The notes under the pieces are model-generated. The model was not told the origin of the DNA. It searched no databases and was given only the letters and a program-made list of their open reading frames with translations. A DNA stretch of 64,000 nt, from positions 1,054,001 to 1,118,000 of the forward strand of contig NZ_JARXXU010000001.1 in the NCBI RefSeq assembly GCF_029894165.1, in the 5' to 3' direction. The stretch comes from Aurantimicrobium minutum (GTDB lineage Bacteria; Actinomycetota; Actinomycetes; Actinomycetales; Microbacteriaceae). Below, one piece after another: positions 1 to 64,000 of this stretch (its first letter is position 1; each line of letters opens with the position of its first letter). The position numbers and the translations under genes are program-made.

Positions 1-1279
1 TACCGGTTGATCCGTGGAGGAGTCGACCGTCGGAGGACCAGCCGAGGAGACGTCCAGGGACACTCTGGCCGGCAACAGTGATGGGGGTCTCGAGAACAGC
101 AGTGCCGTATTGAGCGGCCCACGAGTCCTGCGACTTTTTAGCGAATGCTGCATCGCGCTTGGCAATTTTGCCCAAGGTGATGCTGCGGGAGAAGAAGTGG
201 AAGGTGAACTGCCAGGGCTCAAACGCCTTGTAGTACTCACCAAAGTGTTCCCACCATCGCAAGCTGGGGCGAGCCTGGCGCTGAACTTTAGCGACCTGGG
301 GCTGTGCAACAGATTCATACTCGGTGAATGCTGCCTCGAGGTCATCGGGATGGGCATCCAGGGCATCGGCGAGGGCGATGGCATCTTCCATCGCCATCTT
401 GGTGCCCGAACCAACGCTGAAGTGGGCGGTGTGAACTGCGTCCCCCAAGAACACAATGTTGCCCGAGTGCCAGTGCTTCGTGGTGCGTCCGCGGAAGTTA
501 CCCCAGCGAGAGTTGTTGATCAGCAGCTGACCGCCCTGCAACTCATCTGCAAAGAGTTCTTCAATGTATGCCTTCGACTTCATATCAGAAGGACCGGGAG
601 GGGATGTGACGTCAAACTCATCAAGGCCGGCAGCGCGCCACGTTGGTTCATCTGCTTCCACGATGAAAGTACTGACATCTTCGCTAATGGGGTAGGCGTG
701 AACAGCCCAGTTACCGTGCTCGTTAGCACGATGTAGGAATGTCAGTCCGTCATACATGTGGTCGGTGCCGAACCAAATGAACTTTGCGGTGGCCTGAACG
801 ACCTTGTGATCGAGCTTGTCTTCGCCCACAAAGCGGCGGAATTCAGAGTTCATTCCATCCGCAGCGACGATGACATCAAAGTCACCGATTTCTTTCAGCT
901 GCTCAGGGGTGGGGATGAACTGGTTGAACTGGGTGACCACGCCGTGGGACTCTGCCTTTTCCATGAGCATGGGGAGAAGAGTTTTACGGTGAATGGCAGA
1001 CATGCCGTTCCCTGAGAATGAGTGCTTCTCGCCCTTGAGGACGACGTCAATGGTGTCCCAACGTGCGCCGTGCTCACGTAGACCGTCGCTGAGGATGGTG
1101 TCAGCTTCGTCAATTCCCTTGAGCGTGGCGTCAGAGAAGACCACACCGAAACCGAATGCATCTTTAGCGCCGTTGCGCTCGAAAACTGTGATATCCCAAT
1201 CGGGACGACGCTTCTTCATCAGAATCGAGAAGAAGAAACCACCGGGGCCACCGCCAACTACTGCGATTTTTTTCGACAT
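1..1279 (-). CDS. FAD-dependent aromatic monooxygenase (salicylyl-CoA 5-hydroxylase-like), partial
   Basis: Cut by the left edge: 426 codons are visible and no stop is reached. The N-terminus has an FAD-binding Rossmann loop (VVGGGPGG, residues 7-14), then FGFGVVFSD (42-50), an AADG motif near 140 and the second FAD motif GDAVHTAHFSVG near 280. This is the layout of class A flavoprotein hydroxylases, which use NAD(P)H and O2 to hydroxylate aromatic acids or their CoA esters. The nearest family I recognise is salicylyl-CoA 5-hydroxylase, often fused to an old-yellow-enzyme-type reductase; whether a second domain follows cannot be seen. The ATG is preceded by AGAGGTGG. A PaaX-type regulator sits just upstream on the same strand, so this is probably the first gene of an aromatic-degradation operon. 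The substrate is inferred. Confidence 0.8.
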   Translation of the reverse strand, partial: MSKKIAVVGGGPGGFFFSILMKKRRPDWDITVFERNGAKDAFGFGVVFSDATLKGIDEADTILSDGLREHGARWDTIDVVLKGEKHSFSGNGMSAIHRKTLLPMLMEKAESHGVVTQFNQFIPTPEQLKEIGDFDVIVAADGMNSEFRRFVGEDKLDHKVVQATAKFIWFGTDHMYDGLTFLHRANEHGNWAVHAYPISEDVSTFIVEADEPTWRAAGLDEFDVTSPPGPSDMKSKAYIEELFADELQGGQLLINNSRWGNFRGRTTKHWHSGNIVFLGDAVHTAHFSVGSGTKMAMEDAIALADALDAHPDDLEAAFTEYESVAQPQVAKVQRQARPSLRWWEHFGEYYKAFEPWQFTFHFFSRSITLGKIAKRDAAFAKKSQDSWAAQYGTAVLETPITVAGQSVPGRLLGWSSDGRLLHGSTG

Positions 1280-1318
1280 TGAAATTGCCACCTCTGCGTT
1301 GAGTGAAAGATGAGAATC

Positions 1319-1348
1319 ATTATGTAACAAAAATTCGATGTATGTCAA
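1319..1348 (-). promoter_or_regulatory. Promoter of the flavin monooxygenase gene
   Basis: On the minus strand a perfect -35 TTGACA (1343-1348) is followed by TACATA (1321-1326, spacer 16) or CATAAT (1319-1324, spacer 18). Transcription would start about 30 nt before the ATG, leaving room for the AGAGGTGG ribosome binding site. Confidence 0.65.
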
Positions 1349-1359
1349 TTATTCGTTAC
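1324..1359. promoter_or_regulatory. Inverted repeat over the monooxygenase promoter, candidate PaaX operator
   Basis: GTAACAA (1324-1330) and TTCGTTAC (1352-1359) form an inverted repeat (GTAAC / GTTAC arms) that brackets the -35 box and reaches into the -10 region. The gene for a PaaX-family repressor starts on the same strand about 900 bp upstream and ends 69 bp before this repeat, so repression of the monooxygenase by that protein is a reasonable inference. Binding is not shown. Confidence 0.4.
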
Positions 1360-1427
1360 TTATCGCGCGTCGATTACGAAGTAGAGCTATCGCGTAGCCC
1401 TAACAGAAGGCAGTTTCGGGGAAAAAC

Positions 1428-2252
1428 CTATTTTTGTGGTGCGCTGAGATCTGCGCTGCCGAGGACAGGCATGCCCGTGATCTGCTCGATGGCTGCTTCT
1501 GCTTCGATTCGCAGTCGGGAGTGTACGGAAGTAAAAACCTCGTGTGCGCGACGGCCGGTCCACCCCGCAGGGAGCAGTTCGCGGGGGAGATCTGGGTCTC
1601 GGAAAGGAAAGTGGCGGTAATCGTCGGTGAGTTCGATCCGTCGCTTCAGGGCGTCAATGCCGGTGAGGTTAGGTGTCACGGAAAATTCATCGATGAAGTT
1701 CGTGTAATCGCGCTGGACATCTGAGAGGTCCCAGCATCTGCTGGCGATATCACGATCATGCGTCAAACCTTGAGAATTACATCTCAACAAGTCGAGGTTG
1801 ATGAGGGGAAGTTTCGAGAGTGCGTTCTCTGCGGCATCTAAGTTGTCGTGGGGGCTCATCCACGTGGAGGTACTGAGTTGACCAAAACCTTCCCAGATCA
1901 GTCGGCGTCTGGCGTCATCTCGAGCTGCTCGCTGTGTTTCGGAGAATTTCACGAGAACCATGGACCATTGACGGTCCCATTCTGTGTCCCAACGCTTGAA
2001 AATACGGCCCAAGCCTTCGTTCAGAAGATTCCAGCCCTTATTGCTCAGAACGTAACTTACTTCTCGACCCTGGCGGCGGGTATCAAACCAACCTTCCTTT
2101 TTAAGGCGGGTCATGACCACTCGTGTAGTACCAGGTTCAATACCAAACATGCCCAGGATCTGAGATAGGGCAGCAAGGGGGGCTTCTCCCTCTCCGCAAT
2201 ATCTCAAGTAGTCACCGAACACGGTGAACACAATGGAGCGGGGGCTACTCAT
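1428..2252 (-). CDS. PaaX-family transcriptional regulator
   Basis: The 274 residues match the PaaX family in length and layout: an N-terminal winged helix (about 1-75, including GTTRVVMTRLKKEGW), a central PaaX domain and a C-terminal domain ending near 260. PaaX proteins repress phenylacetate or related aromatic-degradation genes and are released by the CoA thioester. The next gene downstream on the same strand is an aromatic flavin monooxygenase with an inverted repeat over its promoter, so that gene is the likely target. I see no ribosome binding site; a -10-like AATACT lies exactly 6 nt before the ATG, so the mRNA may be leaderless. The effector is unknown. Confidence 0.85.
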   Translation of the reverse strand: MSSPRSIVFTVFGDYLRYCGEGEAPLAALSQILGMFGIEPGTTRVVMTRLKKEGWFDTRRQGREVSYVLSNKGWNLLNEGLGRIFKRWDTEWDRQWSMVLVKFSETQRAARDDARRRLIWEGFGQLSTSTWMSPHDNLDAAENALSKLPLINLDLLRCNSQGLTHDRDIASRCWDLSDVQRDYTNFIDEFSVTPNLTGIDALKRRIELTDDYRHFPFRDPDLPRELLPAGWTGRRAHEVFTSVHSRLRIEAEAAIEQITGMPVLGSADLSAPQK

Positions 2253-2302
2253 GGAGACAGTATTCCATGCGGTTGCTCACGGGGTAAACAGCACGTGTAG
2301 AC

Positions 2303-3589
2303 CTAAGCATCCAATTGAACGGTGGCACGTTCACTTCTCCGGTCGGTCAGAAGGCGAGTGAGAAGTCCGATCACAGCGCCAAAAATAGCAAACGGTGCAA
2401 TGGCTGCCCCAGTGCCAGCAATAAGGAGTGCACCCAGGAGGGCAGAAGTTGCGGGAAGTTTGGTGAAGGCGGCAGCTGAGGCTGCAATACCTGCTGCAGC
2501 AAGCGCACTCACATTAGCGTCGGGGAGGAGGAGTGAACCGAGAACTCCAACAGCCACACCGAGGAATGTGGCAGGGAAGATGGGACCACCGCGGAAACCG
2601 CCACCCAACGCGGCGGCAAAAGCAATGCTCTTACCGGTGAGAATGAAAATAACGGCGGCGAGTGACGTCTGGGCAATGAGCTCTGGCATGCCATCGTTGC
2701 CACTAAACAAAATCTGATTCGGGTTGAGATGGAAAACGGTTTCCCCCACAAGCAGCACAATGGTAGTGATGAGTGCCGCACCAAAAAGCATCAGAGTGGG
2801 CCACTTTTTCGCAATGCGATCGACACCCAGGCCACCTTTGCGAGTAAGTACAGCCACTACAGCAGCAACGAGCGCAATGAGGAGACCCGCTAGCAAGTCT
2901 CCAGCTTGGATAGATGCATACGCCGGAAGCCCGGGGACGGTAAGGGAATGAACACCGAGGCCGGGGATCTGCCAGATTCCGATGGAAACGATGTAGCTAC
3001 TTGCCAGAGCAGTGAATACCGGAAGTAAGAGTGCGGCAGGTGCAGCTCCGAGGGCAGCGAATTCAAGAATCATGAACCCTGTGATGAAAGGGTTTCCGAA
3101 AACTGCTCCGATTGCTGCGGCGCCACCGATGAACATCATTGCTTTCCGTGAGTTCTCGGGCTTCCCAATCGTGAACAGTGCCCCGAGTGTTGTGCCCAGA
3201 ACAATCAACGGTGCTTCAGGGCCGAGAGCGACACCACCGATCAGTGATGCAAGAGCAGCAAGAATGACAGCGGGTACGAATTTCAGCGGAGTATCAAAAT
3301 GGAAGCCGGTGAGCGGGCCCTTGCCGGTATTTCCAGGGAGTGTTCTGGCAAATACAACAATGACGGCTGCTATCCCAAGAATGATCCCTGCCCACCACCA
3401 TGGAGCACCTTCAAGACCCATCGCATGGGGCATGTCGTGGTAGAGGAATTCCTGAGATTTTTCGACCACAAGCAAGAAAAGTGATGCCACTATTGCGGAG
3501 AGTATTCCCATGAGGACAGAGGCCATCAGCACAGTCATGAGTTGCTGAGGTGCCACAGCCGTGGGGGTGGTGGAAGTTTCAGTGCTCAT
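2303..3589 (-). CDS. ClC-family chloride/ion channel or antiporter
   Basis: A 428-residue polytopic membrane protein with about ten hydrophobic segments. The hallmark is GPEAP at residues 123-127, the position of the GxEGP filter loop of ClC proteins; the gating glutamate is kept, but R and G of the usual GREGP are P and A, as in the YfeO-like branch. A second conserved block, GKSIAFAAALGGGFRGGPIF, lies near 320, with GGxFxPxL character. ClC proteins conduct Cl- or exchange it for H+. The start ATG follows AAGGG. It lies upstream of the PaaX gene on the same strand with a 50-nt gap; a functional link to it is not evident. Ion selectivity cannot be read from the sequence. Confidence 0.85.
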   Translation of the reverse strand: MSTETSTTPTAVAPQQLMTVLMASVLMGILSAIVASLFLLVVEKSQEFLYHDMPHAMGLEGAPWWWAGIILGIAAVIVVFARTLPGNTGKGPLTGFHFDTPLKFVPAVILAALASLIGGVALGPEAPLIVLGTTLGALFTIGKPENSRKAMMFIGGAAAIGAVFGNPFITGFMILEFAALGAAPAALLLPVFTALASSYIVSIGIWQIPGLGVHSLTVPGLPAYASIQAGDLLAGLLIALVAAVVAVLTRKGGLGVDRIAKKWPTLMLFGAALITTIVLLVGETVFHLNPNQILFSGNDGMPELIAQTSLAAVIFILTGKSIAFAAALGGGFRGGPIFPATFLGVAVGVLGSLLLPDANVSALAAAGIAASAAAFTKLPATSALLGALLIAGTGAAIAPFAIFGAVIGLLTRLLTDRRSERATVQLDA

Positions 3590-3771
3590 GCATGCCCTTG
3601 GGAGAATTCTGTAAGACGCTGTCTTCAGACTAGTAAAACGAACAACAATGTGGAGAAATGCTGAATTTTCCGTTGTTGAACAATCTTTGACCGAAGGCCG
3701 AACTCTGTGGTGGATTCAATGGATTCTGGGCACGCAGTGGCATACAGTGAGGTGTTCGCATTAGACGTTTA

Positions 3772-3783
3772 GTTCAACTGAAC
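3772..3783. promoter_or_regulatory. Short inverted repeat upstream of the amidohydrolase gene
   Basis: GTTCA-AC-TGAAC lies 35 bp before the start of the amidohydrolase gene, within a 229-bp intergenic stretch that otherwise shows no clear element. A role as a GntR- or TetR-type operator is only a guess. Confidence 0.25.
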
Positions 3784-3818
3784 ATTCGCGAAATGAAACA
3801 CTTAAAAGGAGAGTACTT

Positions 3819-5549
3819 ATGGCCGCTGATCTCATTATCAAGGCATCAAGCATCATCACTATGGACCCAGCTGTTCCCCGTGCGGAGGCTGTTGCGGTTG
3901 ACAGTGCAGCGGGCACCATCGTTGCAGTGGGCTCCTTGGCAGAGGTTCAGGCTGCGAATGCTGGTGTCAGTGTCCAGGACTTGGGTGACACGGTTTTGAT
4001 GCCGGGTCTCATTGATCCACACAGCCACCCTGCGCTGAGTGGTATGTCGACACAATCTCCGGCCTATTGGATTGCTCCCTATGTCGGGTTTCCAACCTAT
4101 GCAGATGTCACCGCATTTTTTCAGAAGCTAGACAAAGAAGTTCCAGCAGGACAGCCCCTCATGTTCAACGGCCTAGACCGTATTTTGCATGGTGCTCCCG
4201 AGCTGACCAACCTTGATTTGGATGTCTTTTTCCCCTCTCGCCCTGTCGTCGTGATGGATAACTCGGGACACGAAGCATATTTCAACTCTGCAAACATCAC
4301 CGCGCTGGGGTGGATCGATAACAAGCCACCAGCTGATCCTGTTGGTGCGAGCTTCGGGAGAAATGCTGACGGAACATCGAACGGGCGTGCATACGAAGTT
4401 GCAGCCCTGTTTATTGCGGGTGCACCTGTTCTTGCGAACCTTGCACAACACCCGCTGAAGCCCATCGCGGAGTGGTACAAGTTGATGGGTGTCAACGGCA
4501 TCACCTCAACATCCGAGCACACCTACCAGGGCAATCAGTTGAAGGCTTATATCGCGATGGCGATGGCACCTGATAGCCCCCTTCGTATTTCTCTGTATCA
4601 CATGAGTATTGAAGCCGATTGTGACCAGCCCATTCAGTCGCCCATCCCTGAAAGTAAGTTGAAAAAACAGGGAATAAAGTTGTGGGCCGACGGTTCCCCG
4701 TGGGTTGGAACTATTGCTGCATCTTTCCCTTACATCGACAATGACACCACGCGTAACGCCAACATCACACTCGGCCCCGGCGGCGAGGGCATGATGAACT
4801 ACAACCGTGCCGAGCTGGACCAGATCCTGGACAAATTGACGCCCAGCGGTTACCAGATGGCCTTCCACTGCAATGGGGACGTAGGGATGGACATCGTGCT
4901 TGACGCATACGAACATGCACTCGCAACGCATGGTTTGTTGGGTACTGATCACCGTTGGCGCATCGAGCACATGGGTGCATGTCGTGGAGATCAGTTCGAG
5001 CGCGCCGCTCGTTTGGGCGTCAGCTTGTCCCTGAGTCCATTCCAGTTCATTTATTGGGGTGACGTCCTCGACGGCGAGATGTTCCCGAGCGATATTGGTT
5101 CTCAGTGGCAACGTGTCGGTGATGCATTCCGTTCCGGTGCTGTGGTCACCTTCCACAACGATGGGTCCGTCAGCCCCCCTATCCCGCTGCTCAATTGGCA
5201 GGCAACCACGACCCGTCAGACGGCCTCCGGAAAGGTGCATGGCGCAAATCAGGCCATCAGTCTGGATGACGCCATCAAGGCCCACACCGTAAACGCTGCA
5301 TTCCAGCTCGGCCGAGAACACGAGATTGGCTCGATCCAAGTAGGCAAGCTCGCGGACTTTGTGGAACTTTCTCTTGACCCTTACCTCGCAGATCTCCACA
5401 AGCTCACTGAACAGGTCAAAGTTCAAGGCACATGGGTAGGCGGCAAAAAGATCAACCTTGATGCGTTCCTCTCCCAGGTAGAAGCGATGGATCCCACCGA
5501 ACACAAGGATCTCGCACAGCACGTCCACTCTGGAAAGAAGTGTTGCTAG
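3819..5549 (+). CDS. Amidohydrolase, YtcJ-like (amidohydrolase_3 family)
   Basis: A 576-residue metal-dependent hydrolase. It opens with the small beta domain of the superfamily (DLIIKASSIITMDP), followed by the first metal site DPHSHP (66-71). Later come KLWADGSPW near 288, the histidines of AFHCNGD (about 350) and RIEHMGA (about 385), and THNDG-like TFHNDGS near 445. The C-terminal QVGKLADFVEL is typical of enzymes that cleave N-substituted amides or amidines. The start ATG has AAAAGGAGAG at good spacing. The protein ends in a Lys-rich tail with two cysteines (GKKCC). It is monocistronic, closed by a strong terminator. The substrate cannot be inferred. Confidence 0.85.
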   Translation: MAADLIIKASSIITMDPAVPRAEAVAVDSAAGTIVAVGSLAEVQAANAGVSVQDLGDTVLMPGLIDPHSHPALSGMSTQSPAYWIAPYVGFPTYADVTAFFQKLDKEVPAGQPLMFNGLDRILHGAPELTNLDLDVFFPSRPVVVMDNSGHEAYFNSANITALGWIDNKPPADPVGASFGRNADGTSNGRAYEVAALFIAGAPVLANLAQHPLKPIAEWYKLMGVNGITSTSEHTYQGNQLKAYIAMAMAPDSPLRISLYHMSIEADCDQPIQSPIPESKLKKQGIKLWADGSPWVGTIAASFPYIDNDTTRNANITLGPGGEGMMNYNRAELDQILDKLTPSGYQMAFHCNGDVGMDIVLDAYEHALATHGLLGTDHRWRIEHMGACRGDQFERAARLGVSLSLSPFQFIYWGDVLDGEMFPSDIGSQWQRVGDAFRSGAVVTFHNDGSVSPPIPLLNWQATTTRQTASGKVHGANQAISLDDAIKAHTVNAAFQLGREHEIGSIQVGKLADFVELSLDPYLADLHKLTEQVKVQGTWVGGKKINLDAFLSQVEAMDPTEHKDLAQHVHSGKKCC

Positions 5550-5565
5550 TACTGAGTTTGTTATG

Positions 5566-5600
5566 AAAGAAAGAGCCTGCTGGTCAGGCTCTTTCTTTTG
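5566..5600 (+). terminator. Rho-independent terminator after the amidohydrolase gene
   Basis: A 14-bp perfect stem (5566-5579 with 5585-5598) closes a 5-nt loop and ends in a T-rich 3' arm. It starts 17 nt after the stop codon. Confidence 0.85.
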
Positions 5601-5708
5601 TTACGCATGAACGGGGTCTCGTAACAAAGAGAGAAATATCTGACTTATTTCTTCGCATAACGACACATACTCGACGTGAAGAATCCTCAATATTACGTTG
5701 GATCCGCA

Positions 5709-5720
5709 GCCAATATTGGC
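5709..5720. promoter_or_regulatory. 12-bp perfect palindrome upstream of the carbonic anhydrase gene
   Basis: GCCAATATTGGC is self-complementary and sits 30 bp before the carbonic anhydrase start codon, in promoter position. It may be an operator; no regulator is adjacent. Confidence 0.35.
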
Positions 5721-5750
5721 CTGAATTCGCAACGATGAAAAGGATTTTCA

Positions 5751-6332
5751 ATGTCTGTACTGAACGAAGTACTTGCCGCTAATGATGCGTATGCTGCTGA
5801 TTTTGGGGCAAAGTCTGAACTTGCGCTTCCTCCTGCACGTGGTTTTGCGATACTCACCTGCATGGATGCCCGTCTTGATCCAGCAAAATACGCCGGTTTG
5901 AGCGAGGGTGATGCGCACGTTATTCGAAATGCTGGTGGTCGCGCCTCTAATGACGCTATCCGTTCGCTTGTAATTTCTTACAAGCTCCTGGGAACCAAGG
6001 AATGGTTTGTCATTCATCACACCAATTGCGGAATGGAATTCTTCAACGACGAAGTAATGCGTGGGCTCCTTGCGCACAGCCTCGAAACTGCTGCCCTGGG
6101 TGCTGACGGTTTCTATGACGTAGGAAGCGGTCCAGGTTCCGCTGAGGCTAATTACATTAATTGGCTCACTATCTCTAATCAGTCACAGTCTGTCACTGAG
6201 GATGTAGTCCGAATCAAGAACCACCCACTGGTTCCTGCAGGCATTCCTATCTATGGCTACATCTACGACGTGACCACAGGCCGGCTCGTGGAAGTTCCTT
6301 CAGCTACTGCTGCGGGTGCAGCAAAGAAATAA
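5751..6332 (+). CDS. Beta-class carbonic anhydrase
   Basis: 193 residues. The zinc-binding signature is complete: C37 with D39 and R41 in TCMDARLDP, then H90 and C93 in [16 protein letters not shown] (60-68) is the conserved dimer/active-site strand. The enzyme interconverts CO2 and bicarbonate in the cytoplasm and would supply bicarbonate to carboxylases such as the pyruvate carboxylase encoded at 20178-23594. The protein belongs to the shorter, mycobacterial-like beta subgroup. The ATG has AAAAGGA 8 nt upstream. It is monocistronic, with a palindrome in its promoter region and a strong terminator behind. Confidence 0.92.
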
Positions 6333-6340
6333 ATTTCAAT

Positions 6341-6380
6341 AAAGTCCCTCCTCTTGAGATGAGAGGAGGGACTTTCTTCG
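6341..6380 (+). terminator. Rho-independent terminator after the carbonic anhydrase gene
   Basis: A 14-bp perfect stem (6341-6354 with 6362-6375), 7-nt loop and TTTCTT at the end, starting 8 nt after the stop codon. Confidence 0.85.
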
Positions 6381-6493
6381 TCCCTCGCAGGCAGGGAAAA
6401 ACCCCTGATCGCCTCTGTATTTATGGGATTTCTTGTATTTCTTGGAACTACCATGAAAGAAGTATTTGGGAATTGGTGGCGCGAGGAGTATCT

Positions 6494-7858
6494 GTGTTTC
6501 GTCGAATAATGACGGCCGCTTTAGCAGTAGTGGTTGTCCTTGCAGGCATGTTCTTCCTCAACACAACGGCTTTGGCAGTTGCCCCAAATACTGGATACGC
6601 AACCTACACAGCCGCTGTACCCAACGGTGCTGATGGGGTAGTCAGCATGACTGCTGGCTTTGGGAACATTGCTTTTGCTTCAACAGGTTCTTCAGGCATC
6701 ACAATTCCTGGGGGAAGCTCCGCTATTCAACCACTCACAACGCCATTTGCTGCCTTTATTGGTTTGAGTAGTTCTGGACAGCAGTACATCAATACACGTC
6801 TAAACAATGGCGCCACCGCAACAAACACCTACCATTTCCTCACCAACACTCCCAACAATGGAAAATGGGCCGTAAGTTTCGGTGACGTTGATGCGGAACG
6901 ACTGACTATTACGGCGACGAAATCAAACGGCTCTCCTGCAACCGCTGCGGAGTTAGGTTTTCAGTCCCAATACAACTACAACGATCCAACTGATAGCACA
7001 GCACATCTGACCGTTACGCAATCTGGAAATAGCGTGGTAGTGGAAGATCCGCTCTGCCCGAGTGCCTGTGACACTGTGGGTATTTCGCTGTGGTTGAAAC
7101 CAACTGTTTCACTCAGTTATCTCAGTATTTCTGCTTTCGGAAAATCTGGCTTCCCGGTGTATCAAACATGGTTTGCCACTCAGTACAAAGCCGTCACTGG
7201 AGATATTGACCCCTTTCAAGGAACGCCGGCAGTCAACCCCACGCCAGTCCCACCTGTGACTTTAGAGCTCATAGATATAGCATCTAACGAAGTTGTAGCT
7301 GCGACAACCTCGGACAGCAGCGGTAATTATTCATTCCCCGCTGTATATCCTGAAGCATCGGGTGCGTATGAAATTGATGCAACGGGACCCTACGGTGAAG
7401 ACATCGTTGGTCCTAATGCGCACGGAAACTTTGATGTTCCAGCCACAGATGGTGTTGGTGCAGTCACAATTCCTCCCATCATTGCTCCTGCCGAATATGA
7501 AGTTAGTGGCACAATAACCAATGGTCAGGGAGATCCCGCTGCATTTGATGTTGCAGTACTTGATTCAAACGGTTCGGTGATTACTCACACCGAAGTTCAA
7601 TCCGATGGAACCTTCAATCTTCCGTTTGTTCCCCCTGCACATAACCTCCAACTCGTCGTACTAGGTCCGAGCGGTGAAGCTTCCACGGGAACAACATTGA
7701 ATACAACGGTGGGAAATGTTTCCTCCGTTCAGCTCATTGCGCCTTCGCGTCTAGCAAACACGGCTGCACCTCAATGGCAGGTTCCTGCGGTCGTGGCTTT
7801 TATGCTTCTTGTTGGTGGTGCAACAGTTGTGGTTGCGCGTCGCCGAACAGCGAACTAA
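6494..7858 (+). CDS. Secreted, probably wall-anchored protein with carboxypeptidase-regulatory-like repeats
   Basis: I choose GTG 6494 because GAGGAG lies 5 nt before it and the protein then begins with a signal peptide (basic FRR, hydrophobic AALAVVVVLAGMFFL, cleavage near TTALA). The mature part is Thr/Ser/Asn-rich. Two segments near 235-285 and 305-365 have the look of carboxypeptidase-regulatory/Ig-like folds (SDSSGNYSFPAV, SDGTFNLPFV). The C-terminus has LANTA, a hydrophobic span and a RRR tail: a cell-wall sorting signal whose last motif residue is A, not the G of the class E sortase motif LAxTG. About 454 residues. The function is unknown; it could equally stay membrane-bound. Confidence 0.7.
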   Translation: MFRRIMTAALAVVVVLAGMFFLNTTALAVAPNTGYATYTAAVPNGADGVVSMTAGFGNIAFASTGSSGITIPGGSSAIQPLTTPFAAFIGLSSSGQQYINTRLNNGATATNTYHFLTNTPNNGKWAVSFGDVDAERLTITATKSNGSPATAAELGFQSQYNYNDPTDSTAHLTVTQSGNSVVVEDPLCPSACDTVGISLWLKPTVSLSYLSISAFGKSGFPVYQTWFATQYKAVTGDIDPFQGTPAVNPTPVPPVTLELIDIASNEVVAATTSDSSGNYSFPAVYPEASGAYEIDATGPYGEDIVGPNAHGNFDVPATDGVGAVTIPPIIAPAEYEVSGTITNGQGDPAAFDVAVLDSNGSVITHTEVQSDGTFNLPFVPPAHNLQLVVLGPSGEASTGTTLNTTVGNVSSVQLIAPSRLANTAAPQWQVPAVVAFMLLVGGATVVVARRRTAN

Positions 7859-7867
7859 GGATTCTTC

Positions 7868-8683
7868 ATGGCACTGTCTAGAGACCAGCAGGAAGCACGC
7901 TGGGAGAAAGCCACAGCAACACCGCTCTTAATCTTGTCCCTTGTCTTTCTGTTCGACTATGCCATGCCCATTATTAATCCCAATTTGGAACCAGGGTTCT
8001 TGCTGTTCTTGGGGATTTCTAACGCCGTTATTTGGCTCGTTTTCGCTGTTGATCTCGCGGGTCGATTCATTTTGGCGGAGCACAAAAAACCATTTGTTAA
8101 GCGCAACATCATCATGATTATTTCTGTGGTCTTCCCCTTCTTGCGTTTGCTTCGACTTATTTCTGTGTTGACGATGGGAATGTCGCGCTATGGCGGCAGT
8201 ACCAGGAACAAGTTCGGTTTCTACGTGCTGGGTGGATCTCTTTTGCTGTGGTTCATCACTGGATTGGCCGTTACGCAGGCAGAACGGGGGACGGAAGGTT
8301 CCAACATTGCCGATGTGGGGGATGGCTGGTGGTGGTCGTTGATAACTCTGGCCACGGTTGGATATGGTGACCGTTTCCCGGTGACCCCTGAAGGCCGATT
8401 TATTGGTGCGGTCATCGTGATTACAGGTATTGCCCTCCTGGGAACCATCAGCGCGTTCCTGGCTTCGTTCTTGATGGACCCTTCCGGTAAACGTGATGCT
8501 GCGATCTTGGAAGACACCGAAAAGTCCAACGCAACAATTTACGACCTCCTCTCTGAAGTGAAAGCACTTCGCGCCGAGGTTCAAGCGCTCTCAGGCTCAT
8601 CTGGGCCCAAAGAAGCTTCGTCCTCGAAGCCAGCGGCGGTCAAGAAAATTTCCTCCGCAAAGAAACCAGTTTCGAAGAAATAG
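7868..8683 (+). CDS. Voltage-gated-type potassium channel
   Basis: 271 residues with hydrophobic segments typical of a 6-TM channel subunit. The selectivity filter TVGYGD is at 163-168, preceded by a pore helix (GWWWSLITLA) and followed by the inner helix (FIGAVIVITGIALLGTISAF). A segment with spaced arginines (FLRLLRLISVL, 91-101) resembles an S4 sensor. The cytoplasmic tail has a predicted coiled coil (ATIYDLLSEVKALRAEVQAL) and a Lys/Ser-rich end. It should tetramerise and pass K+ across the membrane. AAGGA precedes the ATG, 9 nt after the stop of the secreted protein gene, so the two may be co-transcribed. Confidence 0.88.
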   Translation: MALSRDQQEARWEKATATPLLILSLVFLFDYAMPIINPNLEPGFLLFLGISNAVIWLVFAVDLAGRFILAEHKKPFVKRNIIMIISVVFPFLRLLRLISVLTMGMSRYGGSTRNKFGFYVLGGSLLLWFITGLAVTQAERGTEGSNIADVGDGWWWSLITLATVGYGDRFPVTPEGRFIGAVIVITGIALLGTISAFLASFLMDPSGKRDAAILEDTEKSNATIYDLLSEVKALRAEVQALSGSSGPKEASSSKPAAVKKISSAKKPVSKK

Positions 8684-8694
8684 TTCCTGCTCGC

Positions 8695-8700
8695 TATCGT
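8695..8700 (+). promoter_or_regulatory. -10 element of a probable leaderless RidA mRNA
   Basis: TATCGT ends exactly 6 nt before the ATG and no ribosome binding site is visible. TTCGAA (8671-8676) lies 18 nt upstream as a weak -35. Confidence 0.45.
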
Positions 8701-8706
8701 TGTCCT

Positions 8707-9108
8707 ATGACATACGAGCGCACTCTCATTTCTTCTGGTTCCGTCTATGAGCCTGTTGTGGGTTACTCCCGCGCCGTGCGCGCGGGGGACTTCGTTTTCA
8801 TCGCCGGAACCACTGCCGGATCTCCCGATGGCGCCATTGGTGGGAATGACCCTGCGGCTCAGACGCGAGAAATCTTCTCACGGCTTGCCCTCGCACTCGA
8901 GCAGGCTGGCGCCACGTTCGGTGACGTCGTTCGCACCCGTATCTATCTGACCAACATCGCTGATTTTGATGCAGTGGGTCGGGTTCATGGCGAATTTTTT
9001 GGCGATATTCGCCCAGCCGCAACAGCCGTTGAGGTCAGTGCACTCGCGGCTCCAGACATGCTCGTAGAGATTGATGTTGACGCCATTATTGGCTCAGCTG
9101 CGAAGTAA
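8707..9108 (+). CDS. RidA family protein (reactive imine/enamine deaminase)
   Basis: 133 residues, the usual RidA length. Conserved features are GDFVFIAGTTAG (27-38), RTRIYLTNIADFDAVGRVH (76-94, with the arginine that binds the ligand carboxylate in related enzymes nearby), FGDIRPAATAVEVSAL and the closing VEIDVDAI. RidA proteins hydrolyse 2-aminoacrylate-type intermediates released by PLP enzymes; this subgroup is more divergent than E. coli RidA, so the exact substrate is uncertain. The start codon lies exactly 6 nt after TATCGT and lacks a ribosome binding site. The gene stands alone between the K+ channel and the UPF0303 gene. Confidence 0.85.
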   Translation: MTYERTLISSGSVYEPVVGYSRAVRAGDFVFIAGTTAGSPDGAIGGNDPAAQTREIFSRLALALEQAGATFGDVVRTRIYLTNIADFDAVGRVHGEFFGDIRPAATAVEVSALAAPDMLVEIDVDAIIGSAAK

Positions 9109-9149
9109 CGGTTTCGCAGTGATTGCTGTCTCTTCGTGAGGTAGGAAGA

Positions 9150-9155
9150 TAGGGT
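9150..9155 (+). promoter_or_regulatory. -10 element of the UPF0303 gene
   Basis: TAGGGT ends 6 nt before the ATG, as in several other genes of this window. A purine-rich AGGAAG further upstream could alternatively act as a ribosome binding site, though at long spacing. Confidence 0.4.
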
Positions 9156-9161
9156 GAAACC

Positions 9162-9641
9162 ATGTTTCTTGGTCAACCTGAACTCATTGCAGATATTGCG
9201 GTACTGGAAGAGCAGCTAGCGCAGCTTCGTTTTACTTCGCTCAGCCATGAGCAAGCTCTTTCCATTGGGATGGATATTGCAGCCCGTGCAGAAGAACGGG
9301 AACTCCCGATCCAGGTTTCGGTGTATCTGGGCGAGCATCACATCTTCCGATACGCATGCGTGGGAACCAACGAAGGAAATGACCAATGGGTGGCTCGGAA
9401 GAAAGCCACGGTCTATAAATTCCATGAGCCCACATTCCTTGTCGGCCAGCGCTTTGCGGCACGCGGTGAGGACTTTTATGTCGAGACAGGGCTGCCAGAA
9501 GAAATTTATGCCGTTCACGGTGGAGGATTCCCCCTGTTCGTGCAGGATGAATTCGTTGGTGCTGTGTTTGTAAGTGGTATTCCCCACGAAGAGGACCACG
9601 CAATGTTGGTTGAGGCACTTTCTTCAGCACTCGAAGACTAA
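9162..9641 (+). CDS. UPF0303 / HbpS-like heme-degrading-domain family protein
   Basis: 159 residues matching the UPF0303 family (YBR137W/HbpS-like fold). Seen features are HEQALSIGMDIAARAEERELPIQV-type N-terminal helix and strand, GTNEGNDQWVARKKATV (about 69-85), a His-Glu pair in YKFHEPTF and a Gly-rich VHGGGFPLFV loop (about 118-127). Members of this fold bind heme or act in quality control, but the biochemical role of the bacterial subgroup is unclear. The stop codon lies 7 nt before the ATG of the following LysE-type exporter, so the two genes probably form an operon. Confidence 0.75.
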   Translation: MFLGQPELIADIAVLEEQLAQLRFTSLSHEQALSIGMDIAARAEERELPIQVSVYLGEHHIFRYACVGTNEGNDQWVARKKATVYKFHEPTFLVGQRFAARGEDFYVETGLPEEIYAVHGGGFPLFVQDEFVGAVFVSGIPHEEDHAMLVEALSSALED

Positions 9642-9648
9642 AGCAGTG

Positions 9649-10311
9649 ATGTTCGATCTGTCGGTGCTTCCGGCTTTTCTTGTTGCTGCACTCGTCATTA
9701 TTTTTTCCCCAGGCGCAGACACTTTTCTGTTGTTGCGTTCGACCGTGCGCGGGGGAATTAAAGACGGTGTGTTGACCATGTTCGGTATATACACGGGAAT
9801 CGCAGTCCTTTCACTCTTCCTTATCTCGGGAGTAGGACTCGTGATAGCACGAGCTCCCGGAGCGCTGTTTTGGCTCAAGATAGTCGGAGCTCTCTACCTG
9901 CTTTTTCTAGCCTTGATGAGCTTCCGCTCAGGCGTGAAGCTTGTACGTCAATTCAACCGGGATGAACTGACCCCCATAGATATCGATGCATCGACAAACA
10001 AACGTTCAGCGGGGCCATATCTCCTCGGGTTTCTTACGAACGTGACGAACCCGAAGGTGCTGATCTTTTTTCTCGCATTTTTCCCTCAATTCCTGGGTAA
10101 GAGTCAGAACCCTGCACTGCAACTCACGATGTTGTGTGTGGTGTTCGTGGTGGCTTCGGCCTTGTGGCTCATCACCCTCATGTTTGCTGCCTCAGCAATG
10201 AGAAAAGTGATGGCCACTACTGGATTCACCATCGCCATGGAATTCGTTGTGGCAATTGTGTTTGCAGTATTGGCCATCACTTTGCTGGTGTCTGGCTTGA
10301 GTGTGCACTAG
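9649..10311 (+). CDS. LysE family amino-acid exporter
   Basis: 220 residues with six hydrophobic segments. The start is placed at ATG 9649 (GTG 9646 is also possible), just after the UPF0303 stop. The N-terminal FSPGADTFLLLRSTVRGG is the family signature (usually SPGPxxxxV), and GFLTNVTNPKVLIFFLAFFP near 130-150 is the second conserved block. LysE/RhtB proteins export amino acids such as lysine, arginine, threonine or homoserine lactone; which one is exported here is not visible. It is followed by a hairpin that overlaps its stop codon and separates it from a convergent small gene. Confidence 0.88.
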   Translation: MFDLSVLPAFLVAALVIIFSPGADTFLLLRSTVRGGIKDGVLTMFGIYTGIAVLSLFLISGVGLVIARAPGALFWLKIVGALYLLFLALMSFRSGVKLVRQFNRDELTPIDIDASTNKRSAGPYLLGFLTNVTNPKVLIFFLAFFPQFLGKSQNPALQLTMLCVVFVVASALWLITLMFAASAMRKVMATTGFTIAMEFVVAIVFAVLAITLLVSGLSVH

Positions 10312-10328
10312 CTCAGATGTAGTGCACA
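10302..10328. terminator. Bidirectional hairpin between lysE-like gene and the 38-residue protein gene
   Basis: A 9-bp perfect stem (TGTGCACTA 10302-10310 with TAGTGCACA 10320-10328) around a 9-nt loop, overlapping the LysE stop codon and lying between convergent genes. No long T tract follows, so termination strength is uncertain. Confidence 0.5.
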
Positions 10329-10332
10329 AGAG

Positions 10333-10449
10333 TTACTCTTTGTAGTTTGCCTTTGCAGAGGCCTTGTCCTTCTTATCTGCGCGCTTCTCTTTCAGAGACT
10401 TCGCTGGAGCTGTCTTGCCGCTGCTTTTCTTAATATTCTTTTCGGCCAT
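10333..10449 (-). CDS. Small highly basic protein (38 aa)
   Basis: The protein starts MAEKNIKKSSGK and continues as a Lys/Ala/Ser-rich chain containing AKSLKEKRADKK; about a third of the residues are lysine. Small proteins of this type with the core PAKSLKEKRA are common in Micrococcales and are usually annotated as hypothetical. GGGAGG lies a few nt before the ATG, which supports translation. The composition suggests RNA or DNA binding, but no function is known. It is convergent with the LysE-type gene and divergent from the EamA exporter; its start is about 100 bp from that gene. Confidence 0.65.
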   Translation of the reverse strand: MAEKNIKKSSGKTAPAKSLKEKRADKKDKASAKANYKE

Positions 10450-10536
10450 GATGTTCCCTCCCAGGCAGTCAAGGTGACTGATGTTCGTGAGCCTACGCCT
10501 CCCTGCTGTGAACAGAGTGAACGCGCCCAAGACGCC

Positions 10537-10542
10537 TAGAGT
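10537..10542 (+). promoter_or_regulatory. -10 element of the first EamA exporter gene
   Basis: TAGAGT ends exactly 6 nt before the GTG start; no ribosome binding site is evident, which suggests a leaderless mRNA. Confidence 0.45.
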
Positions 10543-10548
10543 GAAGAG

Positions 10549-11460
10549 GTGAACTTCCTTCGCCGCAATAACGCTGACATTCTGCTCCTGGGTGTCGCGG
10601 CAGTCTGGGGAAGCAGCTATCTCGCGACCAAAGTTCTCACTGTCCATGGAACAGTGTTTGCGATACTTGCTGCACGTTTTCTCATTGCCAGCGTGATTAT
10701 GGTGATTGTCTGGGGAATTCGCCGAGAGAAGTTTCTCGATCGTCGCGGGCTGCTTATCGCCGTTATCTTCGGCTTCACACAAGCGGCAATTCTGAGTCTT
10801 GAAACCTGGGGGGTCGCACTCACGAGCGCGACGAATGCTGGGCTGATTATTTCGATGACAATTGTCTTTACTCCGATTCTTGAATCGGTGTGGATGAAGA
10901 AGTGGTTACCCCGGAGCTATTTCGTTGCCGCCACCGTTGCTGTCGTCGGCGTGTTGTTGCTTGTCTCCGCCAACGGTTTACGCGAACTGAACTGGGGTGA
11001 TGCCCTCATGCTCGCTGCTGCGCTCGTCCGATCGCTCCACGTCACTGCACTGGGACGACTCACCACAGGATTTCAGTATGGATCTGTCAGCATCACGTTG
11101 GTTCAAACCGTGGTGTGTGCAGTGTTGTTTGTTGTACTTGATCTGCCTGGGTTAGGAACAAGTTTCCAGAATTTCACCCCGATGGACTGGTTAGATTTGT
11201 TCTATCTCGCTGCAGCATGCACAGTTTTTGCATTTTTAGTTCAGCTCTGGGCTGTTCGAAAGACCTCGGCAGCGAGAGTGAGTCTTTTGTTGGGAACCGA
11301 ACCCATCTGGGCTGTCCTCATTGGGGTCAGTCTGGGATCTGAAACGCTGGGCTGGTTGGGAATCGCGGGAGCCATACTGATTATTGTCGCGAGCTATCGT
11401 GCGCAGACCATAGAGCTCAAACATAGAATAGTCCCTGTTCTTTCGTCAGGTCCTGCATAA
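10549..11460 (+). CDS. EamA/DMT family transporter
   Basis: 303 residues with ten hydrophobic segments arranged as two EamA repeats (about 8-135 and 150-285). The N-terminal AAVWGSSYLATKVL and the second-repeat CTVFAFLVQLWAVRKTSAAR with LLGTEPIWAVLIG are typical of drug/metabolite transporters that export amino acids or other small molecules. The start is GTG 10549, preceded by TAGAGT at leaderless spacing. It is monocistronic, with no clear terminator before gapB. A second EamA protein is encoded after gapB; the two are not close copies. The substrate is unknown. Confidence 0.85.
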   Translation: MNFLRRNNADILLLGVAAVWGSSYLATKVLTVHGTVFAILAARFLIASVIMVIVWGIRREKFLDRRGLLIAVIFGFTQAAILSLETWGVALTSATNAGLIISMTIVFTPILESVWMKKWLPRSYFVAATVAVVGVLLLVSANGLRELNWGDALMLAAALVRSLHVTALGRLTTGFQYGSVSITLVQTVVCAVLFVVLDLPGLGTSFQNFTPMDWLDLFYLAAACTVFAFLVQLWAVRKTSAARVSLLLGTEPIWAVLIGVSLGSETLGWLGIAGAILIIVASYRAQTIELKHRIVPVLSSGPA

Positions 11461-11648
11461 GCGTCACTTTCTAGAAACTTTCGGAACATAGAAGGTCATG
11501 AGTGAGATTCCGGTCCTTTCTCAATTAGGCTTGAGCTACTCCCTCCCCGGATGGCGCAGTTGCCTCTGGAACAAACTCAATAACTGACCTGGTTGCCCGA
11601 GACTGCTGCTAGGTTTTCATAAAAAGTTTCAAGGGAGAATCTTCTTTC

Positions 11649-13082
11649 ATGGCACCACACAATGACGCCACCTGGACAGACCGTCAGGCTGTTGCAGAGC
11701 AACTCATTCCCCTGATTGGCGGGCTCTACCGTGACAACGGTATTGTCACCTCCATCCACGGTCGTCGCCTCATCAATTCTTCTCCTTTGCAGATTGTCAA
11801 AGCTCATCGCTACGCTCGCCACGTGGACGGCCACGAGCTCGACATCAACAAGACCCTCGAGCTGGTACAGGCCATTGTTGCCCTGAACCCAGGTCCCGCA
11901 TCTATCAATGTTGCTGCAGTCATCGCAGAGCAAGAGGCGTCCGGTAAGTCCATTGCGGACTACACAGCGGAACTCCTCACTCCCGTTGCGGGCAAGGGGC
12001 GTCCTGCAACAGCAGAGGACGCCAAGGATGTTGTTCTCTACGGATTTGGCCGTATCGGTCGACTGCTTGCCCGCATCCTTCTGGGTAATGCAGAAAACGG
12101 GCGCGGCCCCGTCCTCAAAGCAATTGTGGTGCGCAAGGGTGGCGACCAAGACTTGGTCAAGCGTGCCAGCCTCCTGCGCCGCGACTCGGTTCACGGTCCT
12201 TTCAACGGGACTATCACCATCGATGAAGAGAACAACCTGATTATCGCCAACGGCAAGCCCATTCAGGTGATTTACTCCAATGACCCCACCACCGTGGATT
12301 ACACCGCGTATGGCATCAGCAACGCCATTCTGGTTGATAACACCGGTCGCTGGCGAGATGAACCTGGTCTGGCCCAGCACCTTCAGGCTCAGGGGATTTC
12401 TCGTGTCCTGTTGACGGCACCGGGGAAGAGTCCCCTGAAGAATGTGGTCTACGGAATAAACCACGACACCATTACAGCTGAAGACTCGATTATCACCGCG
12501 GCCTCCTGCACAACGAACGCCATTACCCCTGTGCTCAAAGTGATCAACGACGCCTACGGTGTGGAATACGGTCACGTGGAAACGGTTCACTCGTACACCA
12601 ACGACCAGAACCTCATTGATAACTTTCACAAGGGTGATCGCCGAGGCCGCTCAGCAGCCATGAATATGGTCATTACGGAGACGGGTGCTGCAAAGGCTGT
12701 AGCGAAGGCACTTCCGGAGTTAGAAGGCAAACTCTCCGGTAACGCCATCCGTGTTCCCACTCCTGATGTCTCCATGGCGATCTTGAACCTCACACTCAGC
12801 AAGCCAGTAGAGCGCGACGCGATGAACACCCTGTTGCGTGACGCGTCGTTGAAGTCGAACCTGCGCAACCAGATTGACTACATCGAAAGCCCCGAGGTCG
12901 TCTCAACTGACTTTGTGGGATCGAACCGTGCAGGAATCGTTGATGGCCTGGCCACTATTGCTAATGGCAAAAATGTCATCCTCTATGTCTGGTATGACAA
13001 CGAATATGGCTACAGCCACCAGGTTGTGCGCGTGATTCAAGAACTGGCTGGACTCCACCCACCCAAGTTCCCCACTCGCTAG
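11649..13082 (+). CDS. gapB: Glyceraldehyde-3-phosphate dehydrogenase, GapB-type long form
   Basis: 477 residues, well above the 330-340 of classic GapA. The extra N-terminal 130 residues (LIGGLYRDNGIVTSIHGRRL, SHRYARH-like AHRYARHVDGHEL) and the overall sequence match the actinobacterial GapB type of Corynebacterium. The NAD(P) fold starts at VLYGFGRIGRLLARIL (about 128-143), the catalytic cysteine is in ASCTTNAITP (about 286), and WYDNEYGYSHQVVR is near the end. GapB enzymes are linked to gluconeogenesis, often with NADP, while GapA runs glycolysis; a separate gapA elsewhere is expected. The ATG follows AAGGGAG. The second EamA gene starts 10 nt after the stop. Confidence 0.9.
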   Translation: MAPHNDATWTDRQAVAEQLIPLIGGLYRDNGIVTSIHGRRLINSSPLQIVKAHRYARHVDGHELDINKTLELVQAIVALNPGPASINVAAVIAEQEASGKSIADYTAELLTPVAGKGRPATAEDAKDVVLYGFGRIGRLLARILLGNAENGRGPVLKAIVVRKGGDQDLVKRASLLRRDSVHGPFNGTITIDEENNLIIANGKPIQVIYSNDPTTVDYTAYGISNAILVDNTGRWRDEPGLAQHLQAQGISRVLLTAPGKSPLKNVVYGINHDTITAEDSIITAASCTTNAITPVLKVINDAYGVEYGHVETVHSYTNDQNLIDNFHKGDRRGRSAAMNMVITETGAAKAVAKALPELEGKLSGNAIRVPTPDVSMAILNLTLSKPVERDAMNTLLRDASLKSNLRNQIDYIESPEVVSTDFVGSNRAGIVDGLATIANGKNVILYVWYDNEYGYSHQVVRVIQELAGLHPPKFPTR

Positions 13083-13092
13083 TCTGAGAACT

Positions 13093-14058
13093 ATGACAAC
13101 GACACCTCGCGCCAGTTATGGCGGGGGTGTTGTTGCATTGTTGGTTGCCTGCACGCTGTGGGGAACCACAGGGATGGCGGCCAGTTTTATTCCGGGTATC
13201 AGCCCCATTGCCATCGGTGCATCCACGATGGGAATCGGTGGACTCATCCTGGGCCTCACTGCACTTTCTGGCGTCTGGGTCGTCTCCAAAAGCATCGGAA
13301 CGTTACCGCTTGTGCTGTTGGGTTCACTGGGCCTCGTTGCCTACAGCACGGTGTTTTATATCGGAATGAGCTGGTCGGGTGTTGCGTTGGGTAACGTCAT
13401 TGCGTTGGGCTCTGCTCCACTTTTTGCAGGTCTCATCGAATGGCTCGTTGATAAGCAACGTCCAAGTTGGCGTTGGCTTGTTGCAACGGCCATCACTGTT
13501 GCCGGCGGGGTGATGTTGGTTGCTGGGCGAAGCTTCGGTGCGGACGATCACAAAATAGTTGGAGATGCCACCCGCATTGACCGAGACCCCATGATCATCG
13601 GTTGGGGAATTGTTCTGGCTTTGGTTGCTGGCCTCTCCTATGCGCTCTATACCTTCATGGCGAACAAGCTCATGAAACCCCATGCAGATCGTCCACAAGG
13701 GCTGGGTCATCGACCTGTTATTTCAACCATTCAATTGGTATCTGCAGCCCCACTGGGTGTTCTGCTGGTGATTGTGATTCTTCTCAATCCGCACGCTTTT
13801 ACGCAGCAAACCCTGGCCATTCCTGTCATGCTCTATCTCGCCTTGTTTCCCACGGCAGTGGGGCATCTGCTGCTTGCAGTTGGGCTGGGCGCCATGCCTG
13901 CCTCCCGGGCAGCTGTCTATACATTGTTTGAACCTGTTGTCGCCGTTGTTCTCGCCGTATTAGTCGTCGGCGAAGTGATTGCACCTATTGGCTGGGCGGG
14001 ACTTGTAGTAGTTCTGGTTGGTCTTGCAGTTTTGACGCAAGAGAAAAGGTCGCCATGA
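13093..14058 (+). CDS. EamA/DMT family transporter
   Basis: 321 residues with ten hydrophobic segments and two EamA repeats separated by a hydrophilic stretch near 150-165 (AGRSFGADDHKIVGDATRID). N-terminal ACTLWGTTGMAASFIPG and C-terminal PASRAAVYTLFEPVVAVVLA are characteristic of amino-acid and metabolite exporters of this family. The start is 10 nt after gapB, and the stop overlaps the photolyase start by 4 nt (ATGA), so it is translationally coupled to that gene. TAGTCT sits 7 nt before the ATG, so an extra internal promoter is possible. The substrate is unknown; the link to a photolyase is probably only positional. Confidence 0.85.
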   Translation: MTTTPRASYGGGVVALLVACTLWGTTGMAASFIPGISPIAIGASTMGIGGLILGLTALSGVWVVSKSIGTLPLVLLGSLGLVAYSTVFYIGMSWSGVALGNVIALGSAPLFAGLIEWLVDKQRPSWRWLVATAITVAGGVMLVAGRSFGADDHKIVGDATRIDRDPMIIGWGIVLALVAGLSYALYTFMANKLMKPHADRPQGLGHRPVISTIQLVSAAPLGVLLVIVILLNPHAFTQQTLAIPVMLYLALFPTAVGHLLLAVGLGAMPASRAAVYTLFEPVVAVVLAVLVVGEVIAPIGWAGLVVVLVGLAVLTQEKRSP

Positions 14059-15524
14059 GATGGTTGATGGCCGATCAATTGGGGCCACATTTCGACGACG
14101 GAGGCGATGTGCTTCTTATTGAAGCCAAGGCTGTCCTTGCTCGTCGCCCCTATCACTGGGCTAAGGCACATCTCATTCTTTCTGCGCTGAGACATCGTGC
14201 GGCAGAACTTGGTGAACGTGCGCGCTATGTTCGGGCAGATCATTACCGTGATGTGTTGCGTCCCCTTCTGGACTCCGGCGAAACTCTCGACGTCATCAAC
14301 CCCACAAGTTGGGGGAGTCGCGCTTTGGTTCAGGAGTTCAACATCCCCACGGTTCCCAGCCGCGGATTTGTCAGTTCAGAAGAGTTTTTTCAGAACTGGG
14401 CTGCAGGGAAAAAAGCAGGAACCCTCAAGCTAGAAAATTACTATCGACATTGGCGTGACACCACCGGCATCTTGATGGAGGGCTTTCAGCCGGCCGGTGG
14501 GCAATACAACTACGACCACGACAATCGTCAACCTCCCCCCAAAGGAGCCTCAAACTTAGGGCTTCCTGCACCGTGGTCTCCCCAGGAAGATGACATTGAT
14601 GCCCAAGTTCGTCAGGATCTTCGTGAGTGGGTTGATTCTGGAGAGATTACTCTTTTAGGCCGAGAGGGCCCTCGCCGTTGTGCCGTCACGCATGCTGAAG
14701 CTCGTGAGGCCTTGAGCGATTTCATCGAAACACGTTTGATGGACTTCGGGCCTTTTGAGGATGCGAGTTTGCTCGGCGACGATGTTATGGCGCATTCGAT
14801 GCTCAGCGTTCCCCTGAATTTAGGACTTCTTGATCCCCGCGAAGTTATCGATGAATGTGTTGCTGCTTACCACCGCGGGGATGCGCCCTTAGGCAGTGTG
14901 GAAGCAGTCGTGCGACAAATTGCGGGGTGGCGAGACTGGGTGTGGCACTTGTATTGGCATCTGGGGCCAGAGTATGTCGAGAGCAGCAATTACCTCAGTG
15001 CACATGAACCGCTTCCTCCACAGTTCTGGGAGTTGTCGGGAGAAAATGTATCCGCTGCCTGCATGAAACACGTTCTCGCTACCGTTGGTGACACCGGCTA
15101 TGCCCACCATATACAGCGCCTTATGATCCTGGGTAACTGGTCTCTTCAGCGTGGTTATAACCCACAAGAATTGAACGAGTGGTTTACAGATGCCTTTGTT
15201 GACGGCACCCCGTGGGTGATGCCCGCCAATGTTATTGGAATGAGCCAACATGCAGACGGTGGACTTGTCGCGACTAAACCGTATTCCTCAGGTGGTGCCT
15301 ACATCAACTCAATGTCCGACTTCTGTGTTGCGTGTCCGTTCAACCCTAAAGTGCGGCTCGGAGAAAACGCCTGTCCGTTTACAGCGGGATATTGGAGTTT
15401 TTTGCACCGCGTAGAACCTCTTATTCGAGGTAATCACCGGATGGCGCAACCGCTCGCAGGAATGCGAAAACTTGCCGATCTTGACGCAGTGGTGGAACAA
15501 GAAAAGCTTCGAACCCACTGGTGA
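14055..15524 (+). CDS. FeS-type cryptochrome/photolyase (PhrB/CryB class)
   Basis: 489 residues of the deoxyribodipyrimidine-photolyase-related (FeS-BCP) family. Four cysteines lie at about 335 (SAACMKH), 424 and 427 (DFCVAC) and 440 (ENACPF), which is the spacing of the [4Fe-4S] ligands in bacterial (6-4) photolyases. The N-terminus (LMADQLGPHFD) is the antenna-domain start, and the C-terminal FAD-binding region includes RLMILGNWSLQRGYNP and EWFTDAFVDGTPWVM. It would bind FAD, a second chromophore and an iron-sulfur cluster, and repair (6-4) photoproducts or sense blue light. The ATG overlaps the preceding stop. The stop codon sits inside the loop of a terminator hairpin. Confidence 0.9.
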   Translation: MRWLMADQLGPHFDDGGDVLLIEAKAVLARRPYHWAKAHLILSALRHRAAELGERARYVRADHYRDVLRPLLDSGETLDVINPTSWGSRALVQEFNIPTVPSRGFVSSEEFFQNWAAGKKAGTLKLENYYRHWRDTTGILMEGFQPAGGQYNYDHDNRQPPPKGASNLGLPAPWSPQEDDIDAQVRQDLREWVDSGEITLLGREGPRRCAVTHAEAREALSDFIETRLMDFGPFEDASLLGDDVMAHSMLSVPLNLGLLDPREVIDECVAAYHRGDAPLGSVEAVVRQIAGWRDWVWHLYWHLGPEYVESSNYLSAHEPLPPQFWELSGENVSAACMKHVLATVGDTGYAHHIQRLMILGNWSLQRGYNPQELNEWFTDAFVDGTPWVMPANVIGMSQHADGGLVATKPYSSGGAYINSMSDFCVACPFNPKVRLGENACPFTAGYWSFLHRVEPLIRGNHRMAQPLAGMRKLADLDAVVEQEKLRTHW

Positions 15525-15540
15525 GTTCGAAGCTTTTCTT
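15502..15540. terminator. Bidirectional terminator between photolyase and helicase genes
   Basis: A 13-bp perfect stem (15502-15514 with 15525-15537) encloses the photolyase stop codon in its 10-nt loop and ends in TTTTCTT. The minus-strand copy likewise ends in a T-rich arm, so it can serve the convergent helicase gene, which stops at 15548. Confidence 0.8.
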
Positions 15541-15547
15541 CTGATTG

Positions 15548-17014
15548 TTATCTGCCCTGAGGGCGTCCAGCGCGTTGGCGCTGTCCGCCACCTGCTGCAG
15601 TGCCGTAAGAGCGTGAGCCACTATTTGTACTGGGCTTATTGGCGCCAGTGCGACGTGTGCCGTTCTCGTTCGCGGGGGGACGACCTGAACGGTCACGAGC
15701 AGGCTGACCTTCACGGGTTACGCGTTGAGGGCGACCTCCTTGAGCCTCTCGGAGTGCACGTTTGCGCTGCGCATTCTTTCCGTTGGAGTTTCCGTTACCG
15801 CCCTGAGGTTTTACATCTCGGGGAGAGGGCTTGACGTAGGGAGCGATGTCACCGGTCAGCTCGAGAACCTCTGGAGATTCAGCGTTGACTTTTTGAGGTA
15901 CTACATCGATAGCTGCCTTTTTGAGAAGTGCCGCAACATCTTTTTGCTGTGTAGGGAGACAAATGGTGACAACGTCACCTTCTGCACCTGCGCGGGCCGT
16001 GCGTCCAGAGCGGTGGAGGTATGCCTTATGTTCCATCGGTGGGTCAACGTGAATCACGAGATCAACGTTGTCGACGTGGACACCGCGGGCTGCGACATCT
16101 GTTGCGACGAGAACTTTGACAGAGCCTTCGCTAAATGCTGCCAGGTTACGGTCACGTGCGGGCTGTGAAAGATTACCGTGCAGATCAACCGCAGGAATCC
16201 CTGCGTCTGTTAATGCCTTGGCAAGCTTCTTGGCGTGGTGCTTGGTGCGCATGAACAAGATGCGACGGCCAGTACCAGATGCCAGCTTGTAGACGAGATC
16301 TTTTTTGGCGTCGTTTCCGCTTGTTTCAAAAACGTGATGTGTCATCGCAGCAACGGGGGAGTTGGCCTCATCGACAGAGTGCAGAACTTCATTGTGGAGG
16401 AATTGTGTGACCAGTTTGTCAACGCCGTTGTCGAGAGTTGCGGAAAAGAGCAAGCGCTGACCACCGGATGGGGTTGCTTTGAGGATTTTCGTCACTACGG
16501 GCAGGAAGCCGAGGTCTGCCATGTGGTCGGCCTCATCAAGCACAGTGATTTCGATGGCGTCGAGGTGGAGCAAACCCTGCTTCATGAGATCTTCAAGTCG
16601 ACCAGGTGTTGCCACCACAATGTCCACTCCTTCTTTGAGCGCTGCCACCTGACGACTCTGAGAGACACCGCCAAAAATGGTGGTGACCCGTAGGTCATAC
16701 GCATCAGCCAGGGGAGCCATGGTGTTGGTGATCTGCGTGGCCAGTTCGCGGGTCGGCGCGAGGACAAGTCCAAGTGGTCGGCCGGCACGGCGACGGCCAC
16801 CGGCTAGGGTTCCGCCCAGACGCGCGACCATAGGGATGCTGAAGGCGAGGGTCTTGCCCGAACCCGTCTTCCCACGACCCAGGACGTCTCGTCCTGCAAG
16901 CGTGTCAGGAAGAGTGTCAACCTGAATGGGGAAGGGGGAATCGATTCCAGAAGAAGTCAGCACAGTAACGAGGGGTGTAGGTACACCCAGGGTGGAAAAA
17001 GTCTGAGTAGACAT
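15548..17014 (-). CDS. DEAD-box RNA helicase
   Basis: 488 residues with the full motif set: Q motif (FPIQVDTLPDTLAG), Walker A GRGKTGSGKT (about 47-56), PTRELA, TPGRLEDL, DEADHM (about 166), SAT in LLFSATLD, and HRSGRTARAG near 340. The C-terminal 100 residues are Gly/Arg/Asn-rich and basic, as in RNA helicases that bind structured RNA. It probably acts in ribosome assembly or mRNA turnover, often cold-induced; RNase E is encoded elsewhere in this window. The ATG follows AAAGGTAAA. The 364-bp upstream stretch leaves room for a long, structured 5' leader. Confidence 0.93.
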   Translation of the reverse strand: MSTQTFSTLGVPTPLVTVLTSSGIDSPFPIQVDTLPDTLAGRDVLGRGKTGSGKTLAFSIPMVARLGGTLAGGRRRAGRPLGLVLAPTRELATQITNTMAPLADAYDLRVTTIFGGVSQSRQVAALKEGVDIVVATPGRLEDLMKQGLLHLDAIEITVLDEADHMADLGFLPVVTKILKATPSGGQRLLFSATLDNGVDKLVTQFLHNEVLHSVDEANSPVAAMTHHVFETSGNDAKKDLVYKLASGTGRRILFMRTKHHAKKLAKALTDAGIPAVDLHGNLSQPARDRNLAAFSEGSVKVLVATDVAARGVHVDNVDLVIHVDPPMEHKAYLHRSGRTARAGAEGDVVTICLPTQQKDVAALLKKAAIDVVPQKVNAESPEVLELTGDIAPYVKPSPRDVKPQGGNGNSNGKNAQRKRALREAQGGRPQRVTREGQPARDRSGRPPANENGTRRTGANKPSTNSGSRSYGTAAGGGQRQRAGRPQGR

Positions 17015-17378
17015 AAATATTTACCTTTGAAAAAATCCAGGCGCTGCGCACAGCATGAAACTTGTCGCAGGCATGCAACGCACTGACGTCAAGTTAAACC
17101 GGGATAACTGGCGAAGGCATCAGGTGATGCATCCGTTCGCCGATGAAAAATATCAACCGATTTCGGTGAGGGAAGCGTTCTATCGACGCAGGGAACGAAA
17201 CATGTCGTTCACAAGATGTGTCTAGTCTACCGCAAGAGTTGATGGGAATATCCAGGGTGCTTCTTATAGCTCATCTTCAGTGCATTGCGCGATGAACTTC
17301 CACCAGCTGGTCATATTTCTTTGCGTATTTTGCGCAGGGAAAAAGTCCACTAATGTGGTGAAGTACGAAAGGGGAAAA
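17015..17378. other. Intergenic region between divergent helicase and garA genes
   Basis: 364 bp without a supported gene. It holds the promoters and 5' leaders of two divergent genes. A hairpin at 17110-17141 combines an outer GGCGAA/TTCGCC stem with an inner GCATC/GATGC stem and could be part of the helicase leader. Near garA there is a CCAC-TAAT-GTGG palindrome (17347-17358). I could not assign -35 and -10 boxes with confidence. Confidence 0.5.
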
Positions 17379-17861
17379 GTGAACAATTCACACCAAGGCG
17401 ACGGCGCCACATCGGCCCCCTCCTCGACCCCCTCACCCGATCAGACCGCAACGTTTTCGCAGGCATTTATTGATCAGGTTCGTTCTCTCGAAGCAGTAGA
17501 TGTTTCACCTGAAGAACAAGAAGCGATTGCTGCTCTTCCCGGTGGTCATGCACTTCTTATCGTTCGTCGCGGTCCAAGCCAAGGCTCTCGTTTCCTTTTG
17601 GATGTTGACGTGACAACCTGCGGTCGTCACCCTGATTCTGATATTTTCCTCGACGACGTCACTGTTTCGCGTCGTCACGCAGAATTCCGTCGCAACGGAT
17701 CTGTTTTTGAGGTCCGTGACCTCGGTTCTCTCAATGGTACGTATTTCGAGGGTGAGCGCATCGAGCGTCATACTCTCAAAGACGGGCAAGAAGTTCAGGT
17801 AGGAAAATTCCACCTCACCTTCTTTGCATCCCGTGTTGACCTGGCTCGAGGTGTGATCTAA
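17379..17861 (+). CDS. garA: FHA-domain signalling protein, GarA/OdhI orthologue
   Basis: 160 residues from GTG 17379, chosen for the AAAGGGGAAAA just upstream and because it gives the usual length. The FHA domain covers about 65-140 (LLIVRRGPSQGSRFLLD, GRHPDSDIFLDD, VSRRHAEF, LGSLNGTYFEGERI). GarA/OdhI binds and inhibits 2-oxoglutarate dehydrogenase and regulates glutamate metabolism; phosphorylation of an N-terminal threonine by Pkn kinases closes the FHA domain and relieves this. In mycobacteria and corynebacteria that site is ETTSVF; here the equivalent segment reads DQTATF, so one threonine pair is altered. The two MerR genes downstream match the known garA neighbourhood. Confidence 0.88.
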   Translation: MNNSHQGDGATSAPSSTPSPDQTATFSQAFIDQVRSLEAVDVSPEEQEAIAALPGGHALLIVRRGPSQGSRFLLDVDVTTCGRHPDSDIFLDDVTVSRRHAEFRRNGSVFEVRDLGSLNGTYFEGERIERHTLKDGQEVQVGKFHLTFFASRVDLARGVI

Positions 17862-17864
17862 ACA

Positions 17865-18560
17865 ATGGCAACAGCAGCACGTAAAGCGTCTCCCGCGCGC
17901 GGACTTCTCAGCATTGGCCAGGTCTTGGCCAAGATATCTCCGGATTTCCCAGACCTGACCCCGTCAAAGCTTCGCTTCCTCGAAGAGCAGGGTTTAATTA
18001 CCCCCGAGCGCACCCCTTCCGGTTATCGCAAGTTCTCTGTTGAACACGTCGATCGTCTTCGCTTGATTTTGACCATGCAGCGAGATCACTATCTTCCTCT
18101 CAAGGTGATTCGTCAGCACCTCGATGAAATTGATGCGGGCAACACCCCTGCGCTCCCGAACGCACAAAGCTTGTCCGCAGACTCTCTGCTTTCCACCCCC
18201 ACTCGGTACACGCGGGAAGAATTCGTTCGAGCGTGTGGCGCTAGTTTGAATCTTCTTCAAGATGCAGTTTCGGCGGGGATGCTCGAGCCTGCTGATTCCT
18301 ACGCAGAGGAACACCTCGTGGTTTTTTCTGCGCTTGTCGAACTCCAGCGCTCGGGTATTGAACCTCGCCACTTGCGCACCATGCGCGCAGCTGCGGAACG
18401 TGAGTATTCACTGATTGAACGTGCGTTGGTTCCTGTGAGCCACCGTCAGGATGCTGCGAGTCAGGCCCGTTCTATCGAGCGTGCACACGAGATTTCACGC
18501 CATATTGAAGTGATTCGTTCGCAGATGTTGCGCCACGTCATCACTCAGCAATCGCGGTAA
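17865..18560 (+). CDS. ftsR: MerR-family regulator, FtsR-like
   Basis: 231 residues. The N-terminal winged helix (about 15-85) has SKLRFLEEQGLITPERTPSGYRKF-type MerR recognition features (e.g. YRKFSVEHVDRLRLIL) and is followed by a longer effector/dimer part than in metal-sensing MerR proteins. Its place 3 nt behind garA and its length match FtsR (Cg1631/Rv1828), an activator of ftsZ and other division genes in corynebacteria. It is almost certainly co-transcribed with garA. A 10-bp hairpin follows the stop. Assignment rests on family and synteny. Confidence 0.82.
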   Translation: MATAARKASPARGLLSIGQVLAKISPDFPDLTPSKLRFLEEQGLITPERTPSGYRKFSVEHVDRLRLILTMQRDHYLPLKVIRQHLDEIDAGNTPALPNAQSLSADSLLSTPTRYTREEFVRACGASLNLLQDAVSAGMLEPADSYAEEHLVVFSALVELQRSGIEPRHLRTMRAAAEREYSLIERALVPVSHRQDAASQARSIERAHEISRHIEVIRSQMLRHVITQQSR

Positions 18561-18591
18561 ACACGCTATTGCGACACGCCGAATAGCGTGT
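18561..18591 (+). terminator. Hairpin after ftsR
   Basis: A 10-bp perfect stem (ACACGCTATT with AATAGCGTGT) and an 11-nt loop begin directly after the ftsR stop. There is no T tract, so it is either a weak terminator or an mRNA 3'-end stabiliser. Confidence 0.45.
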
Positions 18592-18654
18592 GAAGCTTTA
18601 AATCCCCGACACGATTAACAACTGTCGATAAGTTGGGGGATACAAACTCTCAAT

Positions 18655-18692
18655 AACAACTTGAGACTTAGGTTGTTGATCACTAGTAAGGG
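18655..18692 (+). promoter_or_regulatory. Promoter and inverted repeat of the second MerR gene
   Basis: TTGAGA (18661-18666) can pair with TAGTAA (18684-18689, spacer 17) or with TAAGGG (18687-18692, spacer 20, ending 6 nt before the ATG). AACAAC (18655-18660) and GTTGTT (18672-18677) form an inverted repeat over the -35 box and spacer, the usual place for a MerR-family operator. A related CAACT/AAGTTG pair lies at about 18619-18635. Autoregulation by the encoded MerR protein is inferred. Confidence 0.45.
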
Positions 18693-18698
18693 CCGGAC

Positions 18699-19244
18699 AT
18701 GAACGAATTGAACCGCAGCGCCGATGAGCGCTACGAGCTCGACGTATTGTTCAGCGACGGCATGCCTGAACGCGATGAGAATGCCGGCTACCGCGGTGCC
18801 GAGGCAGCCAAGGCTGCTGGAATCACCTACCGCCAGCTTGACTACTGGGCTCGCACCGAATTGGTTGTTCCTACCGTTCGTGACGCTGCTGGTTCGGGAT
18901 CACAGCGACTCTATGGGTTCCGCGACATTTTGGTGTTGAAGCTTGTTAAGCGTTTGCTGGACACAGGTATCTCCCTGCAGCAGATCCGTGCTGCCGTTGA
19001 ACAGCTTCGTTCTGCGGGTATCTATGACCTCGCACAGACCACTCTGATGAGTGATGGCGCCAGCATCTATCTCTGCACCACCAATGATGAGGTCATCGAC
19101 CTCGTCAGCCGCGGCCAGGGTGTATTTGGCATTGCTATTGGCAAAGTTCTGCGTGAAGTGGAGACCAGCTTGGTTGAGATTACTTCGGCAGCGTCTGATG
19201 CATCTGATGAGCTTGCTGCTCGTCGTGCACGCAAAGTCAGCTAG
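18699..19244 (+). CDS. MerR-family regulator, McdR (Rv1830)-like
   Basis: 181 residues with an N-terminal MerR winged helix (EAAKAAGITYRQLDYWARTELVVPT, cited here as AGITYRQLDYWARTEL near 35-50) and a domain with IRAAVEQLRSAGI near 115. By order behind garA and ftsR it corresponds to mycobacterial Rv1830 (McdR), linked to cell-division control. In mycobacteria a bifunctional-nuclease gene lies between ftsR and this gene; here that gene is absent and only a 138-bp intergenic region is found. The start ATG has no ribosome binding site and a candidate -10 close by. A hairpin at 19257-19279 ends the transcript. Confidence 0.8.
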   Translation: MNELNRSADERYELDVLFSDGMPERDENAGYRGAEAAKAAGITYRQLDYWARTELVVPTVRDAAGSGSQRLYGFRDILVLKLVKRLLDTGISLQQIRAAVEQLRSAGIYDLAQTTLMSDGASIYLCTTNDEVIDLVSRGQGVFGIAIGKVLREVETSLVEITSAASDASDELAARRARKVS

Positions 19245-19256
19245 AGCTACCTTTCA

Positions 19257-19279
19257 TTGACGTCACCCCAGGACGTCAA
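19257..19279. terminator. Hairpin between convergent MerR and ParA genes
   Basis: An 8-bp perfect stem (TTGACGTC 19257-19264 with GACGTCAA 19272-19279) around a 7-nt loop. It lies between convergent genes; only a short T-rich stretch follows. Confidence 0.5.
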
Positions 19280-19296
19280 CATTTCAGCATCTCTAA

Positions 19297-20109
19297 CTAG
19301 CTGTGTGGTGCGTATTCGCCGATTTTTCCCGCGCGGGAGACGCGGTTAAGGAGCTGATCAAAGTTTCTGGCCATGTCGGCTGCCGCCTCACCGGGCCACG
19401 CATGCACGGGACGTGCGGCTCCTTGCGCCTGTTGGAGCGAGGTGCGTTCAGGCAGCTGAGGTTGAAGAACGAGTGGGCCAAACATGTCTCGCAGTTCTTG
19501 AATACGGAACTGATGTTCAAGCGATTGTGACCGCACACGGTTGATAATCAGTCCGAGTGGCTGAAGTCGTGGACTGAGACCACGACGCACTTCTTCAATA
19601 GCTCGCAAGGCACGGTCAGCTGCAGCGACAGAGAACAGACCAGGCTCAGTCACAACCACAACGCGGTCAGAAGCGGCCCAGGCGGTTCGTGTGAGGGCGT
19701 TCAGGCTTGGTGCACAGTCAATCAGCACGAGGTCATATTCTGTCTCGACAGTGGCCAATGCTTCTTCCAAGCGCCACACCTCACGAGCGGTGGGGTGGGG
19801 GCCATCGAAGTTCACCGCAGAGGGGCTTCCGATCATGACGTCAATCGGGGCATGACCAGGGGCAGACCAGCCGGCAGGCGCGATAGCTTGACGAACGGTC
19901 TTGAGATTGGGGTGTGCGAGGACATCTGCGACGCTGAGGTGGTTACGCGTGTCCACCCCGAGGCCAGTGGACACATCAGACTGAGGGTCAAAATCCACCA
20001 CGAGGGTTCGAAGATTTGCTGCAAAAGCAGCTGATGCCAGACCGAGGGTGACCGTTGTTTTACCAACGCCACCCTTAAGGGAGCTAATACTGAGCACGTG
20101 CACGAGCAC
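19297..20109 (-). CDS. ParA/Soj family ATPase
   Basis: 270 residues with the deviant Walker A SLKGGVGKTT (9-18), switch I region VVDFDPQSDVSTGLG (about 38-52) and LVLIDCAPSLNALT (about 127-140). The start at GTG 20109 is favoured by GAAGG 7 nt upstream; GTG codons just downstream are alternatives. ParA-type ATPases position chromosomes, plasmids or protein complexes. No parB gene or parS-like cluster is in the window, so this is likely an orphan ParA paralogue rather than the chromosome-partition ParA, which normally sits near oriC. The gene is divergent from pyc with 68 bp between. Confidence 0.85.
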   Translation of the reverse strand: MLVHVLSISSLKGGVGKTTVTLGLASAAFAANLRTLVVDFDPQSDVSTGLGVDTRNHLSVADVLAHPNLKTVRQAIAPAGWSAPGHAPIDVMIGSPSAVNFDGPHPTAREVWRLEEALATVETEYDLVLIDCAPSLNALTRTAWAASDRVVVVTEPGLFSVAAADRALRAIEEVRRGLSPRLQPLGLIINRVRSQSLEHQFRIQELRDMFGPLVLQPQLPERTSLQQAQGAARPVHAWPGEAAADMARNFDQLLNRVSRAGKIGEYAPHS

Positions 20110-20177
20110 AAGGTTACCTTCACTAAGCTGGGAGTACCTAACTGCGAACCGATGCTGGCGGCATTCGAAGGGGTCAT

Positions 20178-23100
20178 ATGTTCAAGAAAATATTGGTTGC
20201 TAACCGTGGCGAAATCGCCATCCGTGCCTTTCGTGCGGCTGTGGAGCTTGGCGCTAAAACCGTAGCTGTCTTCCCCGAAGAGGATAGAAGCTCACTTCAT
20301 CGGCAAAAAGCCGACGAGGCCTATCAAATCGGCGAACCTGGTCATCCTGTTCGTGCCTATCTTGATGTCTCGGAAATTATTCGTGTTGCGAAACTATCCG
20401 GTGCGGATGCAATCTACCCGGGCTATGGTTTCCTCTCCGAGAATCCTGAGTTAGCACAGGCTGCTGCCGACAACGGCATTACATTCATCGGTCCACCGGC
20501 ACATGTGTTGGAGATGGCCGGTAACAAGGTGACGGCAAAAGAACACGCTATTGCAGCCGGTGTTCCCGTGCTCAAGTCAACTCCTGCAACGACGGATATA
20601 GACGCTTTGCTTGCAGGTGCGGATGCAATCGGATTCCCGATCTTTGCCAAGGCAGTAGCTGGCGGGGGCGGGCGCGGTATGCGTCGCGTGGAGACGATGG
20701 AAGAACTCCGTCCCGCTCTCGAAGCTGCTATGCGTGAGGCTGAAAGTGCCTTTGGAGACGGCCGAATGTTCCTTGAGCAAGCCGTCCTGCGACCTCGCCA
20801 CATTGAAGTTCAAATCTTGGCAGATAGCCAAGGGGAGACCATCCACCTTTTCGAACGTGACTGCTCTGTTCAGCGTCGACACCAAAAAGTTGTGGAGATT
20901 GCTCCTGCGCCCAACATCTCTGACGAGTTGCGTGCTGCTTTGCACCGTGATGCGGTCGCTTTTGCGCGCTCGATCGGCTACCAGAACGCGGGAACTGTGG
21001 AGTTCCTTGTTGACACGGCCGGTGAACGTGCCGGTGAACATGTCTTTATCGAGATGAACCCACGCATCCAGGTGGAACACACCGTCACCGAAGAAGTTAC
21101 CGATGTCGACCTCGTCCAGTCCCAGATGCGTATCGCTTCGGGGGAGTCACTCGATGACCTCGGGCTTCACCAAGAAGATGTCCACGTGCGTGGTTACGCC
21201 CTGCAGTGTCGCATCACAACGGAAGATCCGGCACAGGGATTCCGCCCCGACACGGGCAAGATCACGACCTACCGTTCACCCGGTGGTGCCGGCATTCGTC
21301 TCGACGGTGGAACTGTGAGCCCAGGCGCACAAATCAGTCCTCACTTCGACTCTATGCTGACCAAGCTCACCTGCCGCGGACGCACATACAAAGCCGCTGT
21401 GGACCGTTCTCGTCGTGCGCTGGCGGAGTTCCGAATTCGCGGTGTCTCTACGAACATTCCCTTCTTGCAGGGTGTGCTCGATGACGCCGAGTTCCAAGCT
21501 GGTGATCTTTCCACCAGCTTCATTGATGAACGGCCCCATTTGCTCACTGGCCGTGAATCTAAAGACCGTGGAACAAAGATCCTCAACTGGGTTACTGACG
21601 TCACGGTCAACAAGCCCAATGGTCCTCGCCCAGTGGGCGCCGATCCTGTGAGCAAACTCCCGCGTATTGACCTGTCTGAACCGGCACCTGCAGGAAGCCG
21701 TCAGGCACTCTTAGAACTTGGTCCTGCCGGTTTCGCTGCTGCCCTGCGGCAGCAGAAAGCCGTCGCAGTGACGGAAACCACGTTCCGTGATGCGCACCAG
21801 TCCCTTTTGGCAACCCGTGTGCGTACGAAGGACTTGGTCAATGTTGCCCCATACGTTGCCCGCATGACCCCTCAACTCCTCTCCGTGGAGGCATGGGGCG
21901 GGGCAACCTATGATGTTGCGCTTCGTTTCTTGGGTGAAGATCCCTGGGAGCGTTTGGCTAAATTGCGTGCGGCATTGCCGAACATCGCCATCCAGATGCT
22001 TCTTCGAGGCCGAAACACTGTCGGCTACACGCCCTACCCAGAAGAAGTCACGAAAGCCTTCATTCAAGAAGCTGCAGCAACGGGTGTTGATATCTTCCGC
22101 ATCTTTGATGCTCTCAATGACGTGAACCAGATGCGTCCCGCTATTGAAGCGGTACGAGAAACAGGGACCACCATTGCCGAAGTAGCGGTCTGCTACACCG
22201 GCAACCTGCTGGACCCTGCCGAGGATAAGTACACCCTTGAGTACTACCTTGGTCTCGCTGATGAGATAGTCGCAGCAGGTGCACACATTCTCGCGATCAA
22301 GGACATGGCGGGCCTGTTGCGTCCGGCAGCTGCCGCCAAGCTTGTCACAGCTTTCCGTCAGCGCTATGACCTTCCCGTTCACGTGCACACCCACGACACC
22401 GCTGGCGGCCAGCTGGCCACACTTTTGGCTGCAGCTGCGGCTGGTGCCGACGCCGTGGACGTCGCGTCTGCACCGATGTCTGGGACAACCAGTCAGCCCA
22501 GTGCTTCGGCGCTTGTCGCTGCACTGGCCAACACAGAGCGAGACACCGGATTAGACCTCAACGCGATTTGTGACCTAGAGCCGTATTGGGAAGCAGTCCG
22601 CAATATCTATAAGCCCTTCGAGTCGGGACTTCCTGCGCCCACCGGTCGTGTCTACCATCACGAAATTCCTGGAGGCCAGCTGTCCAACCTGCGCCAGCAG
22701 GCCATTGCGCTGGGCCTTGCGGATGATTTCGAGCTGGTTGAAGACATGTATGCCGCGGCCAATAAGATCCTGGGTCGTGTCCCTAAGGTGACCCCATCCT
22801 CCAAGGTTGTTGGCGACTTAGCGCTTCACTTGGCTGCGGTTAAAGCAGATCCAGCCGATTTTGAAGCCAATCCTCAGAAGTACGACATCCCTGATTCAGT
22901 CATTGGCTTCATGGCTGGAGAACTCGGCGATATCCCCGGTGGTTGGCCCGAGCCCTTCCGCAGCAAAGTGCTGGAAGGAAAGACCATCAACATTGAAGTC
23001 ACTGCGTTGACCGAGGAAGAACGTGCTGGTTTGAATGCCGGTTCAGCGTCGCGTCGTGCCACGTTGAACCGTTTACTCTTCCCGGTTCCGACGAGGACGT

Positions 23101-23594
23101 TTGAGCAAACTCAAGAAAAGTTTGGAGATCTTTCCGTACTCGACACGGTTGACTATCTGTATGGGCTTGATCAACATGGTGAACATGTTGTCGACCTGGG
23201 TGCGGGTGTTCGCCTCTATGTTGGCCTGGAGGCTATTGGTGGAGTCGACCCCAAGGGTATGAGAACTGTGATGACCACACTCAACGGTCAACTCCGTCCG
23301 GTCTTCGTTCGTGACCGCTCTGTAGAAGTCAGCACGAAGAGTGCAGAAAAAGCAGTTCTTACCGAAGCTGGACATGTTGCGGCCCCGTTTGCTGGCGTTG
23401 TCACCATCAAGGTGGAAGCAGGTCAGACTGTTGCTGCGGGTGATCCTGTTGCGTCCATTGAGGCGATGAAAATGGAGGCAGCCATTACTGCCACTATTAC
23501 CGGTCGAGTGGAGCGGGTGTCTTTCCAGAAGTCACAACAGGTTGAAGCAGGAGATTTGATTGCGGTAATCACCCCAATTACCCCCGCAAATTAG
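20178..23594 (+). CDS. pyc: Pyruvate carboxylase
   Basis: 1138 residues, the full-length alpha4 type. Domains in order: biotin carboxylase/ATP-grasp (1-450; KILVANRGEIAIRAFRAA at the start, GGGGRGMRRV, EMNPRIQVEHTVTEE), carboxyltransferase (about 530-800; TTFRDAHQSLLATRVRTKD, HVHTHDTAGG), the PC tetramerisation domain, and the biotinyl domain with EAMKMEA about 55 residues before the C-terminus. It makes oxaloacetate from pyruvate, bicarbonate and ATP, an anaplerotic step that fits with the GapB-type GAPDH and carbonic anhydrase encoded nearby. GAAGGGG precedes the ATG. Confidence 0.97.
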   Translation: MFKKILVANRGEIAIRAFRAAVELGAKTVAVFPEEDRSSLHRQKADEAYQIGEPGHPVRAYLDVSEIIRVAKLSGADAIYPGYGFLSENPELAQAAADNGITFIGPPAHVLEMAGNKVTAKEHAIAAGVPVLKSTPATTDIDALLAGADAIGFPIFAKAVAGGGGRGMRRVETMEELRPALEAAMREAESAFGDGRMFLEQAVLRPRHIEVQILADSQGETIHLFERDCSVQRRHQKVVEIAPAPNISDELRAALHRDAVAFARSIGYQNAGTVEFLVDTAGERAGEHVFIEMNPRIQVEHTVTEEVTDVDLVQSQMRIASGESLDDLGLHQEDVHVRGYALQCRITTEDPAQGFRPDTGKITTYRSPGGAGIRLDGGTVSPGAQISPHFDSMLTKLTCRGRTYKAAVDRSRRALAEFRIRGVSTNIPFLQGVLDDAEFQAGDLSTSFIDERPHLLTGRESKDRGTKILNWVTDVTVNKPNGPRPVGADPVSKLPRIDLSEPAPAGSRQALLELGPAGFAAALRQQKAVAVTETTFRDAHQSLLATRVRTKDLVNVAPYVARMTPQLLSVEAWGGATYDVALRFLGEDPWERLAKLRAALPNIAIQMLLRGRNTVGYTPYPEEVTKAFIQEAAATGVDIFRIFDALNDVNQMRPAIEAVRETGTTIAEVAVCYTGNLLDPAEDKYTLEYYLGLADEIVAAGAHILAIKDMAGLLRPAAAAKLVTAFRQRYDLPVHVHTHDTAGGQLATLLAAAAAGADAVDVASAPMSGTTSQPSASALVAALANTERDTGLDLNAICDLEPYWEAVRNIYKPFESGLPAPTGRVYHHEIPGGQLSNLRQQAIALGLADDFELVEDMYAAANKILGRVPKVTPSSKVVGDLALHLAAVKADPADFEANPQKYDIPDSVIGFMAGELGDIPGGWPEPFRSKVLEGKTINIEVTALTEEERAGLNAGSASRRATLNRLLFPVPTRTFEQTQEKFGDLSVLDTVDYLYGLDQHGEHVVDLGAGVRLYVGLEAIGGVDPKGMRTVMTTLNGQLRPVFVRDRSVEVSTKSAEKAVLTEAGHVAAPFAGVVTIKVEAGQTVAAGDPVASIEAMKMEAAITATITGRVERVSFQKSQQVEAGDLIAVITPITPAN

Positions 23595-23678
23595 TGAGTG
23601 ATTCCCTCCTGTAACTGGGGAGGTTAACGGCCTGCAGGTAGACTCTGTGAGTTAGCCAAGTAGCCGAAGGATTTATAC

Positions 23679-25028
23679 GTGAGCACGGACACCCCAAAAA
23701 CGCCTGCTAAAAAAACCGCAACGAAGAAACCAGCGACGAAGGTGACGGCGGGTACGAAGGCGGCAACTTCCAAAAAAGCAGATTCTCAGACCGTGGAACC
23801 ACAGCGTATCGATGAAGTTGGCGAGAATAGTGAACGTGTTGTCGAACAGGCTCCAGAGGTTTCAAACATCAGCCTCCCCGCGATTCCGGTGTCCCTAACA
23901 TCATCATCTGTATCAGAAGCTTCTATGCGTGCAGTGCTTAGCGGGGGTGTTGAAGCTCTCGCAAGCCCCGGCACTGGTGAGATACTTATCGCAGATATTG
24001 AGGAAGTGGATGACGTTATCGTCGTCGAAGAATTTGAGAACGTGGACACTGGTTCACTTCCCTCCCGTCGGGACAGAAACAGCGGGGAGACAGCTTCCCG
24101 GCCTGAACCGGTCACGATGCTCACACCTGAACGAGTCCTTGATGGTAATAAAAAGAGGGATGCACCTTCAGAAGGGTGGCGCAAGGCTGTATACGCAGCC
24201 AGCTTCCACGCCATCAACTTGGGCGACTCACCTGCTGCCCGTGAACGCAAGGCAATTGATCAGAGCATCGGTCGAATGTTGACCGGTGGAACAAAGTTTG
24301 TTCCCGTCCTCACTCGCAAGGGCGGCGTCGGTAAAACAACGACAACCACGCTCATTGGTATGGCAATGTCCTTGGTCCGTGAGGACCGGGTTCTCGCGAT
24401 TGATGCCAACCCAGACCGCGGAACATTGGCAGAACGCTTCGAACGCACCAATGACTGCACTGTGCGTGATTTGGTTGCAAATGCTGCAAAGATTCTGACT
24501 TTCAATGATTTTTCGCAGTATGTCAGCCGTGACCGCTCACGTCTCGACGTACTTGCTTCGGATACTGACCCTTTCCTTTCCGAAGCGTTCGGAGCCAATG
24601 ACTATAACGTCGTTGCTGATCTTGCAAGCCGCTACTACACCGTGGCTCTGACGGACTGTGGCACGGGAATTGTGCACTCTGTCATGGGTGCAACCTTGCA
24701 GCGTGCAGACCAGATTGTGATTGTCTCTGGTGGCTCATTCGATGAGGCGCGTTTGGCTTCTGAAACCCTCACCTGGCTTGAATCCAACGGATATGGTCAC
24801 TTGGTAAAGAACGCCATTGTCGCCATCAACACTGCAACACAAGGGACAAACCTGATTAAGCTGCGCGAAATTGAAGATCACTTCAAGTCCCGCGTACGTG
24901 ACACCGTCCGAGTTCCTTACGACGCCATGCTCGCGGCGGGGTCATACATTGACTTTAAGAAACTCAAGCCAGAAACCCAGGAAGCTGCTCGTCAGTTGGC
25001 TTCTTTGGTCGTTGACGGCCTCAAGTAA
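23679..25028 (+). CDS. MinD/ParA-like ATPase with long basic and acidic N-terminus
   Basis: 449 residues. Residues 1-40 are Lys/Ala/Thr-rich (TPAKKTATKKPATK), 40-165 are low-complexity and partly acidic, and the ATPase domain begins near 200 with the deviant Walker A TRKGGVGKTTTTT (about 210-222), AIDANPDRGTL and LTDCGTGIVHSVM. The overall form resembles actinobacterial MinD-like ATPases, including those near type VII secretion loci, but no secretion gene is here. The GTG start follows CGAAGGA. The peptide deformylase gene begins 30 bp downstream on the same strand. Function unknown; a role in membrane or nucleoid positioning is a family-level inference. Confidence 0.8.
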   Translation: MSTDTPKTPAKKTATKKPATKVTAGTKAATSKKADSQTVEPQRIDEVGENSERVVEQAPEVSNISLPAIPVSLTSSSVSEASMRAVLSGGVEALASPGTGEILIADIEEVDDVIVVEEFENVDTGSLPSRRDRNSGETASRPEPVTMLTPERVLDGNKKRDAPSEGWRKAVYAASFHAINLGDSPAARERKAIDQSIGRMLTGGTKFVPVLTRKGGVGKTTTTTLIGMAMSLVREDRVLAIDANPDRGTLAERFERTNDCTVRDLVANAAKILTFNDFSQYVSRDRSRLDVLASDTDPFLSEAFGANDYNVVADLASRYYTVALTDCGTGIVHSVMGATLQRADQIVIVSGGSFDEARLASETLTWLESNGYGHLVKNAIVAINTATQGTNLIKLREIEDHFKSRVRDTVRVPYDAMLAAGSYIDFKKLKPETQEAARQLASLVVDGLK

Positions 25029-25058
25029 GTATCTTTACTCTCCTCGAACGGTTCATTC

Positions 25059-25550
25059 GTGACTGAACGCCCCATCCGCATATTCGGAGACCCTGTCCTG
25101 AAAACCAAGACGGACGAGATTCTGGTTATTGACGACAAAATCCGTGCTTTGGTAGAAGATTTGCTTGACTCGGTCACACTCCCTGGTCGGGCGGGTGTTG
25201 CAGCCACACAAATTGGTGTTGGCTTACGAGCCTTTAGCTACAACGTGCACGGTGAGATCGGATACATCCTCAACCCTCACATTGTGGAAACGAGGGGTGA
25301 GGTGGAACTCGTCGAAGAGGGATGCCTCAGCGTCCCGAATTTATGGTTCAAAACGCCTCGCTTCCCCTTTGCTCGTGTTGAAGGAATAGATCTCGCCGGT
25401 AATGCAGTGGAGCTGGAAGGCGAAGGCCTCATGGCGCAGGCATTGCAACACGAATGCGACCACCTCGACGGACTGGTGTATCTCGATCGGCTTGATCAGC
25501 AAACGAGAAAAGAAGCCATGCGCCAGGTGCGCGAAAGTGAATGGTTCTAA
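25059..25550 (+). CDS. def: Peptide deformylase
   Basis: 163 residues with all three motifs: [14 protein letters not shown] (motif 1, where the common P of AAPQ is T), EEGCLSVP (motif 2, Cys metal ligand) and [12 protein letters not shown] (motif 3, HExxH-type metal ligands). It removes the formyl group from nascent N-terminal fMet. The start is GTG 25059 with only a weak upstream purine stretch. The gene is convergent with the acyl-CoA synthetase gene, leaving 6 bp between the stops, and no hairpin is visible there. Because actinobacteria often carry two def paralogues, the non-canonical motif 1 suggests this may be the secondary one. Confidence 0.93.
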
Positions 25551-25556
25551 ACCTCT

Positions 25557-27377
25557 TTAGTCGACCGAGCCTGAAGCGCCGGCATACATTGCCTCAATTT
25601 CTGCGGCGAAATCTTTTGTAATGATGTTGCGCTTGATGCTCATCTTGGGGGTGAGGTGCCCTGAGAGCTCCGTGAATTCCAAAGGCAAAATAGTGAATTT
25701 GCGGATAGATTCTGCGCGGGAAACACGAGCATTCGCCCGGTCTACAGCTGCCTGTACTTCAGCGATGACAGCAGGGTTCTTAGCGGCCTCTTCAATCGAC
25801 ATTGTGGAGTCCATTTTGTTGTTCGTCAGCCACATCGGGAGCATTTCAGGATCCAGTGTGATCAAAGCTGAAATAAAGGGTTTTGCATCACCGACAGCAA
25901 CGACCTGACTAATGACCGGATTCGCTCGGATGGGGTCTTCGAGGAATGCCGGTGCGACATTTTTTCCACCTGCGGTGACCAGGATTTCTTTCTTGCGGCC
26001 CGTAATGGTGATGTAGCCATCAGCATCGATGGTTCCGATATCTCCGGTTTTGAACCAGCCGTCATGAAAAGTATCTGCTGTGGCCTGAGGGTTTTTCCAA
26101 TATTCCTGGAAAACATTGACACCAGCAGCTTCGATTTCACCATCTTCACCTAAACGAACGGAGCAGCCTGGTAAGGCAGGTCCTACGGTTCCGATTTTGA
26201 ACTTGGAAGGAAGATTGATGGAGATTGGTGCTGTTGTTTCGGTGAGGCCATATCCCTCGAGAACGACAAGACCTAGTGCGTGGAAGAAGTGAGCCAAGCG
26301 GTCACCTAGGGGCGCTGAGCCACTAATGGCGTAGGTGCAATTACCGCCCAAAGCAGCACGGAGTTTAGAAAGCACGAGTTTATCCAGGAGCGCGAACTTA
26401 ATTTTCAGGCCCAGAGGGATGTGGCCAGCCATCTCTGCTTTGGAATAAGCAATCGCGGTCGATGCAGCTTCGCGGAAAATTTTGCCTTTGCCGCCAGCTT
26501 CAGCCTTTTGTTCTGCAGAGTTGTAGACCTTCTCGAAAACGCGAGGCACTGCGAGAAGGAAGCTGGGCTTAAAGGATTGCATAGCCGGAAGCAGTTGAGA
26601 GGTATCGCCTTGATGCCCTACTTTCACTCCACCTTCGACAGCGAGAATCGAAATGAATCTTGCAAAAATATGAGCTGTCGTGATGAAAAGCAATGTAGAG
26701 GCTTGGGGGTTAACCACCTCGGGGACGGCAGCCCGGGCATTGCGTGCAAGCTCCAAAAAATTAGAGTGAGTCAAGACGCAGCCCTTGGGCTTACCGGTCG
26801 AACCCGAGGTGTAAATCAATGTAGCGAGGTCGCTTCCATGAAGTGAACTCCGTCGTTCTTCTACTTCCTCGTCTGAAATCTTTGCCCCGGAAATCACGAG
26901 AGCATCCAGATCACCTTCATCGATCTGCCACACAGAATGTACGAAGGGAGCATCGGAACGGATTTCTTCAAATCTGTTGAGGTGCTCTGGTGTTTCCACA
27001 ATCAGAGCGACAGCCTCAGAATCTTCAAGAATCCATTGGATTTGGCTGGCTGCGCTTGTTTCGTAGATGGGAACAAGTGCAGCGCCTGCGAACCACATGG
27101 CGAAATCTACGAGAGTCCATTCGTACCGCGTCTTGCACATCAGGCCAACACGGTCACCCTTGCGAATGCCGGAGGCGATAAAGCCTTTGGCAAGAGCAAT
27201 CACTTGCTCGAGGAATTCAGTGGAGGTCACATCTTCCCAGCCACCACTTACAGGGAGCGAAAAGAGAGGGGAGTGTGGGGTTTCTTTCACACGATCCAGG
27301 AGCACCTGAGTTGTATTTGCTACGGGTTCCGCAGGAACAAGAGCCGGTGTATCGAACTGAACTGTCTGTTTAACCAT
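25557..27377 (-). CDS. Long-chain fatty acid--CoA ligase (AMP-forming)
   Basis: 606 residues of the FadD15-like long-form acyl-CoA synthetase group. The P-loop YTSGSTGKPKGCVLTHSN is near 190-207, GYGLTETTAPISINLP near 375, the adenylation hinge DGWFKTGDIG near 440-449 and GRKKEILVTAGGKNVAP near 460, and the C-terminal lysine lies in a SIKRN segment. It activates long-chain fatty acids with ATP and CoA for degradation or lipid synthesis. AAGGAG precedes the ATG. It is divergent from the glucokinase gene, with 75 bp shared promoter space, and a glycerophosphate acyltransferase gene follows beyond that. Confidence 0.92.
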   Translation of the reverse strand: MVKQTVQFDTPALVPAEPVANTTQVLLDRVKETPHSPLFSLPVSGGWEDVTSTEFLEQVIALAKGFIASGIRKGDRVGLMCKTRYEWTLVDFAMWFAGAALVPIYETSAASQIQWILEDSEAVALIVETPEHLNRFEEIRSDAPFVHSVWQIDEGDLDALVISGAKISDEEVEERRSSLHGSDLATLIYTSGSTGKPKGCVLTHSNFLELARNARAAVPEVVNPQASTLLFITTAHIFARFISILAVEGGVKVGHQGDTSQLLPAMQSFKPSFLLAVPRVFEKVYNSAEQKAEAGGKGKIFREAASTAIAYSKAEMAGHIPLGLKIKFALLDKLVLSKLRAALGGNCTYAISGSAPLGDRLAHFFHALGLVVLEGYGLTETTAPISINLPSKFKIGTVGPALPGCSVRLGEDGEIEAAGVNVFQEYWKNPQATADTFHDGWFKTGDIGTIDADGYITITGRKKEILVTAGGKNVAPAFLEDPIRANPVISQVVAVGDAKPFISALITLDPEMLPMWLTNNKMDSTMSIEEAAKNPAVIAEVQAAVDRANARVSRAESIRKFTILPLEFTELSGHLTPKMSIKRNIITKDFAAEIEAMYAGASGSVD

Positions 27378-27452
27378 GGCAACTCCTTTGGTGTTAACTA
27401 CACTTTAGTAGTCCCTCCTTTCCCTCCGATATCCCTCCAGGAGAGTTCTTTC

Positions 27453-28361
27453 GTGTATTCCATAGGCATCGATATTGGCGGGACAAAAATCGCAGGAGCA
27501 CTAGTTGACTCTGAAGGCGTAATCCACGCGCAAACTCAAGTGCCTTCTCCAGCTGAGAGCCCGGACGCTATGGAGAAAGCAATTGTGGGCCTCATTTCAG
27601 AGCTCTCTGAAGGAAATACCGTCGTTGCGGCGGGTGTCGCAGCCGCAGGTTTTATTGACGCAGCACAATCAAAGGTTTACTACGCACCAAATATCGCCTG
27701 GCGAAACGAGCCGTTAAAAGAAAAACTTGAAAAGCAGGTTGAACTACCCATCGTGATCGAGAACGATGCCAACGCGGCAGGTTGGGCTGAGTATCGTTTC
27801 GGTGCTGGCAAGAACTACTCTCATATGACTATGTTGACCATTGGCACGGGAGTCGGTGGCGCGATTATCGCTAACGGTGAGCTGTTTACAGGTGGTTTTG
27901 GTGCGGGTGCAGAACTTGGGCATCTGCGGGTTCAACCCGGCGGTCTTGAATGTGGCTGTGGTCAGAAGGGGTGCATAGAGCAGTATGCCTCTGGGCGTGC
28001 ACTACTTCGATATATGAGAGAAGAAACAGGTAATCCTGACCTCACTGCTGAGCAAGGAAAGCACCTCCTCGAAGGGGGAGACAGAGCAGGCTGGCGAGCG
28101 GTAACCACACTCGGGACTTGGTTAGGAACAGCCTGTGCAAGTATCTCCGCCGTGTTAGATCCTGAGGTGTATGTCATCGGTGGGGGCGTTGCGGCGGCGG
28201 GAGATCGTCTCCTCGAACCAATCCGTGAAGCTTTCCGTGAGAATCTTTCTGCCCGGGGTTTCCACCCAGAGCCTGAGTTCCGCATTGCTGAGCTTGTCAA
28301 TGATGCAGGTGTCGTAGGAGCGGCGGATTTGGCGCGGCGTTTTGCTCTGCGCCGTCACTGA
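27453..28361 (+). CDS. ROK-family glucokinase
   Basis: 302 residues from GTG 27453, chosen because CCAGGAGAG lies upstream and the chain then opens with the ATP-binding motif SIGIDIGGTKIAGALVD. The ROK signature VIENDANAAGWAEYRFG is near 100, GTGVGGAIIANGELFTGG near 130, and the zinc motif with H and CGCGQKGC near 155-175. It phosphorylates glucose with ATP, feeding glycolysis. Other ROK sugar kinases share these motifs, but the sequence resembles actinobacterial GlkA-type enzymes. An acyltransferase gene follows after 113 bp in the same orientation. Confidence 0.88.
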   Translation: MYSIGIDIGGTKIAGALVDSEGVIHAQTQVPSPAESPDAMEKAIVGLISELSEGNTVVAAGVAAAGFIDAAQSKVYYAPNIAWRNEPLKEKLEKQVELPIVIENDANAAGWAEYRFGAGKNYSHMTMLTIGTGVGGAIIANGELFTGGFGAGAELGHLRVQPGGLECGCGQKGCIEQYASGRALLRYMREETGNPDLTAEQGKHLLEGGDRAGWRAVTTLGTWLGTACASISAVLDPEVYVIGGGVAAAGDRLLEPIREAFRENLSARGFHPEPEFRIAELVNDAGVVGAADLARRFALRRH

Positions 28362-28474
28362 CGGTTGACGCCGTACTCAATATTCCTGCGTTGGAATACT
28401 TTCACGGAAGAGCAGCTATATAGAGATAAAGCACATCCACGGTAAACAGGTCAAAAGGGTAAGCTGACATCACT

Positions 28475-29164
28475 ATGTTTTATTGGCTGATGAAGAACGT
28501 CATCGCCGGACCGTTGCTCAGGGGCATCTTCCGTCCGTGGGTCAGTGGCGCAGAAAACATCCCCCTATCTGGACCTGTGATCCTGGCCTCCAATCACCTC
28601 AGTGTTGTTGACTCGGTTTTCCTGCCGCTGTGTATAGAACGTGACATGGTTTTCCTCGCCAAAAGCGAATACTTCACTGGTCGTGGCTTTAAAGGTTGGA
28701 TTACAAAGTGGTTCATGAAGGGCACCGGAATGCTACCCATCGACCGCTCTGGTGGAAAAGCCTCCGAGGCAAGCTTGAATACAGGTCTTCGCGTTCTCGC
28801 GGAAGGTCGTGTCCTCGGAATTTATCCTGAAGGAACCCGATCTCCAGATGCCAAGCTCTACCGTGGCCGTACAGGTATAGCCCGAATGGTGTTGGAATCA
28901 GGAGCACCCGTTGTTCCTGTGGCGATGATAGACACTGAGAAAGTCATGCCAATTGGATCGAAGTGGCCCAAACTTCGTCGTCCTGGAATCATTATTGGCA
29001 AGCCGCTCGATTTTGCTCGCTTCCAAGGCATGGAAGGTGATCGCTTCATCCTTCGGTCTGTTACCGACGAAATTATTTATGAACTCGCTGGACTTTCAGG
29101 TCAACAGTATGAGGATGTTTATGCCTCCTCAGTGCGCGAAAAGCGCCCTGTCAACGCAAGATAA
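28475..29164 (+). CDS. plsC: 1-acyl-sn-glycerol-3-phosphate acyltransferase
   Basis: 229 residues of the PlsC family. The catalytic HX4D motif is NHLSVVDS (about 40-47), the substrate-binding YPEGTRSPDAKLYRGRTG is near 113-130, and VVPVAMIDT near 150 is block IV. It acylates lysophosphatidic acid to phosphatidic acid at the inner membrane. TAAGCT lies 9 nt before the ATG and there is no clear ribosome binding site. A perfect 8-bp hairpin follows the stop, ahead of the DAHP synthase gene. Confidence 0.9.
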   Translation: MFYWLMKNVIAGPLLRGIFRPWVSGAENIPLSGPVILASNHLSVVDSVFLPLCIERDMVFLAKSEYFTGRGFKGWITKWFMKGTGMLPIDRSGGKASEASLNTGLRVLAEGRVLGIYPEGTRSPDAKLYRGRTGIARMVLESGAPVVPVAMIDTEKVMPIGSKWPKLRRPGIIIGKPLDFARFQGMEGDRFILRSVTDEIIYELAGLSGQQYEDVYASSVREKRPVNAR

Positions 29165-29175
29165 GCTTGTACGGT

Positions 29176-29196
29176 TGTCTTTCTTGTTGAAAGACA
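29176..29196 (+). terminator. Hairpin between plsC and the DAHP synthase gene
   Basis: TGTCTTTC (29176-29183) and GAAAGACA (29189-29196) form a perfect 8-bp stem with a 5-nt loop. It may end the plsC transcript or act in the leader of the aromatic-biosynthesis gene; the T tract is poor and no leader peptide with aromatic residues is visible. Confidence 0.4.
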
Positions 29197-29236
29197 GCAT
29201 TTCAATTCACCCACCAACTTATAGGGGAGTGCCTCC

Positions 29237-30607
29237 GTGGCTAGCCAATCTGAGCCCAATATCGTCGCTGACAAGTCCGTCATCGAGGGTTTGGACTATT
29301 GGCGCACTCTTCCAATCAAGCAGCAGCCACAGTGGCCTAGTGCTGAGGCAGTCAAGGAAGCAAGTTCACGTCTTGCCTCCTACCCGCCACTCGTTTTTGC
29401 AGGTGAAGTAGACACTCTGCGTGAGCGCCTTGCACAGGCGGCTCAAGGAAAGGCGTTCCTGCTGCAGGGTGGCGACTGCGCTGAGACCTTCGCCGGCGCA
29501 ACTGCCGACAAGATTCGAAACCGCATCAAGACGGTTCTCCAGATGGCGGTTGTTCTGACATACGCTGCTGAGATGCCCGTTATCAAAATGGGCCGCATGG
29601 CAGGGCAATTTGCCAAGCCCCGCTCGAGCGATACCGAAACGCGCGGCGACGTCACGTTGCCGGCTTACCGCGGAGACATTGTTAATGGATACGACTTCAC
29701 CCCTGAAAGCCGTGAGGCTAACCCTGAACGCTTGGTCCAGGGATACAACACAGCCGTCGCCACTCTGAACCTCATCCGTGCATTTACAACAGGTGGCTTT
29801 GCAGATCTTCGTGAGGTGCATTCGTGGAACAAGGGCTTCGCCAAAAACCCCGCCAACGCTCAATATGAAGCTCTCGCAACCGAAATTGATCGTGCAATAA
29901 AGTTCATGGCTGCGTGTGGTGCAGATTTTGATGCCCTGCGCACAACCGAGTTCTTTGTTTCGCACGAGGCGCTGCTCATGGACTACGAGCGCCCTATGAC
30001 ACGCATCGACTCACGCACGGGCACTCCCTACAACACCAGTGCTCATTTCGTGTGGATTGGTGAGCGCACCCGTGAACTTGATGGTGCACATGTCGACTTC
30101 CTTTCTCGAGTGCGCAACCCGATCGGTGTGAAGCTTGGTCCCACGACTGATGTCGACACCATCAGGCAACTCATTGACAAGCTTGACCCCAACCGCGAGC
30201 CTGGTCGCCTGACCTTCATTACACGGATGGGTGCAGGTAAAATTCGTGACGCACTGCCGCCCCTCCTGGAGGCAGTCAAGGCGAGCGATGCAAATCCCTT
30301 GTGGATTACGGATCCCATGCACGGTAACGGCATCACTACCCCTAACGGCTATAAGTCTCGCCGTTTCGATGACGTCGTCGACGAGGTCAAAGGCTTCTTC
30401 GAAGCTCACCGTGCTGTGGGAACATTCCCCGGTGGCGTTCACGTGGAACTCACCGGTGATGATGTCACCGAATGCCTCGGCGGTTCAGAGCAGATTGATG
30501 AAAATGATCTCGCTACCCGTTACGAGTCATTGTGTGACCCACGTTTGAATCACATGCAATCTCTGGAGCTTAGTTTTCTCATTGCAGAAGAGCTCAAAAA
30601 GTCCTAA
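29237..30607 (+). CDS. aroG: 3-deoxy-7-phosphoheptulonate synthase, class II
   Basis: 456 residues of the plant/actinobacterial class II type. Diagnostic segments are DYWRTLPIKQQPQWP (17-31), LLQGGDCAETFAG (near 75), VIKMGRMAGQFAKPRS (near 115), KLGPTTDVD (near 298) and HVELTGDDVTECLGG (near 402). It condenses phosphoenolpyruvate and erythrose 4-phosphate, the first shikimate step. The start is GTG 29237, preceded by AGGGGAG. In mycobacteria the class II enzyme is feedback-inhibited through extra helices and partners with chorismate mutase; no chorismate mutase gene is seen here. A strong terminator follows. Confidence 0.95.
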   Translation: MASQSEPNIVADKSVIEGLDYWRTLPIKQQPQWPSAEAVKEASSRLASYPPLVFAGEVDTLRERLAQAAQGKAFLLQGGDCAETFAGATADKIRNRIKTVLQMAVVLTYAAEMPVIKMGRMAGQFAKPRSSDTETRGDVTLPAYRGDIVNGYDFTPESREANPERLVQGYNTAVATLNLIRAFTTGGFADLREVHSWNKGFAKNPANAQYEALATEIDRAIKFMAACGADFDALRTTEFFVSHEALLMDYERPMTRIDSRTGTPYNTSAHFVWIGERTRELDGAHVDFLSRVRNPIGVKLGPTTDVDTIRQLIDKLDPNREPGRLTFITRMGAGKIRDALPPLLEAVKASDANPLWITDPMHGNGITTPNGYKSRRFDDVVDEVKGFFEAHRAVGTFPGGVHVELTGDDVTECLGGSEQIDENDLATRYESLCDPRLNHMQSLELSFLIAEELKKS

Positions 30608-30620
30608 CAAGCACTTAAGC

Positions 30621-30660
30621 AACTGTGGCCACCATCGAAAGATGGTGGCCACAGTTATGT
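30621..30660. terminator. Terminator between DAHP synthase and APC permease genes
   Basis: A 16-bp perfect stem (30621-30636 with 30641-30656) with a GAAA tetraloop, lying between convergent genes. It can serve both strands. Confidence 0.85.
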
Positions 30661-30672
30661 TTTCAGTGGGTT

Positions 30673-32082
30673 TTACTTCACAACTTTGTTGAAACCGGTA
30701 ACTGGCTGAGCTTCGTCGAAACCTGCAACCTGCTTGCGGAATCCACGAGTGAGGATAGCCAAGTAAACGAGACCGATTCCTGCCCAGATCAAACCGCCGG
30801 TGAGCGCCTCGGGAGAGAGGTTCACCCACAGGATGATGGTGAGTGCAAGTCCAAGGCCTGGCATGATGATGAACTTGAAAATATCGCCACCTGTCTTGTG
30901 TCGGCCCTGGCGAATAGCGAACCAGCCCACAACCGAGATGTTGACGAAGCTGAACGCAATCAATGCACCGAAGTTGATGAAGTGGACGATGTCGGCCAAG
31001 GTAAGGAAAACTCCGGTGAGGCAGACGAGGCCGGCCAAGATGACATTGAAGGTGGGAGTGCTGGTTTTAGGGTTCACGAAACCAAAGACCTTCTTGGGGA
31101 GAACATTGTTTCGACCCATAACCAGCAACATGCGAGCAACAGATGCTTGTGATGCAAGAAGCGACGCAATGGTGGCGGCAAAGCCAGCTGCTGTCAGGAT
31201 GACCTTCATGGTCTGACCTCCCACAAGCTCACCAATGATGGGGAGTGTGGAGTCATCTACGTACTGACGGTCACCACCTGGAGCAAAGACGTTCCAGTCG
31301 GGAAAGAGTGCTTGCGTGAAATAGGACGTGACGATAAAGATACCGCCACCAATCAGCACGGTGAGCATGATGGCTCGGGGCACAATCTTGGGGGTTCGTG
31401 CCTCTTCGACATACATGGTGACTGCGTCAAATCCAATGAAGCTGAAACAGACAATAGTTGCACCGAGGAGGACTGCACTAAAGTCAACGCCTTCGTGAAC
31501 GAAGGGGTTCAAGGTGACGAGAGTACCGTCGCCCTCACCGCCAAGGAGCTGACCGATAACTACGGCGACGAAGGCAATCATGGCGAAGATTGCTATCACG
31601 AGAAGAATCGTGTTGACGTTGGAAGTTCCACGCATAGTGATGTAAATAATGGTCGTGGCGAGAACGCTGAATGCCACTACCCAAATCCAACCGGGAACCT
31701 CAGGGAAGAACGACTCCATGTAGCTCGCCACAATGATGATATTGACCAGTGGCAGCAACATGTAGTCCAGCATGGAGGTCCAACCGACCATGAAACCGAC
31801 GTTGGGATGTATCGCGTTTTTAGCGTAGGTGTAGGCAGAACCCGCAGAAGGGAACTCTGCCGTCATTTTTCCGTAGCTGATGGCGGTGAAGACCATCACA
31901 ATAAGTGCGACTGTATATGCGAGGGGAACAACGTTGTTTGTCCCTTCGGCAACCATTCCGAAAGTGTCGAAGACAACTGTGGGGGTCATGTAACCCAGAC
32001 CCAGCGCGACAATTGCCCAGAGCCCTAGGTTTCTCTTCAGGGAAACTCGTTGGGGGCTACCAGGTACAAAAGATTCAGGCAT
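30673..32082 (-). CDS. APC-family amino acid permease
   Basis: 469 residues with about twelve hydrophobic segments. The N-terminal GLGYMTPTVVFDTFGMVAEG-like segment and the FIGFDAVTMYVEEARTPK block near 228 (the helix 6-8 region of AA permeases) are characteristic. It should import amino acids or polyamines by cation symport or exchange; the substrate is not clear. GAAGAGAG precedes the ATG. The gene is monocistronic, ended by the terminator shared with aroG, and divergent from the DUF805 gene across 259 bp. Confidence 0.88.
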   Translation of the reverse strand: MPESFVPGSPQRVSLKRNLGLWAIVALGLGYMTPTVVFDTFGMVAEGTNNVVPLAYTVALIVMVFTAISYGKMTAEFPSAGSAYTYAKNAIHPNVGFMVGWTSMLDYMLLPLVNIIIVASYMESFFPEVPGWIWVVAFSVLATTIIYITMRGTSNVNTILLVIAIFAMIAFVAVVIGQLLGGEGDGTLVTLNPFVHEGVDFSAVLLGATIVCFSFIGFDAVTMYVEEARTPKIVPRAIMLTVLIGGGIFIVTSYFTQALFPDWNVFAPGGDRQYVDDSTLPIIGELVGGQTMKVILTAAGFAATIASLLASQASVARMLLVMGRNNVLPKKVFGFVNPKTSTPTFNVILAGLVCLTGVFLTLADIVHFINFGALIAFSFVNISVVGWFAIRQGRHKTGGDIFKFIIMPGLGLALTIILWVNLSPEALTGGLIWAGIGLVYLAILTRGFRKQVAGFDEAQPVTGFNKVVK

Positions 32083-32341
32083 GTTTTCTCTCTTCTTTGA
32101 GATCGTTTCCTCCCGCCAGAGTCACACTCTGATGGATTGCACTTACTCTAGTCCTGCTGACACGGCGTGATGAAGATTGATTTCAACATTGATGTTCGTG
32201 ATTTCCCGTCTACGTCAGATCAAACCGGAGGTCGTTGTTCCTCCTTGTCATCTTCAATACTGTGTTTTTGTTGTGAATGGGTAAAGGATTGACGTGGAGA
32301 GCAGAAAGGAAGCTCTCACTTATCAATGAATGGAGGTCATT

Positions 32342-32719
32342 ATGACTTTCGGACAAGCAATAAAAAGTGGATTTCAGAACTTCACCTCATGGAAGGGCCG
32401 TGCTACTCGATCAGAGTTTTGGTACTGGACGCTCTTCGTCTGGCTCGTACAGTTGCCCTTTAGTATTTGGTACCAGTCTTCGGTGAACATCAGCGAAAGT
32501 GGTAGTTTCAACCTCTTCACTCCCGCTTACTTCGTCCTCATCCTCGTGGCTCTGGTCTTCTTTCTTCCTAGCCTCGCAATGATGATTCGTCGTCTCCATG
32601 ACACTGATCGTTCAGGCGGCTTCTATTGGATGGGACTCATCCCACTCGTGGGCTGGATCTTCATCCTCGTTTACATGCTTCAGCCAACTACACCAGGTGC
32701 TAACCGTTTCGATAGATAG
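32342..32719 (+). CDS. DUF805 membrane protein
   Basis: 125 residues. The start is ATG 32342 because GGAGGTC sits 4 nt before it; an earlier in-frame ATG (32330) overlaps that site. The DUF805 hallmarks are the N-terminal FTSWKGRATRSEFWYW (about 15-30) and MIRRLHDTDRSGGFYW (about 80-95), with three to four hydrophobic segments. The family (E. coli YhaH-like) has no established function. A terminator follows, shared with the convergent DUF2202 gene. Confidence 0.85.
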   Translation: MTFGQAIKSGFQNFTSWKGRATRSEFWYWTLFVWLVQLPFSIWYQSSVNISESGSFNLFTPAYFVLILVALVFFLPSLAMMIRRLHDTDRSGGFYWMGLIPLVGWIFILVYMLQPTTPGANRFDR

Positions 32720-32728
32720 CTCTCACGT

Positions 32729-32764
32729 CACGAATCCCCAGTGCATGTGCACTGGGGATTCGTG
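32729..32764. terminator. Terminator between DUF805 and DUF2202 genes
   Basis: A 17-bp perfect palindrome (32729-32745 with 32748-32764); the innermost pairs would open to form the loop. It lies between convergent genes and could stop both. T tracts are short. Confidence 0.7.
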
Positions 32765-32794
32765 GTTAATCTTCACCGGAGATTTCTCTCTGAG

Positions 32795-33415
32795 CTAGAG
32801 CTTTTTGCTGAAGGCCGCCAAGTGACTTTCGCTCGCACTGCGCAACTTTTCAAGCACGGAGATGATGGTCCCATCCGATGTTGAGTTGATTGCAGAGGTT
32901 AGATCAGTGATGTCTGTTTCTTCGATGAGTACGCCCACTTTGTATGCCTCGGTCTGACTGGTCATTCCCTGCGCTACGAGTTGATCGTAAAGTGCCTGCA
33001 AATCGGGGTTGGTGAACACTCCGATTTCTTGAGATCGTGGATCTTCTAGTCCGTAGCTGGTGAGCAGTCCGAGAACCATGTCTTGGTGAGTAGTTTCGCT
33101 TGCAAGGATGTTAGTGAAAGTATTTCCTCCCCATTGGGTTGAAAGGACTGTGTAGACATCATGCGCCAGTTTTTCTTCCTCAATGAGGTAGAGCAATAAG
33201 TCATCGGTAGTTGGGGCGGGTTGTTGCTGTACTACCTCAGCGGTCTGTTCGTCGATTTGTATCTTGTCTGCATCCGTGAGAATTTCTGGGGCTTGAGTGG
33301 ATGCCGAAGGAGACACCTGTGGCACTTGATTCATGCTGGCCACGCCTATAGAAATCCCGCCTGCCCCCACGAGGACTGCAATAACGCTGGCTGTGATGAT
33401 TGTTGACTTCTTCAT
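32795..33415 (-). CDS. Secreted DUF2202 protein (ferritin-like fold)
   Basis: 206 residues with an N-terminal signal or anchor (KKSTIITASVIAVLVGAGGI). The DUF2202 domain covers about 70-205 and carries the four-helix, metal-binding-type motifs EEEKLAHDVY, SETTHQDMV, VLIEETDI and SESHLAAF, i.e. two ExxH-like sites of a ferritin-like carboxylate bundle. DUF2202 proteins are extracytoplasmic and of unknown function; metal or redox chemistry is inferred from the fold. A CsoR/CstR-type operator (33449-33464) lies 33 bp upstream, and GGAAGGGGAA precedes the ATG, so the gene probably belongs to the same regulon as the thioredoxin gene. Confidence 0.85.
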   Translation of the reverse strand: MKKSTIITASVIAVLVGAGGISIGVASMNQVPQVSPSASTQAPEILTDADKIQIDEQTAEVVQQQPAPTTDDLLLYLIEEEKLAHDVYTVLSTQWGGNTFTNILASETTHQDMVLGLLTSYGLEDPRSQEIGVFTNPDLQALYDQLVAQGMTSQTEAYKVGVLIEETDITDLTSAINSTSDGTIISVLEKLRSASESHLAAFSKKL

Positions 33416-33448
33416 AATGTTCCCCTTCCGAAGGGCTATGACTTCAAG

Positions 33449-33464
33449 ATACCCCCAGGGGTAT
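33449..33464. promoter_or_regulatory. CsoR/CstR-type operator 1, upstream of the DUF2202 gene
   Basis: ATACCCCCAGGGGTAT, a G/C-tract palindrome with AT ends as bound by CsoR/RcnR/CstR-family repressors. It lies between the 3' end of the DUF4395 gene and the start of the DUF2202 gene. Its reverse complement is identical to the site at 62950-62965. No repressor gene of this family is in the window. Confidence 0.7.
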
Positions 33465-33508
33465 AGAAAACCTTATGAGTCGCCTATGTAAATCCTATGA
33501 ATCATGAA

Positions 33509-34060
33509 CTACCGGGTAGGGGTGTAGTTGCAGCTGTCGCCAGGGCAATATTGCGGCGCTGTTCGAGAAAATCGTTTCTGCAGTTCACACCCCACACAGA
33601 TGCCGAATGCGGTTTCAAGGAAAAGAACTGCCATGCAGATCCCACACATCACGAGAGCAACAGCGTTCGGTGCGTTGAATACGCCCAGTGCCAAACACGT
33701 GGGGAGTGCAATGCCAAGTCCCAATCCCCACGCAAAACGTTTCTGAGGTGCGCCGACAAATTCAGGTCGTTGATTCCGGACAATCATTCGTGCTACCGCC
33801 AGGGTGGGGGAGTATCGGGGCGTAAGGAAAAGTCTGATTACCATGTCGATCATGAAGAGCATTCCAAACGCACGAAGTGGTTGCATGATGCCCGTCGTCC
33901 ACGCAATCAAGTATGCGGAGAACCCGATGATGAACAGTATCCCCGCGCTGGCACGCACCTCGCGTTCATTAAAGACGGGAATGTCGTATCCCTCAACAAT
34001 CTCCCCGAAGGACGACCAGCGGCGCTGAGGATTCATCTGGGGTTCTGCTGTGTTGGTCAT
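33509..34060 (-). CDS. DUF4395 membrane protein
   Basis: 183 residues with about four hydrophobic segments. The DUF4395 features are FNEREVRASAGILF (near 30-43), a RFAWGLGLGIALPTC segment near 110, and a C-terminal cysteine-rich region with CGIC, FGICVGCELQK and APQYCPGDSC. In many bacteria DUF4395 genes lie beside rhodanese, thioredoxin or sulfur-oxidation genes, which fits the thioredoxin gene and CsoR/CstR-type operators here. A role in sulfur-compound handling at the membrane is therefore inferred; the biochemical function is unknown. The start is 30 bp from the divergent methyltransferase-like gene. Confidence 0.82.
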   Translation of the reverse strand: MTNTAEPQMNPQRRWSSFGEIVEGYDIPVFNEREVRASAGILFIIGFSAYLIAWTTGIMQPLRAFGMLFMIDMVIRLFLTPRYSPTLAVARMIVRNQRPEFVGAPQKRFAWGLGLGIALPTCLALGVFNAPNAVALVMCGICMAVLFLETAFGICVGCELQKRFSRTAPQYCPGDSCNYTPTR

Positions 34061-34090
34061 GATCTTCTTTCAGTGGGGCAAGATGGAGAA

Positions 34091-34558
34091 ATGAGCGATA
34101 AATCTAAAGGTTCAGTTTTAGTAGCGGCGCAGTTCGTGCTGTTGGCCTTGCTGGTTGAACTTCCTCATGGGAGCCTCTGGTTTGTTTCAGATGTGGTCGG
34201 GGCGGTTTCTGTCGCAGTGTTGATGATGGGTCTGTTTGTCGCTCTCCTGGGAATTGTGAGTTTGGGAAATTCCCTCACTGCAACGCCAGTGCCTAAACGT
34301 GAAGCTGTTTTGCGAACCACGGGAATGTACACACTGGTTCGTCATCCCATTTATTCGGGCCTTATTCTGATTGGGCTTTCGATGATGATTCTTTCTGCTT
34401 CTGTGTGGGGCATTGTTCTGTGTGCTGCACTGATCGCAGTGCTGTCCTATAAATCTCGTTTCGAAGAAAAGCTATTGCTGGCAAAATATCCTGGTTATGC
34501 GGCCTATGCTTCCCGGGTCGGGCGACTTGTTCCGTTCGTGGGGCGCTTGAGGATCTAA
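34091..34558 (+). CDS. Isoprenylcysteine carboxyl methyltransferase (ICMT)-like membrane protein
   Basis: 155 residues with about four hydrophobic segments. The ICMT/PEMT-like SAM-binding region is RHPIYSGLILIG (about 79-90) and the C-terminal motif is RFEEKLLLAKYPGYAAYASR (about 123-142). These are methyltransferase-fold membrane proteins, but bacterial members mostly have no known substrate, and prenylated cysteine is not expected here. CAAGAT ends 6 nt before the ATG, so a leaderless mRNA is possible; a nearby GGAG is too close to be an ideal ribosome binding site. The stop lies 15 bp before an operator that precedes the thioredoxin gene. Confidence 0.82.
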   Translation: MSDKSKGSVLVAAQFVLLALLVELPHGSLWFVSDVVGAVSVAVLMMGLFVALLGIVSLGNSLTATPVPKREAVLRTTGMYTLVRHPIYSGLILIGLSMMILSASVWGIVLCAALIAVLSYKSRFEEKLLLAKYPGYAAYASRVGRLVPFVGRLRI

Positions 34559-34572
34559 CGAATATTCTAAAT

Positions 34573-34588
34573 ATACCCCAGGGGGTAT
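34573..34588. promoter_or_regulatory. CsoR/CstR-type operator 2, upstream of the thioredoxin gene
   Basis: ATACCCCAGGGGGTAT, differing from sites 1 and 3 only in how the centre is placed (4 C, A, 5 G). It ends 25 bp before the thioredoxin ATG and covers the position where a -35 box would lie relative to the TAAGAT -10 element, as expected for a repressor site. Confidence 0.7.
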
Positions 34589-34601
34589 TAAAAAGTATGT
34601 A

Positions 34602-34607
34602 TAAGAT
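34602..34607 (+). promoter_or_regulatory. -10 element of the thioredoxin gene
   Basis: TAAGAT ends exactly 6 nt before the ATG and there is no ribosome binding site, suggesting a leaderless mRNA. The overlapping TATAAG (34600-34605) is an alternative. Confidence 0.45.
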
Positions 34608-34613
34608 AGTCGC

Positions 34614-34991
34614 ATGGCTTCTGTAGAACTCACCCAAGACAACTTTGACACCACCATTACCGAGAATGACATTGTTGTCGTTGACTTCTGGGCGGACTGG
34701 TGTGGCCCCTGCAAGATGTTTGCCCCCACTTTTGAGGCAGCGTCGGATAAATTTCCAGAAATCGTTTTTGGCAAAGTAGATACAGAAGCTGAACAGTCCC
34801 TTGCTGGTGCTGCGGGAATTCAGTCCATCCCTACCCTGATGGTGTTCCGTGAAAAGATTCTTCTTTTCTCCCAGGCTGGAGCACTTCCCCCGGCCGCTTT
34901 AGATGATTTGCTCGCCCAAGTCCAAGGTTTAGACATGGTCGCTGTTCACGCAGAGGTCGAGAAGCAACGTTCTGAAATGGAAGCCGAGTAG
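34614..34991 (+). CDS. Thioredoxin
   Basis: 125 residues. The fold is complete: VVVVDFWADWCGPCKMFAP holds the active-site CGPC (residues about 28-31), SIPTLMVF holds the cis-proline (about 77), and a helical tail of about 15 residues (AEVEKQRSEMEAE) extends beyond the usual end. Thioredoxins reduce protein disulfides and also persulfides. The gene is preceded by a CsoR/CstR-type operator and lacks a ribosome binding site. As it is coupled to DUF2202 and DUF4395 genes, it is more likely a stress- or sulfur-specific paralogue than the housekeeping trxA. Confidence 0.92.
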   Translation: MASVELTQDNFDTTITENDIVVVDFWADWCGPCKMFAPTFEAASDKFPEIVFGKVDTEAEQSLAGAAGIQSIPTLMVFREKILLFSQAGALPPAALDDLLAQVQGLDMVAVHAEVEKQRSEMEAE

Positions 34992-35013
34992 AAGTTTTTT
35001 CTTCTTGTTCATG

Positions 35014-35031
35014 AACACTCACAGGAGTGTT
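35014..35031 (+). terminator. Hairpin after the thioredoxin gene
   Basis: AACACTC (35014-35020) and GAGTGTT (35025-35031) form a perfect 7-bp stem with an ACAG loop, 22 nt after the stop. No T tract follows. Confidence 0.4.
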
Positions 35032-35060
35032 TGAGCCTGCTCTACTTAAACTGGTGAATT

Positions 35061-36014
35061 ATGAGCGTGTTACCGGCAGCAGTGGTGTTCAATCCTGCTT
35101 TGCCAACGCTTGACACTTTGCGAAAGATAGTCGCCGCGGCACAAAAGCGGGCAGGACTTCCGGAAACACTCTGGATTCCAGCCTCTTTTGACAACGGCGG
35201 ACTCCCGGCGTCGGTCGGAAATGTGTTGAGCAAGGTATCCGTGGTTCTTGTAGCTGGTGGTGACGGGCTTGTTCGTTCTGTCGCTGAAATCATCCAGGGC
35301 ACAGATACACCTCTCGGGATAATCCCGATGGGGACAGGGAACCTCCTGGCTAGAAACCTAGGGCTTCCTGTTGTCGATCGAACGAAATGTGTGTCAATTG
35401 CCTTTGGAAAAAACCACCGTCAAATCGATCTAGCTCGAGCAGAACTCGTCGGGGAAGAAACCACGACGCATGTGTTTTCTGTCATGGCTGGAATTGGTTT
35501 AGACGCAGACATGGCAGCCGGAGCTAGCATCTCTAAAAAGAAACGTTTCGGTTGGCTTGCCTACGTCCGACCAATAGTGCGGTCCGTTGCTCAAAATCGT
35601 CAGCAAGAAATGTCGTTCATTCTGGATGATCAACCACCAGTTATCTTCAAAGCACACACGGTAATAGTGGGTAACTGCGGGACACTTACTGCAAACCTGC
35701 TCCTGATGCCTGATGCAGTTCTGGATGATGGCTTGTTGAACATTGTCGTGTTAAACCCGAAGTATCTCTCTGGCTGGACACATATTTGGTCGCGTCTCGC
35801 AATTGGGGGAGCACTCAACCAAACGAAAGCAGGTCGACGCATTCTTGATCTCGCCCCTGAAATCAAAACATTGCGTTATGACCAACTTCGATCTGTGACC
35901 ATCACTCTGAAGGAGCGACAAACTGTCCAGTTAGATGGTGACAGTTACGGGAAGATTAATCGTATGACGGTGAGTGTTTTGCCGAAGGTGTTGACAGTTA
36001 AAGTGCCTTCCTAA
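35061..36014 (+). CDS. Diacylglycerol kinase-family lipid kinase
   Basis: 317 residues of the DAGK/YegS family. The nucleotide-binding loop is VLVAGGDGLVRSVAEII (about 54-70), followed by GIIPMGTGNLLARNLGLP (about 79-96). SVMAGIGLDADM near 140 and LDDGLLNIVVLNP near 222 are the usual second-domain motifs, and VTITLKERQTVQLDGD near 290 is the conserved closing block. It phosphorylates a diacylglycerol or related lipid in the membrane. The ATG follows GGTGAA. A secreted-protein gene follows after 43 bp. Confidence 0.9.
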   Translation: MSVLPAAVVFNPALPTLDTLRKIVAAAQKRAGLPETLWIPASFDNGGLPASVGNVLSKVSVVLVAGGDGLVRSVAEIIQGTDTPLGIIPMGTGNLLARNLGLPVVDRTKCVSIAFGKNHRQIDLARAELVGEETTTHVFSVMAGIGLDADMAAGASISKKKRFGWLAYVRPIVRSVAQNRQQEMSFILDDQPPVIFKAHTVIVGNCGTLTANLLLMPDAVLDDGLLNIVVLNPKYLSGWTHIWSRLAIGGALNQTKAGRRILDLAPEIKTLRYDQLRSVTITLKERQTVQLDGDSYGKINRMTVSVLPKVLTVKVPS

Positions 36015-36057
36015 GCCGAGTCGATAGGCAGGAGTTCTTTGTTATTGAGAGGAAATT

Positions 36058-37062
36058 TTGTCCACATTTCGTAAACTCAGTGCTGTATTTGTCGCACTCG
36101 GTATGTCTGTAGCGAGTTTGTCATTTTTTTCAGCGGTTCCTGCCTATGCCATTTCGTGTGCAGGCACTCCCTCTCAAATCTCCCTGTCAACAAACAATGC
36201 AAGTTGTGACTATCGGGGCTGGGATTTCACGGGCATGTCTATTTCTGGCGTTGATTTTTCCACTGCGTACCTCGCAGGAGCTCAATTCGGACCTAATGGA
36301 CCTACATTCACCACCTTGAGTAGTGTCGCGTTCGGAAATAACTCCAGCCACGGTGTGAATTTCAATCACGCTCACATCACGGGTTCAACTTTCTATCTCT
36401 CTGATATGGCAAGTTCAGATTTCGCTGACACCGTTCTCACCGGCTCGACGTTTCACTTCGCCCACTTAGAAGGCTCCTCTTTCATCAATGCTGATTTCAC
36501 GGGAGTAACAATCATCAATAGTTGGCTTGGTGGCGCAAATCTGTCTTATTCGAACATCACTCAAGCACAACTTGATGACGCCATATTGACCCCAGATACG
36601 ATTTGTCCAGACACTTATCCTTTAGGTGAACATGTGGGTAATTGCTTTAGTGCGCTCAAAGCACCACTACCCACGGTCACCGCCCCGGTGATTGGATCAA
36701 ACGGGTTCACCTTTGATATCACGAACAATGATCCGGACTATTACACCTTCACCGTTGCAGTAACTGCTGGCCCTGGTGTAGCAACATTAGGGACCCCTTC
36801 GGGTTCCACTCTTCCTGTGAATGTGACCAATGCCCCGCCAGGTTCCCAGACGGTGGTCACCATTACGGGATCTATCGGTTCCGGAGCCTCACAAGTAGTT
36901 AGTTCAACGACATACAACTACCAAGAACAGGTTGCCTCTGAGCTTGCTCGAACAGGTCTGAACAATGAAGAGATCCACTCCGGATTACTAGTGGGAGCTA
37001 GCCTTCTTGTTCTAGGAATGGGCGCACTAGTTATCTCGCGAAGAATCCGAACCTCAAACTAA
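36058..37062 (+). CDS. Secreted pentapeptide-repeat protein with LARTG wall-sorting signal
   Basis: 334 residues from TTG 36058, supported by GAGAGGAAA upstream and by a full signal peptide (TFRKLSAVFVALGMSVASL, cleavage near AYA). Residues about 45-185 contain A(D/N)FxxG-like pentapeptide repeats (ANLSYSNIT, SSFINADFTGV, ADMASSDFADTVLTGSTF in shortened form), which form a right-handed beta helix. A fibronectin/Ig-like part follows at 205-300. The C-terminus has LARTG, a hydrophobic span and SRRIR: a full LAxTG motif of class E sortases. It is probably attached to the cell wall; its role is unknown. Confidence 0.8.
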   Translation: MSTFRKLSAVFVALGMSVASLSFFSAVPAYAISCAGTPSQISLSTNNASCDYRGWDFTGMSISGVDFSTAYLAGAQFGPNGPTFTTLSSVAFGNNSSHGVNFNHAHITGSTFYLSDMASSDFADTVLTGSTFHFAHLEGSSFINADFTGVTIINSWLGGANLSYSNITQAQLDDAILTPDTICPDTYPLGEHVGNCFSALKAPLPTVTAPVIGSNGFTFDITNNDPDYYTFTVAVTAGPGVATLGTPSGSTLPVNVTNAPPGSQTVVTITGSIGSGASQVVSSTTYNYQEQVASELARTGLNNEEIHSGLLVGASLLVLGMGALVISRRIRTSN

Positions 37063-37108
37063 CCTTTTCGTTGCCATTGCAGGACAGTGTTCTTCGAGTG
37101 GGCGGTTT

Positions 37109-37342
37109 CTAGTCTTCCGAGTGAATACTGATGTAACCATCCGCATCCACTCGGATTGTTGTGCCATCATCCAGTTGAACAACGGGTCGATTCTCTAAAT
37201 ATGTCAGAGTCCAGTACCAGCCAGAAGTGTCCTGCTTGAGTGCAGAAAGCTCGCGTTCCACCTCAGCAATAGCTCCGAGCACAGCATGATCAAGACTGGC
37301 TGGTGCAGCTGTGTGGGCTGCCCATCTCGTTCCAAGTTGCAT
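37109..37342 (-). CDS. Small conserved hypothetical protein behind valS
   Basis: 77 residues. The chain has a helical N-terminus (APASLDHAVLGAIAEVERELSAL shortened: LDHAVLGAIAEVERELSAL) and a beta-rich end (RPVVQLDDGTTIRVDADGYI). I do not recognise a named family. The start codon lies 2 nt behind the valS stop, so it is translated from the valS transcript, perhaps by reinitiation, as no separate ribosome binding site is clear. Its place behind valS looks deliberate, but function is unknown. Confidence 0.6.
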   Translation of the reverse strand: MQLGTRWAAHTAAPASLDHAVLGAIAEVERELSALKQDTSGWYWTLTYLENRPVVQLDDGTTIRVDADGYISIHSED

Positions 37343-37344
37343 GC

Positions 37345-39921
37345 TTATTCGGCGACGGGTGCAAGTTCGATGTTGCTCACAGCCAGTTCGTCTGCTTCCA
37401 CGAAATTGAGCTCTGCGATACGGCCGGTCGCCATGAGGTCACCCTGAGCTTGTTCTAGCAGCGAGATGAGTGCTTCTGGGGCAGCAATCGTTGCGGTCAG
37501 AACCTCAGTTTTTTGACTTGCGGAAGCTTCGGTCTTGGAACGTCGAATACCAATCAACGCTTCAGATGCAGCCTTGAGAACTTCAGGGTTTCCGATGACG
37601 TCGTTGCCAGGGGTTGGCCAGCTGGCACGGTGGATACTGTCTGTATTGAACCACGACCAAGCTTCTTCGGTAGCAAACGGCAATACCGGTGCAAGCAAGC
37701 GCAAAAACACCGTCAATGCTTGGTTGAGGGCGGCGGCAGCGGAGGCTTGTTCCGGGTGATCCTGGTTATAGGCACGTTCCTTGACCAGCTCGAGGTAATC
37801 ATCAGTGAAGGTCCAGAAGAAGTGTTCCGTCACTTCGAGAGCCTTCGCGTGGTCGTAGTTCTGAAGAGCTTCTGTTGCTTCACGAACGACGTTGTGCAGA
37901 CTCTCGAGCATGGAGAGATCTAGAGGATTAGTGATCTGCGTTCCTGCAGGTGCTGTGAAGCTCAAAATGAACTTCGATGCGTTGAGGAGTTTGATGGCCA
38001 GACGGCGTCCAATTTTGATTTGTGTCGGATTTTGTGGATCAAAAGCCGCATCCGTTCCTAGGCGACTACTTGCCGCCCAGTACCGCACGGCATCTGAACC
38101 GTGCTGATCCAACATGTCGGCAGGAGTGACGACATTACCTTTGGACTTCGACATCTTCTTACGGTCAGGGTCGACAATAAAGCCTGAAATGGCAGCGTTT
38201 GTCCACGGCTTCGTTCCGGACTGGAGTGCCGAACGCAACATGGTGCTAAACAGCCAGGTACGAATAATGTCCTGGCCTTGGGGGCGCAGGTCGAAGGGGG
38301 AGACAAGGTTCCACAGTTCCTCATCGCGTTCCCAGCCGCCTGCAAGTTGTGGCGTCAAGCTGGATGTCGCCCAGGTGTCCATGACATCAACTTCTCCTTG
38401 GAAGCCGCCGGGGATTCCTCGCTGATCTTCGGTGTAACCCTGAGGAACATCGGTTGAAGGGTCAACTGGGAGTTGGGCACGGCTGGCAATGAGTGGCTCA
38501 TCGAAAACGGGGTTGCCATCTTTGTCGAGGGGGTACCACACGGGGATGGGCACACCAAAGAAGCGCTGACGAGAAATGAGCCAGTCACCGTTGAGTCCGT
38601 TGACCCAGTTCTCGTAGCGCACGCGCATGAAGTCAGGGTGCCAGGACATTTCTTGACCAAGGTCGATGAGTTTCTTCTTGAGCTCTTCATCCTTGGCGCC
38701 ATTGACGATATACCACTGGCGGGTGGAGACGATCTCGAGGGGCTTATCGCCTTTTTCGAAGAATTTCACAGGGTGCGAGATGGGTTCAGGTTCGCCCAGC
38801 ATCTCGCCTGATTCCTTGAGCATCTCCACCATGGCGGTTTTGGCGCTGAACGCAGTCTTACCGGCAAGCTCTGCATACGCTGCCTGAGCAGTGGGGGATT
38901 CGAGTCCCTCAGGTGCGTCAGAGATGAAACGGCCGTCGAATCCAATAACTGCACGGGTTGGCAAGTTCAGTTCACGCCACCACACGACGTCGGTTACGTC
39001 TCCGAACGTACAGATCATGGCAATACCGGTTCCCTTATCGGGCTGAGCCAGGTGGTGCGCAAGTACGGGAACTTCTACTCCGAAGACGGGTGTCTTCACG
39101 GTTTTACCAAAGTAGGGCTTGTAGCGTTCATCCTCTGGGTGTGCCACCAGGGCAACACAGGCGGGTAACAGCTCGGGGCGGCTGGTCATGATTTCGATAT
39201 GACCACCATCTGGTTTGTGGAATGTCAGGCGATGATAAGCACCTGGCATCTCCTTATCTTCCAGTTCTGCTTGGGCTACAGCAGTGCGGAAAGTGACATC
39301 CCAGAGCGTTGGGGCCATTGCTTGGTATGCCTCACCACGTGCGTGATTGTTGATAAAAGCCAATTGGCTCGTGGTGATGGTGTCATCAGAAATCGTGCGG
39401 TAGGTCTGTGTCCAGTCCACTGAAAGACCGAGCTGGCGCCACACATCTTCAAACTGCTTTTCGTCTTCAACGGTGAGCTTTTCGCACAGCTCAATGAAAT
39501 TACGGCGGCTAATGGGCAGTTGATCTGCTGCTTTGGAGCTCTTGTTGTCACCGCCTTCGAACGGAGGAACGAAGTTCTCGACATAAGCCAGGGTAGGGTC
39601 GCAGCGCACGCCGTAGTAGTTCTGAACGCGACGCTCGGTGGGTAGGCCGTTGTCATCCCATCCTGCGGGGTAGAACACTTCTTTGCCACACATGCGTTGG
39701 AAGCGTGCAATGACATCAGTGTGGGTGTAGCTAAAGACGTGGCCAATGTGAAGAGAACCAGAGGCAGTGGGTGGGGGAGTGTCAATCGAGTAGACAGTTG
39801 AACGGCTCTGGCCATCACGACGGAACCGGTAGAGACCCGTGTCTTCCCATTTCTTATCCCAGAGAGTTTCGAGTCCTTCTAGAGCCGGCTTATCAGGAAC
39901 GTTGGCGGGCGTCATGGTCAC
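37345..39921 (-). CDS. valS: Valine--tRNA ligase
   Basis: 858 residues of class I synthetase. The HIGH signature is GSLHIGHVFSYTHTDVIARF (about 55-74), the KMSKS motif is DRKKMSKSKGNVV near 590, and the anticodon-binding domain follows. The catalytic core is interrupted by the editing (CP1) domain at about 210-400. It charges tRNA-Val. The start could be GTG 39921 or ATG 39915; neither has a strong ribosome binding site. The gene is divergent from ileS. Unlike ileS, its leader shows no T-box motif. Confidence 0.96.
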   Translation of the reverse strand: MTMTPANVPDKPALEGLETLWDKKWEDTGLYRFRRDGQSRSTVYSIDTPPPTASGSLHIGHVFSYTHTDVIARFQRMCGKEVFYPAGWDDNGLPTERRVQNYYGVRCDPTLAYVENFVPPFEGGDNKSSKAADQLPISRRNFIELCEKLTVEDEKQFEDVWRQLGLSVDWTQTYRTISDDTITTSQLAFINNHARGEAYQAMAPTLWDVTFRTAVAQAELEDKEMPGAYHRLTFHKPDGGHIEIMTSRPELLPACVALVAHPEDERYKPYFGKTVKTPVFGVEVPVLAHHLAQPDKGTGIAMICTFGDVTDVVWWRELNLPTRAVIGFDGRFISDAPEGLESPTAQAAYAELAGKTAFSAKTAMVEMLKESGEMLGEPEPISHPVKFFEKGDKPLEIVSTRQWYIVNGAKDEELKKKLIDLGQEMSWHPDFMRVRYENWVNGLNGDWLISRQRFFGVPIPVWYPLDKDGNPVFDEPLIASRAQLPVDPSTDVPQGYTEDQRGIPGGFQGEVDVMDTWATSSLTPQLAGGWERDEELWNLVSPFDLRPQGQDIIRTWLFSTMLRSALQSGTKPWTNAAISGFIVDPDRKKMSKSKGNVVTPADMLDQHGSDAVRYWAASSRLGTDAAFDPQNPTQIKIGRRLAIKLLNASKFILSFTAPAGTQITNPLDLSMLESLHNVVREATEALQNYDHAKALEVTEHFFWTFTDDYLELVKERAYNQDHPEQASAAAALNQALTVFLRLLAPVLPFATEEAWSWFNTDSIHRASWPTPGNDVIGNPEVLKAASEALIGIRRSKTEASASQKTEVLTATIAAPEALISLLEQAQGDLMATGRIAELNFVEADELAVSNIELAPVAE

Positions 39922-40030
39922 AGGTATTTCTCGCTCTCTATGGGCGGCATCGTGTCAATGCCTCAGCAGGATTGCTGTGGCCTGATGCCTCAAATGGTGA
40001 TGTTCCTACTGTACTAAAGCCCGTAGAATG

Positions 40031-40221
40031 GTCAGTAACGACACCGATCCGGCTATCACCGGGGAGTTTTCGGAAGAACGGCCTTCTGGGTCTAGTAGAA
40101 CCGAACGGGACGAGCCCGTTATTGCTCACGAACAAGCGGTGAGATTCCTCACAAGCTCAGGTGGTACCGCGGAAGAAATTTCGTCCTGGCACAGTGTTTT
40201 ACTCAAAAATAACTGGAGCTT
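40031..40221 (+). promoter_or_regulatory. Translational T-box riboswitch (ultrashort Stem I) controlling ileS
   Basis: The T-box bulge GTGGTACCGCGG (40161-40172) pairs with the NCCA end of uncharged tRNA. Upstream, the small hairpin CCGG-CTATCA-CCGG (40050-40062) carries the Ile codon ATC (40056-40058) in its apical loop, the design of the actinobacterial ultrashort ileS T-box. AAGCTC (40153-40158) is exactly complementary to GAGCTT (40216-40221), which includes the ileS ribosome binding site GGAG, and lies next to the T-box, so the two pairings exclude each other. Uncharged tRNA-Ile should thus free the ribosome binding site and raise IleS synthesis. Confidence 0.88.
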
Positions 40222-40224
40222 CCC

Positions 40225-43200
40225 GTGACGTATCCCCGCCGTAACCCATTCGGTCAACAGGCAGACATTGTTCCTTCGCCCTCTTTCCCCGCTATCGAGG
40301 AGCAGATCCTTTCATTCTGGGAACAAGACGGCACCTTTCAGGCCTCAATAGACCAGCGTGCAGACGGTGATGAATGGGTTTTCTATGACGGTCCTCCGTT
40401 TGCTAACGGTCTTCCTCACTATGGTCACCTCCTCACCGGCTATGCCAAGGACCTGTTCCCTCGCTACCAAACCATGCGTGGCAAGAAAGTTGATCGACGT
40501 TTCGGGTGGGACACTCACGGTCTGCCCGCTGAGTTGGAAGCTATGCGCCAACTCGGCATCACAAAGAAGGAAGAAATTGAGGAGATGGGTATTGCTGCGT
40601 TTAACGCAGAAGCTCGTTCTTCCGTCCTTCGTTACACCGGGGAATGGCAACAGTATGTGACCCGCCAGGCCCGTTGGGTTGACTTTGAGAACGACTACAA
40701 AACACTCGATATCTCTTTCATGGAGTCCGTCATCTGGGCCTTCAAGCGTCTCTATGACAAGGGACTTGCCTACGAAGGCTTCCGTGTTCTGCCCTATTGC
40801 TGGAACGATGAAACCCCTTTGTCGAACCATGAACTGCGCATGGATGATGATGTCTACAAGATGCGTCAGGATCAGTCGGTCACCGTGACCTTCCCTCTGG
40901 CGGGGGACAAAGCAGCAGCGCTGGGCGTCGCTGGCGTCCGCGCTCTCGCGTGGACGACCACGCCCTGGACGTTGCCCACCAATGCTGCTCTGGCAGTAGG
41001 TCCCGCGATTCACTACGCAGTTGTTGCAGCAGGCCCCAACGGAGCAGCAGACGGTGCTTCCTCTGGTGATGCGGATTACCTCATCGCGGTCGATTTACTG
41101 GGCAACTATGCCAAGGACTTGGGTTATGAAGATGCGGCATCTGCGAAGGAAGCCGTCAAGGTCACAATTGTGGGCGCCGACTTAGAGGGTGTGACGTATC
41201 AGCGACTGTGGCATTACTACGCAGATGACGAGGAATATCAAGCCAACGCGTGGCAGATTCTCGTCGCTGACTATGTCACCACAGCAGACGGTACAGGGAT
41301 CGTTCACCAGGCCCCTGCATATGGTGAAGAGGACCAAAAGGTCTGTGAAACCGCAGGAATCGGCGTGCGCGTCTCCGTCGATGACGGTGGAAAGTTCCTG
41401 TCACGATTCGCAGAAGTTGCCGGCTTACAGGTTTTTGAAGCAAATAAGCCCCTCACTAACCTGCTGCGTGAACAGAGTCGATTGATTCGTGTTGCCTCTT
41501 ACGAGCACAGTTACCCTCACTGCTGGCGCTGCCGCCAACCCTTGATTTATCGTGCCGTCTCGTCGTGGTTTGTTTCTGTCACGACGTTCCGCGACCGCAT
41601 GGAGGAGCTCAACCAGCAGATCAACTGGGTTCCCGACAACGTCAAGGATGGTCAGTTTGGTAAGTGGGTGGCCAATGCACGTGACTGGTCTATTTCCCGT
41701 AACCGTTATTGGGGTTCTCCGATTCCTGTGTGGAAATCAGACAACCCGGAATACCCACGTATCGATGTGTATGGATCACTCGATGAACTCGAGCGTGACT
41801 TTGGAGTGCGTCCCACCGACTTGCACCGCCCCTTCATTGACGAATTGACCAGGCCAAACCCCGATGACCCCACGGGTAAGTCCACCATGCGCCGCATCGA
41901 AGACGTCTTGGATGTCTGGTTTGACTCCGGTTCTATGCCCTTTGCTCAGGTTCACTATCCATTTGAAAACCAGGAATGGTTTGATAGCCACAACCCTGCA
42001 GATTTCATTGTGGAATACATCGGTCAAACCCGTGGCTGGTTCTACACCCTCCATATTCTTGCCACAGCACTTTTTGATCGCCCGGCATTCAAGAATGTAG
42101 TTTCACACGGAATTGTCCTGGGCAACGATGGGCAGAAAATGTCCAAATCCTTGCGAAATTACCCCGATGTTTCTGAAGTATTTGACCGTGATGGCTCGGA
42201 TGCCATGAGATGGTTCCTGATGAGTTCCCCCGTGCTTCGAGGGGGCAACTTGGTTGTTACCGAAGAGGGCATTCGTGAGGGAGTTCGTCAACTTCTTTTG
42301 CCGTTGTGGAACAGTTACTACTTCTTTACCCTTTATGCCAACGCAGATAACTACGAAGCAACATGGCGCACAAACAGCCCACATGTATTGGATAAGTACC
42401 TGCTGGCCAAAACCCGTGACCTGATTGTAGAAGTCCAGGAACACTTGGATGCACTCGACTCCACCAATGCTGCAGAATCGTTGCGTAACTTCGCAGATGT
42501 ACTCACCAATTGGTATGTTCGCCGTTCACGTGATCGATTCTGGACGGGCGGTGTTGCAGCGTTCGACGCGTTCGACACGTTGTACACCGTGCTGGAGACA
42601 CTCTGCCGCGTCGCAGCACCTCTCCTCCCGCTCGTCACAGAGAACATCTGGCAAGGCCTCACGGGTGGGCGTTCTGTTCACCTCGAGGATTGGCCTGATG
42701 AGACGCTATTCCCCGCCGATCCCACCTTGGTGGCCTCGATGGATACTGTTCGTGAGATTACTTCCACAGCTCTGGCGTTGAGGAAGAAGGAAGGACTGCG
42801 TGTCCGACTTCCATTGGCCGACCTCACCGTGGTTTCTGAGTTGGCTGGTTCGCTCTTCCCCTTCAGCGACATTCTCCGAGATGAGTTGAACGTCAAACAG
42901 GTCCGGGTGGTCCTGCTCACGGAAGACTCCGCAGAGAACTATGGAATTACCCAAAAACTGAGCATTAATGCCCGTGCTGCAGGACCACGCCTTGGTAAGC
43001 AAGTTCAACAGATCATTCAAGCTGCGAAAGCAGGAGACTGGTCTGAATCTGGTGGTGTTGTTACTGCAGGCGGGGTTGAACTCGTCGAAGGCGAGTATGA
43101 CCTCACGTTGGAAACAGGTGATACTGGGGAATCTACTCAGGCACTCGCGTTGCTTCCCAGTGGCGGATTTGTCCTGCTCAACACAGAGACCTCGGTCGAA

Positions 43201-43569
43201 CTCGAAGCTGAGGGGTTGGCCCGCGATGTTATTCGTGCCGTACAAGACACCCGTAAGGCCGCAGGTTTTGAGGTTTCTGATCGAATCCACCTCGATGTGA
43301 TTTGTTTCTCTAATGCCGATGCCGCTGCATTGCGACTCGAGACCTCTGCGGATATTGCTGGAGATACTCTTGCTTCAGAATTTGCGGTGCACGACACCAC
43401 GTTCCATTCGGAGCTTGCTGGATACGCAGAAATTTCTCCTGCAGAGTGGCTCCCTTCTATAGCATCCACACCTGCAGAACACTTTGCTGTTATTCCTGCG
43501 GGGCAGTATGCCAACGAAGGTAGTTTCGTGGTGGCTGTATCCCGAGTGAATCGAGTAATTAATGTCTAG
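40225..43569 (+). CDS. ileS: Isoleucine--tRNA ligase
   Basis: 1114 residues, long-form class I synthetase. The HIGH-type signature is [18 protein letters not shown] (about 60-77), [16 protein letters not shown] is near 635, and [15 protein letters not shown] links them. It charges tRNA-Ile and edits valine through its CP1 insertion. The GTG start is preceded by GGAG, which the T-box leader can sequester. folC overlaps the stop by 8 nt, so ileS-folC-DUF4233-ndk form one translationally linked operon. The protein resembles the eukaryote-like type found in some bacteria, which is often linked to mupirocin resistance; that is a possibility, not shown. Confidence 0.96.
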
Positions 43570-45025
43570 TGATGACCTCACTCCTGGCGGTTTTGCCAAC
43601 GGTGATTTCTCTTCGGATGACGACTACGAAGGTCTCGATCCTGCTGAACAGGACGAATATGCCCGTGCTGCTCAATTAGTGTTTGCAGAACTCCAGACTC
43701 GCCTTGGTGAAGGTATGCCCCAGCCTAGGCTGGAACCCACCAGACGGGTCGTGGAGCTTTTGGGCGATGTTCACCGTGCCTATCCCGTTATCCACATTGC
43801 AGGAACAAATGGAAAGACCACGACGGCACGCCTTATCGAGAGCATTCTGCGTTCTTATGGCCTGACAACCGGCGTTTTCACTTCTCCACATCTTGTTTCC
43901 TTCAACGAACGCATCCTGCTCGACGGGGTTCCCGTTCGTGATGATGTGCTGGTGACGAACTGGTTGGATGTGAAGCCCTATGTCGAGTTAGTAGATAGCG
44001 AGCTGGAAAAGAAAGGTGAGCCACGTCTGACCTTCTTTGAAGTCATGACGATTTTGGCGTATGGCACCTTCGCGGACGCTCCCGTTGATGTTGCGGTGGT
44101 TGAAGCTGGACTGGGGGGCGAGTGGGATTCCACCAACGTCGCTGATGGTGTGGTTGCTGTCTACACTCCGATTGCTTTGGATCATACAGATCGTCTGGGG
44201 AAAGATCTAGATACTATTTCGCGAACCAAATCAGGAATTATCAAGCCTTCCTCGATGGTTGTCTCAGCTGCTCAAGATCCCATCGTGCAAGCAGTTTTAG
44301 AAGAAGCTGTTGACCTCACGGAATCGACCCTGACATTCGTCTCTACTTCTTCCTCCCCAGAAGTCGGTAACCCCATCGCGGTTGTATCCCGCGCCGTTGC
44401 TGTCGGCGGACAATTGGTGACCATTCAGGGTGCCGCAGGGCGTTACGAAGACTTGTTTCTTGCACTCTATGGTGATCACCAGGCTGAAAATGCAGCGCTG
44501 GCCATTGCTGCAGTGGAAGCATTCTTGGGTGGTGCCTCACAAGCGCTCGAGCAAGAAGTGTTGGACGAAGCCTTCGCAACAGTCACATCACCTGGTCGAC
44601 TGCAGCTTGTCGCTGCTGAACCGACGGTGCTCGTGGATGCGGCTCATAACCCTCACGGTGCTCACTCGCTATCACGGGCACTGGGTACCTACTTCACTTT
44701 CGACGACGTGACCGTTGTGCTTGCCATCCTTGAAGATAAAGATGCTCAGGGGATTATCGAGGCGCTGGCTCCTGTTGCTTCGCGTTTCATTGTGACTACT
44801 GCTCCTACGGAGCGCACCAGGCCTGCCCGGGACTTGGGTTTTCTTGCTGCTGATCTGGTCGGAGAAGGCAACGTAATTATTGAGCCAGATCCAATTGTGG
44901 CTTTGGCCATGGCACGTGGTTATGCTGCCAACTCCGAACAGGGGGCAGTGGTTGTAACCGGTTCCATTACTTTGGTGGGTCTGACCATTGGTTTGGCTGC
45001 AGAGACGCAAGGATGGACATTGTGA
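43562..45025 (+). CDS. folC: Folylpolyglutamate synthase / dihydrofolate synthase
   Basis: 487 residues of the Mur-ligase superfamily. The P-loop is [17 protein letters not shown] (about 79-95); [13 protein letters not shown] follows near 105, the folate-binding and Mg region [15 protein letters not shown] near 180, and the C-terminal domain has [15 protein letters not shown] near 360. It adds glutamate to dihydropteroate and folates. The gene starts inside ileS and its 3' end overlaps the DUF4233 gene by 13 nt. The acidic N-terminal extension ([20 protein letters not shown]) precedes the catalytic core by about 60 residues. Confidence 0.93.
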
Positions 45026-45396
45026 CTGAGACCTCAGAGCCCCCACAAGAACCCCGACGAGTTCGTTCAGCCCAAGCTTCCTTGGGGCAGGTAGTACTCG
45101 GGTTTGAGCTTATTGTTGTGGGTTTAGCTGCCCTCACGATTTTTGGACTGGGTGCTCTGCCAGCGTGGCTTGCTCTAGGTGGCGGTGCCGCATTATGTGC
45201 GCTGATGGTGTTCACCATTGCTTTGATGATGAAATACCGCTGGGCATTCATTCTCGGCTGGGCCGTTCAAGCCATTCTCGTTCTCAGTGGTTTTGCTGTG
45301 ACCATGCTGTTCCTCATCGGAGCAGTCTTTGCAGGTATTTGGGCTTTCGCCATGACGGCGGGGGCAAAACTGGACTCTCAAAAGAAAGAAAAATAA
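45013..45396 (+). CDS. DUF4233 small membrane protein
   Basis: 127 residues with about four hydrophobic segments (GQVVLGFELIVVGLAALTIFG, LPAWLALGGGAALCALMVF in shortened view, WAFILGWAVQAILVL, FLIGAVFAGIWAF) and short charged tails. The DUF4233 family is typical of actinobacteria and is repeatedly found between folC and ndk, as here. The gene overlaps folC by 13 nt and its TAA overlaps the ndk ATG by 1 nt, which implies translational coupling on both sides. Function unknown. Confidence 0.85.
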   Translation: MDIVTETSEPPQEPRRVRSAQASLGQVVLGFELIVVGLAALTIFGLGALPAWLALGGGAALCALMVFTIALMMKYRWAFILGWAVQAILVLSGFAVTMLFLIGAVFAGIWAFAMTAGAKLDSQKKEK

Positions 45397-45815
45397 TGAC
45401 TGCTATTGAAGAAACACTTGTTCTAGTTAAGCCCGATGGCGTTGCTCGAGGACTTACCGGTGAAATCTTGTCTCGCATCGAAGCCAAAGGTTATGCCCTC
45501 GTCGACATTCGCTTGGTGCAGGCAGATCGCGAACTCCTCGGCAAGCACTACGAAGAACACGTTGGAAAACCCTTTTATGAGCCACTGGTGAACTTTATGG
45601 AATCTGGTCCCGTTGTCGCGATTCGTCTTGCTGGTAACCGAGTAATCGAAGGGTTCCGTTCCTTAGCGGGGACAACCGATCCCACCACTGCAGCGCCAGG
45701 AACTATTCGTGGTGACCTAGGTCGCGACTGGGGTGCAGCAGTTCAGCAGAACCTCGTTCATGGCTCAGACTCCCCAGAATCTGCTTCTCGCGAATTGGCG
45801 CTCTGGTTTAAATAA
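45396..45815 (+). CDS. ndk: Nucleoside diphosphate kinase
   Basis: 139 residues, the usual NDK length. KPDGVARGLTGEILSRIEAKG (residues 11-31 region) is the conserved start, RSLAGTTDPTTAAPGTIRGD near 85-105 binds nucleotide, and the phosphorylated histidine is in NLVHGSDSPESA (about 117). It equalises NTP and dNTP pools by phosphotransfer. The start codon overlaps the DUF4233 stop (TAATG). It is the last gene of the ileS operon and is followed by a strong terminator. Confidence 0.96.
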   Translation: MTAIEETLVLVKPDGVARGLTGEILSRIEAKGYALVDIRLVQADRELLGKHYEEHVGKPFYEPLVNFMESGPVVAIRLAGNRVIEGFRSLAGTTDPTTAAPGTIRGDLGRDWGAAVQQNLVHGSDSPESASRELALWFK

Positions 45816-45825
45816 ATCAGTAGAG

Positions 45826-45870
45826 AATACAAAGAAAGCCCAGCATGTGCTGGGCTTTCTTTGTATTTGC
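45826..45870. terminator. Terminator after ndk
   Basis: A 20-bp perfect stem (45826-45845 with 45848-45867) ending in TTTCTTTGTATTT, between the convergent ndk and MFS genes, so it can act on both strands. Confidence 0.88.
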
Positions 45871-45878
45871 GGTCACTG

Positions 45879-47342
45879 TTAGTGCATCAATTCTGCGGCT
45901 CGCTCTTCTGCATTAGCTGGTCGCTTGAGAATTAACGCGACAACAATCAGACCGAGAGACAGGATGGCACCAATGAGGAAAGCTGCCTGAATGCCTCCGG
46001 CCAATGCGGTGATCTCTGAGGCGCCACCTTCAGAGAGGTTGACCGATATCAACGTCATGACAGTGATGAATAACGCCGTGCCTGCAGCACCGGCAAGTTG
46101 CTGCAGAGTGCCAATTGTTGCACTGGCGTGGCTGTAAAGCTGAGGCGGTACTGAGCTCAGGGAGAGAGCAAAGAGGGGAGTAAAGAGGAAAGCTAACCCC
46201 AAACTCAGTAGCGTGTAGCTGGCGAAAACCATCCAGACTGATGTGTTCTCCGTAAACGACACCATGGACCAGAAGGCAAGGCTGACCACGATGGCTCCAG
46301 GAATCAACAAAATTCGTGGTCCACGATTGTCATAGATGCGGCCAACGACAGGTCCCAAAAGTCCCATGGCCAGACCGCCAGGCAACATCATGAGGCCGGT
46401 AACCAATGGTTCAACCAAGAGAACATTTTGCATGTATATGGGGATGAGGATGCCAGCACCGAAAAGAATCAACATTCCAATTGCGAGCAGGAACATTGCT
46501 TCGGTGAAGGCGCGCGATCGGAAGGTACGCAGGTCAAGAAGGGCACTATCCGTCTTCTGAAGCTTGGTCTGACGCAGAATAAACAGAACGAAGAAAATGA
46601 TTCCAAACGCGAGTGGAATCCATGGCGAGAGTGAACTTACACCTCGGGCGGCATCCGCAAAAGCGCTGAGACCATAAATCAAGCCAGAGAATGCGAAAGC
46701 AGAGTAGACAACGGACCGGACATCAATAGGGATTCGCCGAGGTTCTTGGCTATTGGAGATATTGATCGCTCCAATGATGAGGGTCACAATTCCAATAGGA
46801 AGCATGATCCAGAAGAGCCATCGCCAGTCCAAGAAGCTTAAGACGATACCGCTGAAGGCAGGACCTAGTGCGGGCGCTGCAGAGAGCACCAAAGAAATTG
46901 TTCCGTTGATGCGGCCACGGAGATGTTCGGGAACAATCACCATGACGGTAGTCATGAGCAAAGGCAGCATGATGGCAGTGCCCCCAGCTTGCAGAATCCG
47001 TCCCAGCAGGAGGAATAAGAAATCTTGGGACAGGGCTGCGACGAGAGTGCCTGTAGTGAACAGAAGCATCGCCGCGATATACATACGTTTAGTACTGAAA
47101 CGCTGGAGCAGGAATCCTGTGGTGGGGATGATGACCGCCATGGTCAGCATGTATGCCGTGTTGAGCCATTGTCCGGTGCTGGGCGCAATACCCAACTGGG
47201 TCATGATCTGAGGAAGTGCAACGCCGAGGGCTGTTTCGTTCAGAAAAACGACAAAAGTAGAAACCAATATGACGGTCAAGATGACCTTGTGTCGGGAGTC
47301 AAGTTTGTCGGAAAGTGGGAGGGACATTTCCGGGGAAGTCAT
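45879..47342 (-). CDS. MFS transporter, DHA2 (14-TM) drug exporter type
   Basis: 487 residues with about fourteen hydrophobic segments. Motifs: ALGVALPQIMTQLGI near the N-terminus (motif D1-like), LGRILQAGGTAIMLPL near 110-125 and GPAFSGIVLSFLDWRWLFW near 158-176 (motif C, antiporter type), plus GLMMLPGGLAMGLLGPVVGR near 310-330. DHA2 exporters remove drugs, dyes or lipids using proton exchange. The start is ATG 47342, 2 nt behind the VKOR stop, so both genes share a transcript. The substrate is unknown. Confidence 0.88.
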   Translation of the reverse strand: MTSPEMSLPLSDKLDSRHKVILTVILVSTFVVFLNETALGVALPQIMTQLGIAPSTGQWLNTAYMLTMAVIIPTTGFLLQRFSTKRMYIAAMLLFTTGTLVAALSQDFLFLLLGRILQAGGTAIMLPLLMTTVMVIVPEHLRGRINGTISLVLSAAPALGPAFSGIVLSFLDWRWLFWIMLPIGIVTLIIGAINISNSQEPRRIPIDVRSVVYSAFAFSGLIYGLSAFADAARGVSSLSPWIPLAFGIIFFVLFILRQTKLQKTDSALLDLRTFRSRAFTEAMFLLAIGMLILFGAGILIPIYMQNVLLVEPLVTGLMMLPGGLAMGLLGPVVGRIYDNRGPRILLIPGAIVVSLAFWSMVSFTENTSVWMVFASYTLLSLGLAFLFTPLFALSLSSVPPQLYSHASATIGTLQQLAGAAGTALFITVMTLISVNLSEGGASEITALAGGIQAAFLIGAILSLGLIVVALILKRPANAEERAAELMH

Positions 47343-47344
47343 TA

Positions 47345-47941
47345 CTACAGAGTACCTATCCAGTCGAGTACGAGTTGAGCAATGAGGGCTTCAATGAGAA
47401 AGCTCACCAGAATGATCAACCCAACCCAGCTCAATAAAAGTGAACCGAGTTTTTGAGCATTTATTCCCCACACGCCGTGTTTCATGTTCCAGAAGGTTAT
47501 GACCCAAAAGAAAGGGATGGTTGCAAACCACGTCACCATGCACCAGGGGCAGAGAGTTCCTAAAACGAACACGGACTGGCTAAACAGCCACAGGACAAAC
47601 CCCAGTGCACCAGCAGCACCGATGTTGAGCCCACGCCAGAACCACGGAGCACAACGTGCTCCAGCGAGAAGTGCAATCGCCAAGGTGATGACTACGGACC
47701 ACCCCATCAGACCTATGAGTGGGTTCGGGAAACCCAGAAGTGATCCTTGCCACGATGCAAGATTCTTGCCGCACTGAACAACGACACCAAAGTCACAGGA
47801 GGCGCTCTCGTCAGGGAACTGGAGCTGATGGATCTTTTCAACCGAGAGTGCGAATGCGGCTGTGAGTCCTATAGCCCCGGCAATGAGCATGAAGAACGCG
47901 AGCCCAGTCGGGCGTTTGGACTCGGCGATGGGAATACTCAC
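47345..47941 (-). CDS. VKOR-family membrane thiol oxidoreductase
   Basis: 198 residues with about five hydrophobic segments. The vitamin K epoxide reductase signature is present: a loop cysteine pair in ASCDFGVVVQCGKNL (C49, C57) and the membrane CxxC in LCPWCMVTW (C130, C133). Such proteins reoxidise extracytoplasmic DsbA-like proteins by passing electrons to quinones, replacing DsbB in actinobacteria. No DsbA gene is adjacent. The GTG start is supported by CATAAT exactly 6 nt upstream and no ribosome binding site, i.e. a probable leaderless mRNA. The MFS gene follows directly. Confidence 0.88.
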   Translation of the reverse strand: MSIPIAESKRPTGLAFFMLIAGAIGLTAAFALSVEKIHQLQFPDESASCDFGVVVQCGKNLASWQGSLLGFPNPLIGLMGWSVVITLAIALLAGARCAPWFWRGLNIGAAGALGFVLWLFSQSVFVLGTLCPWCMVTWFATIPFFWVITFWNMKHGVWGINAQKLGSLLLSWVGLIILVSFLIEALIAQLVLDWIGTL

Positions 47942-48214
47942 CTTCTCATTATGGTCGTGGACTGGAATCTTTCACTCAGGAATCACGCAGGCTGTCCAAA
48001 CCTGACATACTGGTAGAAGTGCGACGACAGCGTTCTCGTGCGACGTGACAATCAAGACTTTGCATAACAACGGTTATGCGCACGGGGAATCACCGCGATT
48101 GCCCGCCACAGTTCCAGAGCTACAAAGCCGGATTCTGTGGGAAGAATAAAAGATTTATAGCCCGAAAGCCTCGAGTCTTCGGCAAAAGAGAATAGTTACA
48201 CCCCAGGTGGCGCG

Positions 48215-50599
48215 GTGACGCAGGGGGTAACGGGAAGCACACCACCCATGGTGAAAAACAACGAAGAAAACGTAAGCCTCGACTCCGACGCTGTCGAAGA
48301 ATTGGTCACTGAAGTCGTGACCGAAGCTGCGGATGTCGCTGCAGAAATCATTGCCGAGGCTGTCTTGGTAGCCGAGGAGATTGTCGCTGAAGCTGTTGCC
48401 GAAGCCGAAGTTATCGAGGTAGCCGCAGAAGTTCTTGCTGAAGCTGTCCTCGAAACCGTTGTCGAAACCCAGCCTGTTGTCGCTGCGGTTGAATATCCCA
48501 CCTTCGTGGCGAAAGACATCACGGACATCTTTTTCTTCGCACCCACTCTGCCAGGCTCTGAAGATCGGATCCCTACCCGTGACGGTCGTGACCGCATGGA
48601 AGATCGCCGCAACAACCGCACAAACCGAACGGAGCGCCCAGAGCGCGGTTCGTTTGGTCAACAGATTGACGACGATTCTGAAGAAGGTAGTTCAACACTT
48701 CGCCGCCGCGCCCGTCGCCGTCAGGGAGAAGACCGACCCGGTCAGGACGATCCTGCGAACACAGTAGTCCGCGTTCGCACTCCTCGTGCACCTGAACTCA
48801 TTACCGAGCCACAGCGGATCAAAGGTTCTACGCGTTTAGAGGCAAAGAAGCAGCGACGACGAGATGGTCGCGATGCAGGTCGACGTCGCACCGTGGTGAC
48901 CGAGAGTGAGTTTCTCGCACGCCGAGAGGCAGTGGACCGCGCCATGATTGTGCGGGAAATGGAAGACCGAGTACAGATTGGTGTTCTAGAAGACAACGTA
49001 CTCGTAGAGCACTATGTCGCTCGTGCATCAGAAGCAAGCCTGATTGGCAATGTTTACCTCGGTAAGGTTCAGAACGTATTGCCGTCGATGGAAGCAGCCT
49101 TCGTTGATATTGGTCGTGGCCGAAACGCCGTACTTTACTCGGGTGAAGTTGACTGGGATTCGGTAGAAACCGGTAATCAGGCTCGTAAGATCGAGCACGC
49201 GCTCAAGCCTGGTGACAAAGTTCTTGTGCAGGTAACTAAAGACCCGGTTGGTCAAAAGGGTGCTCGTCTGACTTCTCAAGTTTCACTTCCAGGCCGCTAC
49301 TTGGTTTACGTACCTAACGGTTCTATGAATGGAATTAGCCGTAAGTTACCCGATACCGAGCGCACCCGCCTCAAGCGCATCCTCAAGGAAGTACTTCCTG
49401 AAAACGTGGGAGTTATTGTTCGAACGGCCGCCGAGGGCGCTACAGAGGAACAACTCACCGTAGACGTCCAGCGCTTGACCCAGCAGTGGGAAGAGATTTC
49501 TCGCAAGGTAGAGACCGACAACGCGCCTGCGTTGCTCCACAGTGAATCTGATTTGCTCATCAAGATCGTTCGTGATGTCTTCAACGAAGACTTCCACCGC
49601 ATGATCATTCAAGGCGAGATGGCCAAGAGCACTATTGAGAGCTACCTCAATCAGGTTGCACCGGAGCTGTTGGAACGTGTCTCTGCATATGAGGGAAATC
49701 GTGACAGCTTCGAGGAATACCGCATCACCGAACAGATTGAAAAGGCGTTAGACCGCAAGGTTTGGCTCCCTTCTGGTGGTTCTTTGGTTATTGACCGTAC
49801 GGAAGCAATGACCGTAGTCGATGTCAACACGGGCAAGTTTGTTGGCTCGGGTGGAAACTTAGAAGAGACCGTCACAAAGAACAACTTGGAAGCCGCAGAA
49901 GAAATCGTTCGCCAGCTTCGACTCCGCGATATTGGTGGCATCATCGTGGTCGACTTCATCGATATGGTGCTGGAGACCAACCGCGACTTGGTCCACCGTC
50001 GCCTGATCGAATGTCTCTCTCGTGATCGCACGAAGCACCAGGTTGCTGAAGTCACGTCCTTGGGCTTGGTCCAAATGACGCGTAAAAAGTTGGGTCTGGG
50101 TCTTCTGGAAACTTTCTCGGAGGCCTGCCAGGTCTGTGCTGGTCGTGGCGTGATTGTTCACCACGAACCTGTTACTCGAGCTGGGAACAACGGTGAATCT
50201 AATGCCGCTGAGCCTCGTCGTCGCAGCAAGGGTCGTGGAAATAACCAGCCTGTAGCCCCTGCAGTGGTGGCCCACCCCATCCCTGAAGGCGCCAAGAACG
50301 CTTTAGCGCAGATCGCTGCCAGCACGTTGGGACACACCACTGAGGAACATGACGAAACTCAGGACGTTGAAGAAGTTGTCGAGATTCTCGATATCCCCGT
50401 GAAATCTGGTCGTGGCCGTAAGCCACGAGTCTCGGCAGAAAAGGCCGAAGTCATTCTCGAAAATGTTCTCGATGCACTGCCAGAGCCTAAAAAAGCTGGT
50501 CAGGGGAGAGGGCGTTCACGTCGAGTTTCTACTGCAAACATCTCGACAGGAGCCGACGGTGACGTCACTTCTGTTCCTCATGAGGCAGTAGGGGAGTAA
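48215..50599 (+). CDS. rne: Ribonuclease E/G family endoribonuclease
   Basis: 794 residues from GTG 48215 (AGGTGG upstream); ATG 48248 (MVKNNEEN) is a good alternative. Residues 1-85 are an unusual Ala/Glu/Val repeat. A basic, Arg-rich region follows (about 120-250). The S1 domain starts near 272 (NVYLGKVQNVLPSMEAAFVD), the catalytic DNase I-like part includes IVVDFIDM and the metal-binding VDVNTGKFVG near 535, and the Zn-link motif is CQVCAGRG near 640. The C-terminal 140 residues are disordered and mixed in charge. It initiates mRNA decay and rRNA/tRNA processing. The 273-bp upstream stretch holds a possible leader. Confidence 0.93.
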   Translation: MTQGVTGSTPPMVKNNEENVSLDSDAVEELVTEVVTEAADVAAEIIAEAVLVAEEIVAEAVAEAEVIEVAAEVLAEAVLETVVETQPVVAAVEYPTFVAKDITDIFFFAPTLPGSEDRIPTRDGRDRMEDRRNNRTNRTERPERGSFGQQIDDDSEEGSSTLRRRARRRQGEDRPGQDDPANTVVRVRTPRAPELITEPQRIKGSTRLEAKKQRRRDGRDAGRRRTVVTESEFLARREAVDRAMIVREMEDRVQIGVLEDNVLVEHYVARASEASLIGNVYLGKVQNVLPSMEAAFVDIGRGRNAVLYSGEVDWDSVETGNQARKIEHALKPGDKVLVQVTKDPVGQKGARLTSQVSLPGRYLVYVPNGSMNGISRKLPDTERTRLKRILKEVLPENVGVIVRTAAEGATEEQLTVDVQRLTQQWEEISRKVETDNAPALLHSESDLLIKIVRDVFNEDFHRMIIQGEMAKSTIESYLNQVAPELLERVSAYEGNRDSFEEYRITEQIEKALDRKVWLPSGGSLVIDRTEAMTVVDVNTGKFVGSGGNLEETVTKNNLEAAEEIVRQLRLRDIGGIIVVDFIDMVLETNRDLVHRRLIECLSRDRTKHQVAEVTSLGLVQMTRKKLGLGLLETFSEACQVCAGRGVIVHHEPVTRAGNNGESNAAEPRRRSKGRGNNQPVAPAVVAHPIPEGAKNALAQIAASTLGHTTEEHDETQDVEEVVEILDIPVKSGRGRKPRVSAEKAEVILENVLDALPEPKKAGQGRGRSRRVSTANISTGADGDVTSVPHEAVGE

Positions 50600-50610
50600 A
50601 TCGGTTGAAA

Positions 50611-50637
50611 CCGTTGGTCGTGTTGGTTTGACCACGG
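50611..50637 (+). terminator. Hairpin after rne, overlapping the rplU promoter
   Basis: CCGTTGGTC and GACCACGG form an 8-bp stem with one bulged T. It starts 12 nt after the rne stop. It overlaps the -35 box of the next gene and has no T tract. Confidence 0.35.
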
Positions 50638-50656
50638 TCTCAGATACGGCTATTCT
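50628..50656 (+). promoter_or_regulatory. rplU-rpmA promoter
   Basis: TTGACC (50628-50633) and TATTCT (50651-50656) are separated by exactly 17 nt. A start about 7 nt later falls at the first base of the leader hairpin described at 50663. Confidence 0.65.
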
Positions 50657-50662
50657 TGAACC

Positions 50663-50741
50663 TTGGTGCGCATTCGATTCTGAATGTCCACGCACCAATC
50701 TTCTGCGGATAGTCCGGTTTGCCCAGGAATACAACGCAGAA
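50663..50741 (+). promoter_or_regulatory. Structured leader of the rplU-rpmA mRNA
   Basis: Two consecutive stem-loops: TTGGTGCG (50663-50670) with CGCACCAA (50691-50698), containing an inner CATTC/GAATG stem, and TTCTGCG (50701-50707) with CGCAGAA (50735-50741). They begin at the predicted transcription start and end 35 nt before the rplU start codon. Ribosomal-protein leaders often bind their product to repress translation; autoregulation by L21 is inferred. Confidence 0.55.
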
Positions 50742-50775
50742 ACAATTCATTAGCTTTAAGAAATTAGGTAGCAAA

Positions 50776-51084
50776 GTGGTTTACGCAGTAGTGCGCTCCG
50801 GCGGTCGCCAGGAAAAGGTTGAAGTCGGCACCATTGTCACAATGGACCGTGTGAAGGCTGACAAGTCTGGCTCCATCGAGCTGCCCGCAGTCCTCCTCGT
50901 TGACGGTGACAAGATCACCGCTGACCAGGCTTCGCTGGCAAAGGTCAAGGTAACCGCAACGGTTCTCAACGACCTCCGCGGCCCCAAGATCATCATCCAG
51001 AAGTACAAGAACAAGACCGGTTACAAGAAGCGCCAGGGCCACCGTCAGGAGCTCACCCGCGTTCAGATCACCGGCATCAAGTAA
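50776..51084 (+). CDS. rplU: 50S ribosomal protein L21
   Basis: 102 residues from GTG 50776 (AGGTAG upstream), the normal L21 length. The chain begins [17 protein letters not shown] and ends with the conserved [14 protein letters not shown], preceded by [13 protein letters not shown]21 binds 23S rRNA early in large-subunit assembly. It is followed after 19 nt by rpmA in the usual L21-L27 operon. The mRNA has a structured leader behind a TTGACC/TATTCT promoter. Confidence 0.96.
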
Positions 51085-51103
51085 GGCCTAGGAGAGACTC
51101 AAG

Positions 51104-51355
51104 ATGGCACATAAAAAGGGTGCGAGCTCCACTCGCAACGGTCGTGACTCTAACGCACAGCGCCTCGGCGTCAAGCGCTTCGGGGGTCAGAAGGTTCTTG
51201 CCGGTGAAATCATTGTTCGCCAGCGTGGAACTCACTTCCACCCCGGCGTTAACGTCGGCCGTGGTGGCGATGACACTCTCTTCGCCCTCGCAGCTGGTGC
51301 TGTTGAGTTCGGTAACAAGGGTGGCCGCAAGGTCGTCAACATTGTGACTGTCTAA
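51104..51355 (+). CDS. rpmA: 50S ribosomal protein L27
   Basis: 83 residues, the normal L27 length. The N-terminus [20 protein letters not shown] and the middle [19 protein letters not shown] are diagnostic. L27 reaches into the peptidyl-transferase centre. The N-terminal sequence starts directly with the mature AHKKG, so no cleavable extension of the Firmicutes type is present. It shares the rplU transcript and is ended by a strong terminator, ahead of obg. Confidence 0.97.
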
Positions 51356-51379
51356 CCACAGCGCATACAGCTTTAGAGG

Positions 51380-51410
51380 AAGGGCGAGCTTTTAGCTCGC
51401 CTTTTCTTTT
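51380..51410 (+). terminator. Terminator after rpmA
   Basis: A stem of 9-10 pairs (AAGGGCGAGC with GCTCGCCTT, one G-U pair) and a 5-nt loop followed by TTCTTTTT, starting 25 nt after the stop codon. Confidence 0.88.
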
Positions 51411-51458
51411 TACTCGAGTATTACAAACGCCTGAGCATCGGCAGAAAGGTTTGCAGTC

Positions 51459-52979
51459 ATGGCAACATTTGTTGACAAAGTAACTCTGCACCTCAAAGCC
51501 GGTCACGGTGGTAATGGTTGTGTCTCCGTCAAGCGTGAGAAGTTCAAACCACTTGCCGGCCCCGATGGCGGCAATGGCGGAGACGGTGGAGACATCGTTC
51601 TGTTTTCAGATCCACAAGTTACAACTCTCTTGAGTTTTCACCGTTCCCCTCACGTCAATTCACCTCATGGCGGCCCTGGAATGGGTGATCACCGTCAAGG
51701 GTTCAAGGGCGAAGAACTCGTACTTTCTGTACCCGTTGGGACCGTCGTGAAGGATCCTGACGGAACCGTGATCACTGACATGAACATTCCTGGAATGAGA
51801 GTTGTCATCGCTCCCGCTGGTCAAGGTGGTTTGGGTAACTCTGCACTGTCCTCGACTAAACGTAAAGCGCCCGGTTTCGCTCTCCTTGGAACAAAGGGTT
51901 TTGAAGGCGATGTAGTTCTTGAGCTCAAGACGCTGGCAGATGTTGCTTTGGTTGGCTATCCCTCTGCAGGTAAATCTTCTCTCGTCGCAGCACTGTCTGC
52001 TGCTCGTCCCAAGATCGCTGATTACCCCTTCACCACGCTCCACCCCAATTTGGGCGTTGTGCAAGCTGGAGACGTGAGGTACACCATCGCTGACGTTCCT
52101 GGCTTAATCGAGGGGGCATCTGAAGGTAAGGGATTGGGACTTGAGTTCCTCCGTCACGTTGAGCGGTGTACGGCTCTGCTGCATGTCATTGACTGCGCCA
52201 CCATGGAACCAGGTCGCGACCCCCTCGCTGATTTGGATGTCATCTTGGGTGAACTTGCTGCTTACCCCGTTCCTGGAGACCAGGTTCCACTGTTAGAACG
52301 ACCACAACTCATTGCTCTTAACAAGGTTGACGTCCCCGATGCCAAAGACATGGCAGACATGGTTCGTCCATTCCTCGAAGAACGTGGATATCGAGTCTTT
52401 GAAATTTCTGCCGTTTCTCACGAGGGGCTGCGTCAACTTTCTTTTGCACTTGCTGAACTTGTTGAAGCAGGACGTAAAGAAGCTGCCGCAAACGAGGTAG
52501 TTCCTGTCATCATGTTGCGTCCACGTGCCGTGGATGATCAGGGCTTCACTATTCGTGTAGAAGGTGGTTCAGGCGGAAATATATACCGTGTGATTGGCGC
52601 TAAGCCTGAGCGCTGGGTAGAACAGACCGACTTCAATAACGAAGAAGCTGTGGGTTATCTAGCTGATCGACTGAATAAAGCCGGCGTAGAAGACATGCTG
52701 TACAAAAAGGGAGCCGTTGCCGGTTCAACCGTCATCATTGGTGAAGGAAATGGACTTGTCTTTGACTGGGAGCCCACCATGACGTCTGCTGCAGAACTCA
52801 TGACGGGACCTCGTGGAACAGATGAACGCCTTAACCAAAACAATCGTCGCACCAACAAGGAACGTCGAGACGACTACTACACTCTGATGGATGCAAAGCA
52901 GGAAGCCCGAGAAGAGCTTGTGCGTGAACGTGATGCTGGTATCTGGCAGGTGGATGAAGAGATCGCTGATGAGCATTAA
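51459..52979 (+). CDS. obg: GTPase Obg (CgtA)
   Basis: 506 residues. The N-terminal Obg fold (1-160) is glycine-rich ([30 protein letters not shown]). The G domain has GYPSAGKSS (P-loop, about 167-175), [16 protein letters not shown] (G3), and NKVDVPD (G4). The C-terminal OCT domain follows (about 350-430), with a hydrophilic tail. Obg acts in late 50S assembly and links ribosomes to stress and growth control. proB overlaps the 3' end by 11 nt, an arrangement that is common in actinobacteria (rplU-rpmA-obg-proB-proA). Confidence 0.97.
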
Positions 52980-53754
52980 AAGTCGTTCTGACATTCCTGC
53001 GGCACGCAGGATTGTGGTGAAGGTGGGTTCCTCTTCAATTAGTGGTGAGAACGCGCATCAGATTGAAAAGTTGGTTACTGCGCTTGCTGAAGCTCACGGG
53101 AGAGGTTCAGAAGTTGTGCTTGTTTCTTCCGGAGCGATGGCGACTGGTTTCCCCTACATCAACCTGACCAGTCGACCAACTGATCTCCCTACCCTGCAGG
53201 CTGCAGCTGCTGTCGGTCAGAGTCGCCTAATCTTCCGCTATCAAGAGTTGTTGGACAACTGGAACATCGTTGCTGGTCAAGTTCTCCTGACATCCGGTGA
53301 TTTTGACAATGAGTCCACACGCTCGAATGCGGCACTGGCCATGGAGAAGCTTTTGGAGCTCCGTGTCCTCCCCATCGTGAACGAAAACGATACGGTGGCC
53401 ACGCAAGAAATTCGCTTCGGGGATAATGACCACCTTGCAGCACTCGTCGCTCAACTGGTCACTGCAGATGTCTTAATCTTGCTTTCGGATGTCGACGGTA
53501 TTTACACAAAGCCTCCTCATGAGCCGGGGGCAGAACGCATCGAACATGTTTCCTCTGGAGAACTCTTGGAACACGTTGAGTTTGGATCTATTGGTGCTGC
53601 TGGTGTGGGAAGTGGGGGAGCGGGCACAAAAGTTGCCGCGGCCCAATTTGCTGCCCAGTCTGGTACAGCAGTCTTGATTACCAATGCTGCACTTGTTTCT
53701 TCAGCTCTTCGTGGTGAGAACGTGGGTACCTGGTTCGACGCGGCCTCCAGCTAG
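52969..53754 (+). CDS. proB: Glutamate 5-kinase
   Basis: 261 residues from ATG 52969, inside obg. The start [15 protein letters not shown] (near 14-28) is the amino-acid-kinase N-terminus, [11 protein letters not shown] near 50 and [21 protein letters not shown] near 130-150 are family motifs, and [13 protein letters not shown] binds ATP. The length shows it lacks the C-terminal PUA domain of E. coli ProB, as usual for the shorter form. It makes gamma-glutamyl phosphate from glutamate, the first proline-synthesis step. It overlaps obg by 11 nt, so they are coupled. Confidence 0.95.
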
Positions 53755-53776
53755 TCCAACGAAGTAACATTGTGAA

Positions 53777-55042
53777 ATGGTTGTATCCACACTTAGTCCT
53801 GCCCTCGTTTCGAAGCTAGAAGCTGCTCAGCGTGCCTCTCGTGTCCTCGCTACGCTCAGCACAGCGCAGAAAAACACAGCTTTAGCGGCGATTGCAGATG
53901 TTATTGATGCCAATCATGTGGCCATCCTTGAAGCAAATTCACTCGACATTGCTGCTGGTGAGAGCTCAGGTATGACGACGGGGCTCCTTGATCGCTTGCG
54001 TTTCACCCCCGAACGACTCACCGCATTAGCCGAGGCGGTGCGTGATGTGATCGGGTTGCCCGATCCCGTCGGGGTTGTCGTACGAGGTAATGACATGCCC
54101 AACTGCATCCATTTGACCGAGGTACGCGTTCCTTTTGGTGTGATCGGAGCTATCTACGAAGCCCGCCCTAACGTGACGGTCGATATTGCGGCCTTGTGTG
54201 TCAAAAGCGGCAATGCGTCGGTATTACGTGGGGGGAGCGCCGCAGAAAACACAAACACCGTTACCGTTGCGTTGATGCAAACTGCCCTTGCCGCAGCAGG
54301 ACTCCCCGCTGAAGCGATTCAGAGCATCGATGATCTGGGGCGCGAAGGGGCTACTCAGCTCATGACTGCCCGTGGGTATGTCGATGTGTTGATTCCCCGT
54401 GGAAGCGCCAACCTCATCAACGCGGTTGTCTCTGAATCCAAAGTTCCTGTTATTGAGACAGGTGCTGGTGTAGTTCATATCTTCATTGATGACAGTGCCG
54501 ATATTGCCCAAGCGGTGGAGATTGTTCACAATTCGAAGGTTCAACGCCCCAGTGTATGCAACGCCCTAGAGACGCTCCTCGTCCTCGACAGCGTGGCTGA
54601 AACTGCCCTACCACCTATTCTGAATCGTCTCGCTGAAGCAGGGGTCACACTTAAGGGTGATGATCGGACGCGTGAGATATATCCTGCAGCAGGAATAGTC
54701 ACACCAGCGGATTACGCGACAGAACATATGTCGTTGGAGATGTCTATTCGGGTCGTTTCGAGCGTCGATGAAGCCATCGAGCACATTCGTATGTACTCCA
54801 CCAAACACACTGAATCCATCCTGACGAACAATGTCACAAACGCAGAAAAATTCCTCGCGGAAGTAGATGCAGCTGTTGTCATGGTGAACTCTTCTACTCG
54901 TTTCACCGACGGGGGAGAATTTGGATTCGGTGCCGAAGTGGGCATCTCTACCCAGAAACTTCATGCCAGAGGTCCTATGGGTCTTCCGGAACTTACCTCC
55001 ACTAAGTGGTTGGTCCGTGGTTCTGGTCACATTCGTGGCTAG
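53777..55042 (+). CDS. proA: Gamma-glutamyl phosphate reductase
   Basis: 421 residues of the aldehyde-dehydrogenase fold. VRVPFGVIGAIYEARPNVTVD (near 115-135) binds the cofactor, LRGGSAAENTN near 153 and the catalytic cysteine in RPSVCNALETLLV near 260 are visible, and GEFGFGAEVGISTQKLHARG is the conserved end. It reduces gamma-glutamyl phosphate to glutamate semialdehyde with NADPH. It is 22 nt behind proB. TAACAT lies exactly 6 nt before the ATG, so an additional leaderless promoter inside the operon is possible. Confidence 0.96.
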   Translation: MVVSTLSPALVSKLEAAQRASRVLATLSTAQKNTALAAIADVIDANHVAILEANSLDIAAGESSGMTTGLLDRLRFTPERLTALAEAVRDVIGLPDPVGVVVRGNDMPNCIHLTEVRVPFGVIGAIYEARPNVTVDIAALCVKSGNASVLRGGSAAENTNTVTVALMQTALAAAGLPAEAIQSIDDLGREGATQLMTARGYVDVLIPRGSANLINAVVSESKVPVIETGAGVVHIFIDDSADIAQAVEIVHNSKVQRPSVCNALETLLVLDSVAETALPPILNRLAEAGVTLKGDDRTREIYPAAGIVTPADYATEHMSLEMSIRVVSSVDEAIEHIRMYSTKHTESILTNNVTNAEKFLAEVDAAVVMVNSSTRFTDGGEFGFGAEVGISTQKLHARGPMGLPELTSTKWLVRGSGHIRG

Positions 55043-55080
55043 AATTGAGTGAGATCACACCGAACCTTTGTGGAGTAATG

Positions 55081-55269
55081 ATGAATGCACTAATTCTTGC
55101 TAGCGAGTCCGAAGTAACTTACCCACTCGTCATTCCGGCAATCGCATTCGCCATTATTGCTGCAGGAATCTTCACTTTCCTCGGCTTGGCTATGTACAGC
55201 TATAAGAACGTCGCAAACCGACACAGCCAGAAGTTCTCGTCGGCTGAAGACCACGGTGCTCACCACTAA
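55081..55269 (+). CDS. Small membrane protein between proA and nadD
   Basis: 62 residues from ATG 55081 (GGAG 5 nt upstream; the ATG at 55078 is too close). One hydrophobic segment (PLVIPAIAFAIIAAGIFTFLGLAM, cited in shortened form IAFAIIAAGIFTFLGLAM) spans most of the chain, followed by a tail with NVANRHSQKFSS and AEDHGAHH. Small proteins of this type are common between proA and nadD in actinobacteria and are annotated as hypothetical. The His-rich end might bind a metal or simply be a flexible tail; function unknown. Confidence 0.75.
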   Translation: MNALILASESEVTYPLVIPAIAFAIIAAGIFTFLGLAMYSYKNVANRHSQKFSSAEDHGAHH

Positions 55270-55281
55270 ACGAAGCACCCT

Positions 55282-55881
55282 GTGACCGTGACAGGTCCAC
55301 ATCGCCGGATTGGCATCTTGGGTGGCACCTTTGACCCTCCGCAAAATGGCCATATTGCCGTCGCACTTGAGGTTATACGCCGACTCGAACTCGAACTAGT
55401 ACTCTTTGTACCTGCTGGATCTCCCTGGCAAAAAACTGAGGCTATCTCCGCTCAGCACCGTGTTGCGATGTCCCGTTTAGCAATCGCAGGACATAACTCG
55501 CTTGCACTGAGCACTGTCGATGTTGATCGTGACGGTCCGACCTTTACGGTCGATACGCTCCGTGACCTACGCCGTGAATACCCTGATGCAGATCTGTTTT
55601 TCATCCTTGGTGACGAAGCATTTGAAGGTATTGAAACGTGGAAATCCTTCGAAGAATTAGCTAACTTGGCTACCTTTGTTGTCGTTTCTCGCACCGGAAC
55701 ACCCGTAAAGGTTCCCGCGAAGCTTTCACCCAGCGTAAACTTGCTAGAAATAACGACGCTTCCCATTTCATCCACGCTGTGCCGTGAACGAATACAGGAG
55801 GGTAAGGCTCTCGAAGGCTTAGTCCCGTCAGCCGTCGCAGATTATATTTTTGACCACCAGTTGTATCGGAGACCACAGTGA
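55282..55881 (+). CDS. nadD: Nicotinate-nucleotide adenylyltransferase
   Basis: 199 residues of the nucleotidyltransferase superfamily. The N-terminal GILGGTFDPPQNGHIAVALEV holds the HxGH-type motif (NGH), PAGSPWQKTEAISAQHRVAM near 50 is the substrate loop, and ISSTLCRERIQEGKALEGLVP near 170 is the conserved ISxTxxR end. It adenylylates nicotinate mononucleotide in NAD synthesis. The start is GTG 55282. The stop overlaps the next gene by 4 nt, giving a nadD-unknown-rsfS operon that is common in actinobacteria except for the size of the middle gene. Confidence 0.95.
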   Translation: MTVTGPHRRIGILGGTFDPPQNGHIAVALEVIRRLELELVLFVPAGSPWQKTEAISAQHRVAMSRLAIAGHNSLALSTVDVDRDGPTFTVDTLRDLRREYPDADLFFILGDEAFEGIETWKSFEELANLATFVVVSRTGTPVKVPAKLSPSVNLLEITTLPISSTLCRERIQEGKALEGLVPSAVADYIFDHQLYRRPQ

Positions 55882-57335
55882 GCGGTGACATGCCAGAAAT
55901 CGTGCTCAACGAATTTGGTGACCTCTCGCGCAAGGCTCGACGAGAACTAGAAGCAAAGGGCATAGACCCCGACACGGCGGTTATCGAATACATCGCAGCC
56001 ACTGGTCAAATTCCCGTTATTTCCGAAGAAGAAGCTGCGGCGGCCAAAGCTCACGCCCAGGTTGCGGCAGCAGAAGCCGCTCGTGAAACGACAGCGTCAG
56101 TTGAAGAACCTGCTCCTGCGTTGAGTGAAGAGGTCGTCGTTGAAAATGCTCTCGAGGCTTCAGCGGTGCCTCCGGTTTCTGACGCACTGGTTTCAGGTGA
56201 AACTGGACCGATTGAGCCCTTGGCTGTTTCTCCTGCGCTAGATTCTTCGACGCTTTCTGCAGTTGATGAAACTCTGGCCGCCGTTTCAGAGCACACAGGT
56301 GAGATTTCTACAGAATTTGATAACCTCGTCACGGCAGAGGAAGTAGAACCTTCCAAGGGGCCAACGTGGATCGAAAGCTTCCGCACTTCCCGCGAAGCGA
56401 AGAAAGCTGCGACTCTACTTGCCAAGCAAGAGAAGGCTGAAGCTGCTGCTACCGCTGCTGCCGCTGCGTTAGTTACTGCTCAAGCAGCAGAACAAGCAGA
56501 AGCTGTTCGCCTCGAACACGAGGAAGCAGACCGCATTGCCGAGCAAGAAAAGATGCTTGCGGAGCAAGAGGCAGCTGCAGAAGCTGCTGCGATCAAGCTC
56601 GCTCGGGAAGCCGAAGAAGCAGAACTTGAGGCACAGGCACTTTCTGTTGCAGACCAAGTAGCTCTGCATGAGACTGAAGTCGAGATAGTCGAGGTTTCTG
56701 ACGACGTAGTTGAAACAGAAGCTCAAGCCCGTCCAGACTCTGATGCATCGGATGCAGATCTCACACTCGAATCTGAAATTGGTGAGGATGAGCGTGAAGA
56801 AGAGCTCGAGCCACAAACTATTTCTGAAGCCACTGCTGCTATTGCGATAGCAGAAGCAGTGGCTGCTGCTGAGGCAGTTGTAGAAGCCGGCGAAGTCAAC
56901 ATCGAATATGGCAACCTAGCTTCCGCTGTTCCCACAACCACGGGTTCAATTCCTGCAATCAGTAATGCATTGATTTTGCCTTCTCTTCCAGAAACAACGG
57001 GTTCTATTGCTCCGGTAAACCCCACAGGTGAAATTGTCATCACCGGATCGATTTTGATTCCATCCGCCGTCTCTCAGACAGGTGCCCCTTTTGATTCCAT
57101 TGACACTTCTGAAATCGACGTCATCGCTGACGACGCAGAAGTTGCTCCCACGCAGGGGATGTCTCCTGTCAGTGCAGCATCTGCTGTCAGTGCATACAAC
57201 GTCTCCAATACTGTCGTGACAACCCCGCGTGGTCTCAACGAGCGTTTGCCATTCATCCTCTCCATCACAGCTGCCGGTCTGGCTGTCGGAGTGGTTGCTC
57301 TATTCATTGCCGGTTATTTCTTAGGAATGTTCTAA
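55878..57335 (+). CDS. Large Ala/Glu-rich C-terminally anchored protein between nadD and rsfS
   Basis: 485 residues; I do not recognise a named family. The N-terminus (LSRKARRELEAKG, about 13-25) is basic. The middle is Ala/Glu-rich: a predicted coiled coil at about 175-260 (EAKKAATLLAKQEKAEAAA), flanked by acidic stretches. Short TG-(S/E/Q/P)-I motifs recur (TGQIPVIS, TGPIEPL, TGEISTEF, TGSIPAIS, TGSIAPVN, TGEIVITGSI). The C-terminus has one hydrophobic span (ITAAGLAVGVVALFIAGYFLGMF) and then stops. So it is likely a tail-anchored cytoplasmic protein. The start GTG overlaps nadD by 4 nt, and rsfS begins directly at its stop. Confidence 0.8.
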   Translation: MSGDMPEIVLNEFGDLSRKARRELEAKGIDPDTAVIEYIAATGQIPVISEEEAAAAKAHAQVAAAEAARETTASVEEPAPALSEEVVVENALEASAVPPVSDALVSGETGPIEPLAVSPALDSSTLSAVDETLAAVSEHTGEISTEFDNLVTAEEVEPSKGPTWIESFRTSREAKKAATLLAKQEKAEAAATAAAAALVTAQAAEQAEAVRLEHEEADRIAEQEKMLAEQEAAAEAAAIKLAREAEEAELEAQALSVADQVALHETEVEIVEVSDDVVETEAQARPDSDASDADLTLESEIGEDEREEELEPQTISEATAAIAIAEAVAAAEAVVEAGEVNIEYGNLASAVPTTTGSIPAISNALILPSLPETTGSIAPVNPTGEIVITGSILIPSAVSQTGAPFDSIDTSEIDVIADDAEVAPTQGMSPVSAASAVSAYNVSNTVVTTPRGLNERLPFILSITAAGLAVGVVALFIAGYFLGMF

Positions 57336-57710
57336 TTGGCTGCTACTGAAAACGCCCACCGTCTCCTCCAGATTGCTGCTACCGCTGCAGATGAGAAGGG
57401 CGGCTTCGATCTCGTTGCTCTGGATATCTCCGAGCCTCTTCCGCTCGTAGATATTTTTCTCCTCGTCACCGGTCGAAACGAACGAAACGTCATCGCAATT
57501 TCGAATGAAATTGAAGACAAAATGATCGAAGCTGGGGTGAAGACCATCCGACGTGAAGGCCGTTCTGAGGGGCGCTGGATTCTTCTTGACTTCGGAGACT
57601 TAGTCGTTCACGTCTTCCACGAAGAAGAGCGCATGTATTACGGCCTCGAACGCCTCTGGAAGGACTGCCCTGCAATCCCTCTTGAGTTCGCTCAGCACAC
57701 AGAGGTGTAG
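57336..57710 (+). CDS. rsfS: Ribosome silencing factor RsfS
   Basis: 124 residues of the RsfS/Iojap family. Family motifs include ALDISEPLPLVDIFLLVTGRNERNV (cited in part: PLVDIFLLVTGRNERNV, near 34-50), EGRSEGRWILLDFGDLVVHVF (near 80-100) and YYGLERLW near 107. It binds L14 on the 50S subunit and blocks subunit joining when nutrients are low. The start is TTG 57336, placed on the base after the preceding stop, with no separate ribosome binding site, so translation is coupled to the upstream gene. The tRNA-Ala gene follows after 38 bp. Confidence 0.93.
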   Translation: MAATENAHRLLQIAATAADEKGGFDLVALDISEPLPLVDIFLLVTGRNERNVIAISNEIEDKMIEAGVKTIRREGRSEGRWILLDFGDLVVHVFHEEERMYYGLERLWKDCPAIPLEFAQHTEV

Positions 57711-57748
57711 TAATCTAAACAAGTTGTCTTGCTGAGAAGCGAGGTTAC

Positions 57749-57824
57749 GGGTCTGTGGCGCAGCTGGTAGCGCACCTGCATGGCATGCAGGGGGTCAGGG
57801 GTTCGAGTCCCCTCAGATCCACCA
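57749..57824 (+). tRNA. tRNA-Ala (anticodon GGC)
   Basis: A complete 76-nt cloverleaf. The acceptor stem is GGGTCTG with CAGATCC and contains G3-T70, the alanine identity pair. The anticodon arm CCTGC-ATGGCAT-GCAGG carries GGC; the T arm has GGTTCGAGTCC and the 3' CCA is encoded in the DNA. Confidence 0.97.
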
Positions 57825-57866
57825 TGAAACGAGTGATCCTATGAACACTCTGGTGGACTTCGCTCT

Positions 57867-58700
57867 TTAGCTGGCCGGCTCTGTAATAGCTTCTAAGCCT
57901 CTTTTAGGGAACCAAGGAAAGAGCATGCTCACCCGACGCTGATACTGCGCGTATTCAGGGTATTTCGCCAGAGAAATCTCTTCGGTGAACTTGGTCGACC
58001 CGATAAATAAGATGGTGAGCAAGAAAGCTCCTACGACTGTCCACTGAGCAAGACTTCCCGCGGCTGCAGCCCCGAAGAGAAAAACAACCCACCACTGTGC
58101 TTGCTCAGAAAAGAAGTTGGGGTGACGTGAAATTCCAAACAACCCCGTGCTCATGAAACCAGGGTTGGGGATTCTTCCTGCTGCTTTTTCAGCACTCTTC
58201 CATTTGTGGAAGTTCCACTGTTGCTGATCCGCTACCGTCTCCATCAGCAGCAGGCCTAGGAACGCGATGGTGAGCCAAAAGTCGATCGGACTAAAAGGCG
58301 CTATTCCAGACTGGAGAATTGTCCATGCGGGCAAGGTAATCATCAGAAGCAGTGCGTTCTGGTAAATCACGATAAAAAATATGTTGAAGATTTCATACTG
58401 CCACCGTGGCATTCGCTGACGGAGTATTTCCCATCGGTAATCTTCGCCGCCCTTGGCATAGCCGCCCTTGCGTGCGAAGTTGAAGGTGAGGCGAGCTCCC
58501 CAGAGCGTCACAAGTACAGCTAAGACATTCAGGCGAGCGTCTGCGAAGTTAGCTCCTGCAGCGAACACCCACATGTACACAATGGGAATAATCGACCAAA
58601 TGCGGTCTACCCACGAATGTTCGTTGGTGATGACTGACATGACCCAGGTCATGACGCAAACTGCTGCGCAAATCCACAGGTTAATGGTGAACACGTCCAT
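57867..58700 (-). CDS. DUF1295 membrane protein (steroid 5-alpha-reductase-like)
   Basis: 277 residues with about seven hydrophobic segments. DUF1295 features are SWVDRIWSIIPIVYMWVFA (near 29-47), LVTLWGARLTFNFARKGGY (near 64-82) and the C-terminal GLFGISRHPNFFSEQAQWW (near 184-202), closing with LAKYPEYAQYQRRVSMLFPW. The fold belongs with 5-alpha-reductases and isoprenylcysteine methyltransferases (compare RHPNFF with RHPIYS in the protein encoded at 34091-34558). The substrate is unknown. It is monocistronic, with a 133-bp gap to the divergent YjdM gene. Confidence 0.85.
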   Translation of the reverse strand: MDVFTINLWICAAVCVMTWVMSVITNEHSWVDRIWSIIPIVYMWVFAAGANFADARLNVLAVLVTLWGARLTFNFARKGGYAKGGEDYRWEILRQRMPRWQYEIFNIFFIVIYQNALLLMITLPAWTILQSGIAPFSPIDFWLTIAFLGLLLMETVADQQQWNFHKWKSAEKAAGRIPNPGFMSTGLFGISRHPNFFSEQAQWWVVFLFGAAAAGSLAQWTVVGAFLLTILFIGSTKFTEEISLAKYPEYAQYQRRVSMLFPWFPKRGLEAITEPAS

Positions 58701-58833
58701 GTGTTGAACCTCCTGAGAAGATTTTATTGTTGGTTTTACACAAAACCGGGCATTGTTGAGCTTTTGAACAGGGTGGGTTGCAACCAGTGTAGGCAGGGCT
58801 GCGTGATATGTTTTCGAGGTTCAAAGGATTGAA

Positions 58834-59184
58834 ATGTCAGAAACTCTTCCCGCTTGCCCTCTCTGTTCTAGCGAATACACCTACGAAATGGGTGCTTTGC
58901 TCGTATGCCCAGAATGTGCACATGAATGGAACGTTGAGGAAGATCAAGCACATGATCCTTCCATCATCAAAGACGCTGTCGGCAACGTTCTTTCAGATGG
59001 AGATACGGTCACCGTCGTGAAGGGGCTCAAAGTGAAGGGTTTCCCACAAGACATCAAGGTAGGCACCAAAGTTCGTAATATCCGTTTAGTGCCCGGCGCT
59101 TCTAACGGTCACGACATTGACTGCAAAGTTGATGGCTTTGGTCAGATGCAACTCAAATCCAGCGTGGTTAAAAAGGTTCTCTAA
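58834..59184 (+). CDS. YjdM/PhnA-family zinc-ribbon protein
   Basis: 116 residues. A zinc ribbon with CPLC and CPEC near the N-terminus ([21 protein letters not shown]) is followed by the C-terminal PhnA domain: [12 protein letters not shown]-like [20 protein letters not shown] (near 66-85) and [15 protein letters not shown] at the end. Despite the old name (alkylphosphonate utilisation), the family is widespread without phn genes and its role is unknown. AAAGGA precedes the ATG. It is convergent with the DUF4032 gene, with 3 bp between the stops. Confidence 0.9.
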
Positions 59185-59187
59185 CCT

Positions 59188-60525
59188 CTAAACCAGATCG
59201 CGCCAATCCCGCACAGGTTCGTCTGCCCCGCGGGGGAGTACTGGTTCATCGAGATATTCAAAATCGGAATCATCTTTAATGATGCTGATGTTGGTAGAGA
59301 TTGCACCTGTAGCAGGATGGATAACCAGTTCTTCATCTCTGCGGTATTGCAAAATGTTTTCAATGTAGTCACGTACTGCCTCGTTCAGAGGGACATCCCG
59401 TGCTTGCTGTTGGGAGATAAACCAGCGGTGTTCGAGAACTTGGTGAAAAACCTCTGCAGACTCCAGTTTGCTATCGAGATTTTCTGGAACACTGCGAATA
59501 ACCGGTTCGAATACCCTGGTGAGCCACAGGTGAGCTACGACTTCCTCATCTAGGTTGAGCAAACTTACGGTTGCAGCATATGCATCGAGATCATTGAGAA
59601 GTCTTCGTGCTTGATTTTCTTCAGTGTCGAGCCCGGTGAGCCGTAACAATCTTCTGGCATGATGGCCCGCATCCACGACCTTCGGCTGAATTTTGACTTT
59701 GGTCCCTGTCTCATCCGTTTTGATAGAAAGTTCTTCGATATCAAAACCCAGCTCATTGAGCCGTTGCACTCGTTTGTTTATCTTCCACAATTCGTTCTGT
59801 TCGACGAGTTCAGGATCATTCAGTTCATGCCACAGGGTTTCGTATGATGCCATGATCCGGTCACTTGTGGCAATGGGATCTATGTTGGCGTCTAGCTTTC
59901 CACCGGCCTGGATATCCATTAATTCACCGGCAATATTAACGCGAGCGATGTCGAGGTCATGGTGACGTTGACCGGTGGTCAAGCTGTCATAGAGTCGGCC
60001 AGTTTCTGCATCGACCAGGTACGCCGCGAATGATCCGGCATCTCTCCGGAAGAGGGTATTTGAGAGGGAAACATCTCCCCAGAAAAAGCCAATGTTGTGA
60101 AGACGTACAAGCAAGAGCGCCAGGGAATCCACGAGACGCTGAGCAGTCTCAGGGCGCAGTGTGGTCGAGTACAGGGCACGGAAGGGCATTGAAAACTTGA
60201 GGTGCCGTGTGACGAGAGCTGAAGGCAACGCATTGCCTTCTTCATCTGTTCTGTTTTGAACAACAGCCACCGGTTCCACACACGGAACTTCGATTTTCAG
60301 AAGATTTCTCAGCATCGCATATTCGCCCTGGGCCATCTCATCCGTTGTTTCTTTGATGGCAATCACGGTTCCGTCCAATTGCGCAAAACGAACAATATGA
60401 CGAGAAATTCCTTTAGGGAGAGCGGTGATGGTGTCTTCCGGCCAGCTCTCGAGTGGAATATCCCAGGGAAGAGTCAAAAGCCCAGGTTCAACGGTGGACG
60501 CGGTGATGTTCAAGGAGCCGCTCAT
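59188..60525 (-). CDS. DUF4032 protein with kinase-like fold
   Basis: 445 residues. The N-terminal 230 residues resemble a lipopolysaccharide-kinase-type fold: VIAIKETTDEMAQGEYAMLR near 55-75 (kinase lysine and helix C region), HNIGFFWGDVSLSNTLFRRD near 150-170 (HGD-like catalytic loop, here WGDVSLSNT) and YLVDAETGRLYD near 174 (DxD/DFG-like). The C-terminal DUF4032 part covers about 230-420. The family is actinobacterial, unassigned, and typically lies beside a UgpC/MsmK ATPase, as here. Its gene is upstream-convergent with the ABC gene by order but on the same strand, 89 nt apart. A regulatory or ligand-phosphorylating role is inferred. Confidence 0.8.
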   Translation of the reverse strand: MSGSLNITASTVEPGLLTLPWDIPLESWPEDTITALPKGISRHIVRFAQLDGTVIAIKETTDEMAQGEYAMLRNLLKIEVPCVEPVAVVQNRTDEEGNALPSALVTRHLKFSMPFRALYSTTLRPETAQRLVDSLALLLVRLHNIGFFWGDVSLSNTLFRRDAGSFAAYLVDAETGRLYDSLTTGQRHHDLDIARVNIAGELMDIQAGGKLDANIDPIATSDRIMASYETLWHELNDPELVEQNELWKINKRVQRLNELGFDIEELSIKTDETGTKVKIQPKVVDAGHHARRLLRLTGLDTEENQARRLLNDLDAYAATVSLLNLDEEVVAHLWLTRVFEPVIRSVPENLDSKLESAEVFHQVLEHRWFISQQQARDVPLNEAVRDYIENILQYRRDEELVIHPATGAISTNISIIKDDSDFEYLDEPVLPRGADEPVRDWRDLV

Positions 60526-60613
60526 CTGTGTCCTTAGGAATTAAGACTGTTGCCCGCGACCTTGAGCTAGATCGCGGGCAACAGTGCGTGTGATGGCGTG
60601 AAACGAGGTTCGT

Positions 60614-61702
60614 TTAGAGGACGACAGCGTCTGACAGGCGTTCACCGGAAGCAGTATCGAAGACGTGAATGTGCTTCTCAACAGGCATCACGTACACCTC
60701 GTCACCGCGGAGTGGGTGTGTGCGTCCATCCACGCGAATAGTAATGGTTTCTTCAGTCCCGTTGATATCGGTGTGGCCGTAGAGGTATCCATCAGCACCC
60801 AGTTCTTCGACGACATCGACAATAACTTTGAGGCCCTGGTCCTGTGACAGTGTGAGATCCTCGGGACGAATACCGAGTGTCACAACGCCGGTGGCCTTTT
60901 TGAGAACTTCAGGATCAACTGTGACTACAGCATTTCCGAATTTGACACCCTTGCCCGAAACCTCGGTAGGTAACAAGTTCATGGCGGGGGAGCCGATGAA
61001 GCCTGCCACAAAGGTATTGGCGGGGCGTTCGTACAGATCACGAGGAGTTCCAACCTGCTGCAGGATTCCATCTTTGAGAACCGCAATGCGGTCGCCCATG
61101 GTCAGTGCTTCAATCTGATCGTGGGTGACATACACAGTAGTGACACCGAGACGACGTTGCAGGGAAGAAATCTGGGTACGAGTCTGGACGCGCAGCTTTG
61201 CATCAAGGTTTGACAGAGGCTCATCCATCAGGAATACCTGAGGCTTGCGTACGATCGCACGGCCCATGGCCACACGCTGTCGCTGACCACCGGAAAGTGC
61301 CTTGGGCTTGCGGTCCAGGTACTGCTCGAGATCAAGAAGCTTGGCGGCTTCAAGCACGCGCTCTGCACGTTCTTCTTTGTTGACGCCGGCAATCTTGAGA
61401 GCAAAACCCATGTTTTCTGCCACAGTCATGTGGGGATAAAGGGCATAGTTCTGGAAGACCATTGCGATATCGCGGTCCTTGGGCGGGATATCGGTCACAT
61501 CACGGTCGCCGATCAGAATGCGCCCGGAATTCACCTCTTCCAAGCCTGCAAGCATGCGCAGGGTCGTTGACTTGCCACAACCCGAAGGTCCGACAAGGAC
61601 GAGAAATTCACCGTCAGCAACCTGGAGGTTGATGTTATCTACAGCCGGTTTATTGGTCCCGGGGTAGAGGCGAGTGGCGTTATCAAATGTAACTGTAGCC
61701 AT
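60614..61702 (-). CDS. ABC transporter ATP-binding protein, UgpC/MsmK type
   Basis: 362 residues from ATG 61702, chosen because GAAGGAG lies upstream and the chain then has the usual MalK-family start (ATVTFDNATRLYPG). Motifs: Walker A GPSGCGKST (38-46), Q-loop FQNYALYPHMTVAENMGFAL, signature LSGGQRQRVAMGRAIVRKP, Walker B VFLMDEPLSNLDAK, H-loop VTHDQIEALTM, and a TOBE domain at 235-360. Such ATPases energise several sugar importers at once; no permease or binding-protein gene is adjacent, so this is probably a shared ATPase. The DUF4032 gene follows downstream. Confidence 0.92.
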   Translation of the reverse strand: MATVTFDNATRLYPGTNKPAVDNINLQVADGEFLVLVGPSGCGKSTTLRMLAGLEEVNSGRILIGDRDVTDIPPKDRDIAMVFQNYALYPHMTVAENMGFALKIAGVNKEERAERVLEAAKLLDLEQYLDRKPKALSGGQRQRVAMGRAIVRKPQVFLMDEPLSNLDAKLRVQTRTQISSLQRRLGVTTVYVTHDQIEALTMGDRIAVLKDGILQQVGTPRDLYERPANTFVAGFIGSPAMNLLPTEVSGKGVKFGNAVVTVDPEVLKKATGVVTLGIRPEDLTLSQDQGLKVIVDVVEELGADGYLYGHTDINGTEETITIRVDGRTHPLRGDEVYVMPVEKHIHVFDTASGERLSDAVVL

Positions 61703-61825
61703 GACTAATACTGCTCCTTCACCGGCAGGTACGTGCCGGACGATCCGTTGTGAATGGAATGTGGTAACCGTCGTTGGGAACCACAATATAAGTCTGTCAC
61801 AAAAGCTGCTGATGGGAATATATCT

Positions 61826-61835
61826 GGGGTACCCC
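61826..61835. promoter_or_regulatory. 10-bp palindrome in the divergent ABC/LLM promoter region
   Basis: GGGGTACCCC is self-complementary and lies 47 bp before the LLM-oxidoreductase gene and 124 bp before the ABC gene. Its polarity (G first) differs from the CsoR/CstR-type sites (C first). A possible operator, low confidence. Confidence 0.25.
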
Positions 61836-61881
61836 GACTTATCCTTGATGTATCTGTTGGGGATGAAGAATTGGGTGTTGC

Positions 61882-62928
61882 GTGGTGCATGAGGTTGAAT
61901 TTGGTCTCAATACTTTTGGCGATGTGACGGTTGATCTGGAGGGACATCCCGTAGCTCCGGACCAAGTGCTTCGTAACGTAGCTGCCGAAGCGGTTCTCGC
62001 CGATGAGATTGGTCTCGATTTCTTTGGAATCGGGGAACACCATCGTGATGATTTCGCAGTGTCTGCCCCTGAAGTACTCCTCGGTGCGATTGCGTCGCAA
62101 ACGTCCCGTATTCATTTAGGTTCAGCAGTGACTGTGCTCAGTTCTGACGACCCCATCCGAGTTTTCCAAAGATTTTCTACCCTCGATGCTCTTTCTAACG
62201 GTCGCGCTGAGATTATTGCTGGCCGCGGTTCCTTCACAGAGTCGTTCCCTCTATTTAGCTTTGATCTGTCAGAGTATGAATTGCTCTTTGAGGAAAAGCT
62301 GGACCTCCTCTCGCACCTTGTTCAAGGTGGACCTGTGACCTGGACTGGTTCAATCCGTACGCCACTCGAGGAACAATCGGTCTTTCCTCCCACTGCCTCC
62401 GGCAGGATTAAGACATGGATAGGTGTGGGTGGCAGCCCCCAATCTGTCGTTAGAGCTGCGCAGTACGGGCTGCCTCTAATGTTGGCAATTATTGGGGGAG
62501 ATCCACTTCGCTTCCGCCCCTTTGTAGATTTGTACCACCAGGCACTGGCTCAGCTACAGGTTGACGTATTGCCCATTGGTCAGCATTCACCTGGTTTCAT
62601 TTTTGATACAGATGATGAAGCTAAAAATCTGATGTTTCCGCATTATGCCGCGATGCATCAGCGGATTGGTCGTACACGTGGCTGGCCTCCACTTACCCGT
62701 GCACAGTTTGAACATGAGGCGAGTATGGATGGTGCCCTTTTCGCGGGTTCTCCAGAAACGGTTGCCCAAAAAATGGCGCGCAGTATTCATGGTCTCGGAA
62801 TTTCCCGGTTTGACCTGAAATACAGCTTGGGAACCCTGCCCCACGAGCACCTTATGCGCAGTATTGAACTGTATGGAACTGTTGTCGTTCCACGTGTGCG
62901 TGAATTGCTCAGCGAGATGTCAAAATAA
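61882..62928 (+). CDS. LLM-class flavin-dependent oxidoreductase
   Basis: 348 residues of the luciferase-like monooxygenase family. Segments: FFGIGEHHRDDFAVSAPEV (near 48-66, the active-site EHH), GSAVTVLSSDDPIRVFQRF near 80-98, EIIAGRGSFTESFPLF near 112-127 and KTWIGVGGSPQSVVRAA near 180-196. These TIM-barrel enzymes use reduced FMN (or F420 in some actinobacteria) to oxidise varied substrates. The start is GTG 61882 (GTG 61885 is equivalent) without a clear ribosome binding site. The following gene begins 48 bp downstream behind its own operator. The substrate is unknown. Confidence 0.88.
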   Translation: MVHEVEFGLNTFGDVTVDLEGHPVAPDQVLRNVAAEAVLADEIGLDFFGIGEHHRDDFAVSAPEVLLGAIASQTSRIHLGSAVTVLSSDDPIRVFQRFSTLDALSNGRAEIIAGRGSFTESFPLFSFDLSEYELLFEEKLDLLSHLVQGGPVTWTGSIRTPLEEQSVFPPTASGRIKTWIGVGGSPQSVVRAAQYGLPLMLAIIGGDPLRFRPFVDLYHQALAQLQVDVLPIGQHSPGFIFDTDDEAKNLMFPHYAAMHQRIGRTRGWPPLTRAQFEHEASMDGALFAGSPETVAQKMARSIHGLGISRFDLKYSLGTLPHEHLMRSIELYGTVVVPRVRELLSEMSK

Positions 62929-62940
62929 CCCGCGTCATAC

Positions 62941-62970
62941 TTGGTAAAGATACCCCTGGGGGTATATCAT
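62941..62970 (+). promoter_or_regulatory. Promoter of the CoA-disulfide-reductase-like gene, with the operator inside
   Basis: TTGGTA (62941-62946) and TATCAT (62965-62970) are 18 nt apart, and TATCAT ends exactly 6 nt before the ATG, indicating a leaderless mRNA. The 16-bp operator at 62950-62965 lies within the spacer and touches the -10 box, so a bound repressor would block polymerase. Confidence 0.6.
62950..62965. promoter_or_regulatory. CsoR/CstR-type operator 3, upstream of the CoA-disulfide-reductase-like gene
   Basis: ATACCCCTGGGGGTAT, the exact reverse complement of operator 1 (33449-33464) and a near match to operator 2 (34573-34588). It sits between the -35 and -10 boxes of the gene at 62977. 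Confidence 0.72.
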
Positions 62971-62976
62971 TGGGTT

Positions 62977-64000
62977 ATGGAAAGACCTCGCAAGATAGTA
63001 GTAATTGGTGGAGTTGCCGGCGGAATGTCCGCGGCAACTCGTCTTCGTCGCCTGGACGAGAAGGCAAACATCGTTGTGTTGGAGCGGAGCGGTTTCGTCT
63101 CCTACGCCAACTGTGGGCTTCCCTATCACCTGAGCGAAACCATTGAAAAGCGTTCACTTCTTATCTTGCAAAACCCTGTCTCCTTAGGTGAGCGTTTCAA
63201 CCTCGATGTTCGCGTACGACACGAGGTCGTATCGATTGACCGCGATGCGAAAACCGTCACTATCTATGACCGGGTCTGGAAAGTCACGTATGTCGAGAAA
63301 TATGACTTTCTCGTTCTTTCCCCCGGTGCTGCTGCAACCATGCCCCAGGGGCCAGACTCCAAATGGATTTTGGCTATGCGCACGGTGGAAGACATGGATA
63401 AAGCAATTGCGTGGCTTTACCCCAATCCTTCTTCAGCTATCGTTCTCGGCGGTGGATTTATCGGCTTAGAGGTAGCAGAAAACCTTCTCAAGCGGGGCAT
63501 GTCCGTAACTCTCATTAATCGCGGTCCACAAATCCTGAAACATCTTGATCCAGAAATGGCAGTTGCCTTGACGCAGCGTGTTCGCAATTCGGGAGTAGAT
63601 CTTCGTGTGGGTCGCACCGTCGAAAGTTTCACTCGAAATTCAGTCACATTGGATAACGGTGATGTCATTGAAGCAGATGTAATTTTCTCAGCTATGGGTG
63701 TACAGCCTGAGATCAATCTTGCAGTTGAAGCTGGTTTGAAGATTGGCGCCAACGGGGGAATTTGGGTCGACGACCATCAACGCACTAGTGATCCTTCCAT
63801 TTTTGCCGTGGGTGATGCTGCAGAGAAAATTGATGCCATCAGCGGCGATGAGAGGCTTGCTACCCTCGCGGGTCTGGCAAACCGACATGGTCACTCAGTG
63901 GCTAACGCCATAGCTGGAGCCACCACTATTCCTGCAACTCCTGCTCTTGGAACATCGATTCTTAGTTTCGATGGCATGGTTGCAGCCAATGTGGGCTGGA
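62977..64000 (+). CDS. CoA-disulfide/persulfide reductase-like flavoprotein, partial
   Basis: Cut by the right edge after 341 codons; no stop is reached. The FAD motif is IVVIGGVAGGMSAATRLRR (7-25), and the single redox cysteine is C46 in SYANCGLPYHL, the mark of the CoA-disulfide reductase group, which uses one active-site Cys with CoA instead of a CxxxxC pair. The NAD(P)H fold starts at AIVLGGGFIGLEVAENLL (about 150-167), and SIFAVGDAAE is near 270. Many relatives carry a C-terminal rhodanese domain and reduce CoA or glutathione persulfides; here the C-terminus is not visible. The gene has operator 3 in its promoter. Confidence 0.88.
   Translation, partial: MERPRKIVVIGGVAGGMSAATRLRRLDEKANIVVLERSGFVSYANCGLPYHLSETIEKRSLLILQNPVSLGERFNLDVRVRHEVVSIDRDAKTVTIYDRVWKVTYVEKYDFLVLSPGAAATMPQGPDSKWILAMRTVEDMDKAIAWLYPNPSSAIVLGGGFIGLEVAENLLKRGMSVTLINRGPQILKHLDPEMAVALTQRVRNSGVDLRVGRTVESFTRNSVTLDNGDVIEADVIFSAMGVQPEINLAVEAGLKIGANGGIWVDDHQRTSDPSIFAVGDAAEKIDAISGDERLATLAGLANRHGHSVANAIAGATTIPATPALGTSILSFDGMVAANVGW

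Follow-up and report, generated by a model that had tools for sequence, protein, structure and literature searches.

At positions 32795-34991 of the Aurantimicrobium minutum window (the whole stretch of 64,000 nucleotides that was analysed), a DUF2202 and a DUF4395 gene on the minus strand lie beside genes for an ICMT-like membrane methyltransferase and a thioredoxin on the plus strand. The locus raises the question of whether these four genes belong together and, if so, to which stimulus they answer. The sequence-only reading had proposed a sulfane-sulfur or copper handling module with one extracytoplasmic or membrane redox task.

Gene order and conservation of the cassette

The open reading frames and the exact operator sites bore out the arrangement described earlier, that is, four genes together, two per strand, with two copies of one operator among them (Table 1). 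The two pairs diverge, and on each side it is the second gene, DUF2202 or thioredoxin, that has an operator in front of it, while the DUF4395 variant and the ICMT-like gene have no operator directly 5' and the 30 bp between them contain none. Promoter and terminator matches in 32300-35100 were no more numerous than in shuffled sequences.

Table 1. Features of the cassette and of the regulator locus (window coordinates, except for the repressor)
Feature	Position	Strand	Details
DUF2202 protein	32795..33415	-	206 aa; PF09968 124.4 bits, above gathering score
CstR-type operator	33449..33464	none	exact ATACCCCNNGGGGTAT, 33 bp before DUF2202 start; exact in 5/5 cassettes
DUF4395 variant	33509..34060	-	PF14340 91.5 bits, above gathering score; about four transmembrane helices
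ICMT/PEMT-like integral-membrane SAM methyltransferase	34091..34558	+	155 aa; PF04191 36 bits and PF04140 31.8 bits, above gathering score
CstR-type operator	34573..34588	none	exact ATACCCCNNGGGGTAT, 25 bp before thioredoxin start; exact in 5/5 cassettes
Thioredoxin	34614..34991	+	WCGPC active site; PF00085 92.3 bits; TIGR01068 103 bits (cut-off 96.8)
Third operator copy	62950..62965	none	exact ATACCCCNNGGGGTAT, 11 bp before likely ATG (62977) of CoADR-rhodanese
CoA-disulfide-reductase-rhodanese fusion (CoADR-rhodanese)	62977..64000, runs off the window	+	PF07992, PF02852, PF00581
CstR-type repressor	L008:6727-6999, just outside the window		after CoADR-rhodanese; PF02583 76.4 bits (cut-off 22.8)

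The intact cassette was found in five of the eight Aurantimicrobium genomes, and both operators were present in all five carriers. DUF2202, the cassette-type DUF4395 and the ICMT gene are absent from the remaining three, so the expectation that the genes stay neighbours in relatives held for part of the genus only. A solitary DUF4395 variant in G037 has no operator, and neither do the thioredoxin genes of G002 and G004.

The repressor and its predicted operator

The genome holds a single CsoR-family gene, about 30 kb from the cassette and 3' of the CoADR-rhodanese gene in the same operon. When aligned to the solved chains of the family, its product has two cysteines 29 residues apart (C36 and C65) and Ala61 at the copper-ligand position, which we take to be that of His61 of M. 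tuberculosis CsoR; the resulting C36/A61/C65 is not a Cys-His-Cys copper site. Judged by its DUF156 domain, its cysteine pair and the lack of the copper-ligand histidine, the repressor is of the CstR type, and its predicted target genes carry exact copies of a G/C-tract palindrome. CsoR-family proteins read C-(A/G/Q)-C in all 28 loci chosen for having the operator or a CstR gene, and C-H-C in all 13 loci located out of the 30 best-scoring ones of the family.

With up to two mismatches allowed, three operators were observed in the window against 0.08 expected. Genome-wide there were 15 such matches (five exact, three with one mismatch and seven with two), compared with two for the reversed pattern in the same genome. 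The eight Aurantimicrobium genomes together contain 35 exact copies, with CoADR-rhodanese/CstR, a secreted rhodanese, the cassette, a small cysteine-rich peptide gene, cydAB and an SQR-like gene as neighbours. The peptide matched no Pfam or NCBIfam family, and in the eight congeners its gene mostly sits opposite rlmN. In the window genome, the fifth exact copy directly adjoins this peptide gene, for which reason a reading of that copy as displaced from rlmN was dropped. Some of these names were given by eye from architecture: SQR-like denotes Pyr_redox_2 proteins scoring 46-50 bits for NCBIfam type III SQR (cut-off 525), PDO-like a metallo-beta-lactamase plus rhodanese, and rlmN a radical SAM protein with 23.4 bits for RlmN_N (cut-off 24). 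No SQR of the type tested was found in these freshwater ultramicrobacteria; the SQR-like gene occurs in one of the eight congeners, G001, a MAG with 6% contamination.

Among 49 genomes with a low-scoring (CstR-like) CsoR-family member, 31 have the exact operator and 18 lack it, as do all 30 genomes without such a member. Beyond the genus, relatives have the operator next to PDO-like, SQR-like, CstR, TauE and CoADR-rhodanese genes. Genes for thioredoxin, ICMT-like and DUF2202 proteins were each found again at the operator together with PDO-like, CstR, TauE or CoADR-rhodanese genes, although many of their homologues were not. Neighbours not obviously related to sulfur are rlmN, a GNAT and an amidohydrolase, and several sites in other families have no gene assigned. 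As far as sequence can tell, the four genes probably belong, as a conserved cassette, to a sulfane-sulfur-sensing regulon of the CstR type in Aurantimicrobium.

Predicted products of the cassette

Thioredoxin genes (at least 50% identity) have an operator within 60 bp in eight of the nine thioredoxin-holding loci of the ICMT scan outside the genus. As the window thioredoxin has no signal peptide, read by eye, and another product has a SAM-methyltransferase fold, a single extracytoplasmic redox task is at most a tentative reading. CoADR-rhodanese is a single polypeptide with reductase, dimerisation and rhodanese domains and is named by these, its score for the TIGR03385 equivalog being 393.3 bits against a cut-off of 578.8.

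DUF2202 is probably an exported or membrane-anchored ferritin-like protein, as judged by an N-terminal hydrophobic segment read by eye. Residues E80, E81, E107, H110, E165 and H198 are invariant in seven sequences and give the E/ExxH/E/H pattern of a candidate metal-binding protein. The same pattern is seen in MJ0754 (3q4n), a solved DUF2202 protein that is archaeal and aligns over most of the domain (E 3e-27). A literature search leaving out most subscription journals returned no paper on DUF2202 or MJ0754, and two for DUF4395. Of 30 DUF2202 loci outside the genus, eight have the exact operator, which at two of these loci separates DUF2202 from a divergently oriented PDO-like gene, and 22 lack it, among them all 15 of one genus.

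The DUF4395 variant has seven cysteines (C122, C139, C142, C155, C158, C172 and C177) that are invariant in an alignment of six. Its structure model is weak (pLDDT 62.5), and a fold search with it gave no match at E <= 0.001. The family had been said to travel often with rhodanese and thioredoxin genes. In the 30 loci examined out of 50 matches, DUF4395 follows a membrane-anchored thioredoxin in 24, which upholds the thioredoxin half of the claim, and has a CstR/CoADR-rhodanese neighbour in one. The cassette variant does not directly follow such a thioredoxin and so departs from the usual context, though not the definition, of its family.

The ICMT-like protein, whose start we picked within a longer open frame, belongs to the ICMT/PEMT class of integral-membrane methyltransferases by its Pfam scores and its intact RHPxY and EE...Y core (R84, H85, P86, Y88, E125, E126, Y136 and Y139 invariant in ten sequences). 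Its AF2 model (pLDDT 83.0) matched 5v7p (E 9.4e-4) and Ma-ICMT (4a2n; E 8.2e-3, TMq 0.71) in Foldseek. Fold and catalytic core are shared with Ma-ICMT, which is longer; the LTATPVP stretch before the core is a feature of the window protein and all five Aurantimicrobium sequences. Membership of two narrower families was rejected, namely MddA (NF045656, 24.0 bits, cut-off 270) and the isoprenylcysteine O-methyltransferase equivalog (NF040696, 42.2 bits, cut-off 160). The same kind of literature search found no paper joining isoprenylcysteine and sulfane sulfur.

Proposed pathway and its alternatives

The cassette is best read as the arm of a CstR-type persulfide regulon that serves the membrane and the cell exterior. 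The sulfane-sulfur half of the earlier proposal gains support because the one regulator is of the CstR type and its operators are shared with sulfur genes in the genus and its relatives; since the cassette carries the same operator as these sulfur-handling genes, it probably helps the cell to cope with reactive sulfur. The available text on S. coelicolor ScCsoR describes a close parallel, a repressor that binds ATACCn6GGTAT and senses sulfane sulfur via Cys37/Cys66 (PMC7533328). That circuit (csoR-like sco0620, PDO, rhodanese and a sulfite transporter) shares with ours a DUF156 repressor with cysteines 29 apart, the 16-bp palindrome and rhodanese targets. In contrast, the Aurantimicrobium cassette is without PDO or sulfite transporter, and CoADR-rhodanese, thioredoxin, ICMT-like, DUF2202, DUF4395, the small cysteine-rich peptide and cydAB genes are scattered over the genome. 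The account of S. aureus CstR (PMC5480029) likewise describes persulfide logic in a repressor with a pair of cysteines (C31, C60); there cstA, cstB and sqr likely form a single direct operon, whereas our genes occupy several loci. Thermus thermophilus TTHA1953, a CsoR-family protein (Cys39/Cys68), also has scattered targets, among them genes for a thioredoxin, for a methyltransferase and for a membrane protein that is uncharacterised, but differs in its operator, TACNNTACNNNNGTANNGTA, and in controlling Sox oxidation genes (PMC10318464).

We infer the biochemical steps, from DNA binding and inducer to all four enzymatic roles, as follows. The sole CsoR-family repressor would bind ATACCCCNNGGGGTAT in the promoters of the DUF2202 and the thioredoxin gene and, by analogy with ScCsoR and CstR, release them when persulfide or polysulfide reacts with its two cysteines. 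Thioredoxin and CoADR-rhodanese would then reduce persulfides, and the ICMT-like enzyme may S-methylate sulfide or a different thiol that is small or lipophilic, a step to which we give a limited chance. At the membrane, DUF4395 might hand on sulfane sulfur or the reducing power of thiols; outside the cell, DUF2202 might bind metal or oxidise a sulfur species. These two roles are more doubtful than the methylation.

A fuller version makes the ICMT-like protein a membrane S-methyltransferase of a new kind, acting on H2S, methanethiol or persulfide and controlled by the persulfide-sensing repressor. It would form a methylation branch with a soluble class I SAM methyltransferase, which is operator-linked in four of 30 loci (L188, L201, L246 and L345, other Micrococcales), with DUF2202 and DUF4395 as an exported thiol/metal relay. 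We consider this version rather unlikely; if true, freshwater ultramicrobacteria would get rid of sulfide in a volatile, methylated form. Known enzymes of this kind, MddA and MddM1/MddM2, are SAM-dependent and act on H2S or MeSH, and H2S induces mddM1/M2, as the available text reports; MddA is integral to the membrane, but MddM1 (UbiG family) and MddM2 (UbiE family) have a fold other than that of the window protein (PMC12904073). In the TTHA1953 regulon, the methyltransferase target is by elimination TTHA1729, whose increase was no more than about 1.5-fold (PMC10318464).

A serious possibility, if somewhat short of even, is that the regulon is right and the ICMT-like protein methylates lipid, quinone or protein and so protects the membrane. 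PEMT is its top Pfam score, and isoprenylcysteine O-methyltransferase outscores MddA, both far under cut-off. Operators with at most one mismatch were found at 13 of 43 actinobacterial ICMT loci (none at 37 others, at 15 background loci or in ten shuffles), leaving 30 without. Sulfur chemistry nevertheless fits the loci where ICMT adjoins TauE (L225, L226, L302) or CoADR-rhodanese or CstR (L233, L234, L243), and the operator-linked class I enzyme points the same way. Twelve distant ICMT loci, read by eye, showed no general copper or sulfur link. A TauE-ICMT pair was seen once (Salinimicrobium), as was a metal-efflux-like RND gene (L288); the SAM methyltransferases at L302 and L288 amount to no more than a hint.

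The persulfide regulon would tie DUF2202, the present DUF4395 branch and the short ICMT-like branch, three families on whose role we found nothing described, to one stimulus. It also points to methyltransferases and a very small cysteine-rich peptide as possible members of such regulons in freshwater actinobacteria, which would bear on sulfide handling by these cells and on the origin of methylated sulfur in lakes. In an RNA-seq paper on freshwater actinobacteria, a term search found sulfur three times and none of the words thioredoxin, rhodanese, sulfide and ferritin (PMC8591293). Within the genus, genes have been inactivated in A. photophilum (PMC11577799).

A wider module against thiol-electrophile or formaldehyde stress, in which aldehydes, nitroxyl or oxidants take the place of persulfide as the signal for the repressor, is quite unlikely. 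FrmR is indeed the repressor's best NCBIfam match, but FrmR identity was rejected, the 38.6 bits lying far under the cut-off of 133, and no formaldehyde gene was recognised among the operator partners. Thioredoxin is a general thiol reductant, nitroxyl also reacts with S. aureus CstR (PMC5480029, available part) and TTHA1953 responded in vitro to oxidation and not to NaHS (PMC10318464, available part); against this stand PDO-like, TauE, SQR-like, rhodanese and CoADR genes as operator partners.

The copper half of the earlier proposal, in which a copper sensor of the CsoR type would act at the operators and the proteins would guard against copper or another metal, is very unlikely. It went unsupported because the only CsoR-family protein has alanine for the copper-ligand histidine and because the operator at the heavy-metal P-type ATPase goes with an intervening peptide gene. 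A one-mismatch operator does lie upstream of this ATPase in three of the seven congeners having it, but the small cysteine-rich peptide gene sits in between in all three and was not found in the four ATPase loci without operator. The palindrome type is common to CsoR, RicR and ScCsoR (PMC7533328), and ICMT-family genes lie within merR-copA-cupredoxin islands of Alteromonas (PMC8478169), both according to partial texts, and the RND gene at L288 could be read likewise; yet the exact operator goes with CstR-like members, and its named neighbours are mostly sulfur genes. Finally, ICMT-like, DUF2202 and DUF4395-variant genes also occur apart in other genomes, but the chance that they are mere neighbours or hitch-hikers is next to nil, because they are jointly present in five and jointly absent in three of eight congeners and because 10 of 10 operators are exact while the three proteins drift to 57-74% identity.

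The operator and its probable regulator

The repressor encoded in the window genome has cysteines at 36 and 65 and alanine at 61. The position equivalent to 61 was A, G or Q in all 28 CsoR-family proteins from 28 loci picked for having the operator or a CstR gene, and histidine occupied it in 13 of the 13 located among the 30 best-scoring loci of the family. We divided 79 relatives at 90 bits, where the family scores show a visible gap: 49 genomes have a member scoring below this value, and 31 of these contain the exact 16-bp operator, versus 0 of the 30 others (Fisher 1.6e-9, the genomes not being independent). ScCsoR of S. coelicolor is reported to bind ATACCn6GGTAT and to sense sulfane sulfur via Cys37 and Cys66 (excerpts of PMC7533328). 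On the basis of the residue pattern, the co-occurrence with the operator and the ScCsoR precedent, we therefore call the window regulator CstR-type (persulfide-sensing), and infer its DNA binding and sensing. With ScCsoR, a CstR-type circuit is already known in an actinobacterium; what is new here is its members. In the literature searched, there was nothing on DUF2202, no more than two isolated mentions of DUF4395, and no joint treatment of isoprenylcysteine and sulfane sulfur.

The cassette and the proposed regulon in Aurantimicrobium

The sequence-only reading had placed four ORFs and two operators in the cassette, and all were found correctly placed when re-located in the window sequence. 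The order is DUF2202 (-), operator, DUF4395 (-), 30 bp, ICMT-like methyltransferase (+), operator, thioredoxin (+). The start of the ICMT-like gene was set at 34091, the longer listed ORF being an open-frame extension running over DUF4395. No operator lies directly before ICMT or DUF4395, so these two may be constitutive or have promoters in the short gap between them. The third exact operator (62950) immediately precedes a CoA-disulfide-reductase-rhodanese fusion (CoADR-rhodanese), followed by the CsoR-family gene, the single family member found in the window genome. In this genome, the DUF2202 side of the cassette is bordered by a gene for a DUF805 membrane protein (32330-32719), which was absent from that edge in the ORF lists of the four other cassette carriers.

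The cassette is present in G000 (the window genome), G001, G003, G005 and G006, with both operators exact and at the same site beside APC and aroG. DUF2202, the DUF4395 variant and ICMT show 57-74% identity to the window copies, and the operators are at consensus in 10 of 10 cases. G002 and G004 still have the thioredoxin at that site, without the operator and the other three genes; in G007, neither family nor protein search found DUF2202, cassette-type DUF4395 or ICMT. Two transposase-like ORFs, read by eye, lie just past the thioredoxin in G005 (L051:4257-5593).

The eight Aurantimicrobium genomes hold 35 exact operators in total (see table). The operator preceding cydAB has one mismatch in G000 and G006 and is exact in G001, that is, in three of the four genomes having cydAB; a published study credits cytochrome bd with promoting sulfide-resistant respiration (excerpts of PMC4815019). 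A heavy-metal P-type ATPase has a one-mismatch operator upstream in three of the seven genomes with the gene, and in all three a copy of the cysteine-rich peptide gene sits between the two. An SQR of G001 type was found in one of eight congeners, and G001 is a MAG with 6% contamination. Rhodanese domain matches in the window genome number five. An MFS transporter gene (L010:5059-6339) is preceded by a one-mismatch operator, the third such site of this genome.

Exact operators in the eight congeners, and loci of operator-associated features (coordinates local to each locus)
Feature	Exact operators	Genomes	Loci
Cassette	10	5 genomes	
Before secreted rhodanese	8	8 genomes	
Before CoADR-rhodanese	7	G000-G006 (the genomes inspected at that locus)	
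Beside gene for a small, cysteine-rich peptide (about 53 aa)	8	8 genomes	
Before cydAB	1	G001	
Before SQR-like gene	1	G001	
TehB/UbiG-type SAM methyltransferase		several Micrococcales	L188:4155-4814, L201:4882-5490, L246:848-1558, L223:2926-3525, L345
Cysteine-rich peptide			L007:4853-5014; L144, L149, L152, L156, L159, L161, L164; L009:5126-5242, L332, L333; L167, L170, L183, L186, L190, L200
Operator/rlmN side			L007:5043-7771; L144, L149, L152, L156, L159, L161, L164

Cassette families outside the genus and the methylation theme

In the ICMT-like scan (best 80 of 553, actinobacterial class assigned by title), an operator with at most one mismatch was found at 13 of 43 actinobacterial loci, including the genus itself (L224) and G076 (L233). 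None was found at the 37 other loci, at 15 background loci or in ten shuffles. Neighbours include CoADR-rhodanese (L233), rhodanese-CstR-CoADR (L234, L243), a PDO-like gene (metallo-beta-lactamase plus rhodanese; L246) and TauE (L225, L226); inspection of neighbours at other loci revealed no general link. Nine loci of the same 80, L224 excluded, carry a thioredoxin of at least 50% identity, and in eight an operator (at most one mismatch) lies within 60 bp upstream. An Amidohydro_3 protein gene (L172:3547-5238) stands between operator and ICMT-like gene on one strand in G037, as does an acyl-CoA oxidase gene at L240.

For DUF2202, the exact operator was found at 8 of 30 loci, five of them within the genus. 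In G378 and G260 it separates DUF2202 from a divergent PDO-like gene, and in G039 it precedes DUF2202. G064 groups DUF2202 with PDO-like, thioredoxin and CstR genes, with two-mismatch operators only, and genus g50 had the operator at none of 15 DUF2202 loci. The DUF4395 family (30 loci out of 50 matches) follows a membrane thioredoxin at 24 loci and adjoins CstR-CoADR at one; beyond cassettes, the cassette type was seen solely in G037, standing alone.

A TehB/UbiG-type class I SAM methyltransferase occurs in the CstR loci of G059, G076 and G019, adjoins operators in a metagenome bin (L246) and in G048 follows a one-mismatch operator at a distance of 19 bp. Of 30 loci in a scan for this enzyme, four carry an operator, among them the three best matches (G048, G059, G076). 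Homologues are widespread, reaching E 1e-12 or better in 61 of 79 genomes, and that of Aurantimicrobium lies away from any operator locus. S-methylation is considered as a regulon function mainly because two unrelated methyltransferase families occur near the same operator, which is not proof. MddM1, a UbiG-type H2S/MeSH methyltransferase of an actinomycete, is reported to be H2S-induced (excerpts of PMC12904073), and the TTHA1953 operator set likewise holds a methyltransferase and a thioredoxin (excerpts of PMC10318464).

The mechanism that we consider most likely as a whole is as follows. Persulfide would build up and release the repressor, and CoADR-rhodanese and thioredoxin would reduce persulfides to H2S. 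At the envelope, secreted rhodanese and DUF4395 would handle sulfane sulfur or thiols. The ICMT-like enzyme would methyl-cap H2S or a thiol, and cytochrome bd would keep up respiration; outside, DUF2202 would bind metal or oxidise.

The cysteine-rich peptide and other operator neighbours

The peptide (38-60 aa) has the pattern CxxCGKxTWxGCGxH...C, and gave no Pfam match above cut-off and no NCBIfam match. By the strict pattern, its start lies at most 120 bp from the exact operator at 12 of 78 exact-operator places examined; the G002 and G004 copies, detected by a looser motif only, come in addition. Carriers are all eight congeners and six other genomes, with further copies in CstR loci without a nearby operator, and the peptide may belong to the core of these regulons. 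On the other side of its operator, rlmN (radical SAM) starts 21 bp away in all seven congeners besides G000, where two inserted genes separate them: one encodes a protein of 276 aa with no match in Pfam, the other a DUF6036/AbiEii-like nucleotidyltransferase. The presence of the peptide at operators takes support from copper handling, which had been offered as an alternative to sulfane sulfur, and gives rlmN a rival, while the reading of the cassette is untouched.

In G049, the gene for a membrane protein of the TsoY family (NF047644, 412 bits; L178:2848-4074) directly follows an exact operator. In G074, an exact operator adjoins the gene for a small protein without Pfam match (L198:3521-4000), which contains a GCPVCNK stretch.
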